Shown piece by piece: positions 1 through 42,507 of a stretch of 42,507 nt of DNA. Source of the stretch: Elusimicrobia bacterium RIFOXYA2_FULL_39_19 (lineage in GTDB: Bacteria > Elusimicrobiota > Endomicrobiia > CG1-02-37-114 > XYA2-FULL-39-19); contig MGVC01000013.1 in assembly GCA_001800285.1 (NCBI GenBank), positions 143,175 to 185,681 on the forward strand. The letters are read 5' to 3'. The position numbers were made by a program, and so were the translations under genes. The notes beneath the pieces were generated by a model that was given only the letters and a program-made list of their open reading frames with translations, was not told the origin of the DNA and searched no databases. The first letter of the stretch is position 1. Each line of letters begins with the position of its first letter.

Positions 1-101
1 TCTTCCTGCAATAAATGTTCTTCACCCCAGATATAATAGGCTTTTGACAGCTGATTTTTTACGAGTTTTGACGGCAGGTCAGAGTATTTTTTAAAAGGCA
101 T
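1..101 (-). CDS. holA: DNA polymerase III delta subunit, N-terminal fragment cut by window edge
   Basis: Only the first 33 codons are inside the window. The reading frame starts at an ATG at position 101, 10 bases after the lptE stop codon, and runs off the left edge. The visible peptide contains SKAYYIWGEEHLLQE, which matches the opening beta strand of the HolA clamp-loader delta subunit (family pattern: hydrophobic residues, then GEE, then L..E). HolA opens the beta sliding clamp during replication. The order leuS-lptE-holA is the same as in Escherichia coli, which supports the call independently. No in-frame ATG or GTG was seen just upstream, and the ribosome binding site is weak. The identification rests on one short motif plus synteny. 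Confidence 0.72.
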   Translation of the reverse strand, partial: MPFKKYSDLPSKLVKNQLSKAYYIWGEEHLLQE

Positions 102-111
102 GTAGGTTTGG

Positions 112-675
112 TTACGGGTTGGTACCGGTTTCCTGTGCTGATTTCGGCACCTTTTTTTCTGATATTCCGCTTACTGAGCCAAAGCCCTGAATAGTTCTTG
201 TCAGGATTTTCTGCGCCAGGTCAGCCCATACAATTTCACGGGCTTCTTCCTCTGTTTTGCCGTCAGTAATAGTGGTGGAGTTATATATCAGCGTGCCTTC
301 AAGTGATGGTTCTTCCCACAGGGTTACGTTAGCTACTTTATCTACAAAATACAGGTTTAGCAGGACCCTTAGTTTATACTGCTGGGGTTCAAAATTTGCA
401 CCGAAAGTTAACGGTTGTAAAGAGTAATAGGTTATTTTTGCCGCTACTGCGCCGTCAGCATTTTCTTCGTTGGTTATGGTTAATCTGCCGTCACGGACAA
501 ATTCATCTGTGATTTTGGTGGTAAGCTTATCTTCCAAACCGAAATATTGCGTTTCATTTACAATCTGGCGTATGGCCACTCTTTTGATATGCTGAGGCAA
601 CATTTGGGTTTGCGGAGTGTACATGGAACAGGACCCTAAAGCTAAAAGCATTATAAAACCAAGATATTTTTTCAT
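112..675 (-). CDS. lptE: LptE-like LPS-assembly outer-membrane lipoprotein
   Basis: This 187-residue protein begins with a lipoprotein signal peptide: a KK basic start, a hydrophobic core and a lipobox LGSC with the acylated cysteine at residue 16. In the LptE family the lipoprotein plugs the LptD barrel and helps deliver lipopolysaccharide to the outer leaflet of the outer membrane. The region after the lipobox (VAIRQIVNET, DEFVRDGRL, and an alternating beta pattern to about residue 150) fits the LptE fold. Sequence conservation in this family is low, so position between leuS and holA is important evidence. A strong Shine-Dalgarno stretch (AGGGGG) lies before the ATG. An 8-bp hairpin sits 28 bases upstream of the start, so expression may be adjusted separately from leuS. 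Confidence 0.82.
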   Translation of the reverse strand: MKKYLGFIMLLALGSCSMYTPQTQMLPQHIKRVAIRQIVNETQYFGLEDKLTTKITDEFVRDGRLTITNEENADGAVAAKITYYSLQPLTFGANFEPQQYKLRVLLNLYFVDKVANVTLWEEPSLEGTLIYNSTTITDGKTEEEAREIVWADLAQKILTRTIQGFGSVSGISEKKVPKSAQETGTNP

Positions 676-875
676 AACATCCCCCTAAAATTCCTTTGAA
701 GCTCCACGCCTTTGGTGGCGTGGACCCACAGTTGATTCACATCGCAGAAACAAATCCTACGCTGAAATACCCGAAGCGGACAAACGCTATTCATCTACAG
801 CATTACCGGGCAGGTATCCAGTATCATCCATTAAAAGGAAGAAACTGGATAAACCCTGGATTTCCGCGAAGGGTG
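676..875. repeat. 200-bp non-coding insert between leuS and lptE, possible decayed dispersed repeat
   Basis: Genes around this stretch are separated by 10-60 bases, so a 200-base gap is unusual. It appears richer in G+C than nearby spacers and contains short palindromic pieces: the hairpin at 703-724 and a GGTATCCAGTATCATCC segment. The minus strand is broken by stop codons. One plus-strand frame is open but runs on into the antisense of leuS and resembles no protein known to me. Translated pieces of the minus strand (for example NPGFIQF and WIPA) resemble spurious peptides often produced by dispersed palindromic repeats. A repeat or transposon relic is the best guess, but only a genome-wide comparison could show that it recurs. 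Confidence 0.35.
703..724. repeat. Perfect 8-bp inverted repeat (hairpin) upstream of lptE
   Basis: TCCACGCC and GGCGTGGA form a perfect 8-bp stem around the loop TTTGGT. It lies in the leader between leuS and lptE on the transcribed strand. No run of Us follows on either strand, so it is not a standard intrinsic terminator. It may be an mRNA-stabilising or repeat-derived hairpin. Confidence 0.7.
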
Positions 876-3290
876 TTATATGATCAGATTAACAAGTTTG
901 TTAGGAATATATATGTGTTTTTTTATGTTGCCCGTTAAATATTTTTTTATTTTTTCATCATTGGCTATTAGTTTCAGGAGTTCTGCTTCAGGAATGCCGC
1001 GTGTTACGCTGACAGTGGATCTTAATTTACCGTTTACTTGAACGGGTATTTCAATAGTAGGGTCATCCAGCATGTCGGTGTCAAACTTTGGCCAGGCAGC
1101 TTTTCTTACGCTTGTTTTATTTCCCATAAGGCCATAAAGTTCTTCTGTAATATGCGGGGCAAAAGGCGACAAGAGCACAATAAGTGCTTCATATGCTTTC
1201 CTTGAAACATCATCTCCCAGCCCGGTATAAGAGCTCAGTTCATTTAAAAATTCCATAATGGAAGCTATGGCGGTATTAAACTGATAGTTTTGGGTTATAT
1301 CGTCGGTAACTTTTTTAATAGTCTTATTCATTTTGCGGTTTAAAGCATCTTTTTCCGGCTGAGAAGACTGCGTAACAGCAGGAGCGTCAAACTTTTCTTT
1401 CAAACGCCAGACTCTGGTCAAAAATCTCCAGCAGCCTTCTATGCCTGAATCCTGCCATTCCAGCTGTTTTTCCGGAGGTGCGGCAAAAAGTATAAAAAGG
1501 CGCGTGGTGTCTGCACCGTATTCATTGATTATTTTTGAAGGTTCTACTGTATTTCCCTTTGACTTTGACATAGCAGATCCGCCAAGGGTTACCATGCCCT
1601 GGGTTAAAAGCTTTATAAAGGGTTCTTCAATTTTTGACAGGCCCAGGTCTTTTATAAAGCGCTGGAAAAACCGTGAATAAATTAGGTGCATGCAGGCGTG
1701 TTCTATCCCGCCGATATACTGATCAACCGGCATCCAGTAATCTATATTTTTGCTTTCAAAAGGTTTTTTGTCATTATGCGGATCACAGTAGCGGGCAAAG
1801 TACCAGGAAGAATCTACAAAGGTATCCATGGTATCTGTTTCACGCACCGCATCAGAACCGCATTTGTGGCATTTGGTTTTCAAAAAGTTTTCATCCTGTT
1901 TTAAGGGAGATTCTCCCGTACCTGTTAAGCTGGCGGTATCAGGAAGCATTATCGGCAGTGAAGTTTCATCTACAGGTATGGTTCCGCATTTAGGGCAGTA
2001 TATTATTGGAATGGGTGTGCCCCAGTATCTTTGGCGTGAAATAAGCCAGTCTTTAAGCCTGAAATTTATTTTCGGGCTTCCTATACCTTTGGCTTCAAGC
2101 ATTTTTATTATTTCGGCCCTGCCTTGTTCAGATGTCATGCCGTCAAACTTGCCGGAGTTTACCATAGCGCCTTCTTCTTCATAAGGCAGTTCTGTGCCGT
2201 TTTCCGGCCGGACAACTTCTATAATGGGCAAATTAAACTTTTTAGCAAATTCATAATCGCGTTTATCATGCGCCGGCACGCACATAATAGCACCCGTGCC
2301 GTAATCCATAGTTACATAATCTGCTGTCCAGATAGGGATTCTGGTGTCATTTACCGGGTTAACAGCATACAATCCCGTAAAAACACCGGTTTTTTCCATG
2401 CTGGAGCGCTCTACTTTTGTTTTTTTCTTAGTCTGCTCAACATATTTTTTTATTTCTTCGTTTTTTATAAGGTCAGATTCCTGGATTATAGGATGTTCGG
2501 GTGCAATAACCATAAACGTAGCACCGAAAAGGGTATCAGGACGGGTGGTAAAGATTTTCATTATGGCTTCGGATTTATGTCCGGAGAGCTTAAAATCCAC
2601 TTCCGCTCCGGTGGATTTGCCTATCCAGTTTGACTGCATGCTAAGTACTTTTTCCGGCCAGTTCTTTCTTAACTCTTCCATGCCGTCAAGCAGAGCCTGC
2701 GCGTAATCTGTGATTTTAATAAACCACTGTTCCAGGCTTTTTTCTTCAACAACAGAGTCACAACGCCAGCAAAGGCCGTCATGTACCTGTTCGTTTGCCA
2801 GAACCGTATTGCAGGACGGGCACCAGTTTACCGACGAACGTTTCTTATATGCCATGCCCTTTTCAAACATTTTAATAAAAAACCACTGGTTCCATTTGTA
2901 GTACTCAGGGTCACAGGTGGCAATTTCTCTGGACCAGTCATAGGAAATGGCAAGCCGTTTTAACTGTTTGCGCATGTTTTCTATATTGCTTTTTGTCCAG
3001 GTTTTTGGAGAAGTTTTATTTTTTATGGCGGCATTTTCTGCGGGTAAACCAAAAGCGTCCCAGCCGATAGGATGTATGACATTAAATCCTCTCATGCGCT
3101 GGTAATGGGCTATCACGTCGCCAATTACATAATTTCTGACATGGCCCATATGGATGTTTCCTGAAGGGTATGGAAACATTACCAGGCAGTAGAACTTTTT
3201 TAAGTTTTCATCTTCCTGAGCCTTGAAGTAATCATTATCAGCCCAGACTTTCTGCCATCTTTCTTCTATTTCACTAAAATTATATTCCAT
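876..3290 (-). CDS. leuS: Leucyl-tRNA synthetase
   Basis: LeuRS attaches leucine to tRNA-Leu in the cytoplasm. The 804-residue length is normal for the bacterial enzyme. The class I signatures are present: HMGH at residues 47-50 and MSKSKGN at 574-580. A zinc-knuckle-like pair (CPSC, CWRC) follows the first catalytic part. The CP1 editing domain carries the threonine-rich TTRPDTLFG motif that hydrolyses mischarged tRNA. The C terminus ends with the expected anticodon-binding and C-terminal domain pattern (VNGKLR, then [12 protein letters not shown]). The gene lies 13 bases after the HEAT-repeat gene and probably shares its transcript. No clear Shine-Dalgarno sequence precedes the ATG, so translation may partly depend on coupling. 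Confidence 0.98.
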
Positions 3291-3303
3291 AGTTTTACTT
3301 TTG

Positions 3304-3966
3304 TTATTTAATTTTTACCATAGCCTGAGCTGCATGTGCCCTTACTCTATCATCACGCAGGGCCAATAATAGAGCAGACACAGCTGGGCGGCCGATATTG
3401 CCAAGCGCTTCGCAGGCATATTTTCTAACCATCTCATTTTCATCTTTTAATGCGTTATAAAGCGGAGTTACCGCTGCGGGGTCTTTAATAATACCAAGTG
3501 AAATAGATGCTTTCATTCGAGTTATAGGGCTGGGGTCCTGAAGCGCTTTGATTAAAGCAGGAACGGCTAGCCTGTCTTTTAAATGGCCTAAGACGCCTGC
3601 TGAGGTTACGCGCACTTCTTCGCTTTCATCTTCCAAGGCTTCAATAAGCGGGCCAACGGCTCTTTTATCTCCGATATGGCCTAAAGCAATTACTGCTTTT
3701 TCACGGACGTATTTTGACGGGTCTTTTAGCGCCGCTAATAAGGGCAGGACCGAATTTTTGTCTCTCAAGCGTCCCAAAACTTCTATGCCTACAGACCTTA
3801 CGAAAGGGTCTTTGTCATTAATGGATTCTACCAGCGCGGCAGATGATTTCTGTTTCAACCGTTCTTCCGTTTCCAGCTGTTCGCTGGATTTCCTGTCCAC
3901 GCCTTTCGGCTGGATTTTAATTACTGTTCCTTTTTTCCATAAAAAGCCTGGTATATTTATTTTCAT
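3304..3966 (-). CDS. HEAT-repeat (PBS-lyase-like) protein
   Basis: This 220-residue protein is built almost entirely of HEAT repeats of about 31 residues, from about residue 45 to the end. Each has a D-P-S/E...VR...A..ALG.I.D pattern (for example [20 protein letters not shown]). At least five repeats are clear. Residues 1-40 are lysine-rich and do not look like a signal peptide, so a cytoplasmic scaffold is likely. Proteins of this type bind partner proteins, and no catalytic residues are visible. It sits between tlyA (22 bases upstream) and leuS (13 bases downstream), but that housekeeping context does not reveal a partner. The specific function is unknown. Confidence 0.85.
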
Positions 3967-3988
3967 TGCAGAAAACCTCCGTAAAGCT

Positions 3989-4720
3989 TTATCTTACTAA
4001 TTTTAAATGAATAAAATATTCCTTATTTCCTTTGGGGCCTTCTATCGGCGAAAGCGTGGTGTCTAAAAATTCAAAACCCAAAGATACAGCGACTTGTTTA
4101 ATTCTTTCAATCGTTGCGTTTTGTACCGCTTCATCTTTTACCACGCCTTTTTTTACATTGCTTCTTCCCGCTTCAAACTGCGGTTTTATTAAGGCCGCTA
4201 CTTCCAGCGATTTAAAGGGTAATTCCTTTATTTTAGGAAGTATTTTATCAAGCGAGATAAAGGAAACGTCTATGGTAATGAGATCAATCTTGTCTTTTAT
4301 CAGTGCGGGTTCAAAATATCTGAAATTAATACTTTCAAGAATAACTACATTTTTATTGTTTCTAAGATCCCAGTGCAGAAGGCCTTTTCCCACATCTGTG
4401 CAGTAAACTTTCCGCGCCTTATTCTTAAGCAAACAGTCTGTAAATCCGCCCGTGGAAGAACCTATGTCAAGACAAACTTTATTTTCTATGGATAGATTGA
4501 ATTTACTGACGGCGCCGTCAAGTTTAAGCCCGCCGCGGGAAACGTATTTCAGTTTTTCTTTAAGCGCTATGTCTGCTACTGTATCAACTTTTTTTGACGG
4601 CTTGCATACGGTTTCAGCATTCACCGTAACACTGCCAGCCATTATCAATAACTGTGCTTTTCCCCTGCTTTCAGCCAGGTTTTTTTCTACAAGCAGCTGA
4701 TCCAGGCGTTTTTTTTCCAT
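3989..4720 (-). CDS. tlyA: TlyA-family rRNA 2'-O-methyltransferase / hemolysin-like protein
   Basis: The N terminus (about residues 4-65) is an S4 RNA-binding domain (RLDQLLVEKNLAESRGKAQ). It is followed by an FtsJ-like Rossmann methyltransferase domain with the SAM-binding motif LDIGSSTGGFTDCLL and later KPQFEAGR. The length of 243 residues is typical. In mycobacteria TlyA methylates 16S and 23S rRNA riboses, while many homologues are annotated as hemolysins without direct proof. It starts 12 bases after the dxs stop codon and likely shares the dxs promoter. A dxs-tlyA neighbourhood is common in bacteria. The family call is firm, but the exact rRNA target is inferred only. Confidence 0.93.
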   Translation of the reverse strand: MEKKRLDQLLVEKNLAESRGKAQLLIMAGSVTVNAETVCKPSKKVDTVADIALKEKLKYVSRGGLKLDGAVSKFNLSIENKVCLDIGSSTGGFTDCLLKNKARKVYCTDVGKGLLHWDLRNNKNVVILESINFRYFEPALIKDKIDLITIDVSFISLDKILPKIKELPFKSLEVAALIKPQFEAGRSNVKKGVVKDEAVQNATIERIKQVAVSLGFEFLDTTLSPIEGPKGNKEYFIHLKLVR

Positions 4721-4732
4721 AAATTCAAAGAA

Positions 4733-6601
4733 TTACTGCTTCTTATACCAGCCTTTTATATTTTCAAAAACCTTATTTACTGATAAACCGTATTTATCTC
4801 TTAACAAATCCTGTGTTCCGTGTTCTACGAAAATATCCGGCAAAGCAATATTTAGAATTCTGATATCAGGCTCGGTAATTAGTTCCTTTACTGCACTGCC
4901 TAATCCGCCGCTGATAACATTTTCTTCAATAGTAACTAACTGTTTTGTGTTTTTAATGATATTTTTTATACAAGCTTCATCCAATGGTTTCAGATATCTC
5001 AGATTTATAACACCTGCATTAATGTTTTCTTTCTTCAACTGTGCAGCTGCATCTACAGCTGTTTGTACCGTGTTTCCCAATGCCAGTATACAGATATCTT
5101 TTCCTGTTGAAAGCTCTTCTGCTTTTCCAAGAGGAAGTTCAGTGTATGTCTCTTTTAAAGTTATTCCCAGGCCTTTGCCTCTGGGATAGCGAATTGCTAC
5201 AGGTTTATTAAGTTTCAAAGCTGTGTAAAGCATATCTTTAAGTTCCTGCTCGTCTTTAGGTGCCATTATAACGAAATTTGGAATCAGGCGCATAAATGAT
5301 AAATCAAATATTCCCTGATGTGTTTTGCCATCATCCCCTACTATGCCTCCACGGTCTATGGCGACTATAACAGGCAGGTTCTGCAGAGCAATGTCGTGTA
5401 TTAGCTGGTCAAACCCGCGCTGAAGGAATGTGGAATAAAGCGCACAGACAGGTTTATAACCGCCGGCTGCTAATCCTGCAGAAAATGTAAGGGCATGCTG
5501 TTCAGCTATACCTACATCAAAAAATCTTTTCGGGAATTCTTTTGAGAACGTTTCCAGCCCTGTGCCATCAGACATAGCGGCTGTAATGGCAATTATTTTT
5601 TCGTCACTTTTTGCCAGATCAACCAGCGTATTACCGAATACTTCTGTGTATGTTGGCGCTGAATTGCCTGTTGCTGCATACTTTTGAGCTTCGCCGGTTT
5701 CTATTTGGAACTTAGCCGCACCGTGAAATTTCGTAGGGTTTTTTTCTGCCGGCTGGTAGCCTTTTCCTTTTTTGGTTACTACGTGAAGCACAGTTGGCCC
5801 TTTGTTTTCTCTTACTTTTGAAAGTATTTCTACTAAAAGCAGAAAATCGTTTCCTTCTACCGGGCCCAGATAGGTAAATCCCAATTCTTCAAAAAGCATG
5901 CTGGGTACAAAAAGGAATTTGAACCGGCGTGCAATTCTTAAAAAATATGTTCCGAAATATTCTATACGCTTCAAGAATATTTCTATTCTTTTTTCTATTC
6001 GTTTCACAAGGCCGAGAGTAAGCAGTCTGGCAAAATAACCTGCAATTGCTCCGACTCTCTGGGAAATAAACATTTCGTTGTCATTTAGTATTACAAGCAA
6101 ATCAGTATCAATGTGACCTGCATTATTTATTCCTTCAAAAGCCAAACCGCCTGTCATACTTCCGTCACCTACTACTGCAACTACCTTATGTTTTTGTCCG
6201 CTTAAATCCCTTGCTACAGCAAGGCCCAGCGCTGCCGATATTGCTGTAGATGAATGGCCCACGCTTATCGGGTCATGTTCGGATTCTTCTCTGTTTGGAA
6301 ACCCACTTAACCCCTGGTACTGCCTTAATGTTTTGAATTTATCTCTTCTACCTGTGAGCAGTTTGTGAGTGTATGCCTGATGGCCAACATCGTAAACTAT
6401 TTTATCTTCCGGTGTGTTGAAAACATAATGAAGCGCTGTTATAAGTTCAACACAGCCCAAACTTGAAGCTATGTGGCCGCCGTTATTTGCAACCGTGCCT
6501 ATTATTTCCTGCCTGATTTCATTTAATAATTCAGGCATCAATTCCTTGCGTATTAAACGCAGATCCTGAGGCTTGTCTATTTTGTCTAATATTTTTCCCA
6601 T
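4733..6601 (-). CDS. dxs: 1-deoxy-D-xylulose-5-phosphate synthase
   Basis: DXS condenses pyruvate and glyceraldehyde 3-phosphate to DXP, the first step of the MEP isoprenoid pathway, using thiamine diphosphate. The 622-residue length is standard. Visible motifs include YDVGHQAYTHKLLTGR with the catalytic-region histidine, the TPP-binding GDGSMTGG followed by a LNDNEM segment, and DVGIAEQHAL with the glutamate that contacts the thiamine ring. The order of pyrophosphate-binding, pyrimidine-binding and C-terminal transketolase domains is complete. It follows ispA by 63 bases, and a good promoter lies in that gap. Pairing with ispA places precursor and prenyl-chain synthesis together. Confidence 0.98.
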   Translation of the reverse strand: MGKILDKIDKPQDLRLIRKELMPELLNEIRQEIIGTVANNGGHIASSLGCVELITALHYVFNTPEDKIVYDVGHQAYTHKLLTGRRDKFKTLRQYQGLSGFPNREESEHDPISVGHSSTAISAALGLAVARDLSGQKHKVVAVVGDGSMTGGLAFEGINNAGHIDTDLLVILNDNEMFISQRVGAIAGYFARLLTLGLVKRIEKRIEIFLKRIEYFGTYFLRIARRFKFLFVPSMLFEELGFTYLGPVEGNDFLLLVEILSKVRENKGPTVLHVVTKKGKGYQPAEKNPTKFHGAAKFQIETGEAQKYAATGNSAPTYTEVFGNTLVDLAKSDEKIIAITAAMSDGTGLETFSKEFPKRFFDVGIAEQHALTFSAGLAAGGYKPVCALYSTFLQRGFDQLIHDIALQNLPVIVAIDRGGIVGDDGKTHQGIFDLSFMRLIPNFVIMAPKDEQELKDMLYTALKLNKPVAIRYPRGKGLGITLKETYTELPLGKAEELSTGKDICILALGNTVQTAVDAAAQLKKENINAGVINLRYLKPLDEACIKNIIKNTKQLVTIEENVISGGLGSAVKELITEPDIRILNIALPDIFVEHGTQDLLRDKYGLSVNKVFENIKGWYKKQ

Positions 6602-6638
6602 TTTACTGCCTTTTTATATATTTTATTTTATAAGTCTA

Positions 6639-6668
6639 ATTTTACTTTTTTTGTACCGTTATTGTCAA
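6639..6668 (-). promoter_or_regulatory. Sigma70-like promoter for dxs-tlyA-HEAT-leuS-lptE-holA
   Basis: On the minus strand TTGACA (6663-6668) and TAAAAT (6639-6644) are separated by 18 bases. The -35 box overlaps the ispA stop codon, and transcription would start about 30 bases before the dxs ATG. The -35 hexamer is perfect and the -10 hexamer matches consensus at 5 of 6 positions. Confidence 0.7.
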
Positions 6669-7531
6669 TTCTGTCTTTCGACTACATAATCGGCTATATA
6701 ATTAAGATATTTTTCTCTGCCTTTGAATATTTCAAGTTCCTTTTTTGCGTCTTTTATAAGCTTAAATGCAAGTTCTTTTGATTTTTCAAGACCGTAAAAG
6801 TTCGGATAGGTTAGTTTATTCATATCTTCGTCACTATCAAACACATCATCTATAACCTGAAAAGCCAAACCTATCTTTCTACCGTAACTTCTGAGCCTAA
6901 GTAATTCTTTTGATGAGGCACCAGCAATTAAACCGCCTATTAAAACACTGGCTTCAATAAGATCGCCGGTTTTGTGGGTATGAATGTAATCCAGGACTTG
7001 TTCTTGTTTTGATTTAGGCAGATTTTTGTAGTCAAAAAAAGTGTCAACCACCTGTCCTCCTATCATACCCTTGTGGCCCGAAGCCTGTGCCAGGCAGATT
7101 ATGGCTTTTACTTTATTGATCTCTGGTATATTTTTACATCCAGCTATAGTTTCAAAAGCTTTTGTTAATAATGCATCTCCGGCGAGTACTGCCAGCCCTT
7201 CATTAAATTTTCTATGAGCTGATGGTTTTCCCCTTCTTGAATCACTGTTGTCCATTGACGGCAAGTCATCATGAATCAGGGAATAACAGTGAATCATTTC
7301 TACTGCACTTGCTGATGCTACTGCTTTTTCATAACTTGTCCCGCAAGCATTAGCAGAGGCAATAGCGAGTACCGGCCTTATTCTTTTACCTCCTGGAAAA
7401 ACAGTATAAAGCATAACTTCATTTATACGGGTAAACTTGTCATTTTTTTCCGGTGACAGCGCTTTTCTAAGATAACAGTCTATACCTTTTCGCCAATTGT
7501 CTAAAACTGGTTTTACAGAATCTTTTTTCAT
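6665..7531 (-). CDS. ispA: Polyprenyl diphosphate synthase, probable farnesyl diphosphate synthase
   Basis: This 288-residue enzyme adds isopentenyl diphosphate units to allylic diphosphates. The first aspartate-rich motif is DDLPSMD (residues 88-94) in the long DDxxxxD form typical of bacterial IspA. The second is DDVFD (residues 228-232). The residues before the first motif (YSLIHDD) match E. coli IspA, which suggests a C15 product, but chain length cannot be fixed by reading alone. Its start overlaps the ymdB stop codon by four bases (ATGA), so the two are translationally coupled. The usual xseA/xseB genes found beside ispA in proteobacteria are absent here. Confidence 0.95.
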   Translation of the reverse strand: MKKDSVKPVLDNWRKGIDCYLRKALSPEKNDKFTRINEVMLYTVFPGGKRIRPVLAIASANACGTSYEKAVASASAVEMIHCYSLIHDDLPSMDNSDSRRGKPSAHRKFNEGLAVLAGDALLTKAFETIAGCKNIPEINKVKAIICLAQASGHKGMIGGQVVDTFFDYKNLPKSKQEQVLDYIHTHKTGDLIEASVLIGGLIAGASSKELLRLRSYGRKIGLAFQVIDDVFDSDEDMNKLTYPNFYGLEKSKELAFKLIKDAKKELEIFKGREKYLNYIADYVVERQN

Positions 7532-8304
7532 CTGATTATTCTCTCGATTTTAATTGATTTGCCCGTGTCTGCGTTAATTTCAATTAAACAGGCATTCAAC
7601 ATGGGGTCTGTCTGCGATATGGCAAATTTGTAAGGCATTGCAGTGAGATACTTTCTTAAAATTATTTCTCTATCCATCCCTATCACGCCGTCTTTAGGGC
7701 CAGTCATGCCTGCATCCGTAAGATAGGCTGTGCCGTTTGGCAGTATTCTTTCGTCTGCGGTTTGCACATGCGTGTGAGTACCTATAACTGCACTTACCCT
7801 GCCGTCAAGATACCAGCCCAGGGCAACCTTTTCTGAAGTTATTTCCGCGTGAAAATCTACCAGCATGAAATTTGTTTCCTGCCTGAGTTTTTCAATTATT
7901 TTATCTGCCATACGAAACGGGCAGTCAAGCGGGTTCATGAAGACTCTGCCCATAAGGTTTATAACTGCTATTTTTTTACCTTCTATTTGGTAGATATTAT
8001 AACCGCTTCCTGGCACATCAGGTGGATAGTTGGCAGGGCGAAGAATTCTGGGATCATCAAGAATAGTGGTAATTTCATGGCGGGCAAAAGTATGGTTGCC
8101 AAGCGTTAATACATTTATCCCTGCATCAAACAACTCTTCGCTTACTTTAGGTGTAAGTCCTTTGCCGCCGGCAGCATTTTCAGCATTTGCGACGGTAAAA
8201 TCTACATGATATTCTTTTTTGATTTCAGGAAGCTCGTCTTTAATTATATTTCTGCCGGACTCACCTGAAATGTCCCCGATAAAGAGCACTTTAATGCTTG
8301 CCAT
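7528..8304 (-). CDS. ymdB: YmdB-family metallophosphoesterase
   Basis: This 258-residue protein is a calcineurin-like metallophosphoesterase of the YmdB family (TIGR00282). Metal-ligand motifs are visible in order: FIGDISGESGR at the N terminus, AENAAGG, LGNHTF, VDFHAEITSEK and GTHTHVQTAD. Bacillus YmdB is a 2',3'-cyclic nucleotide phosphodiesterase affecting biofilm and motility decisions. The gene follows rny by 17 bases, an arrangement also seen in Bacillus, where YmdB and RNase Y are functionally linked. It overlaps ispA by four bases. The family call is firm, and the physiological role is inferred. Confidence 0.95.
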   Translation of the reverse strand: MASIKVLFIGDISGESGRNIIKDELPEIKKEYHVDFTVANAENAAGGKGLTPKVSEELFDAGINVLTLGNHTFARHEITTILDDPRILRPANYPPDVPGSGYNIYQIEGKKIAVINLMGRVFMNPLDCPFRMADKIIEKLRQETNFMLVDFHAEITSEKVALGWYLDGRVSAVIGTHTHVQTADERILPNGTAYLTDAGMTGPKDGVIGMDREIILRKYLTAMPYKFAISQTDPMLNACLIEINADTGKSIKIERIIR

Positions 8305-8321
8305 AGTATATTCTTTCGCGT

Positions 8322-9875
8322 TTATTTTGCTATTTCCTGGGCTCTTATTTCACGTATAACTACTACTTTTATCTGCCCGGGATATTCTAGTTCCTGTTCA
8401 ATTTTTCTAGCTACGTCTTTTGCCAGAGCGTATGCTTTCTGGTCATCTATCTCATCCGGCTCTACCATTACGCGTATTTCTCTTCCTGCCTGAATGGCAT
8501 AAGCGCTTTCTACTCCGCGGAAATCGGTAGCCACTTTTTCAAGTTTTTCAAGACGTTTTACGTAATGTTCTACTGATTCCCTTCTGGCACCCGGCCTGGC
8601 GGCTGAAATTGCGTCTGCTGCGGAAATAATAAATGCTTCTACTGACTGCGGCAGAGCAAAACCTTCATGGTGCGAAAGAATAATATTTATCATTTTGTCA
8701 GATTCCCCGTATTTTTTTGCTATTTCCGCTGAAATCTGGTGATGAGTCCCTTCAATTTCATGATCTACTGCTTTTCCTATATCGTGTAGCAGTGCTGCTT
8801 TTTTACACATATTAATGTCAGCACCTAACTCACCTGCTATAGAAGCGGATAACCAGGCAACTTCCATGGTATGCTGAAGCTGGTTCTGTCCATAAGATGT
8901 TCTGAATTTAAGTTTTCCAAGCATTTTAATAATTTCCAGGTTTAAACCAACCACACCAAGTTCAACAACAGTTTTTTCACCGATTTCTTTAAGGCTTTCG
9001 TCCATATCGGTTTTAACTTTATTTACCACTTCTTCAATTCTTGCAGGATGTATTCTGCCGTCTGTTATAAGTTTCTCAAGTGCTATTCTGGCTATCTGCC
9101 TGCGTACAGGGTCAAAAGCTGAAATAGTGATAGTTTCCGGAGTGTCATCAACTATTAAATCTACGCCGGTGGCCTGTTCAAAGGCCCTAATGTTTCTACC
9201 TTCACGGCCGATAATTCTGCCCTTTATTTCATCATTTTGAATGTTAATGGTTGTAGTGGTGGTGTCTGAAGTATGTTCTGCGGCATAACGCTGAATTGCA
9301 ATGGCAATTATTTCTTTTGCCTTTTTTTCGGCCGTTTCTTTGGCTTCCTGTTCAATATTACGCGCTCTTAAGGCAGCTTCTTTCCTTACTTCATCTTCAT
9401 AATTCTGAAGCAAAATCTTTTTTGCTTCATCGGCTGTCATTCCGGCAACTTTTTCAAGGACCTGCCGCTGCTCTTCTCTGGTTCTTTTTACTGCCTCAAA
9501 TTCTTCTGTAAGGTTTTTTTCCTTAACATGAAGAGCGCGGTCTCTTTCCTGCACTTCTTTATCTTTTTTTTCTATGATATCTGCCTTGCGTTCAAGATTT
9601 TCCTCTTTCTGATTCAGCCTTCTTTCTGTGTTTTGCAATTCCTGTTTTCTTTCCCGGAATTCCTTATCCAGCTCTCTCCTGTCTTTTTCCAGGGTTTCCT
9701 TGGCTTCAAGCAAAGCTTCTTTCTTTTTTGCTTCTGCAAGAGTCTGTGCATCAGCCAGAATTTTTTTTGCCATTGTTTCCGATGAACTTAGTTTTGATTT
9801 TGCGTATACTAATCTTGACACAAATCCTAAACCAAGTCCAACAACTGCTGCGATTAAAATCGATATTAACAACAT
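8322..9875 (-). CDS. rny: Ribonuclease Y
   Basis: RNase Y is a membrane-anchored endoribonuclease that starts mRNA decay. The 517-residue protein has one N-terminal membrane helix (residues about 1-22), a long charged coiled coil (about 25-190), a KH RNA-binding domain ([17 protein letters not shown]) and an HD domain with [13 protein letters not shown] and LSHHEGF. All expected domains are present in the right order. A strong ribosome binding site (GAAAGGAG) precedes the ATG, which lies inside the last codons of fau (10-base overlap). The downstream ymdB supports the assignment. Confidence 0.98.
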
Positions 9876-10453
9876 TTTAAGGCTCCTTTCTCAGTTATAA
9901 TCTTTGACATCCGTAAATCTTTTGCTGTTACCGGTATTTTTGCGGCAATTTGTTCACTGTAGGCAAGTGCTATTCTTTTTTTAAAAGGTACTTTTTTTAA
10001 AAAAGCATCGTAATAGCCTCCGCCGTAACCGATTCTTCTGCCGGTTTTATCAAATGCCAACCCTGGTACCAGAACTAAATCAATTTCTTCCGGATTAATA
10101 ACATTATCTTTGCTTTTTGGCTCCAAGATGTTATATTTTCCGAAAACTAATTCATTTTTCATGTTTTTGATTATAATTGATAACATTTTTTTTTGCGGCT
10201 TTGTCTGCACTTTTGGCAGTACTACTGTTTTTTTCATCTTTCGGGCTTTATTTATCATAGGCAACGTTGATACTTCTGAACGAAATGACATAAAAAACAT
10301 TACTTTTTTTGCCTGTTTGAATTCATTTGAATTTAAAACTTTTGCAGCTATTTTATTGTCTTTTTGTCTCCTTTCCATAAATGGGATTTCATTTCTGATT
10401 TTTGTGTACTTCTTCCGTAAATCGTTTTTCTGCTTTTTTATAGATAAAACCAT
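9866..10453 (-). CDS. fau: 5-formyltetrahydrofolate cyclo-ligase
   Basis: The enzyme converts 5-formyl-THF to 5,10-methenyl-THF with ATP and so recycles a storage or inhibitory folate. The 195-residue protein shows the family pattern: a basic N-terminal helix ([18 protein letters not shown]), a central [11 protein letters not shown] segment, [22 protein letters not shown] near residue 140, and a C-terminal YSEQ. The glycine-rich GYGGGYYD loop is diagnostic. In proteobacteria this gene often lies beside zapA with 6S RNA between them. Here rarA separates them, but the wider neighbourhood is reminiscent of that arrangement. It starts 5 bases after the rarA stop. Confidence 0.94.
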
Positions 10454-10458
10454 ATGTT

Positions 10459-11811
10459 TTACTGTTTGTTTTTTCTCCAGGCATCAAGGCGTTTCTTTAT
10501 TTCCGCTTCAAAACCCTGCTGTGTTGGATTATAAAACACTTTATGGTCAGGCATATATTCCTGTTCTATAAAATGATTGTTGAAACTATGTGGGTATTTG
10601 TATCCTTTTCCGTGGCCCAATGCTTCACCATCGGCACTGGCATCTTTTAAATGATCAGGCACCTCTCTTAATTTACCAGACTTTACTTCTTCTGATGCTG
10701 CAACAATACCCATGTAGCTGGCGTTTGATTTAGGAGCAGTAGAAACATATACAACAGCCTGGGCTAAAGGTATTCTGGCTTCCGGCATACCAACAAACTC
10801 TACTGCATGCAATGTAGCTATAGCAATCTGTATAGCATTTGGATCTGCGTTTCCCACATCTTCGCTAGCAGCAACAATGATACGCCTAGCTATGAAACGG
10901 GGATCTTCGCCGGCTTCAAGCATTTTTGCAAGCCAGTATAATGATGCATCCGGGTCACTGCCTCTCATAGATTTTATGAATGCCGAAATATGATCATAAT
11001 GCTGATCGCCGGATTTATCATATACAATTGCTTTTTTTTGCATAGATTCTTCTGCCAGGGGCAGGTCAAAAACGACAGTGTTATTTTTATCAGGTCTTGT
11101 GGTAAGAATTCCTACCTCAACAGCATTTAGCGCTTTTCTTGCGTCTCCTTCAGAATATTTGATTATGTGATCAAGGGCATCGTCTTTAATGTTTATTTCA
11201 ATTCCGGAAAAACCCAAATCCGTATTTCTAAGGGAATTTACAACGATTTTTTTTATTTCTTCATTTGATAAGGCTTTAAACTGAAAAACCTGCGACCTTG
11301 AAATTAGAGCAGAGTTTATATAGAAGAACGGATTTTCCGTAGTTATTCCGATTAAGGATATGACACCTTTTTCTACATAAGGCAACAGGGCGTCCTGCTG
11401 GGTTCTGTTAAAGTGGTGGATTTCATCTATAAGAAGAAGGGTTCTGGTGCCGTTTAAGATTCTACGGGATTTTGCTTCATCAATGATTTTGCGTAAATCT
11501 GGAATACCTATGATTACAGCATTGGTTTCTATAAAATTTGATTTGGTTTTTTGCGAAATTATCCTGGCAAGCGCACTTTTTCCTGTACCGGAAGGTCCAA
11601 AAAATATAAGGGAATTTATAGCATCGGATTCAATCATTCTTCTTAGAAGTTTACCAGGCCCAATGATGTGCTCCTGTCCGAAGTAATCATCAATGGTTTT
11701 TGGTGAAACCCTTAATGCCAAAGGTTTGATAGGCCCTGAAATTTCGGGGTGTTTAAAAAGTCCTGTTTCTTCAATTTCTATTTGTTTCATAGCAAGTCCA
11801 TTTTCCCGCAT
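10459..11811 (-). CDS. rarA: Replication-associated recombination protein A (MgsA/RarA AAA+ ATPase)
   Basis: RarA is a clamp-loader-like AAA+ ATPase acting at stalled replication forks. The 450-residue protein has a Walker A motif GPSGTGKSA, a Walker B motif LLLIDEIHHF, a sensor-1 region (IGITTENPFF) and the C-terminal MgsA domain with the SYMGI and HLKDAS segments typical of the family. The family-specific opening (DDYFGQEHIIG) is intact. The start at 11811 has a weak GAG-rich upstream sequence. An internal ATG at 11790 (MKQIEI) is equally possible and would remove seven residues. The gene starts about 45 bases after a U-tract terminator-like hairpin. Confidence 0.96.
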   Translation of the reverse strand: MRENGLAMKQIEIEETGLFKHPEISGPIKPLALRVSPKTIDDYFGQEHIIGPGKLLRRMIESDAINSLIFFGPSGTGKSALARIISQKTKSNFIETNAVIIGIPDLRKIIDEAKSRRILNGTRTLLLIDEIHHFNRTQQDALLPYVEKGVISLIGITTENPFFYINSALISRSQVFQFKALSNEEIKKIVVNSLRNTDLGFSGIEINIKDDALDHIIKYSEGDARKALNAVEVGILTTRPDKNNTVVFDLPLAEESMQKKAIVYDKSGDQHYDHISAFIKSMRGSDPDASLYWLAKMLEAGEDPRFIARRIIVAASEDVGNADPNAIQIAIATLHAVEFVGMPEARIPLAQAVVYVSTAPKSNASYMGIVAASEEVKSGKLREVPDHLKDASADGEALGHGKGYKYPHSFNNHFIEQEYMPDHKVFYNPTQQGFEAEIKKRLDAWRKNKQ

Positions 11812-11831
11812 TTCTGCACTCTCAATCCATT

Positions 11832-11858
11832 TTATTAATGGCTTTTTGCTATTAATAA
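11832..11858. repeat. AT-rich inverted repeat in the rarA leader
   Basis: TTATTAAT and ATTAATAA form an 8-bp stem, followed by one unpaired position, a GC/GC continuation and a TTTTT loop. It lies just before rarA and immediately after the U-tract of the larger hairpin. It could be a leader hairpin affecting rarA translation. It has no U-tract of its own on the minus strand. Confidence 0.55.
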
Positions 11859-11882
11859 AAAAACCCCGTGATGCCGTATCAA
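11854..11882 (-). promoter_or_regulatory. Possible promoter for rarA-fau-rny-ymdB-ispA inside the terminator hairpin
   Basis: On the minus strand TTGATA (11877-11882) and TTTATT (11854-11859) are 17 bases apart. The -35 box matches 5 of 6 and the -10 box 4 of 6 consensus positions. It overlaps the 3' arm and U-tract of the zapA terminator-like hairpin. The predicted start is about 35 bases before rarA. This is weaker than the other promoters reported here. Confidence 0.4.
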
Positions 11883-11940
11883 CAAGTTATTTAAAATATT
11901 ATTATTGCAATACTTTACTTGTTAATCCAACAGTACAGGG
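11857..11940 (-). terminator. Long hairpin with U7 tail after zapA (terminator or small RNA end)
   Basis: Read on the minus strand, CCCTGT (start 11940) pairs with ACGGGG (end 11864). Further in, TGTTG pairs with CGGCA, and ATTAACAAGT pairs with ACTTGTTGAT, counting G-U pairs. An apical AAAGTATT/AATATTTT stem closes around an 8-base loop. The 77-base hairpin is followed directly by seven Ts (11857-11863). It would end the zapB-zapA transcript. It lies downstream of zapA, where 6S RNA is found in proteobacteria, but is too short for a standard 6S RNA. Confidence 0.65.
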
Positions 11941-11977
11941 TAAAAATAAATTATGAAAACAATGATTAAAGAACTTT

Positions 11978-12259
11978 TTACAATACCTGGTCTATAATAA
12001 TAGATAATTCATCCGTTTTCTTATTTACCATTGATTGTAATTTCTCGTAATTTGTTTTCATGTTAAATAATTCGTCTGTGATATTAAGTGCCGTCAATAA
12101 TGCGATGTCGTAACTTCCTACCCTGTCCGTATTGGATTTGGCTTCTTTGAATTTCTCTTCTACATATTTAGCCCTTGCCTGGGCTTCTAAAGGATCTATG
12201 TCGCCTTCGATTGGATATGTTCTACCTAAAATTTCGACAAAAATGCGTTCTTTCATCAA
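11978..12259 (-). CDS. zapA: Cell division protein ZapA
   Basis: ZapA binds and bundles FtsZ filaments at the division ring. The 93-residue protein has the family pattern: a short beta-sheet head (RIFVEILGRTYPIEGD), a YVEEKFKEAK segment, DIALLTALNITDELF and a C-terminal coiled coil (about residues 60-90). The start overlaps the stop of the upstream coiled-coil gene by four bases (ATGA). The very first codons read MM, so the second ATG could also be used. A long U-tailed hairpin begins 37 bases after its stop codon. Confidence 0.9.
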   Translation of the reverse strand: MMKERIFVEILGRTYPIEGDIDPLEAQARAKYVEEKFKEAKSNTDRVGSYDIALLTALNITDELFNMKTNYEKLQSMVNKKTDELSIIIDQVL

Positions 12260-12486
12260 ATTCCGGCATCAGTGAATTTATTGAGCAGTTTGCTGAGTTT
12301 TTCCTTAATTTGATTCTTTTGGTCAACAAAACCGTCATATTCTACCTTGGATTTTTTTAAATCCTGCTTATCTTTTTCAAAATAGCTTAATTCTTCTTTA
12401 AGTTTTTCGTTTTCTAATGCTAAATACGCTGTTTTTTCTGTTAATTTCCTAACTTTTTGATCAAGATTGCTGATTTTTTGCTCCAT
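12256..12486 (-). CDS. Small coiled-coil protein, ZapB-like division factor candidate
   Basis: This 76-residue protein is predicted to be a coiled coil through most of its length (heptads from about residue 5 to 70, rich in K, E, L and N). It has no signal peptide or cysteine. Its size, composition and direct coupling to zapA (four-base overlap) suggest a ZapB-type partner that layers onto the ZapA-FtsZ ring. Coiled coils give poor homology evidence, so the name rests on context. The start codon lies only about 6 bases from the -10 box of the promoter at 12492-12520, with no Shine-Dalgarno sequence and no alternative start nearby. The transcript may therefore be leaderless. Confidence 0.7.
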   Translation of the reverse strand: MEQKISNLDQKVRKLTEKTAYLALENEKLKEELSYFEKDKQDLKKSKVEYDGFVDQKNQIKEKLSKLLNKFTDAGI

Positions 12487-12491
12487 ACTGC

Positions 12492-12520
12492 ATCATATAA
12501 TAAAATGCCGGTAGTGTCAA
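12492..12520 (-). promoter_or_regulatory. Strong sigma70-like promoter for zapB-zapA
   Basis: On the minus strand TTGACA (12515-12520) and TATGAT (12492-12497) are separated by exactly 17 bases. The -35 box overlaps the 3' end of pheT. The expected transcription start coincides with the A or T of the zapB start codon at 12486. Confidence 0.78.
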
Positions 12521-14910
12521 GTAGTTCTGAGGGTAATTCCATGCTTACCTAACCTGTCAAGAAGGTGGGTTACTTTGTTGTTTATTTCATCATCAGTCAT
12601 TGTTTTCGATTTATGGTTGAAATATAAAGTAAAACTTAAACTTTTCATGTCTTTATGAATTTTATCGCCTTTATAAATGTCAAATAGCCTGGAGGATACT
12701 GAGATATCATTTGAGTTCAATTTTGATATTTCTTCAGCAATTAAACTATAATTAAGTTCTTCCGGAGCTAATACAGACAAATCTCTTTTTGATGTAGGCA
12801 TTGTGGAAAACTGAACAAATTCTTTATTCTGTGATTTTGCTTTTAATAATTGTTCTAAATTTATTTCTGCATAGTAAATATTCTGCTCAATATCCTTCAA
12901 ATAATTAGAATCTAAAAGGCCGAACGATGCTATGGCTTCCCCGTTTTTGGCATGAATTACCGCAGAAACAGTTTTATCATAATAGCTTTCTGTATTTTCA
13001 TTCGTTATTTCCCTAAAATCCGTTAGATTGAAAACTTTTGCCAGCAGTTCCTGTACCAAGCCTGAAACATAATAAAAATCTATGGGCTTGACTTTTACAT
13101 TCCATTGAGTTGATTCTATGTTACCTTTCAGTATTAAAGCAAGACTGTATTCTTCGGAGACTTTATTTGAGGTTTTCCGGAAATTATATGTCTTACCAAA
13201 CTCATAAAGTTTTATATCTGTTATCTGATTATTCAAATTATGATTCAAATTACTTAACAGTGAAGGAAGCAATGACGGCCTTAAATATTGAGTATCTTTT
13301 GATAAAGGATTATCAATTTCTATAAGCATATTATCTTCAGAAATTATTGCAGATAGGTCATTTTTATAAAAACTATAGTTCAGTGCTTCGTATATACCTT
13401 GGCCTGACATAAACATCTGTACTTTTCTCTGTACCTCTATTACCGGTTCAATTTCCAGGTTTTCCTGTAAACTAGAAATACGCAGAGTAGCAGGAACAGT
13501 ATCGTATCCTTTAATTCTAGCTACGTCTTCTATAAGATCTATTTCTTCATTTACATCTATCCGAAACGAAGGAACTTCGACGCTTAGATTATCATCCTGT
13601 GGTTCTATCCGCATCTGAAGCCTCTGAAGAATGTCTACTATATCCTTTTTTTCATATGAAGTCCCCAGCACTTTATTTACCTGTGACGTTCGTAAAAACA
13701 TTTTTTTATTTTTATTTTCTTTTGAATAAACATCATGAGAGCTTACAAAATTTCCCTGGGCAACTTCTAATATTAGATAAATTGCCCGCTTGTAAGCCAT
13801 TTCGCTGTTATCCCAGGAACAACCTCGTTCAAATCTATATGACGCATCTGTAGATACATTCAGAGCATTCCTGGTACTTCTTATTGACGACGAATTAAAT
13901 AGGGCGCTTTCAAGGATTATGTTTTTTGTAATCTCCGTTACCCCTGATTTTTCTGCTCCTATTACCCCAGCAATTGCTTGGGCGGATTTCGAATCTGCTA
14001 TTACTAGCATATCTGATTTTAACTTGTATTCTATACCATTTAATGCTGTTACTTTTTCGTCTTGATTTGCTTTTCTTACTACAATTTTGCTGTCTGACAT
14101 TTTTTCAATGTCAAAAGCATGAAGAGGATGTCCAATTTCAAGCAATACATAATTTGTTATATCTACAATATTGTTAATTGGTCGCAACCCATGACTTATG
14201 AGCCTGAATTTTATTCTATTGGGAGATTCTTTTACTGATACATTACTGATGTATGAGGCTATATATCTTGAACAGAGTTCATCGTTTTGTATTTCTACCG
14301 GGATATGATCATCCATTGTTTTTCTTGGCACATACAACTCCGGAGTTCTTAAATTTATTGCCAGTTTAGCTGATAATTCTCTTGCTATACCCATTACACT
14401 TAAACAATCAGGTCTGTTTGGGGATACCGCAATATCAAAAACAACGTCTTTTAAATCATATAATGAATTCAATGATTTACCTAAAGGTGTGTCCGGAGGC
14501 AATATCATTATCCCGGCATGGTCTTGGTTTATGTTAAGTTCTTTTGATGAACAAAGCATACCGTCAGAATTTTCGCCACGAATTGAAGATAACTTTATCT
14601 CCAAACCATTTGGCATCACGGATCCTGGCAGAGCTAATGGGACTACATCACCTGCTTTTATGTTTTTTGCCCCGCATACAATTGAATACACTTTCTGGTC
14701 ATCAATAACCCTGCAAAGAACAAGTTTGTCAGCATTAGGATGTTTGCTTATTTCTTCTATTTTAGTTGAAATTACTAAATCCGGAATATTGAAAGGCACC
14801 GATATTTCTTCAATTTCAAAACCTATGGATTGAAGTATTCCGGCAATCTGTTCCGGTGTATAATTATCAATTTGAATGAATTCTTTAATCCAGTTATAGG
14901 ATACTTTCAT
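12517..14910 (-). CDS. pheT: Phenylalanyl-tRNA synthetase beta subunit
   Basis: PheT pairs with PheS to form the (alpha-beta)2 enzyme charging tRNA-Phe. The 797-residue length is normal. Domains in order: an N-terminal tRNA-binding EMAP/YtpR-like domain (about residues 40-150, HPNADKLVLCRV), the B3/B4 editing region (VSPNRPDCLSVMGIAREL, then RPINNIVDITNYVLLEIGHP), the B5 domain (near 400-480), the catalytic-like core, and a C-terminal FDX-ACB anticodon-binding domain (KRDLSVLAPEELNY to the end). The gene starts 4 bases after pheS. Its 3' end carries the promoter for zapB. Confidence 0.98.
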   Translation of the reverse strand: MKVSYNWIKEFIQIDNYTPEQIAGILQSIGFEIEEISVPFNIPDLVISTKIEEISKHPNADKLVLCRVIDDQKVYSIVCGAKNIKAGDVVPLALPGSVMPNGLEIKLSSIRGENSDGMLCSSKELNINQDHAGIMILPPDTPLGKSLNSLYDLKDVVFDIAVSPNRPDCLSVMGIARELSAKLAINLRTPELYVPRKTMDDHIPVEIQNDELCSRYIASYISNVSVKESPNRIKFRLISHGLRPINNIVDITNYVLLEIGHPLHAFDIEKMSDSKIVVRKANQDEKVTALNGIEYKLKSDMLVIADSKSAQAIAGVIGAEKSGVTEITKNIILESALFNSSSIRSTRNALNVSTDASYRFERGCSWDNSEMAYKRAIYLILEVAQGNFVSSHDVYSKENKNKKMFLRTSQVNKVLGTSYEKKDIVDILQRLQMRIEPQDDNLSVEVPSFRIDVNEEIDLIEDVARIKGYDTVPATLRISSLQENLEIEPVIEVQRKVQMFMSGQGIYEALNYSFYKNDLSAIISEDNMLIEIDNPLSKDTQYLRPSLLPSLLSNLNHNLNNQITDIKLYEFGKTYNFRKTSNKVSEEYSLALILKGNIESTQWNVKVKPIDFYYVSGLVQELLAKVFNLTDFREITNENTESYYDKTVSAVIHAKNGEAIASFGLLDSNYLKDIEQNIYYAEINLEQLLKAKSQNKEFVQFSTMPTSKRDLSVLAPEELNYSLIAEEISKLNSNDISVSSRLFDIYKGDKIHKDMKSLSFTLYFNHKSKTMTDDEINNKVTHLLDRLGKHGITLRTT

Positions 14911-14914
14911 ATTT

Positions 14915-15994
14915 CTAAAATTGCCTCAAGAATCTCAGGTCATTTTCGTAAAACAACCTCATATCATTTACTTTGAATTTTAACATTGCCAACCGCTCTA
15001 TACCTATACCAAAAGCAAATCCTGTATACTTTTCTCTGTCAAATTTTACATAATCAAACACTCTTGGATTTACCATTCCACAACCCAATGCTTCCAGCCA
15101 TCCTGATTTTTTGCATATACTGCATCCTTTTCCCGAACAGAAAACACAGCCAATATCCATTTCTGCCGAAGGTTCCGTGAAAGGAAAATATGATGGCCTG
15201 AACCTCACGGATATTGTTTCACCAAAAAATCTTTTAGCAAAACACTCAAGAGTTGCCTTAAGATCTGCAAATGTCACATTTGCATCTACCGCTAGACCTT
15301 CTATCTGATGAAACACTGCTGAGTGGGTGGAATCCACAGCCTCATTTCGATACACTCTTCCCGGAACAATTATTCTAATTGGTGGTTTAACTTTTTCCAT
15401 TATTCTTACTTGTACTGGTGAGGTGTGTGTTCTTAACAAAACTTTTAAATTATTCCCATAAGTGTTAAATTCATTTTTTATATAGAACGTGTCCTGTAAG
15501 TCTCTTGCAGGATGATCTTTTGGTATGTTTAATGCTTCAAAATTATAATAATCTGTTTCAATTTCAGGACCTAATGCTATCTGAAACCCTAATGATTCAA
15601 ATATACTTATGATTTTATCTTTTATTTGTGTCAGAGGATGTGAATTGGCAAATTTAACTGGATATCCCGGAAGAGACAAGTCAGCGTTATTCTTTTTTGA
15701 GTTGTTTTTAGAATTTTTGTTTATTTCTTTTTGCTTATTTTCAAATAGATTTTCAGCGTTTGTTTTTAATTCATTCAGCACTTTGCCATATTTCTTTCTA
15801 TCGTCTATTTCAATGTCAGGCAAAAGCTTTAAAACAGACTGTATGCTTCCTTTCCTTCCTAAATATTTGTTTTTTAGATTAGATATAGCTTCCGAGTTCG
15901 AAGTATTTCCCAATTCTTTGTTTAATTCTTTAGAGATGTTTTCTATTTTTGATTGGATCGATGATGAGTCAGTGTCTTTGTGAGGGGTTTTCAT
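14915..15994 (-). CDS. pheS: Phenylalanyl-tRNA synthetase alpha subunit
   Basis: PheS is the catalytic class II subunit of PheRS. The 359-residue protein has an N-terminal coiled-coil tRNA-binding arm (residues about 1-100). That arm includes LKNKYLGRKG and ends in an unusual asparagine/lysine-rich linker (KNSKNNSKKNN). The catalytic domain follows, with class II motif 2 (GRVYRNEAVDSTHSAVFHQ) and motif 3 (FGIGIERLAML). A CVFCSGKGCSIC cysteine cluster before motif 3 resembles that in many bacterial PheS proteins. It overlaps the TPR gene upstream by four bases and precedes pheT by four bases, a tight operon. Confidence 0.98.
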   Translation of the reverse strand: MKTPHKDTDSSSIQSKIENISKELNKELGNTSNSEAISNLKNKYLGRKGSIQSVLKLLPDIEIDDRKKYGKVLNELKTNAENLFENKQKEINKNSKNNSKKNNADLSLPGYPVKFANSHPLTQIKDKIISIFESLGFQIALGPEIETDYYNFEALNIPKDHPARDLQDTFYIKNEFNTYGNNLKVLLRTHTSPVQVRIMEKVKPPIRIIVPGRVYRNEAVDSTHSAVFHQIEGLAVDANVTFADLKATLECFAKRFFGETISVRFRPSYFPFTEPSAEMDIGCVFCSGKGCSICKKSGWLEALGCGMVNPRVFDYVKFDREKYTGFAFGIGIERLAMLKFKVNDMRLFYENDLRFLRQF

Positions 15995-16281
15995 AAACCT
16001 ACAAGTCTTTCAAGATGTTCTTTTGCCAGCTTATAGTTTGGTTCTATGGATAACGCCTTTTCGTACATTTCTTTTGCTTCAGAAACAATGTTTTTACTTT
16101 CGTAAACCAAACCAAGATTGTAATAAATTTCTGCCTTAACTGGATTTATCTTTACTGCTTTCCTGAATTCATCTATAGCTTGGTCATATTTTCCGTTAAC
16201 AAAGTAGAACTTTCCCATTTCCAGGAGAGCATCATCTTTTGTTTCCGTATGTTCTAATTTTTCCGAATTTTTCTTTGCCAT
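15991..16281 (-). CDS. Small tetratricopeptide-repeat protein
   Basis: This 96-residue protein has a charged N-terminal tail and then two clear TPR motifs and part of a third (about residues 18-90). They show the typical G...Y..G.Y..A...F..A....P spacing (GKFYFVNGKYDQAIDEF; YYNLGLVYESKNIVSEA). There is no signal peptide, so it is probably a cytoplasmic protein-protein interaction module. It is wedged between the RCK-domain gene (one base apart) and pheS (four-base overlap), so it is cotranscribed with both. Nothing in the sequence identifies its partner. Confidence 0.85.
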   Translation of the reverse strand: MAKKNSEKLEHTETKDDALLEMGKFYFVNGKYDQAIDEFRKAVKINPVKAEIYYNLGLVYESKNIVSEAKEMYEKALSIEPNYKLAKEHLERLVGL

Positions 16282-16282
16282 A

Positions 16283-16975
16283 TTAAAGTTGTTTTATTGC
16301 GTCTATATCTGCTTCTCTTCCTATTACATAAACTATATCGCCTTCCATTAATTCTTCATCAGCCAGAGGCGCTATATTAATGTCAACTTTAAAATCACTT
16401 TCACCTGAATCAGTCAAAAAAGGTGTTTTTCTTTTTACTGCTATTATTGTCACATTGAACTCGGGTCGTAAATTTGACTGCCTGATTGTTTTTCCCCAAA
16501 ATTTCTTTGGCAGCATTATTTCTACAATATTGTATTCTGGGGACAATTCGATTTCTTCTATTATATTAGGGGAAATCAGGCTTTGACCTAATTTTTTTGC
16601 CATCTCCAGTTCGGGATATATTATTCTGTCAGCACCTAACTTTGCTGCTATTTTAGCGTGCATTGAATTTATACTTTTTACTATAACTTTCTTAATTCCA
16701 AGTTCTTTTAAGTGTAATGTAGCTAAAATACTATCTTCGAGATTTTCACCTATGGCTATAATTCCAACATCAATGTCTTTTAAATTCAATGCTTTTAAAA
16801 CCTTATCATCAGTTGCGTCGGCTATAATTGCTTTTGTTACACTTTGGGATATTTCATTGACTTTTTTTTCATTATTATCAATGGCAATTACTTGGGCACC
16901 TTTTTCTGAAAGGTACTTAGCAACGTTCATTCCAAATGTTCCAAGACCAATTACAAGGAATTGATTGTCTTTCAT
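16283..16975 (-). CDS. TrkA/KtrA-family potassium uptake regulatory protein (RCK domains)
   Basis: The 230-residue protein has an N-terminal RCK_N Rossmann domain (FLVIGLGTFGMNVAKYLSEK with the GxGxxG nucleotide motif, then AIIADATDD) and an RCK_C domain (about residues 140-225). One-RCK regulators of this size (KtrA/KtrC type) gate a separate membrane potassium channel of the TrkH/KtrB type in response to nucleotides. No membrane partner is present in the window. The gene lies between rplT and the TPR gene. Its Shine-Dalgarno sequence is weak (GGAAAA), and the upstream spacer has only a poor promoter-like sequence. Confidence 0.92.
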   Translation of the reverse strand: MKDNQFLVIGLGTFGMNVAKYLSEKGAQVIAIDNNEKKVNEISQSVTKAIIADATDDKVLKALNLKDIDVGIIAIGENLEDSILATLHLKELGIKKVIVKSINSMHAKIAAKLGADRIIYPELEMAKKLGQSLISPNIIEEIELSPEYNIVEIMLPKKFWGKTIRQSNLRPEFNVTIIAVKRKTPFLTDSGESDFKVDINIAPLADEELMEGDIVYVIGREADIDAIKQL

Positions 16976-17007
16976 CGGCAGTTTTCCGGATATAATTCAG
17001 GTAGTCC

Positions 17008-17364
17008 CTATTTTGCAACGGAACCCTTTACGAGTTCTGCAAGGTTTGTAAATGCAGCTTTGTCATTTACTGCCATGTCTGCCAGCATTTTCCTATTGAT
17101 TATTATGCCTTTTTTATGCAGACCATCAATAAATTTATTATATGGAAGGTTTAATTCTCTCGCGAGAGCATTTATACGGGTAATCCATAACTTCTTAAAA
17201 TCTCTTTTTCTTTTCTTCCTGTCAATATATGAACGTTCCAGCATTTTCTCAACATGCTGGTGTACCATCCTCCATCTATTGCTTTTATTTGAATAGCTGC
17301 CTTTCGCCATTCTAAAAACTTTTTTCTTTCTTTGTCTTGTGTATACTACGCTTCTTACTCTCAT
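17008..17364 (-). CDS. rplT: 50S ribosomal protein L20
   Basis: L20 binds 23S rRNA early in 50S assembly and represses its own operon in several bacteria. The 118-residue sequence has the diagnostic basic N terminus and the core RKKRKRDFKKLWITRINALA, followed by INRKMLADMAVNDKAAFTNL. The first residues (MRVRSVVYTRQRKKKVFRMAKG) differ slightly from the usual MARVKRG start, but the alignment continues without gaps. The start is 7 bases after the rpmI stop. It ends the infC-rpmI-rplT operon, an order conserved in most bacteria. Confidence 0.98.
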   Translation of the reverse strand: MRVRSVVYTRQRKKKVFRMAKGSYSNKSNRWRMVHQHVEKMLERSYIDRKKRKRDFKKLWITRINALARELNLPYNKFIDGLHKKGIIINRKMLADMAVNDKAAFTNLAELVKGSVAK

Positions 17365-17371
17365 TTTATTA

Positions 17372-17569
17372 TCACCTATTTCCCAGAGCCATTTTTATAG
17401 TTTTTCTTTCAGGTCCGCTTAACACTTCGGTTCTACGTAAATTTCTTCCGCGATTTCCAGACATACCTGTAAGAAGATGCCTCTGACCAGCTTTTCTGTA
17501 TTTTACTTTTCCTGTGCCTGTAATTTTGAATCTTTTCTTTGCTCCGCTGTGTGTTTTTAGTTTGTTCAT
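17372..17569 (-). CDS. rpmI: 50S ribosomal protein L35
   Basis: This 65-residue, strongly basic protein has the L35 signature [20 protein letters not shown] near the start and [15 protein letters not shown] in the middle. Length and composition are normal. Its start overlaps the infC stop by four bases, giving translational coupling, and rplT follows 7 bases later. Confidence 0.97.
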
Positions 17570-18090
17570 TTTTTTAGTGGCGAAAATTGGACTATCAGCC
17601 TATTCCCTTCAAATTTTGGTTCAAAATCAACGGCAGCTATGTCTTTTAAAGTTTCCCTGATTTTTACAACCAGTTCTTTTCCGATATCTTGGTGAGTCAT
17701 TTCTCTTCCCAGAAATAAAACGGTAAATTTAACCTTATGTTTCTTTTCAAGAAAGTCTTTAGCGTGATTGATTTTAAACTGTAAATCGTGTTCCCCGATT
17801 ACGGGACGCATTCTTATTTCTTTAATAACCTGCGTTTGCCTGTTTTTCTTACGTTGTTCTTTTAGTTTCTGATTCTGCTCGTATTTATATTTTGAGAAAT
17901 CAATAATTTTACAAATCGGCGGATTTGATGTAGGAACGATTTCTACTAAATCTTTTCCGCTTTCTCGTGCAAGTTTTATGGCTTCCTGCGTAGGGTTTAC
18001 CCCTAACTGCTCGCCTGTTTCGCTTAAAACTCTTACTTGTGGTACTCTTATGTATTCGTTTATCCTAACTCTTGGTTCTCCAGGTTTCAC
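17566..18090 (-). CDS. infC: Translation initiation factor IF-3
   Basis: IF-3 keeps ribosomal subunits apart and checks start-codon pairing. The 174-residue protein has the N-terminal domain ([30 protein letters not shown]), a basic linker (about residues 70-85) and the C-terminal 30S-binding domain ([17 protein letters not shown]). The reading frame can only begin at the GTG at 18088-18090, because an in-frame TAA lies two codons upstream. Non-ATG starts are common for infC; in E. coli the start is ATT and supports autoregulation. A GAGAGG stretch lies unusually far upstream (about 15 bases). A near-consensus promoter precedes the gene. Confidence 0.97.
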
Positions 18091-18146
18091 TTTTTAAAAT
18101 TATTACCTCTCTATTAAATTTTACTATTGTGCCAATAATGTACTAT

Positions 18147-18175
18147 AAGATACAAAAAATATTATTCTATGTCAA
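18147..18175 (-). promoter_or_regulatory. Sigma70-like promoter for infC-rpmI-rplT
   Basis: On the minus strand TTGACA (18170-18175) is 17 bases from TATCTT (18147-18152). It lies in the 94-base gap after thrS and would give a leader of about 50 bases. That leader contains a small TATTG/CAATA hairpin. It is too short for the large L20-responsive attenuator known in Bacillus. Confidence 0.72.
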
Positions 18176-18184
18176 GATGTTTAT

Positions 18185-19906
18185 TTATTCAGGAGTGTTT
18201 TTTAAAATCAACGCGGTAAAATCTTCATAACTCATTTCGTTAGTTATTTTGCTTCCATAAGATCTTACAGAAAGTTTGTTGTTCTGCATTTCTTTTTCAC
18301 CTATAATAACTATATAAGGTGTTTTTGAAGTTTGGGCATCGCGAATTTTATAATTCAATGTCTCATTACGTAGGTCAAACTGGCTTCTTATGCCACTCTT
18401 TATAAGTCTGCCGTTAAGATCTTTAACAAAATCTGCAACTTTATCGTTAATTCCTATTATTTTAGATTGAACCGGGGCAAGCCAGACAGGAAAGGCTCCG
18501 GCGTAATGCTCTATCAGTATACCAAAAAATCTCTCTAGAGAACCCATCAGTGCTCTGTGGATCATAACAGGTTTTTCAGGCTGGCTCTCTTCGTTCATGT
18601 ATTCCATTTCAAATGCTTTTGGTAGGTTGAAATCTATCTGTATTGTAGAACACTGCCATGATCTTCCTATACAGTCCTTAATCTTTATATCAATTTTGGG
18701 ACCATAAAAAACCCCCTCTCCCGAATCTATATTATATGAAAGGCTTAATTTTTCCAATGCATTTTTTAATGCAAAAGTAGCTTTTTCCCAATCTGTAAGT
18801 TCCCCTGTATATTTTTCAGGCCTTGTGCTCAAAAAAACATCAAATTTATCAAACCCGAAAGTTTTCAGTACAAAAACAACAAATTCTATGACATTTATTA
18901 TTTCAGCTTCCAGCTGATCTTGTCTGCAGTAAATATGTGCATCATCTTGTGTAAAACCTCTTACTCTCATTAGCCCGTGCAATACTCCGCTTCTTTCATA
19001 TCTATATACAGTGCCAAGTTCAGCATAACGGATAGGTAGGTCTCTATAGCTTCTTAAATGTGATTTATAAACAAGTATATGAAAAGGACAATTCATCGGT
19101 TTTATCTGATAATCCTGTCCATCAACATCAATTGGTGCGTACATATTTTCTTTGTAAAAATTAACATGTCCGCTTGTTTTCCATAACTGTAGATTTGCAA
19201 TATGCGGAGTATTTATAAGGCTATAATCATTTTTTAAATGAGCATTTTTCCAAAAATCCTCAATTACCTTCCTTATTATAGCACCTTTGGGGTGCCACAA
19301 TATTAATCCAGCGCCAACTTCATCTTGAATGCTGAACAAATCAAGTTCTTTTCCTAATTTCCTATGATCTCTGGCTTTTGCTTCTTCCAAAAGTTTGAGA
19401 TAATTACTTAAATCATCTTTTGAATAAAATGCAGTACCATATATTCTTTGCAATTGTTCTCTTTTTTCATCACCGCGCCAGTAAGCACCAGCAACTGAAA
19501 GTAATTTGAAATATTTTATTTCACCGGTTGTATTTAAGTGAGGCCCCTTGCAAAGATCAGTAAAATTGCCCTGTGTATAAAATGTTACCTTATCGTTCGA
19601 AATAGCATTTATCAGTTCTACTTTGAATTGTTGATTATTTTTCTTAAAAAAATCAATAGCTTCTTGTTTTTCAATATCTTTTTTCAGGAAAGTATAATTA
19701 TTTTTTATTATTTCATTCATCTTTTTTTCTATTTTTTCAAGATCTTCTGGCAGGAAGTGGGTTTCTGAATAAAAATCATAGTAAAAACCATTGTCTATAG
19801 ATGGGCCTATCGCAAGTTTTATACCAGGGAATAACTCTGTAACAGCTTGTGCCATTACATGACTGGTGGAATGTCTTAATTTTTCTAATTCTATGTTGTT
19901 TTCCAT
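18185..19906 (-). CDS. thrS: Threonyl-tRNA synthetase lacking the N-terminal TGS domain
   Basis: ThrRS charges tRNA-Thr. At 573 residues it is about 65 shorter than E. coli ThrRS, because the N-terminal TGS domain is missing. The protein starts directly at the editing domain, with H12 and H16 of HSTSHVMAQ and a later TDLCKGPH. An in-frame stop lies just upstream, so the domain is not hidden there. The catalytic domain is complete, with motif 2 (RYERSGVLHGLMRVRGF), the zinc ligands (MNCPFH, DDAH, MIHRALMGS) and motif 3, then a C-terminal anticodon-binding domain. tRNA-Val ends 31 bases upstream. No Shine-Dalgarno sequence is visible (GTAAAAAACC before ATG). Confidence 0.97.
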   Translation of the reverse strand: MENNIELEKLRHSTSHVMAQAVTELFPGIKLAIGPSIDNGFYYDFYSETHFLPEDLEKIEKKMNEIIKNNYTFLKKDIEKQEAIDFFKKNNQQFKVELINAISNDKVTFYTQGNFTDLCKGPHLNTTGEIKYFKLLSVAGAYWRGDEKREQLQRIYGTAFYSKDDLSNYLKLLEEAKARDHRKLGKELDLFSIQDEVGAGLILWHPKGAIIRKVIEDFWKNAHLKNDYSLINTPHIANLQLWKTSGHVNFYKENMYAPIDVDGQDYQIKPMNCPFHILVYKSHLRSYRDLPIRYAELGTVYRYERSGVLHGLMRVRGFTQDDAHIYCRQDQLEAEIINVIEFVVFVLKTFGFDKFDVFLSTRPEKYTGELTDWEKATFALKNALEKLSLSYNIDSGEGVFYGPKIDIKIKDCIGRSWQCSTIQIDFNLPKAFEMEYMNEESQPEKPVMIHRALMGSLERFFGILIEHYAGAFPVWLAPVQSKIIGINDKVADFVKDLNGRLIKSGIRSQFDLRNETLNYKIRDAQTSKTPYIVIIGEKEMQNNKLSVRSYGSKITNEMSYEDFTALILKNTPE

Positions 19907-19937
19907 GGTTTTTTACGATATTTACAAATGATTAAAA

Positions 19938-20011
<74 letters not shown>

Positions 20012-20040
20012 GCTAATTCAAGAACCAGCATTTAAAAAAA

Positions 20041-20112
20041 AGGTGCGGGCCGGATTTGAACCGGCGAATCACAGTTTTGCAGACTGTTCCCTTGCCACTT
20101 GGGTACCGCACC
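20041..20112 (-). tRNA. tRNA-Cys (GCA)
   Basis: The cloverleaf has an acceptor stem GGTGCGG/CCGCACC, a D arm CCC/GGG, an anticodon stem ACAGT/ACTGT with loop CTGCAAA (anticodon GCA, cysteine), a T arm GCCGG-TTCAAAT-CCGGC and the U discriminator typical of tRNA-Cys. CCA is not encoded. It is the first gene of the leftward tRNA-thrS transcription unit. Confidence 0.97.
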
Positions 20113-20129
20113 TTTATCAAAGGTTGAAA

Positions 20130-20158
20130 AGTTTAACATAATTTAAATTACAAGTCAA
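20130..20158 (-). promoter_or_regulatory. Promoter for tRNA-Cys, tRNA-Val and probably thrS
   Basis: On the minus strand TTGACT (20153-20158) and TAAACT (20130-20135) are 17 bases apart. The -10 box is preceded by TGT, giving an extended -10. Transcription would begin about 11 bases before tRNA-Cys. Confidence 0.68.
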
Positions 20159-20257
20159 GAGATTTAGTATAAACTCTTGTCGGAAAATTAGATTTAGCTG
20201 TTTATTTGAAGAATATAAAGTTCTAATTCACCTGCCTAAAACATCACATCTACACAG

Positions 20258-20271
20258 TTTGACGTAAATTT
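20258..20271. promoter_or_regulatory. TTTGACNTAAATTT motif, copy 1 (ald upstream region)
   Basis: The sequence TTTGACGTAAATTT here recurs with one change at 21464-21477 before the ABC ATPase gene. Both copies are near plus-strand promoters. It may be a shared operator or UP-like element, but an AT-rich motif can recur by chance. The rest of the divergent spacer (20113-20348) shows no gene or riboswitch that I recognise. Confidence 0.3.
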
Positions 20272-20280
20272 AATCTTAAT

Positions 20281-20312
20281 TTGACATCTACTTAAAAAAA
20301 TGTAAATATAAT
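20281..20312 (+). promoter_or_regulatory. Possible promoter for ald
   Basis: A perfect TTGACA (20281-20286) and a perfect TATAAT (20307-20312) lie upstream of ald, but the spacing is 20 bases, longer than the usual 16-18. An activator could compensate, or another -10 such as TAAATA (16-base spacing) may be used. The ald ribosome binding site (GAGGTG) follows. Confidence 0.45.
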
Positions 20313-20348
20313 TAGCAATAAACAAATTTATTAAAAGAGGTGTAAATA

Positions 20349-21458
20349 ATGATTATAGGTATTGTTAAAGAAATCAAAAAAAATGAATGCAGAGTTTCAA
20401 TGGTCCCATCCGGAGTTGAATCTCTGGTTAAAAAGGGACATAAGGTTCTTGTGGAAAAAAGTGCCGGCTGTGGCAGCGGAATAACTGACAGGGATTATAG
20501 TAATGCTGGTGCAATAATGAAAAAAACACCTAAAGAAATTTTTGCAATTTCAGATATGATTGTCAAAGTTAAAGAACCACTTCCCCAGGAATTCCCTCTA
20601 ATTCGCCAAAATCAGATAGTATTTACTTATTTTCACTTTGCTGCTGACGTAAAACTTACAAAGGCGTTAGTAGAAAGAAAAGCCATTGCCGTAGCCTATG
20701 AAACAATTGAAGAACGTGGAACACTACCCTTATTAACCCCAATGAGTGAAATAGCTGGTAGAATGGCTGTACAGGAAGGCGCAAAATATCTTGAAAAACC
20801 CATGATGGGTAAAGGCGTACTTCTTGGAGGAGTTCCTGGTGTTGCTCCATGCAAAGTTGTTATAATAGGTGGAGGCATTGTAGGCACAAATGCTGCAAAA
20901 ATGGCATCAGGCCTTGGTGCGCACGTTACCATTCTTGACGTAAACCTTGACCGTTTAAGATATCTCGACGATATAATGCCAAAAAACGTTACTACCCTGA
21001 TGGCAAATAGTTATACAATAAGAGAACAGGTAAAAAATGCTGATCTTGTTATAGGTGCGGTGTTAATCAAGGGAGCAAAAGCACCGGTACTTGTAACGCG
21101 CCAGATGATTGCATCCATGGCCCCGGGATCGGTAATTGTAGATGTTGCAGTAGATCAGGGCGGCTGTATAGAAACAATCCATGCTACCACACATAATGAC
21201 CCGGTATATATCGTAAATGGCGTTGTTCACTACGGTGTCGCTAACATGCCTGGAGCCGTAGGCAGAACTTCTACTTTTGCGTTGACTAATGCAACTTTTC
21301 CCTATATCCAAAAAATTGCAGATGAAGGCATCAAAAAAGCTATTAAAAAATATCCCCCTTTAGCGCTTGGAGTGAATATGTACTCAGGCAAAATAACTTA
21401 CAAAGCTGTTTCTGAAACTTTTGGTATGGAATACACGCCTTTAGAACAATTGCTGTAA
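20349..21458 (+). CDS. ald: Alanine dehydrogenase
   Basis: Ald reversibly converts L-alanine, water and NAD+ to pyruvate, ammonium and NADH. The 369-residue length is normal. The N-terminal catalytic domain shows [17 protein letters not shown], the substrate-binding lysine in [10 protein letters not shown] and the catalytic histidine in FTYFHFAAD. The Rossmann NAD site reads [17 protein letters not shown], and the [12 protein letters not shown] and [14 protein letters not shown] segments complete the family pattern. It is the first rightward gene, facing away from tRNA-Cys, and has its own ribosome binding site. It may feed pyruvate from alanine or dispose of ammonium during sugar use. The ABC ATPase downstream has a separate promoter. 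Confidence 0.98.
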
Positions 21459-21463
21459 GCTTT

Positions 21464-21477
21464 TTTGACCTAAATTT
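21464..21477. promoter_or_regulatory. TTTGACNTAAATTT motif, copy 2 (ABC ATPase promoter)
   Basis: TTTGACCTAAATTT matches the copy before ald at 13 of 14 positions. It overlaps the -35 box of the downstream promoter by two bases, where a bound regulator could act. The function is speculative. Confidence 0.3.
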
Positions 21478-21504
21478 GACTTTAAAAAACATAAAATGTA
21501 TAAT
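21476..21504 (+). promoter_or_regulatory. Near-consensus sigma70 promoter for the ABC ATPase-kinase operon
   Basis: TTGACT (21476-21481) and a perfect TATAAT (21499-21504) are separated by 17 bases. The downstream gene has a perfect AGGAGG ribosome binding site, so strong expression is expected. Confidence 0.8.
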
Positions 21505-21528
21505 TTGGCGTAAAATAGGAGGATTAAA

Positions 21529-22632
21529 ATGTCTGAAGTTACACTTAAGAATGTAGTAAAGCGATATGATAAAGTTTTGGCTGTAAACAGCGTAAATTTT
21601 GAAATAAGAGACAGAGAATTCTGTGTTATTGTAGGCCCTTCGGGTTGCGGAAAATCGACGACATTAAGAATGATTGCTGGTCTTGAAGAAATCACTGAAG
21701 GTGAAATTTGGATAGGAAACAAAAAAGTTAACGATGTTCCACCGAAAGATAGGGACATTGCCATGGTATTTCAAAACTATGCCCTTTATCCGCATATGAA
21801 AGTTAAAGAAAACATGTCTTTCGGTTTAAGACTCAGGGGTTATACCAAAGAAGAAATTGAACAACGTGTTTCTAATGCCGCAAACATACTTGACATAAAT
21901 ACCCTTCTTGAAAGAATTCCAAAAGCACTTTCCGGAGGACAGAGACAAAGAGTTGCCCTTGGTAGAACAATAGTGCGCAAACCCAAGGTTTTTTTATTCG
22001 ACGAACCACTTTCAAACCTTGATGCAAAGCTTCGCCTTCAGATGAGAGCCGAATTGAAAAAACTCCACGAAAGGCTTCAGACAACCAGCATATATGTAAC
22101 TCATGACCAGGTAGAAGCAATGACTCTGGGTGATAAAATTGTTATTATGAAAGACGGCCTTATTCAGCAAATCGCCGACCCAATAACAATCTACTCAAAA
22201 CCGGCGAATAAATTTGTAGCAGGTTTTATAGGATCCCCTGCTATGAACTTCATTGATTGTCAGGTAGTAAAGAAAAATAATAATGAACTATGGCTTGATG
22301 AAGGGAAGATCCAGGTTAAGGCTCCTGAAGAATACAATGACGTTTTAATGCCTTATGTGGACAAACCTGTTGTTTTCGGCATGAGACCTGAAGACATTGT
22401 TGACAGATTATATTCCAGTATTTCAACTCCAGATAATACAGTTATGGTAACGGTGGATGTTATAGAACCATTGGGAAATGAAACACTTCTTCATTTAACA
22501 ACCGGGAAAAATTTATTTATTGCAAGAGTAAATCCTTACAATCAAATTAAGATGCATCAGAGTTTAGAAATTACTTTTGATTTATCAAAAATGCATGTCT
22601 TTGATAAAGACACGGAGTTGGCAATAATATGA
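21529..22632 (+). CDS. UgpC/MalK/MsmX-family ABC transporter ATP-binding protein
   Basis: This 367-residue protein is the ATPase of a carbohydrate-type (CUT1) ABC importer. Motifs: Walker A GPSGCGKST, Q-loop FQNYALYPH, signature LSGGQRQRVALGR, Walker B VFLFDEPLSNLD and H-loop YVTHDQ. A C-terminal OB-like/TOBE regulatory domain follows (about residues 240-367, FGMRPED). No permease or solute-binding protein lies in the window. It may therefore be a shared ATPase serving several sugar importers, as MsmX does in Bacillus. Its stop overlaps the start of the histidine kinase by four bases, an unusual coupling. Strong promoter and AGGAGG site. Confidence 0.95.
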   Translation: MSEVTLKNVVKRYDKVLAVNSVNFEIRDREFCVIVGPSGCGKSTTLRMIAGLEEITEGEIWIGNKKVNDVPPKDRDIAMVFQNYALYPHMKVKENMSFGLRLRGYTKEEIEQRVSNAANILDINTLLERIPKALSGGQRQRVALGRTIVRKPKVFLFDEPLSNLDAKLRLQMRAELKKLHERLQTTSIYVTHDQVEAMTLGDKIVIMKDGLIQQIADPITIYSKPANKFVAGFIGSPAMNFIDCQVVKKNNNELWLDEGKIQVKAPEEYNDVLMPYVDKPVVFGMRPEDIVDRLYSSISTPDNTVMVTVDVIEPLGNETLLHLTTGKNLFIARVNPYNQIKMHQSLEITFDLSKMHVFDKDTELAII

Positions 22633-24206
22633 ACGAACAAAAATACCTTATTAGATTAAAATGGATCTCAATTCTTGTTTTTTCGTTTTTGATGATAGGC
22701 ATTGTTTTTTTTGGAAAAGCATCTCTTCCCTATTTACTTCAAACATTTACTCCTAAATTTCTCAATGTAGCCTATGTTGTATCCAGTTTTATAATTTCAG
22801 CTCTCTTCATTTCCGGGCTTTTCTCTTTCATCAACAGACTTTACCTTAAAATGAAACATTTTGAAGATGAACTTGAAGAAACAAATATTCTTAATAGAAA
22901 AATGACTGAAGAATCAGAAAAAAAGAACCTCACCCTGAGTCAGAAAAACGAAGAACTTTCCAATATGCACAAGATCATCAGAGAAATGACTCAAACCATG
23001 GATTTAGATAAAATTCTTGATGTTATTCTTGAGAGTATCTGTAAGTATTTAAATTACGACAGGGCAATTATTTGTCTTATAGAAGAAGAAAAAAGAATCC
23101 TCAAGCCATTTCACAATCTGGGGGTAGAAAATCAGGAACTCCTTAACAAAACAGAAATCTCTCTTTCTTTAAAAGACAATCCGATAGTTCAAGCTGTCCT
23201 TGAAAAAAAGCCTAAAATATTGAAATGGAAAGAAGATCTTAACATTCCTTTTTCTGGAAATGTTGCAGAGATTAAAAATAAACCTATAGTAGGAGTTATC
23301 CCGCTCGAAGCAAGAGGAAACATAATAGGTGTACTTATCGTAGACAACTCAAAAAGCAAACAACTTCTTGAAGAAAGAAATTTAAGAGAACTATTGGTGT
23401 TCACAAACCAGGCAGGCCTTGCTATTGAAAATGCTCGCCTTTATGAAACAGAAAAACTGTTTAAAGAACAGCTTCAAAACCAGGTAAATCTGGCTGTACA
23501 AAAACTTGAACAAACCCAGGCACAGCTGATTCAGAGCGAAAAATTATCTGCGCTAGGAGAAATGGCCGCAGTAGTAAGCCATGAGGTAAGAAACCCTCTT
23601 TCTACTATAAGAGGTTCTGCTGAACTTATTGACGAGACAATACCTGCAGATAATCCTAATAAAAAGTATTCAAATTTTATTTTGCAGGAAGTAGACCGTC
23701 TAAATAGAATAGTAACAGATATCTTAAGTTTCAGCCAGATTCCAAGGCTTATCCTCAAAAAAACAAATTTAAACGACATAGTAGATCAACTATGCTCGTT
23801 TCTTCAGGCCAGTGATTTTGTTAAGTACGATATTAAATATTTTGGCCTTTTAGACAAGAATCTTCCTCAAGTAAATATTGATGTTGAACAATTAAAACAG
23901 GTTATACTAAACATAACTCAAAATGCTTGTCATTTCATGGTAAACCGGCCCTTGAGACAGCTTGAAATTAAAACATATTTCGACGACAAATATATTTATC
24001 TCAAAATATCAGATACCGGTGCTGGTATACCACCTGAAAATGTTGGAAAGATTTTTGATCCGTTTTTTTCTACAAAAACCAAAGGCACAGGCCTAGGCCT
24101 GGCAATATCAAGAAATATAATCAATGCTCATAAAGGGAAAATAATAGTAGAAAGCAAACTGAACTCAGGTTCAGTTTTCACCATATCACTACCTATTGAA
24201 GGTTAG
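22629..24206 (+). CDS. GAF-domain sensor histidine kinase
   Basis: This 525-residue membrane kinase has two N-terminal membrane helices (about residues 11-29 and 45-67) with a very short outside loop. A coiled coil follows (about 75-120), then a GAF domain (about 125-270) that may bind a small ligand. A second coiled coil leads to the HisKA dimerisation helix with H318 in [11 protein letters not shown], and then to the HATPase domain (N box [36 protein letters not shown]). It is coupled to the ABC ATPase by a four-base overlap and is followed after 19 bases by a response regulator, its likely partner. The signal is unknown; the context suggests sugar supply or energy state. Confidence 0.93.
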
Positions 24207-24225
24207 AAACGCTGGTTAGCAACAA

Positions 24226-24582
24226 ATGAAATCAATAATGGTTGTAGAAGACGAAGAGCTTCTATCTCAAATATACGAAGATGCATTAAAAGGAAATTAT
24301 AAGGTTATAGTTTTTAAAACAGGAAAAACAGCCTTACAGTACCTTGAAAATAATAAGCCTGACCTGGCAATCCTGGATGTAAAGCTTCCCGACATGTCAG
24401 GACTGAAACTGGTTACAGAAATCCGCAGAAAATACTTTATCCTGCCAATAATAATGTGTACCGCCTACGATACGTTCCGTTCTGATTTCGACCTTTGGAC
24501 CGCAAAAATATCAGATTACCTTGTAAAACCAATCGTTCTGGATGAATTGAAAAAGAAAATTAAGAAAATATTAGGCGAATAG
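24226..24582 (+). CDS. Single-domain response regulator (CheY/Spo0F-like)
   Basis: The 118-residue protein is a receiver domain only. The acidic pair lies in MVVEDEE, the phospho-acceptor is D51 in LAILDVKLPDMSG, the switch threonine is T79 in CTAYDT and the lysine is K101 in YLVKPI. No DNA-binding or enzymatic output domain is present, so the signal must pass to another protein by phosphotransfer or direct binding. It follows the histidine kinase by 19 bases and precedes the ROK kinase by about 20. No obvious Shine-Dalgarno sequence is seen before its ATG. Confidence 0.93.
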   Translation: MKSIMVVEDEELLSQIYEDALKGNYKVIVFKTGKTALQYLENNKPDLAILDVKLPDMSGLKLVTEIRRKYFILPIIMCTAYDTFRSDFDLWTAKISDYLVKPIVLDELKKKIKKILGE

Positions 24583-24604
24583 TTTTTCCCACTTGAGCAA
24601 ACAC

Positions 24605-25528
24605 ATGAAATATATCATAGGTGTAGATTTAGGCGGTACTACTGTTTCTATTGGTTTATTTAATTCAGATTTAAAACTTATTAACAGCATAGTCCTATCC
24701 ACTGAAGCCCACAAAGGCGTTGATTACATACTTTCAAAAATCTCTTCCTCTGTTTTAAACCTGATCAAATCCCGCAAAATAAGCAAAAAAGATGTTTTAG
24801 GTATCGGCTTTGGTTCTCCCGGGCCCCTGGATACAAAAAAGGGCATCATTCATTTCTGCCCTAATTTAAAAGGATGGAAAAATGTGCCGTTGGTAAAAAT
24901 TGTCAGCAGTAAAACCGGCATATCTACGTACTTGGAAAATGATGCTAATGCCGCAGCTTATGGTGAATGGCGCATGGGCAGCGGTAAAGGTGTATGCAAC
25001 ATGCTTTTTGCTACTCTGGGCACCGGGATTGGCGGCGGGCTGATTCTAAACGGTGAATTATATCACGGCAAAGATGATGCCGCAGGCGAACTGGGACATG
25101 TAATACTTTTCCCAGACGGCATCAAATGCGGATGCGGCTCAAAAGGTTGTATTGAAATGTATGCCTCTGCAACCGGCATAGTAAGAAGGGCAAAAGAAGC
25201 ACTGAATACAAGCACCATACTTACATCAAAAGACGTTTATTTAGCGGCTTTAAAGAAAAACAAGATTGCTTTGAATATTATGGAAGAAACCGGCAGATTT
25301 TTGGGCATTGTATTTTCAAGCATTATAAATCTGCTTAATCTGGACATGATTGTCATTGGCGGAAATGTGTCCAATGCAGGCGAAATGCTTCTTAAACCTA
25401 TTAGAAAAGAAATCATCAGAACCGCTATGTACCCTGCAAAAAACATAAAAGTTATTAAAGCTAAACTCGGGCCGAATGCCGGCATGATTGGTGCCGCCTG
25501 CCTGGTTTTGGACCGGATAAATAAATAA
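24605..25528 (+). CDS. ROK-family sugar kinase, probable glucokinase
   Basis: ROK kinases phosphorylate glucose or related hexoses with ATP. The N-terminal phosphate motif is IGVDLGGTTVSIGLF. The catalytic aspartate lies in ENDANAAAYGE. The ATP site appears as FATLGTGIGGGL, and the ROK zinc signature is ELGH plus CGCGSKGCIE. A TTG at 24593 would add four residues, but the ATG at 24605 has a GAG sequence at a suitable distance and begins the conserved domain immediately, so it is preferred (307 residues). As the last gene of the operon it links the ABC ATPase and two-component pair to sugar metabolism. Substrate specificity cannot be read from sequence alone. Confidence 0.9.
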   Translation: MKYIIGVDLGGTTVSIGLFNSDLKLINSIVLSTEAHKGVDYILSKISSSVLNLIKSRKISKKDVLGIGFGSPGPLDTKKGIIHFCPNLKGWKNVPLVKIVSSKTGISTYLENDANAAAYGEWRMGSGKGVCNMLFATLGTGIGGGLILNGELYHGKDDAAGELGHVILFPDGIKCGCGSKGCIEMYASATGIVRRAKEALNTSTILTSKDVYLAALKKNKIALNIMEETGRFLGIVFSSIINLLNLDMIVIGGNVSNAGEMLLKPIRKEIIRTAMYPAKNIKVIKAKLGPNAGMIGAACLVLDRINK

Positions 25529-25547
25529 TTTATATCTGTGTTTTTAT

Positions 25548-25582
25548 AAAAAAATACCACCTTTTAAAATGGTGGTTTTTTT
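25548..25582. terminator. Bidirectional intrinsic terminator between convergent operons
   Basis: ACCACC (25556-25561) pairs with GGTGGT (25571-25576) around a TTTTAAAAT loop. Seven Ts follow on the plus strand (25576-25582). On the minus strand a T-run of seven follows after one base (25548-25554). It can end both the ROK-kinase operon and the carB2 transcript. Confidence 0.88.
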
Positions 25583-25603
25583 ATTTATTGAAAGGTTCTG
25601 TTT

Positions 25604-27172
25604 TTACTTTTTCGGGGTTTCGTGATATTCCTGGAGAGATTTTACGGTCATTTCACCTTTCAACATAGATTCTATTCCGTTTACAGCAGCTTGTGCACCT
25701 GAGATGGTAGTAATATAAGGTATGTTATACATTACACCTACACCTCTTATGGAAATATTATCGGATTGTGTTTTTTCTTCTGCTGCAGGTGTGTTTATAA
25801 TAAGATTGATTTCCCTGTTTTTAATTAAATCTACTACGTTTGGCCTGCCTTCATGGACTTTAAATATATGTGTTGTTTTAATTCCGCTTTTTGATAATAC
25901 GTTTGCCGTGCCGTGAGTGGCAATGATTTCAAAACCCATATCCGCCAGTTTTTTTGCAACTAAAACAATAGATCTCTTGTCTTTGTCTTTTACGCTTATG
26001 AAAACTTTGCCTTTCAGTGGCAGTGCGCCGCCTGCTGCTATCTGAGACTTGGCAAAAGCTCTGCCAAAATCTGTATCTATGCCCATAACTTCTCCGGTAG
26101 ATTTCATCTCCGGGCCCAGCACCGGGTCTACACCCGGAAAACGGTTAAAAGGAAACACCGCTTCTTTAACTGCTATATGGTCTATAGTTACTTCTTTAGT
26201 TATTCCCAACATCTCCAGCGTTTTACCTGCCATCACTCTGGCGGCAATTTTTGCCCACGGCACCCCAGTAGCCTTGCTTACAAAAGGTACTGTTCTTGAG
26301 GCTCTGGGGTTCACTTCCAGGACATATACCATATCATTTTTTATGGCAAACTGAATGTTCATTAAACCTATGACTTTTAGTTCTTTTGCAAGGGCATAGG
26401 TATTTTCTTTAATCTTTTTTACTATTTCATCACTTAAGGAAAACGGAGGTATGGTGCAAGCGCTGTCTCCGGAATGAATGCCCGCTTCTTCAATATGTTC
26501 CATAATACCGCAAATAATACATTTTTCTCCGTCAGCCACCGCATCTACATCAATCTCAATAGCATCTTCCAGGTATTTATCAATCAGAATCGGCCGTTCC
26601 GGTGAAGCATCAACGGCTTTTTTCATGAATCTCTCAAGAGCAACCTCATCATAAATAAGTTCCATCGCGCGGCCGCCTAAAACATAAGAAGGCCTAACTA
26701 ATACAGGGTAACCAATTTCTTTTGCTACCTTTTTTGCCTTTTCAAACGTTACTACAGTACCGTTATCCGGCTGGCGCAGTTTAAGTTTTTTAAGCATTTG
26801 CTTAAATCTTTCTCTGTCTTCTGCACGGTCAATACTGTCAGAGGAAGTCCCCAATATACGTACCCCTGCATTTTTTAAAGGTACAGACAAGTTTAGAGGC
26901 GTCTGTCCGCCGAATTGGACAATAACACCCATGGGATCTTCCTTTTCTAAAATACTCATCACGTCTTCAAAGGTAAGGGGTTCAAAATAAAGTTTGTCTG
27001 AAGTATCATAATCTGTGCTAACAGTTTCAGGATTACAGTTTATCATAATTGTTTCAAAACCGTCATCTTTAAGCGCAAAAACGGCATGCACGCAGCAGTA
27101 ATCAAACTCTATACCCTGTCCTATTCTATTGGGCCCGCCGCCTAAAATCACTATTTTCTTTTTGTTTTCCAT
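25604..27172 (-). CDS. carB2: Carbamoyl-phosphate synthase large subunit, C-terminal half (split CarB)
   Basis: Full CarB is about 1,070 residues, and this 522-residue protein matches only the second half. It starts with [20 protein letters not shown], the segment opening the second synthetase domain, then has an ATP-grasp domain ([27 protein letters not shown], about residues 120-370). It ends with the MGS-like allosteric domain (about 385-515). The clean start and stop and the full domain set suggest a true split gene, as in Methanocaldococcus and Aquifex, rather than a truncation. The N-terminal half and carA are not in the window. It closes the purine cluster and supplies carbamoyl phosphate for pyrimidines and arginine. 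Confidence 0.95.
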
Positions 27173-27196
27173 GACACATCCCGATTTTATTATTTT

Positions 27197-28483
27197 TTAG
27201 AAACTTAAACCTTTTTCCTTGCTTACAACTATTGTTTCTTCTCTGGTTCTTCCCATAGAAATCAAAGATATTTTTGTGCCTGTAAGTTGTTCCAGCCGTT
27301 CCACATATTTTCTTGCATTTATTGGGATATGCTTAAAATCTGTTGTACGTATATCTTCATAAAAACCGGGCATTTCAATATAGACAGGTTTACAGTTTGC
27401 CAGTATTTCTCTTGAATAAGGAAATTCCCTGATAATGGTTCCTTTGTATTTATAAGCTACGCATATTTTCAGCGGGCTAATGCCTTTAAGACAATCTAAT
27501 TTTGTTACAGCAAAACTGTTTATCCCGTTAATCCTTACGCTATGGCGTACGCTTACCGCATCAAACCAACCGCATCTTCTGGGCCTGCCGGTTGTGGCTC
27601 CATATTCCAGGCCTTTCTCCCTTAAATGATTTCCTAAATCATCTTTAAGTTCCGTAGGAAACGGGCCCTCTCCAACTCTGGTAGTATATGCTTTTATTAT
27701 TCCTAAAACATAATTTACCTTTGTCGGAGGAAATCCCGCACCGATGCATAAACCGCCGCTTATCGGGCTTGAGGATGTCACGTATGGATAGGTACCGAAA
27801 TCAATATCAAGTAGGGTTCCCTGTGCACTTTCAAACAGTATTCTTTTATTTTTCTTATCTGCTTCTTCTAGCATAAGGGCGGTATCCGCCATCATGGGAA
27901 GCAGAAAATTTCTCCATCTGTTATAATTCTTCATTATTTCCTGCTTCAGTTTCTTTTCCGTAGTAACCTGCTTCAATATAGGCATTTTCTCACGGATGTT
28001 TTTATCCAGCAGGTCAACAAAAGTATCTTTTTCTACAAAATCGCACAGTCTTATTCCGATTCTCACTACTTTATCAGCATAAGCCGGGCCGATACCACGT
28101 TTAGTGGTACCAATTCTAATTTTCCCTTTTTCACGCAGTTCATCAAGCAGTTTGTGATAAGGCAGTATCATGTGAGCCGCTTTGCTTATAAACAATCTTC
28201 CTTTTACGGGTATTTTTTTCTTTTTTAACAATGATACTTCCTGATATAAAGATTCCGGGTCAAAAACCACACCGTTTGCTATAAGGCAGATTTTTTTCGG
28301 AAAAACTATTCCTGAAGGTATTGTATGCAGTACAAATGGTTTTCCGTCAAGGATAATAGTATGCCCTGCATTCGGCCCGCCCTGGTATCTTACAACGTAA
28401 TCAGCTTCATTTCCCAGAAAGTGAACAATTTTTCCCTTTCCTTCGTCACCCCATTGTGCTCCTAATATAACTAATGTGCTCAT
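27197..28483 (-). CDS. purA: Adenylosuccinate synthetase
   Basis: PurA joins IMP and aspartate using GTP, the first committed step to AMP. The 428-residue length is normal. Motifs: GTP P-loop WGDEGKGK, GGPNAGHTI, KRGIGPAYADK, a TLLDIDFGTYPYVTSS segment and TTGRPRRCGWFD. It lies between purE and carB2 in a run of purine genes transcribed leftward, with spacers of 24-26 bases. Confidence 0.98.
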   Translation of the reverse strand: MSTLVILGAQWGDEGKGKIVHFLGNEADYVVRYQGGPNAGHTIILDGKPFVLHTIPSGIVFPKKICLIANGVVFDPESLYQEVSLLKKKKIPVKGRLFISKAAHMILPYHKLLDELREKGKIRIGTTKRGIGPAYADKVVRIGIRLCDFVEKDTFVDLLDKNIREKMPILKQVTTEKKLKQEIMKNYNRWRNFLLPMMADTALMLEEADKKNKRILFESAQGTLLDIDFGTYPYVTSSSPISGGLCIGAGFPPTKVNYVLGIIKAYTTRVGEGPFPTELKDDLGNHLREKGLEYGATTGRPRRCGWFDAVSVRHSVRINGINSFAVTKLDCLKGISPLKICVAYKYKGTIIREFPYSREILANCKPVYIEMPGFYEDIRTTDFKHIPINARKYVERLEQLTGTKISLISMGRTREETIVVSKEKGLSF

Positions 28484-28509
28484 TTTGTCTCCATACCGAT
28501 ATTACGGCA

Positions 28510-29010
28510 TTATTTTTCTATTTTAAGATTTGCATTTTTTTCTTCGACCTTTTTGGCTAACTGTATTTTAAATTGTTTTATTTTTTCTCTTAATGCGCTG
28601 TCTTTTACCCCTATTATCTGCGCAGCTAAAATAGCCGCGTTTTTTGCACCTGCCTTGCCTATAGCAACCGTTGCTACGGGTATGCCTGCAGGCATCTGAA
28701 CGGTAGACAACAGTGAATCAAGGCCGCCTAAACTGTCTGTATGCATGGGAACACCTATTACCGGTAGTGGCGTAAGAGATGCCATTACACCTGCCAGATG
28801 TGCGGCGCCTCCGGCACAGGCAATTATTACTTCAAGGCCGTTTTTCTGTGCATTTGCGGAATAATCATGCGCTTTTTCAGGTGTCCTGTGTGCCGAAATT
28901 ATATTGAACTCGTATGTTATACCAAATTCTGTAAGTGTTTCCAACATGTCTTTTATGTCGGGTAAATCTGATTCACTGCCCAGTACAATTCCCACTAATG
29001 GTTTTGACAT
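28510..29010 (-). CDS. purE: N5-carboxyaminoimidazole ribonucleotide mutase (PurE)
   Basis: PurE makes CAIR in purine synthesis. The 166-residue protein has GIVLGSESDLP, IISAHRTPEKAHDY, CAGGAAHLAGVMA and SLLSTVQMPAGIPVATVAIG, which look closer to the class I (N5-CAIR mutase) form than to class II AIR carboxylases. Class I enzymes work with PurK, which is not present in this window. The C-terminal 20 residues form a charged, lysine-rich tail. It follows purB by 26 bases. Confidence 0.96.
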   Translation of the reverse strand: MSKPLVGIVLGSESDLPDIKDMLETLTEFGITYEFNIISAHRTPEKAHDYSANAQKNGLEVIIACAGGAAHLAGVMASLTPLPVIGVPMHTDSLGGLDSLLSTVQMPAGIPVATVAIGKAGAKNAAILAAQIIGVKDSALREKIKQFKIQLAKKVEEKNANLKIEK

Positions 29011-29036
29011 AATTCCTCCTGCCTACGGTAAGCTTT

Positions 29037-30404
29037 TTATATTTTTAACAGTTTTTCCCAATTTTTCACAACATTTTCAGTTTTTTTGTCTGCTATACCT
29101 ATGTACTTTTGCGGATTTGTTATTATGTCCAGCTGTTTTTTTGAAAATTTGCTTAAGTATTGTTTCATGTCAGGGTCTTTTTTCATTAGCTCTACAAGAG
29201 GCTTTCCTGTTTGCACGGAACTTTTCACAAGTTCTCTTACGTATTCGTGGGCATCCGGATGGCCATTGTATGCCAAAATAATATAAATAGGCTCTGCCAC
29301 AATTTTTCCGCTGCCCATTTCAAAATTCTTCAATAAAGCTTTTTCATCCACTTGCAGTTTTGAGCAGACTTTTATAAGTCTTCTTACGCTTGAATCAAAA
29401 CCTACCAGCAGTTCCGGTATATATCTTTGGGAACAGGAATTTGTAAGGTCACGCTGATGTTCGCAGATCATATCAAGATAAGCGGTAACAATGCGCGGCA
29501 TAAATATTTTAAACATACTTTTTACATTTTCAAAGTTGATAGGGTTTCTTTTCTGGGGCATAGTGGAACTGCCCACCTGCTTGCTTTCCTGCATTTCACA
29601 TACTTCGGATATTTCAGAGCGCTGTAAATGGCGCATATCATCAGAAAAGTTTGCCAGCACCGCAAAAGCCGATATAATGCTGTGTATAAAATCCGTCACA
29701 GCTTCCGGCGGGACTATTTGGGTAGATATTTCAGCGGGTTTTAACCCGAGTTCTGCTAAAACATCACGTTCAAATTTTTCCGGGTCATCAAACAGCAGTG
29801 AAGTAGCGTTATAAGCACCCACAGCTCCGGAAAATTTGCCGGTCAGTTTATCTGTTGATTCCTGCAGATTTATTATTCTTGAACCCAGCCGGTGAACATA
29901 CTGGGCTATAGTAAAACCGAAGGTAATAGGTTCTGCATGCTGGCCATGGGTTCTTCCCATTTGAACCGTGTTTTTATATTTCTTTGCCAGATCTATTAAT
30001 ATTTTTTCAAGTTTAATCAAATCAGGTATAATTACATTCTTTGCGGCATCGCGGTACCTGAGTATATTTGCTGTATCTACAATGTCATAGGAAGTAGCAC
30101 CCAGGTGCACGTAAGGTTTTGCCCCATCGCTTACTTTAGCGCGGATTGCATTTGCCAGGGCTCTTATGTCATGTTTAATTCTTTTTTCTTCTTCATAGGT
30201 TTCCGATGCTGTTACTTTTTCTGCGGCCTTTATAACCTCAGCGGCTATCTTCTGGGGACAAATGCCTGTTTTTGCCAGCGTTATAACCAATCCTGCTTCA
30301 ACTTTTGCTTTATATTTTACATACGCTTCTTCAGTAAGGTAAGCCCTTAATTCATCAACTGAATATCTAAAATCTGTTGGTGAAAACGCGTCATAATTTA
30401 CCAT
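29037..30404 (-). CDS. purB: Adenylosuccinate lyase
   Basis: PurB cleaves SAICAR to AICAR and adenylosuccinate to AMP, so it acts twice in the pathway. The 455-residue protein belongs to the fumarase/aspartase superfamily. Conserved regions are present: VHLGATSYDIVDTA, GRTHGQHAEPITFG with catalytic histidine, and the signature loop SSTMPQKRNPINFE. All-alpha composition and length fit. It sits between purN and purE. Confidence 0.98.
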   Translation of the reverse strand: MVNYDAFSPTDFRYSVDELRAYLTEEAYVKYKAKVEAGLVITLAKTGICPQKIAAEVIKAAEKVTASETYEEEKRIKHDIRALANAIRAKVSDGAKPYVHLGATSYDIVDTANILRYRDAAKNVIIPDLIKLEKILIDLAKKYKNTVQMGRTHGQHAEPITFGFTIAQYVHRLGSRIINLQESTDKLTGKFSGAVGAYNATSLLFDDPEKFERDVLAELGLKPAEISTQIVPPEAVTDFIHSIISAFAVLANFSDDMRHLQRSEISEVCEMQESKQVGSSTMPQKRNPINFENVKSMFKIFMPRIVTAYLDMICEHQRDLTNSCSQRYIPELLVGFDSSVRRLIKVCSKLQVDEKALLKNFEMGSGKIVAEPIYIILAYNGHPDAHEYVRELVKSSVQTGKPLVELMKKDPDMKQYLSKFSKKQLDIITNPQKYIGIADKKTENVVKNWEKLLKI

Positions 30405-30419
30405 TTTATTTCTCCCGGA

Positions 30420-31046
30420 TTATTCTTTAATTATTACTCTTTTGCCTGAAATTACCAGTTTGTTTTCACAAAAGTACTTTACTGCTTTCGGAAATATTAT
30501 ATGTTCTTTTTCCAGCACTCTTTTATGCAGGCTTTCCGGAGTATCATTATCCATTACTGGCACAACATCCTGCAGTATTATAGCGCCCTTGTCATATTCT
30601 TCATCTACAAAATGCACTGTAGGTCCGGAAAATCTTGCACCTGACTTCAGCACCGCTTCATGCACATGATGCCCGTACATGCCTTCTCCGCCAAAGGCCG
30701 GCAATAACGCCGGATGAATATTTAGTATTCTGTTTCCAAATTCCGCTATAAAAGAAGGCGCCAGCTTCAGCAGAAAACCTGCCAGGCAAACCAGGTCTAC
30801 GCTTCTGTTGTTTAATTCCAGCGCTGCCTTATCTGAAAATTCCTTCATATTCCTGCATTTTGACCTGTCTATAAGTATTGAATCAATGTTATGTTTTTTT
30901 GCCCTTTCTAAAACATAAGCATCTTTTTTGTTTGCTATCACTACTACCACTTCCCCGGGTATCATTCCTGACTCACAGGCATCAATGATTGCCTGCAGGT
31001 TTGTTCCCCCGCCGGTTGCCAGCACGCCGATTTTGCATTTTTTCAT
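30420..31046 (-). CDS. purN: Phosphoribosylglycinamide formyltransferase (folate-dependent)
   Basis: PurN transfers a formyl group from 10-formyl-THF to GAR. The 208-residue protein has the N-terminal nucleotide-binding loop (LATGGGTNLQAII, with GGG where many homologues have GSG), the catalytic segment NIHPALLPAFGG with Asn and His, and HFVDEEYDKG with the catalytic aspartate. It begins just 2 bases after the purM stop, so translation is likely coupled. fau, in the same window, acts on a related folate form. Confidence 0.97.
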   Translation of the reverse strand: MKKCKIGVLATGGGTNLQAIIDACESGMIPGEVVVVIANKKDAYVLERAKKHNIDSILIDRSKCRNMKEFSDKAALELNNRSVDLVCLAGFLLKLAPSFIAEFGNRILNIHPALLPAFGGEGMYGHHVHEAVLKSGARFSGPTVHFVDEEYDKGAIILQDVVPVMDNDTPESLHKRVLEKEHIIFPKAVKYFCENKLVISGKRVIIKE

Positions 31047-31048
31047 TG

Positions 31049-32011
31049 TTAAATTACCCTTATTTCTTTTTTACTTTTCAGGACTTCGCCAATTTCTATA
31101 GTGTCTTTAATTACTGATTGTACTTTTTTCACGTCTTTCGGCGCTACTATTAAAGTCATGCCGATACCCATATTAAGTACACGGTAAATTTCTTTATCAT
31201 CTATTTTGCCTTTTTTCTGTATTATTTTAAATATTTCCGGCACTTCCCATCTGTCTTTATAAATCACACCCATACAATTATCCGGAAGAGCTCTTATGAC
31301 GTTATCATAAAATCCTCCGCCGGTAATATGCGCCATACCTTTTAAAATCCCGGGATACCTGCTGTTTATGGCAAGAATATCTTTTACGTAAATCCTGGTT
31401 GGGGTCAATAGCACCTTGGCATGTTTTTTTAGTTCTGCAGTATTGAACACTTTGCGTACCAGAGAAAACCCGTTTGAGTGAAGGCCTGATGAAGGCACAC
31501 CCAATATTACGTCTCCGGGTTTAATTTTTGAACCGTCTATGGTTTTATCCTTATCTACCAGCCCCACCGCAAAACCTGCCAGGTCATAATCATCATTCTG
31601 GTAAAAACCGGGCATTTCTGCGGTTTCTCCGCCAAGCAGAATGCAGTCTGACTGTTTACAGCCGTCTACAATTCCCTTTATTATTTGTTTTGCAATATCC
31701 AGTTTAAGTTTTCCTGTAGCAAAGTAATCAAGAAATAATACCGGCTTGGCACCGCAGGTAATGAGGTCATTTACATTCATAGCTACCAGGTCAATACCTA
31801 CAGTATCGTGCTTCTTTAAAATATGGGCTATCTTAAGCTTTGTGCCTACCCCGTCTGTAGCGGCAACAATCATTGGCTTTTTATATTTCTTTGTATCTAC
31901 CGGAAACAAGCCTGAAAAACCGCCAATTACAGGTGATATTTTTTTGATGTGATCTACAAACTTGTTTGCGGTGTCAATATCTACGCCAGATTTTTTGTAA
32001 GTTATTCCCAT
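31049..32011 (-). CDS. purM: Phosphoribosylformylglycinamidine cyclo-ligase
   Basis: PurM (AIR synthetase) closes the imidazole ring using ATP. The 320-residue protein shows ATDGVGTKLKIA, GMGIGMTLIV-type residues near the C terminus, the LGGETAEMPGFY signature and VPSSGLHSNGFSLVRK. It shares its fold with PurL, encoded in the same cluster. It lies 15 bases after purD and 2 bases before purN. Confidence 0.98.
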   Translation of the reverse strand: MGITYKKSGVDIDTANKFVDHIKKISPVIGGFSGLFPVDTKKYKKPMIVAATDGVGTKLKIAHILKKHDTVGIDLVAMNVNDLITCGAKPVLFLDYFATGKLKLDIAKQIIKGIVDGCKQSDCILLGGETAEMPGFYQNDDYDLAGFAVGLVDKDKTIDGSKIKPGDVILGVPSSGLHSNGFSLVRKVFNTAELKKHAKVLLTPTRIYVKDILAINSRYPGILKGMAHITGGGFYDNVIRALPDNCMGVIYKDRWEVPEIFKIIQKKGKIDDKEIYRVLNMGIGMTLIVAPKDVKKVQSVIKDTIEIGEVLKSKKEIRVI

Positions 32012-32026
32012 TTTATCTCCAATATT

Positions 32027-33358
32027 TTATTCGGCTAAATGCCTCAGCCCTTTTACTCCGATATCTCTTCTGTACTGCATGCCTTCAAACGTAATTTCCT
32101 TCATAGCTTCATAGGTTTTTTTAATTGCTGTATTTAATGTTTTGTCCCAGCCGGTTATGCCTAATACCCTGCCGCCCGAAGTTACTACTGAACCGCTTTC
32201 ATTCATTGTTGTTCCCGCGTGGAATACCGCATTGCTTAAATAAGCGTTCATATATTCCAGCCCGCTGACTCTTTTACCGGTTTCATATTTGCCCGGATAG
32301 CCCTTGGATGCCAATACAACGCAGATACAACTGTCTTTTTTCCATTTTATTTTTAGTTTGGAAAGCTTGCCGTCAATTACAGCCTCAATGATATCCATAA
32401 TATCCGTTTCAAGCAAAGGAAGCACGCACTGGGTTTCCGGGTCACCAAATCTTACATTAAATTCAAGAACTTTAATATTTCCCGAACAATCTATCATTAT
32501 GCCCGCATAGATTATACCTTTAAATACAATTTTCTCTTTTTTCAGGCCTTTTATGAAGTTATCAAAAACCTGGGTTTTTGCTTTTGCTATAACGCTTTTT
32601 GTTACTACCGGGGCAGGCGCGTAAGCACCCATTCCGCCGGTGTTCGGGCCTTTGTCATTTTCAAATATTCTTTTGTGGTCCTGCGATGGCATCATTATTG
32701 ATACGGTTTTACCGTCACAGAATGCCATAATGGAAGCTTCTTCGCCTTCAATGCGTTCTTCTATAATTATCTGTTTGCCGGCATCGCCGTATATTTTGTC
32801 TACCATCATTTTTGAAATAGTATCCTTCACTTCGTATAAATCCTGAGCTACCACCACGCCTTTTCCTGCACACAGGCCGTCAGCTTTTATAATGGAATAC
32901 TTCTTTAACGGCAGGTCCCCGTTAACTTTATCTATATACTTTATGGCAGCGCTATAATTTTTGAATACCTGAAATTCGGCGGTTGGTATGCCGTGTTTTT
33001 TCATAAACACTTTTGAAAATACTTTTGAGCATTCCAGATTTGCGGCTTTCTTATTGGGGCCGAATATTTTCAAACCTTTTGACTCAAAGAAATTTACTAT
33101 CCCCTGGCCTAACGGTACCTCTGGGCCTACTACCGTTATATCTATCTGGTTTGTTTTGACATATTTTACCAGTGCAGAAAAATCAGCTATGCTGATATTA
33201 TCGCACGCAGCCAGTTCCGCCATACCCGCATTGCCCGGCACGCAGAATATTTTCTCTACCCTGGGGCTTTTGGATATTTTCCACACAAGGGCATGTTCCC
33301 TGCCGCCTGAACCGATAACCAATACTTTCAATTTTTTGTTCTTTGTTTTTTTTGCCAT
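32027..33358 (-). CDS. purD: Phosphoribosylamine-glycine ligase
   Basis: PurD joins phosphoribosylamine and glycine. The 443-residue ATP-grasp enzyme has an N-terminal Rossmann-like segment (VLVIGSGGREHALVWK), the central ATP-grasp motifs IIKADGLCAGKGVVVA and FNVRFGDPETQ, and a C-terminal beta-rich domain. The lysine-rich first residues (MAKKTKNKKLK) are longer than in many homologues but seem intact. purQ ends 16 bases upstream. Confidence 0.98.
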   Translation of the reverse strand: MAKKTKNKKLKVLVIGSGGREHALVWKISKSPRVEKIFCVPGNAGMAELAACDNISIADFSALVKYVKTNQIDITVVGPEVPLGQGIVNFFESKGLKIFGPNKKAANLECSKVFSKVFMKKHGIPTAEFQVFKNYSAAIKYIDKVNGDLPLKKYSIIKADGLCAGKGVVVAQDLYEVKDTISKMMVDKIYGDAGKQIIIEERIEGEEASIMAFCDGKTVSIMMPSQDHKRIFENDKGPNTGGMGAYAPAPVVTKSVIAKAKTQVFDNFIKGLKKEKIVFKGIIYAGIMIDCSGNIKVLEFNVRFGDPETQCVLPLLETDIMDIIEAVIDGKLSKLKIKWKKDSCICVVLASKGYPGKYETGKRVSGLEYMNAYLSNAVFHAGTTMNESGSVVTSGGRVLGITGWDKTLNTAIKKTYEAMKEITFEGMQYRRDIGVKGLRHLAE

Positions 33359-33374
33359 TAATCCTCCGGATAAA

Positions 33375-34178
33375 TTACAGATTGTTTTTTATGTAATCTA
33401 CTGCATTTTTAAATATATGAAACCCGCTTCCTGTTTCATCAAGTTCTTTGGCTGTCCAGGCAGCATGCTGATACTTCATAATGTATCTTTCCGGGTGCGG
33501 CATCATACCCAGCACCCTGCCTGTTTTATCACAAATACCGGCTATGTTTTCCTGCGCTCCATTAGGGTTATAAGGATAATCCGCCAGGTCACCTTCTTCG
33601 TCGCAATACTGGAACATTATTCTGCCGTTTTCTTCAAGCTCATCTGTGATACTTTCGTCTCTTGTAATAAATTTACCTTCTGCATGGGCAACAGGAAGCT
33701 GTATTATTTCCGGCAGGTTTTTTGTCCAGATGTTTGTGGTTTGTTGATTTGAAATTTGAGATTTGAAATTTGAAATTTTCAAATTCACCCACCGGCACTC
33801 AAATTTTGCAGAATCATTAAAACTCAAGGTCTGGGACTGCTCATTATCTATATCAAGCAGGCCTGTTTTTACAAGCACCTGAAACCCGTTGCAAATACCA
33901 ATAATCAGTTTGCCGCTGTCAACGAATTTTTTAAGTTCACCCGAGAGCTGGTAAATCAGCTTATTGGCAAAAACTTTGCCTGCTGAAATATCGTCGCCAA
34001 AAGAAAATCCGCCAGGTATTGCCATTATATTATAATCTGACAGCTTAACCTCTTTTTTAAAAAGCCTGTTAATGTGCACTAAGTCTACGGTTTGCGCGCC
34101 AGCTGTTTTAAACGCATACCCCGTTTCTTTATCACAATTGGTTCCTGCTGTTCTTAATACTATTACTTTTGATTTCAT
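33375..34178 (-). CDS. purQ: FGAM synthase glutaminase subunit PurQ, with a repeat-derived insertion
   Basis: PurQ releases ammonia from glutamine for PurL. It is a class I glutamine amidotransferase with nucleophile Cys in GICNGFQVLV and the His-Glu pair in MMPHPER. The ATG at 34178 gives 267 residues, lies 4 bases after the purL stop and has an AAAGG site. A longer frame to 34214 only adds a basic tail overlapping purL. The protein is longer than usual partly because of an insertion reading about ISNFKSQISNQQTT. It falls between the conserved KFECRWV and IQLPVAHAEGKF segments. The DNA there is a run of near-identical ATTTCAAAT units, and the frame is kept. Confidence 0.95.
   Translation of the reverse strand: MKSKVIVLRTAGTNCDKETGYAFKTAGAQTVDLVHINRLFKKEVKLSDYNIMAIPGGFSFGDDISAGKVFANKLIYQLSGELKKFVDSGKLIIGICNGFQVLVKTGLLDIDNEQSQTLSFNDSAKFECRWVNLKISNFKSQISNQQTTNIWTKNLPEIIQLPVAHAEGKFITRDESITDELEENGRIMFQYCDEEGDLADYPYNPNGAQENIAGICDKTGRVLGMMPHPERYIMKYQHAAWTAKELDETGSGFHIFKNAVDYIKNNL
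33744..33786. repeat. AT-rich repeat cluster inside purQ
   Basis: Overlapping copies of ATTTGAAAT and close variants fill this stretch, with a near-perfect 9-bp palindrome AATTTGAAA/TTTCAAATT at one end. The base composition differs sharply from the flanking purQ sequence. It encodes a Ser-Asn-Phe-Lys-Gln-rich insertion in frame. Similar sequence is a known type of dispersed repeat in other bacteria, which is why a mobile or expanding repeat is suspected. Confidence 0.7.
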
Positions 34179-34182
34179 TTTT

Positions 34183-36630
34183 TTACAGGCCTTTGAGCGT
34201 GCTTTGCCAGGCATCCTTTAAATTATCAGTTTCTTCATCTATTATTACCTGATTCTCAACACCTTTAACTATCAGGTTTTTGCCAAATGTTACACTGCCA
34301 ATTCTGGCAAAAATATTCCCTTTAAGCGCTTTTTCAAATTCCTTTTCTTTTCCCTTTTTAATTTCTACTACAAACCTGCTGTTTGATTCAGAAAATAGCA
34401 GAATGATGTTTTTTTCCGCCGCCGTAAGGCTTTTTGTTTCCGCAGGCACTTTGTTTAAAGCTATTTCCATGCCAATACCACCCGCAAAACACATTTCTGC
34501 ACAGCTTACGGCAAGGCCGCCTTCGGAACAGTCATGACAAGCCGCTACAAGGCTTTTATTCATTGCATTATTTAAGGCTATATAAAGTTTTTTTGCTTTC
34601 TGCGGGTCAAGGCCGGGGACAGTATAATCATTGGTTTTATTTAATACAGAATATTGAGAACCGCCGAGTTCCTGTTTTGTACTTCCTAAAACATATATTG
34701 AATTACCGGAATATTTCAAATCCATGGTTACAGCTTTCCGGACATCATTCATAATCGCCATTGCGGATATCAACAAAGTCATGGGGATGGATTTGCTTTT
34801 ACCTTTTTCATCAATATATTCGTTATAAAGACTGTCTTTGCCTGAGATAAAAGGTGTTTCATATACTTTTGCAATGTCATAACAAGCCTGCGAAGCGCGT
34901 ATTAAACCAGCAAGCTGTTCATTTTTATTCGGGCTGCCCCAGCAGAAGTTATCCAGCAGTGCGGTTTTTTCCAGTCCGGCGCCGGTAGCTACAAGATTTC
35001 TCACCGCTTCATCAATAGCGCCCGCCGCCATAGCATAAGCGTCAATCTTTCCGAAATTCGGGTTTATGCCACAGCTTACCGCAAAACCTCTGTATTTGTC
35101 TTTTATATCTGTTTTCGGATATTCAGCTTCTATGCTTATACGCGGCCAGATTACGCAGGCATCTCCGGGGCCGGCATTTTTACCCTGTAAAGGTTTTATG
35201 ACTGTCTGCCCCTGTACTTCATGATCATACTGGCGGATAATCCATTCTTTACTGCATACGTTGGGCATGGCTAACAAGTTATTAAGCGTTTGCGCATAAT
35301 CTTTTCCGGCAGACTTAACTACCGCTTTTGGTTTTACGCTTTTGTATATCCAGGTTGCATCCAAATGCCTCTTGGGTACACCCTCATGCATAAATTCCAT
35401 AGACAAATCACAGATTTTTGTGCCTTTATAATAACATTCCAGTCTGCCGGTATTGGTAAATTCACCAAGCACGGTAGCCTCTACGTTTTCACTTTCAAAT
35501 AGTTTTATTAACTCTTTGAGTTTATTCTTCGGCACGGAAAGCACCATTCTTTCCTGCGCTTCGGAAAGCCATATTTCCCAGGGTTTTAAACCGGCATATT
35601 TAAGCGGTGCTTTTTCCAGGTAGACTCTTACTCCGCACTCACTGCCCAGTTCTCCTACAGCAGATGAAAAACCGCCCGCTCCGCAATCTGTGATAGCTGT
35701 GTATAAATTCTTATCCCTTGCCTGCAGTATGGTATCCAGTATTTTCTTTTCTACTATGGGGTTGCCTATCTGCACGGCAGACACTTCAGTGTCTTTATCA
35801 AGCTCTATGGAAGAAAAAGTGGCCCCATGTATGCCGTCGCGGCCGGTTCTGCCGCCAACCGCCAGTACAACCTCTCCGGGAGACACTTTCTTAAATGCTT
35901 TATTTTTTGGAATTATGCCGGCTGTGCCGCAGTATACAAGCGGATTAAAAACATAACCTTCATCAAAAAGCACAGCGCCGTTTGTGGTAGGTATGCCCAT
36001 CCGGTTGCCATAATCACGCACACCGCTGACTACGCCTTTCATAATCCTTCTGGGGTGAAGCACGTTACCTGAAATATTTTTATGCGGGTAATCTATAGGG
36101 CCAAAACAGAAAATATCGGTATTCATAACAGGCTTTGAACCCAGGCCGACACCCAATATATCGCGTATTACCCCGCCAATACCTGTTCCTGCTCCGCCAT
36201 ACGGCTCCAGCGCGCTGGGGTGATTATGCGTTTCCACTTTAAAAGCAATACCGTACTTATCATTAAATTCTATAACCCCTGCATTATCCTTAAATACGGA
36301 AACACACCACTTTTTATTGAGGTCTTTTGTAACTTTAAAAACCGTTTCTTTGATAAGATTATCATAGTTTTTTACTGTTTTCTTTTTGCCATCAATTTCA
36401 GTATAGGTTACGGAAGCGGTAAGTGTTTTATGTTTGCAGTGTTCAGACCAGGTTTGCGCTATGGTTTCCAGCTCAATATCCGTAGGATTTCTGCGGATTT
36501 TTATAAAATACGCCTGAACAGCCTTCATTTCCTGCAGATTAAGAGAAAGCAGATTTTTTTTGCTTATCTGTTCAAGCTGGGTATCAGAGACATTTGAAAT
36601 ATTTATAACCGTTGTTTTATTTTCCATCAT
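34183..36630 (-). CDS. purL: FGAM synthase catalytic subunit PurL
   Basis: PurL converts FGAR to FGAM using ATP and ammonia from PurQ. At 815 residues it is longer than Bacillus small PurL (about 740) and shorter than the one-chain E. coli form. An N-terminal linker-like segment (residues about 25-75) contains IELETIAQTWSEHCKHK. The first ATP/FGAR half has KVETHNHPSALEPYGGAG and GRTGRDGIHGATFSS. The second half has CSEGGLAVSCAEM near residue 700. Its start overlaps the purS stop by a few bases (ATGATG). The gene order purS-purL-purQ repeats the domain order of the large single-chain enzyme. Confidence 0.97.
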   Translation of the reverse strand: MMENKTTVINISNVSDTQLEQISKKNLLSLNLQEMKAVQAYFIKIRRNPTDIELETIAQTWSEHCKHKTLTASVTYTEIDGKKKTVKNYDNLIKETVFKVTKDLNKKWCVSVFKDNAGVIEFNDKYGIAFKVETHNHPSALEPYGGAGTGIGGVIRDILGVGLGSKPVMNTDIFCFGPIDYPHKNISGNVLHPRRIMKGVVSGVRDYGNRMGIPTTNGAVLFDEGYVFNPLVYCGTAGIIPKNKAFKKVSPGEVVLAVGGRTGRDGIHGATFSSIELDKDTEVSAVQIGNPIVEKKILDTILQARDKNLYTAITDCGAGGFSSAVGELGSECGVRVYLEKAPLKYAGLKPWEIWLSEAQERMVLSVPKNKLKELIKLFESENVEATVLGEFTNTGRLECYYKGTKICDLSMEFMHEGVPKRHLDATWIYKSVKPKAVVKSAGKDYAQTLNNLLAMPNVCSKEWIIRQYDHEVQGQTVIKPLQGKNAGPGDACVIWPRISIEAEYPKTDIKDKYRGFAVSCGINPNFGKIDAYAMAAGAIDEAVRNLVATGAGLEKTALLDNFCWGSPNKNEQLAGLIRASQACYDIAKVYETPFISGKDSLYNEYIDEKGKSKSIPMTLLISAMAIMNDVRKAVTMDLKYSGNSIYVLGSTKQELGGSQYSVLNKTNDYTVPGLDPQKAKKLYIALNNAMNKSLVAACHDCSEGGLAVSCAEMCFAGGIGMEIALNKVPAETKSLTAAEKNIILLFSESNSRFVVEIKKGKEKEFEKALKGNIFARIGSVTFGKNLIVKGVENQVIIDEETDNLKDAWQSTLKGL

Positions 36631-37088
36631 ATTATTTTATAATTCTGTACAACTTTATTTGCCAGTAGTTTTTCGCTTATTCTAACTAAATCCTGCCTGT
36701 TAGGCCCTGTCAATGAATACTTCATCCCTGTTCTTACTGATTCTACGTTTTTTATTTTAAGGTCAGCCAGCGCTATTTTTACCGTGTCACCCGCCGCATC
36801 GGTAACATCTGCTTTATAATACACCTCTATGGATTTTCCTTCCTGAGTGAGGGCCTTTTTTGATGACTGCGCACTGACAGTATAATCCTGGGTTATAGGA
36901 TCTGCCAGAAGCCTGTAGCAGACATCCGTCAGCTGTTTATCAGAAAGATTGCCTTCAATAAAATACAGCAGGCTTATCTTTGCATCAGCCACAGAATGAA
37001 TACCCAAATCATAAATATCTTTCTTCAGGTTTTCTTGCGCGCCATCAGGGATTTCTGGTTTATTGAATATTTCTATTTTGTATAGCAT
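36627..37088 (-). CDS. purS: FGAM synthase small subunit PurS, tandem-duplicated form
   Basis: PurS bridges PurL and PurQ. Normal PurS has about 80-85 residues; this protein has 153 and contains two PurS-like units, about residues 2-71 and 86-153. Both show the pattern IE(I/V)..K...DG.Q..L..L.I..V......Y.(L/I).G followed by a helix and a final DYTV or NYKI strand. The second unit keeps the canonical SVRTGMKYSL; the first is more diverged. PurS normally works as a homodimer or tetramer, so a fused pair could act as a built-in dimer, as in the N-terminal domain of large PurL. It starts the purine cluster. No strong promoter was found in the 189-base spacer upstream. Confidence 0.88.
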   Translation of the reverse strand: MLYKIEIFNKPEIPDGAQENLKKDIYDLGIHSVADAKISLLYFIEGNLSDKQLTDVCYRLLADPITQDYTVSAQSSKKALTQEGKSIEVYYKADVTDAAGDTVKIALADLKIKNVESVRTGMKYSLTGPNRQDLVRISEKLLANKVVQNYKII

Positions 37089-37136
37089 ATTTTTGTTTAA
37101 AACCCCAGCATCAGATTTATAATATTGTTATTGCTT

Positions 37137-37160
37137 TTGTAGTTCGCTCTTAATCTACAA
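37137..37160. promoter_or_regulatory. Dyad TTGTAG-N12-CTACAA upstream of purS
   Basis: Two 6-bp arms 12 bases apart lie about 50 bases before the purS start codon. The spacing could fit an operator for a dimeric regulator or a small hairpin in the leader. No known PurR box or purine riboswitch was recognised. Confidence 0.35.
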
Positions 37161-37166
37161 TTTGTC

Positions 37167-37188
37167 ATTATCCGCGAAAGCGGATAAT
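37167..37188. repeat. Palindromic hairpin, 9-bp stem with GAAA tetraloop
   Basis: ATTATCCGC and GCGGATAAT form a perfect 9-bp stem around GAAA, a GNRA tetraloop on the plus strand. It resembles the REP-like CCGCGAAAGCGG palindromes scattered through many bacterial genomes. Confidence 0.75.
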
Positions 37189-37206
37189 CCATAACTTTCT
37201 ATTAGC

Positions 37207-37226
37207 TTCCCCGTTTCTACGGGGAA
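37207..37226. repeat. Palindromic hairpin, 8-bp stem with TTCT loop
   Basis: TTCCCCGT and ACGGGGAA form a perfect 8-bp stem around TTCT. It lies 18 bases from the preceding hairpin, and the pair resembles a composite dispersed repeat. There is no U-tract on either strand. Confidence 0.75.
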
Positions 37227-37245
37227 TGATACCAAGTCAGGAGTA

Positions 37246-37264
37246 AACACTATACAATAGTGTT
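37246..37264. terminator. Weak AT-rich hairpin after the LamG-protein gene
   Basis: AACACTAT and ATAGTGTT form a perfect 8-bp stem around ACA, 13 bases after the end of the gene at 37278. On the minus strand it is followed by TACTCC, so it lacks the U-tract of an intrinsic terminator. It may stabilise the mRNA end or be part of the repeat cluster. Confidence 0.4.
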
Positions 37265-37277
37265 ATTTATTAGGCAT

Positions 37278-39734
37278 TTAACGAATTAATGCCAATTTTT
37301 TAATTACTTTTATCGGTACTTCTCCGGATTTTTCTGCAAGGATATAATATATGTACACACCGCTGGCTACTGTATTTGCCTCTAAAGTGTATTCATAGCA
37401 GTACGTATTATTTATTATCTGCGGGCTACTGGCATCTAACTGCTGCTGTGCTATTTTCTCACCGGCAATATTATATACATTTATTTCCACTTTGTCTGCA
37501 ATACCGCACTCAATGTGGATAATTGAATTTGCTCCATTTTTTGCAGGGTTTGGATATGCATATACATCACCAAGTCTAAATGTTGAATCAGGGGCAAAGG
37601 ATTTTCTTACTTTCATTATCCCTCTTTGTTCGTCCGTTGACCTATAAATATAAAATTCGTCAAGGGTTCCACCAGTTGACCCATAACTGCTTTCAGGAAT
37701 TTTGTTTCCTATTGCAAATTTATAGAAAGTTTCCTGTTGCCAATTGCCTGGATAACTTACTGTTCCTGATTTCTTTTCGCCATTAATCCAAATTTCTGCT
37801 TTCTGGATATTTCTGTCCCAAACATATTTTACCTGGTACCATGTATCAGCAACTGCCTGCCAACCGCTGGTTTCTACCTTTACACCATTTGCGCTATCTA
37901 ACATAAATCCCATTGGATAGCTGGGATTGCCGCTTACATATCCATAAAATGATGTGTTTGCAGTACAACTTCCAAAAAATAAATATTTCCAACTACTTGG
38001 GCTTCCTGTATAGTTGGGCTTATACCAGAACTCTATAGAACCTTTTTCGGGGTTGATGTTTGTTGGGTCTACACCGAAATAAGCTTTCTTAGTGTTCCAT
38101 TCTGAAGGAATGTAAATACCTTTACCTGTTGTATTGGGCGCTCCGGTAACATTTACAATTGGGCCATTGTCAGGATTGATATAAGTTATACACCCTGCCC
38201 CAATGTTTGGCGCTTCATCTTTCATGTTTTCCATATCCCAATATAAATACTGTTCGTTTAAGTTTTGGGCTGGACTTTCTGTGATGTTTGAAATATTTGA
38301 GATGTTTTGCTCTTCATCTTCAGTCCAAAGCGTAAAATAATAAGTTACGCCTCTGGGGAGTTTTGATAACGTAACTTTTTGAGTTTCGCCGGGATTTACG
38401 TTCGCTGTTGAAATTATTATCTGTGCTTTTGATACCTGCCAATACACTGTATCCTGTAAATCGCTGTTATACGTTGAATAGCGAACATAATACTTTCCTG
38501 TGGTTAATGTTCCGCTGTTTCCGTTACTTCCGGTTGAAGTCCATGCCAAATCAACCTGTCCGGAATTGGCCCCTGTTGTTGCCTGTAAATTATTCACAGC
38601 GTCCGGCGCTAACGGACAATAGCTGGTAAACTCATCAAGAGCGCCTTTTACCATTCCATATGAACTTTCAGGCATTTTGTTTCCTATGCTAAACCCGCTG
38701 AAGGTAACAGCCTGCCAATTACTTGCATTATTGACTGATCCGGAACGTTTCACACCATCTATCCAGATTTCAGCTTTCTGGTTTTGTTTATCCCAAATAA
38801 GTTTGAAATAATACCATCTGTCTTTTTGGGCTAACCAGGTATAGCCGGGAATTTGTGTATATACACTATTTGCACTGTCAACAAAGAACTGTAACGGATC
38901 TCCTGAATTGCCGCTCTTTATAAAATAGAAACTTGAGTTAGCTGAGCCCGTGCTATAAAAGAAATACATACCAACACCAGTAGAAGTACTATAATCAGGC
39001 CTGTACCAAAAATCTATTATACCTTTATCAGGATTGATGTTTGAAGGGTCTACGCTATAATAAGCTCTGTTTGTGTTCCATCCGGTCTGAAACTGGATTG
39101 CGTTTCCAAGACCACTTACTCCTATAGTGCTCACTATTGGGCCATTATCGGGGTTTACTTTGGTAATGTTCCCTGTGCCTATATTGGGGGCTATATCATT
39201 AGTATTTTGCATAGCCCAGTAAAAATTAATGTCTTGCTTTTCACAACCTATACTGTAGATTACAGGATTAAATTCATACCCCGAAGCGTTTGGTTTTATT
39301 GATTCATACAAATCAAACTTTGCATTGAGTAACACCTGTTCATTTGTTCCGATAGTAAAAGAAAAATCTTTTTCTATTGTTCCGTTAGTAATTTCAAACA
39401 CAATCTGTTCAGTGCCATTTAAACTACCGGAAACATCTGATATAACATATCTGACTTTTGAGTAATTACCAGTGGGTATGTTTCGCCCATTTATTATCAA
39501 ACTTAATCCTGTAACTGCAGCAAATTCAAGGTCAGCAGTTTTTGCTGTGTCTGAAACAGTTACCCACTCATCATTATCTGAATTATAAACCGAAATACCT
39601 GAAAATGTCACATTAATACCTGAAAAAGAATCACAAATAACTTTTACCAAAGAAGTTGAAGCGGTTAACTTTGGAATTATAACCAAACTACAAAATAACA
39701 GAATGATTAATGAATTAACAAGTTTTCTTTTCAT
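37278..39734 (-). CDS. Secreted multidomain protein: DUF4382-like, LamG, FN3, LamG, FlgD/T9SS-like C-terminal domain
   Basis: The ATG at 39734 overlaps the upstream stop (ATGA) and starts a signal peptide (residues 1-26), giving 818 residues. Next comes a beta-rich domain resembling DUF4382 (about 27-165, including NIPTGNYSKVRYVISDV). Two LamG-like lectin-fold domains (about 173-383 and 500-703) clearly arose by duplication: both contain NPDNGPIV, WNT..AY, VDP.NINP.KG and IGNK.PESSYG. An FN3 domain lies between them. The C terminus (about 720-818) has AYPNPAKNG and ASGVYIYYI, typical of FlgD-Ig or type IX secretion sorting domains. It is probably exported and attached to the surface, perhaps binding glycans. 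A start at 39770 is less likely. Confidence 0.85.
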   Translation of the reverse strand: MKRKLVNSLIILLFCSLVIIPKLTASTSLVKVICDSFSGINVTFSGISVYNSDNDEWVTVSDTAKTADLEFAAVTGLSLIINGRNIPTGNYSKVRYVISDVSGSLNGTEQIVFEITNGTIEKDFSFTIGTNEQVLLNAKFDLYESIKPNASGYEFNPVIYSIGCEKQDINFYWAMQNTNDIAPNIGTGNITKVNPDNGPIVSTIGVSGLGNAIQFQTGWNTNRAYYSVDPSNINPDKGIIDFWYRPDYSTSTGVGMYFFYSTGSANSSFYFIKSGNSGDPLQFFVDSANSVYTQIPGYTWLAQKDRWYYFKLIWDKQNQKAEIWIDGVKRSGSVNNASNWQAVTFSGFSIGNKMPESSYGMVKGALDEFTSYCPLAPDAVNNLQATTGANSGQVDLAWTSTGSNGNSGTLTTGKYYVRYSTYNSDLQDTVYWQVSKAQIIISTANVNPGETQKVTLSKLPRGVTYYFTLWTEDEEQNISNISNITESPAQNLNEQYLYWDMENMKDEAPNIGAGCITYINPDNGPIVNVTGAPNTTGKGIYIPSEWNTKKAYFGVDPTNINPEKGSIEFWYKPNYTGSPSSWKYLFFGSCTANTSFYGYVSGNPSYPMGFMLDSANGVKVETSGWQAVADTWYQVKYVWDRNIQKAEIWINGEKKSGTVSYPGNWQQETFYKFAIGNKIPESSYGSTGGTLDEFYIYRSTDEQRGIMKVRKSFAPDSTFRLGDVYAYPNPAKNGANSIIHIECGIADKVEINVYNIAGEKIAQQQLDASSPQIINNTYCYEYTLEANTVASGVYIYYILAEKSGEVPIKVIKKLALIR

Positions 39735-40168
39735 TTTAAATAATAATTCACTCCTAAATTTAGAATCCATTCCGGGCCTGCTACAGAATAATCGCTGGAT
39801 TTCAGATTTATAGTTGAATATCCTATATCTGCCTGAATAAACATCTTTGAAAGGATTTTGTATTCACTTCCTATGAATGCCGATACCATATTACCGTTAC
39901 CTGATACATTATCTGATTTAAACGAAATTGTTCCATATTCCAAACCGGCAAAACCGGTTAGTTTTTCATTATAATAAAAATTATAACACCCTCTTAATGT
40001 AGGAATACTCAAATCAGTATCAGTTACATTTCTTAGCTCTGCAGAAAATCGGGTTGTTATGTTATATTTTACGCCAAGCCAGGGGGTACCAAGCGTAATT
40101 GCCAGTTTATCGGCATTCAGGGTCATAGTTATAAACATAATCGTTATCGTTAACAGTACTCGTTTCAT
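39731..40168 (-). CDS. Small outer-membrane beta-barrel protein
   Basis: This 145-residue protein has a signal peptide (residues 1-19, ending LNADK) and then an alternating hydrophobic/polar pattern of about eight short beta strands. They are rich in tyrosine and glycine (LGVKYNITTRFSAELR, LTGFAGLEYGTISF, GSEYKILSKMFIQADIGY). It ends in GVNYYLK, close to the aromatic C terminus expected by the Bam machinery. OmpA-membrane-domain or OmpW-like barrels have this size. It overlaps both neighbours by four bases, so all three are likely made together. It could anchor or help export the two large proteins, but this is inference from position. Confidence 0.75.
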   Translation of the reverse strand: MKRVLLTITIMFITMTLNADKLAITLGTPWLGVKYNITTRFSAELRNVTDTDLSIPTLRGCYNFYYNEKLTGFAGLEYGTISFKSDNVSGNGNMVSAFIGSEYKILSKMFIQADIGYSTINLKSSDYSVAGPEWILNLGVNYYLK

Positions 40169-42432
40169 TGCATTTTCTCTTTCAATTCTTTTATCTTTTT
40201 CTTCACCGCATTTGCTGCGCCCAAATGCAGCTGCGCCGGTTTTACTGTATCTATATTTACATTATTGCTTGCCGCCGCAGTTCCAATAGTATAATATGAA
40301 AAATGTTGTACTTCGCATTTTACAACTTTATTTTCTTTATCAACACGGTTTATACTACTATCCTTTACCAATTCCCATTCCTGTAATGTTTCATTCAATC
40401 TTAGTACTTTCAGGTCAGCTACGTTTATTGCAGTACCATCCACAATATTATCATCATTATTGTCTTTGTAAGGTATTTCAATGGTTACAGGGTTCAGAAA
40501 GTCGCCATAGTCGGTATTATCACTTTCCTTCTTTGCTATAAACTTCCGGACTATATCTGCTATTATTCTTCCCAGGGCTTTATTATTTGCAGAATCTATC
40601 ATGGTCAGTTCTGTTGAAGTATCCAAATCAACTTTTAAGTTAATTGTAACTTTTACGTTCACATTCACTGCGTCCGGTGGTATAGTAACCCTGGTTTCAG
40701 GGTCTTCTGTTGCTGTTATTATGCCTTCAACTCCAGGAATAACCAATACAGCCGTATTAATTGTTATGTCTCTCGTTAAATTTCCTACAATTGCCCTTAC
40801 AACAGTAATACCGGGTTTTGCTGTACCGTTTATAAAAGTTGCTGTTATTTCACCATTATTATCTGATGTTCCTGAAGATATGCTTATCGTTCCAGACCCT
40901 TTAGTTATACAAAAATTAACATTTGTGTTTTGAACTCTATTTCCATAAATATCTGTCAATGTTACTGTAACAACAGAGGATTGTCCCGATATTATTGACT
41001 GTGGATTAGCTGTTATTGAAACAGCTGATACAGCCTGGGCCAATACCTGAACTGCATTGCTAATACCTGTAATTCCATTACTATCAGTTATTTTGAATTT
41101 TATACTTTCTGTTTTTGTATATGTTTGATTGGTTATAGTAGCAACAGCATTTGTTAAGGTTGTGTTTGTTACCGCGGGAACATTCCCGCTTGCAAGAGAA
41201 TTATTGCTTGCCAGCACTGTCTGTATAGTTACCTGCCCTGAATAATTTTGAACCGTATTGTTACTACTATCTTTAGCGGTAACAATCATAGTAAAGCTGC
41301 TGCCGGCAAGAACGTACGTAGATATACTAATTTCATAATGGTCAATATCATCATAAGTATAATAACCTGTTTCATAAAGATAACCATCAGAATGCCCCAG
41401 GTAAACGTTAATCATCCCGTCATTTTTAGCATCTCCTGCAATTAACCCTCTTGTACCATAAAGATTTGCAGGGACACTACAAATCTTTTCTAATGAATAA
41501 TTATTTCCATCCCATAAAACTTCATTAACAGCGCTTCCTTCAACGCAGTAGAATCTGTTATTTCCATCATTTCTGCCCTTTGCCATAGTATAATCATAAG
41601 AGGCGCCAACTTCAGCAATGTCTATTTTGTTCCATAGTGAGGTATTCCATGAGTATTCTGATAATTGCTTGCTTGGTATTTCTACAACATATACCCTGTT
41701 TTTACTATCATTTCTGCCTTTTCCTACTATCGGGCTATAAAAACTACCACCTATCAGGCTTACAATGCTTCCATTCCAGGAAGAACCATTCCAGGTATAT
41801 TCTGCTAATTCTGACTGAGTATTAGGCCCTGTTTCTGCAGAATCAATAACTACATAAACCCTGTTTACACCATCGGACCTGCCATTCCCGACAATCACAC
41901 CGCCATACCAGTGTGTGGAAGTCCCATAGTTAAAATTACCCTGGGTCCAATTGGAACCAGTCCAACTAAATTCATAATGCTGTGAATATAATCTTATTTT
42001 CCCGTCGTTACGCCCATCACCAGCGGTAATTCTGCCATGAGTACCCGTAGCTATTAATGCTTTTGTCCAGGAACTTCCTGAAAATGAAAATTCGTATAAT
42101 GAATCATTGCAAGCATAAACCCTGTTTATTCCGTCATTTCTGCCTTTTGCAATAGCTACTGCGGAAACATCAGCATCGCCCATTTTTACTTTTTTCCAGC
42201 CGGTTCCCTGAACCCAGCTGAATTCATACATGCTTCCTTCATCGTTAGCTATATAAATTCTGTTAGTTCCGTCATTTCTGCCGTCACCTACAGCTATATG
42301 CTGCATCTTACCATTACCGGAACCAACGGTGTCTCTTTTCCATTCAGCAGAAAAAAGAAACTGATTATTGATAATTATAATTGCAATAGCTAAAACCCCA
42401 GTAAATACTTTGTGTCTTAAGTGCTCACTCAT
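40165..42432 (-). CDS. Secreted protein with seven propeller-like repeats, Ig-like/Big_1 domains and a ZU5-like region
   Basis: The ATG at 42432 has an AAGGGAG site 9 bases upstream and is preferred over a TTG at 42438, giving 755 residues. A signal peptide ends near FLFSAEW. Residues about 40-360 hold seven repeats of roughly 35-50 residues, each with a G(D/K/N)GRNDG.NR(V/I)Y core and an aromatic YEFSW-type strand, consistent with a seven-bladed beta propeller. An Ig-like domain follows (about 365-470), then a Big_1 invasin-type domain (SGQSSVVTVTLTDIYGNRVQ). A ZU5-like region (RVTIPPDAVNVNVKVTIN) runs to EVQHFSYYTIG. The lysine-rich C terminus has no sorting domain. It is probably a surface or secreted adhesin or binding protein. 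Confidence 0.82.
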   Translation of the reverse strand: MSEHLRHKVFTGVLAIAIIIINNQFLFSAEWKRDTVGSGNGKMQHIAVGDGRNDGTNRIYIANDEGSMYEFSWVQGTGWKKVKMGDADVSAVAIAKGRNDGINRVYACNDSLYEFSFSGSSWTKALIATGTHGRITAGDGRNDGKIRLYSQHYEFSWTGSNWTQGNFNYGTSTHWYGGVIVGNGRSDGVNRVYVVIDSAETGPNTQSELAEYTWNGSSWNGSIVSLIGGSFYSPIVGKGRNDSKNRVYVVEIPSKQLSEYSWNTSLWNKIDIAEVGASYDYTMAKGRNDGNNRFYCVEGSAVNEVLWDGNNYSLEKICSVPANLYGTRGLIAGDAKNDGMINVYLGHSDGYLYETGYYTYDDIDHYEISISTYVLAGSSFTMIVTAKDSSNNTVQNYSGQVTIQTVLASNNSLASGNVPAVTNTTLTNAVATITNQTYTKTESIKFKITDSNGITGISNAVQVLAQAVSAVSITANPQSIISGQSSVVTVTLTDIYGNRVQNTNVNFCITKGSGTISISSGTSDNNGEITATFINGTAKPGITVVRAIVGNLTRDITINTAVLVIPGVEGIITATEDPETRVTIPPDAVNVNVKVTINLKVDLDTSTELTMIDSANNKALGRIIADIVRKFIAKKESDNTDYGDFLNPVTIEIPYKDNNDDNIVDGTAINVADLKVLRLNETLQEWELVKDSSINRVDKENKVVKCEVQHFSYYTIGTAAASNNVNIDTVKPAQLHLGAANAVKKKIKELKEKMQ

Positions 42433-42507
42433 TGACAACTGCTCCCTTGTATGCTTCTAATAAATTTCTTAACTTCCACAGGTACTAATGAATTTTACTT
42501 TGTTATT
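42433..42507. other. Upstream flank of the propeller gene, cut by window edge
   Basis: These 75 bases carry the ribosome binding site AAGGGAG for the propeller gene. One minus-strand frame is open from the edge to a TAA about 40 bases upstream of the start, ending KFISTCGS. It could be the end of another gene, but this is too little to call. No promoter is visible. Confidence 0.4.

Follow-up and report, generated by a model that had tools for sequence, protein, structure and literature searches.

The RPE of Rickettsia are palindromes of 100–150 bp with a long stem-loop, and Wolbachia has a counterpart, WPE. RPE are described as lying in frame within conserved genes, at exposed places and at insertion sites common to orthologues (PMC3767692, PMC2229807, PMC10969869). 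Heptamer repeats have also been described. The TAACTGA direct repeats of marine Beggiatoaceae are described as mostly intergenic, near start codons, with stops in one orientation while the other is open (PMC4679880). Geobacter metallireducens carries four tandem GGGACCG heptamers at 49 intergenic and intragenic places, for which a regulatory role has been proposed (PMC2700814), and the GGGAATC-type heptamers of Xanthomonas and Nostoc are dispersed, mostly as four units, G-rich, quadruplex-forming and under-represented in genes (PMC4692102).

Here we describe a heptamer, ATTTGAR, that forms an array within purQ on a 42,507-nucleotide stretch of DNA (the window) from a genome of the Elusimicrobiota, class Endomicrobiia (G000; 3.09 Mb in 86 contigs). 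As described for RPE, the heptamer is dispersed, lies in frame in 11 conserved genes of G000, and shares sites between orthologues. The places occupied by RPE are exposed, and the purQ tract falls in a low-confidence coil of a predicted model. However, this tract consists of tandem heptamers over 32 bases and forms no stable hairpin, and its host is neither Rickettsia nor Wolbachia. The TAACTGA repeats are similar in having a 7-base unit in few tandem copies (4.6 in purQ) at many places (27 arrays), with stops one way and open reading the other, but they are described as mostly intergenic, whereas genic arrays account for 11 of 27 in G000 and for 10 of 11 in G001, a genome of the sister genus. 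The G. metallireducens repeats share the tandem-heptamer format and differ in their unit. The GGGAATC type shares dispersal, while the G-rich, quadruplex and gene-poor traits are its own. Relative to the dispersed heptamers described in these papers, ATTTGAR tracts are more often genic. We found no prior report of an ATTTGAR heptamer in the literature searched, which lay largely outside subscription journals, and searches by the repeat letters and peptides returned only plant papers.

A Heptamer Array in Frame Within purQ

The purQ product matches TIGR01737 with 220.3 bits, above the cut-off of 177.8, and its model is closest in the PDB to the folds of FGAM synthetases and the T. maritima PurQ 3d54_D. 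The conserved protein probably starts at position 34178 (MKSKV). Tandem Repeats Finder reports an array with a period of 7, 4.6 copies, 92% matches and the unit ATTTGAA, which is read in the purQ sense strand as the peptide ISNFKSQISN. The array spans approximately 10 to 14 codons, and positions 33779–33786 are out of register with it (Table 1). Within the window, the array pattern has 4 matches compared to 0.73 expected, a count equalled in 1 of 100 shuffles.

A sequence-only reading of this DNA had placed an in-frame repeat run at this location within purQ, and this is borne out. Its unit, however, is the 7-mer ATTTGAR rather than the 9-mer ATTTGAAAT that had been proposed, and the estimate of approximately 14 extra residues was too high. 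The loop is 8 residues longer than in the PurQ proteins of two genomes from the same family (G001 and G002, with 71% and 69% identity, respectively), and its 31 residues exceed the median of 22 among 65 aligned PurQ sequences by 9. Nor is the segment a palindromic element, as it is a tandem 7-mer, and a 61-base purQ segment folds little better than shuffled versions (z of -1.17; 26 of 200 shuffles fold as well). The proposal of a surface loop holds in part. In the PurQ model based on 65 sequences (mean pLDDT of 91.8), the array coincides with the coil joining strands 127–135 and 158–165, and block 141–150 is low-confidence coil with an average pLDDT of about 60. The exposure of this coil is putative.

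The orientation of the array has consequences for coding. Repeats of TTCAAAT and CTCAAAT are free of stops in three frames, and each gives one constant heptapeptide cycle (FKFQISN for TTCAAAT). Repeats of ATTTGAA and ATTTGAG contain TGA in every frame. Because stops occur in only one orientation, a long genic tract can persist only in the other. Genic arrays are found in the open orientation, or are mixed with short stretches of the opposite one.

Table 1. Positions of purQ, its heptamer array, and sites at which palindromes adjoin heptamer sequences
Feature	Position	Strand	Basis or remark
purQ, glutaminase subunit of FGAM synthase	33375..34214	(-)	ORF, TIGR01737, fold
Heptamer array (ATTTGAR)4.6	33747..33778	(+)	Tandem Repeats Finder; reads TTCAAAT in purQ sense
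Extended-loop codons SNFKSQISNQQTTNI	33729..33773	(-)	Approximately residues 136–150 of the modelled protein; coordinates computed by hand from start 34178
Palindrome and tract sites (hisH, thrC, pyrK, argJ)	G000 C39:24900 (L335), C47:10688 (L053), C75:75676 (L341), C67:10631 (L172)		
CCAGCC-N3-GGCTGG sites	G001 C1:2375 (L405), C12:18317 (L408), C14:25691 (L410), C56:273 (L411)		

The Heptamer Family in the Genome and Its Relatives

Other copies are numerous in G000, both inside genes and outside identified genes. The pattern ATTTGAAATTTGAAAT with up to one mismatch gives 36 matches compared to none for a reversed-pattern control, and a longer pattern with up to three mismatches gives 66 compared to 10. 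When loci were fetched and scored against a periodic template, 27 arrays reached a score of at least 15, a count that leaves out one array under this score and a match in pyruvate kinase. The latter resembles ordinary codons of a conserved motif and was judged by eye to be a chance occurrence.

Eleven of the 27 arrays reside inside ORFs with confirmed families, namely purQ, a 2-oxoacid oxidoreductase alpha subunit (vorB-like), FMN reductase, valS, ksgA, hisH, thrC, a glycosyltransferase, pyrK, a phosphohexomutase and argJ. The remaining 16 are at loci without gene calls, one of them directly preceding an ABC transporter gene. The relatives compared include no genome of the same genus as G000 and accordingly offered no cleanly empty site, a point that counts against the reading as an insertion. 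G001 represents the sister genus. There, 10 of 11 arrays are within long ORFs that have relatives or known families, which for this genus contradicts the proposal that this is a repeat of intergenic type. These arrays are found in argJ, pyrE, valS, a gltA-like gene, two glycosyltransferases, hisH and thrC (argJ, hisH, thrC and the first glycosyltransferase being named from similarity to G000 proteins), plus two in a single ORF that has no Pfam or NCBIfam match and has relatives in G000, G002 and G003.

The exact 16-mer ATTTGARATTTGARAT is present in 7 of the 59 relatives searched, including G000, whereas all genomes of f4, the largest family among them, lack it. The heptamer that dominates in G000 is also seen in G001, and four further families of the class have it as well. 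One genome of the same class, from a family other than that of G000, is G030, which includes a contig of Candidatus Endomicrobiellum guadaloupense (L037 and L076 match without differences where they overlap), whose genus belongs to the Elusimicrobiota, Endomicrobiia. Within G000, purQ and the vorB-like gene have an identical run of 32 bases, in which the A/G variants also follow one order, an identity that is not rare enough to decide between copying and slippage.

Heptamer families with other units were also observed, such as ACTCTTC in G000 (C18:2171-2248, L166) and TAAGCTG-like heptamers in an Omnitrophota genome (G059; L384, L389, L393). Together, these samples indicate a general tendency to form 7-base arrays. 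Separately, viral contigs of IMG/VR (L264–L321) hold 58 stretches with at least three ATTTGAR units, with several on some contigs.

The PurQ Loop in Other Lineages

The purQ genes of both same-family genomes lack the heptamer array. A strict pattern in which ATTTGARATTTG is tied to purQ codons matches a single genome, G000 itself, among 340 from the phylum, although such a pattern overlooks diverged versions. An example is G048, from another family of the class, whose PurQ loop TSQISNFRSQIKN is encoded by a related heptamer run.

Among 110 PurQ genes (30 from whole genomes and 80 named loci, some of which are possibly duplicate records), exact lag-7 runs of at least 9 occur in four, all at stretch positions 400–411. 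Lags of 5, 8, 9 and 10 give no runs in this set, and lags of 6 and 11 give one run each at other positions. The four genes are purQ of G000, two Omnitrophota records (L074 with AGTCGTC and L078 with ACGTCCC) and L030, in which the run is merely one of lysine codons. The Omnitrophota heptamers are unrelated to ATTTGAR. In their own genomes, AGTCGTC is found in purQ only and ACGTCCC in purQ and one other place. This near confinement to purQ makes a local origin likely in those Omnitrophota, which in turn weakens the case for dispersal as the source of the G000 tract.

Tracts in Other Core Enzymes and Their Age

The tracts of thrC, hisH and argJ fall within gaps of their alignments to PDB homologues. 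For hisH, thrC, argJ and a glycosyltransferase, the G000 and G001 tracts occupy one shared loop, whereas the valS tracts of the two genomes are at differing sites. In ksgA and FMN reductase, the tract-bearing loop is not longer than the loops of relatives. Thus, some loops look as if they have been rewritten rather than lengthened, and simple insertion is not a sufficient explanation there.

Fourfold-degenerate sites are identical between G000 and G001 at 349 of 968 positions in ten orthologue pairs, a level that we judge to be close to saturation. Nevertheless, the tracts are near consensus in both genomes. This suggests that they were gained recently in both genera, or that they have been renewed.

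Palindromes Associated with Tracts

A second dispersed repeat in G000 is the palindrome CGYCT-N6-GCAAGACGGR (the GCAAGACGG palindrome), with 52 copies at up to one mismatch. At this threshold there are no copies in G001 or G003, and G002, G048 and G034 have one match each, with control matches in two of these three. Four of the 52 copies, in hisH, thrC, pyrK and argJ, preserve the reading frame and are located within or next to the heptamer tract of the gene, compared to approximately 0.07 expected by position (Poisson tail of 9e-7 under a rough model). Additional copies are found in ORFs that encode DUF1015, PorV-like and Wzy-like proteins. Because hisH and thrC of G001 have the heptamer tract and lack the palindrome, and because heptamer-like sequence flanks the palindrome on both sides in hisH of G000, the palindrome is probably the later arrival at these sites. 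The same palindrome also forms short tandem runs in G000 with a spacing of 34 or 36 bases (C35:18676-19614, L356; C16:35795-35887, L348).

A different short palindrome, CCAGCC-N3-GGCTGG, belongs to the sister genus, where all four copies are in long ORFs and adjoin AAATTTC or AAATTTG. Neither palindrome is present in purQ. The idea that arrays tend as a whole to accompany GC-rich perfect palindromes was considered and rejected (4 of 61 arrays compared to 100 of 2440 random places, with no excess), and the association is seen solely for the GCAAGACGG family and the CCAGCC family of G001. Palindromes are near 4 of 11 genic arrays and 0 of 16 others (Fisher one-sided p of 0.019, for a split made post hoc). 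This is weak evidence that palindromes persist where a loop tolerates them, rather than being targeted to heptamer DNA.

Origin of the purQ Tract

We conclude, with a probability of roughly 0.7 for the reading as a whole, that the purQ segment is a young tract of a dispersed heptamer family, gained in the purQ gene of this lineage at a beta-hairpin loop that tolerates changes in length and sequence. Tracts would arise repeatedly, in either orientation, by copying from other tracts, by 7-base slippage, or by both. The dominance of one heptamer in G000 favors copying between tracts, and the purQ-confined heptamers of other lineages favor slippage. Within genes, a tract would survive only if its sense strand reads TTCAAAT, its total length preserves the frame, and its site is a flexible loop. 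The purQ tract is probably tolerated and putatively functionless, its peptide presumably having no dedicated role, and it behaves in the manner of an RPE insertion without being one.

An explanation that retains appreciable weight, although we hold it to be short of even odds, is that the process was purely local. Slippage on a heptamer-like seed in purQ, for example AATTTGAAA coding N-L-K, could have produced the tract, with the other arrays arising independently in the same manner. The unrelated, nearly purQ-confined heptamers at the PurQ loop of L074 and L078 fit this idea, as do the additional heptamer families of G000 and G059 and the report that, among the longer simple repeats, heptanucleotides are the most frequent class in most genomes (PMC4679880). 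However, independent seeds should yield many different units, and a single heptamer dominates. The 32-base run common to purQ and the vorB-like gene also speaks against independent origins, although it is not decisive. It is improbable, in our estimation, that the tract is a mobile element of REP or RPE type, or the end of one, moved by a dedicated enzyme. The GCAAGACGG palindrome, as a dispersed repeat that sits in frame in genes, and the five Y1_Tnp genes of G000 could be taken to suggest such an element. Yet none of the five Y1_Tnp loci holds this palindrome or an ATTTGAR array, and a link of the Y1_Tnp/REP type was therefore rejected. Moreover, the purQ segment has no stable hairpin, arrays show no excess of GC-rich palindromes, and the tracts vary in length and have no fixed ends.

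Still less probable is a functional tract, whether as a linker or contact under selection in PurQ or as a slippage-driven switch for purine synthesis. Such a role might account for the fact that argJ, hisH and thrC each carry a tract at one and the same loop in both genera, but the PurQ loop of relatives has other heptamers or none, and the same peptide is present in unrelated enzymes. A switch would also break the frame of a core gene with every single unit gained or lost. We give almost no credence to chance or an assembly artefact. The pyruvate kinase match demonstrates that single chance matches exist, but the 36 matches in G000 against none for the control, along with similar tracts in six other genomes, argue otherwise, and at 32 bases the tract is short for an error of assembly.

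Returning to the reading of a dispersed family gained at a tolerant loop, we can speculate about a broader process. Heptamer formation might repeatedly alter the surface loops of core enzymes while leaving the frame intact, with genus-specific palindromes then lodging in the tracts, also in frame. This would constitute a two-layer, ongoing remodelling in which loops such as the PurQ hairpin are reused by different heptamers across phyla. We consider this wider proposal tentative and, on balance, unlikely to hold in full.

Rickettsia and Wolbachia provide the best-known cases in which dispersed repeats have invaded core genes without disrupting the reading frame, and the uncultured Endomicrobiia lineage described here shows a comparable pattern, with a 7-base unit in about a dozen of its enzymes. 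There is also a warning for annotation in that peptides of the ISNFKSQISN type in metagenome proteins are translations of repeats and not conserved motifs. Finally, near-consensus tracts are present at the same loops in two genera whose fourfold sites appear near saturation, and such shared loops make it testable how simple repeats supply loop sequence and which sites tolerate it.
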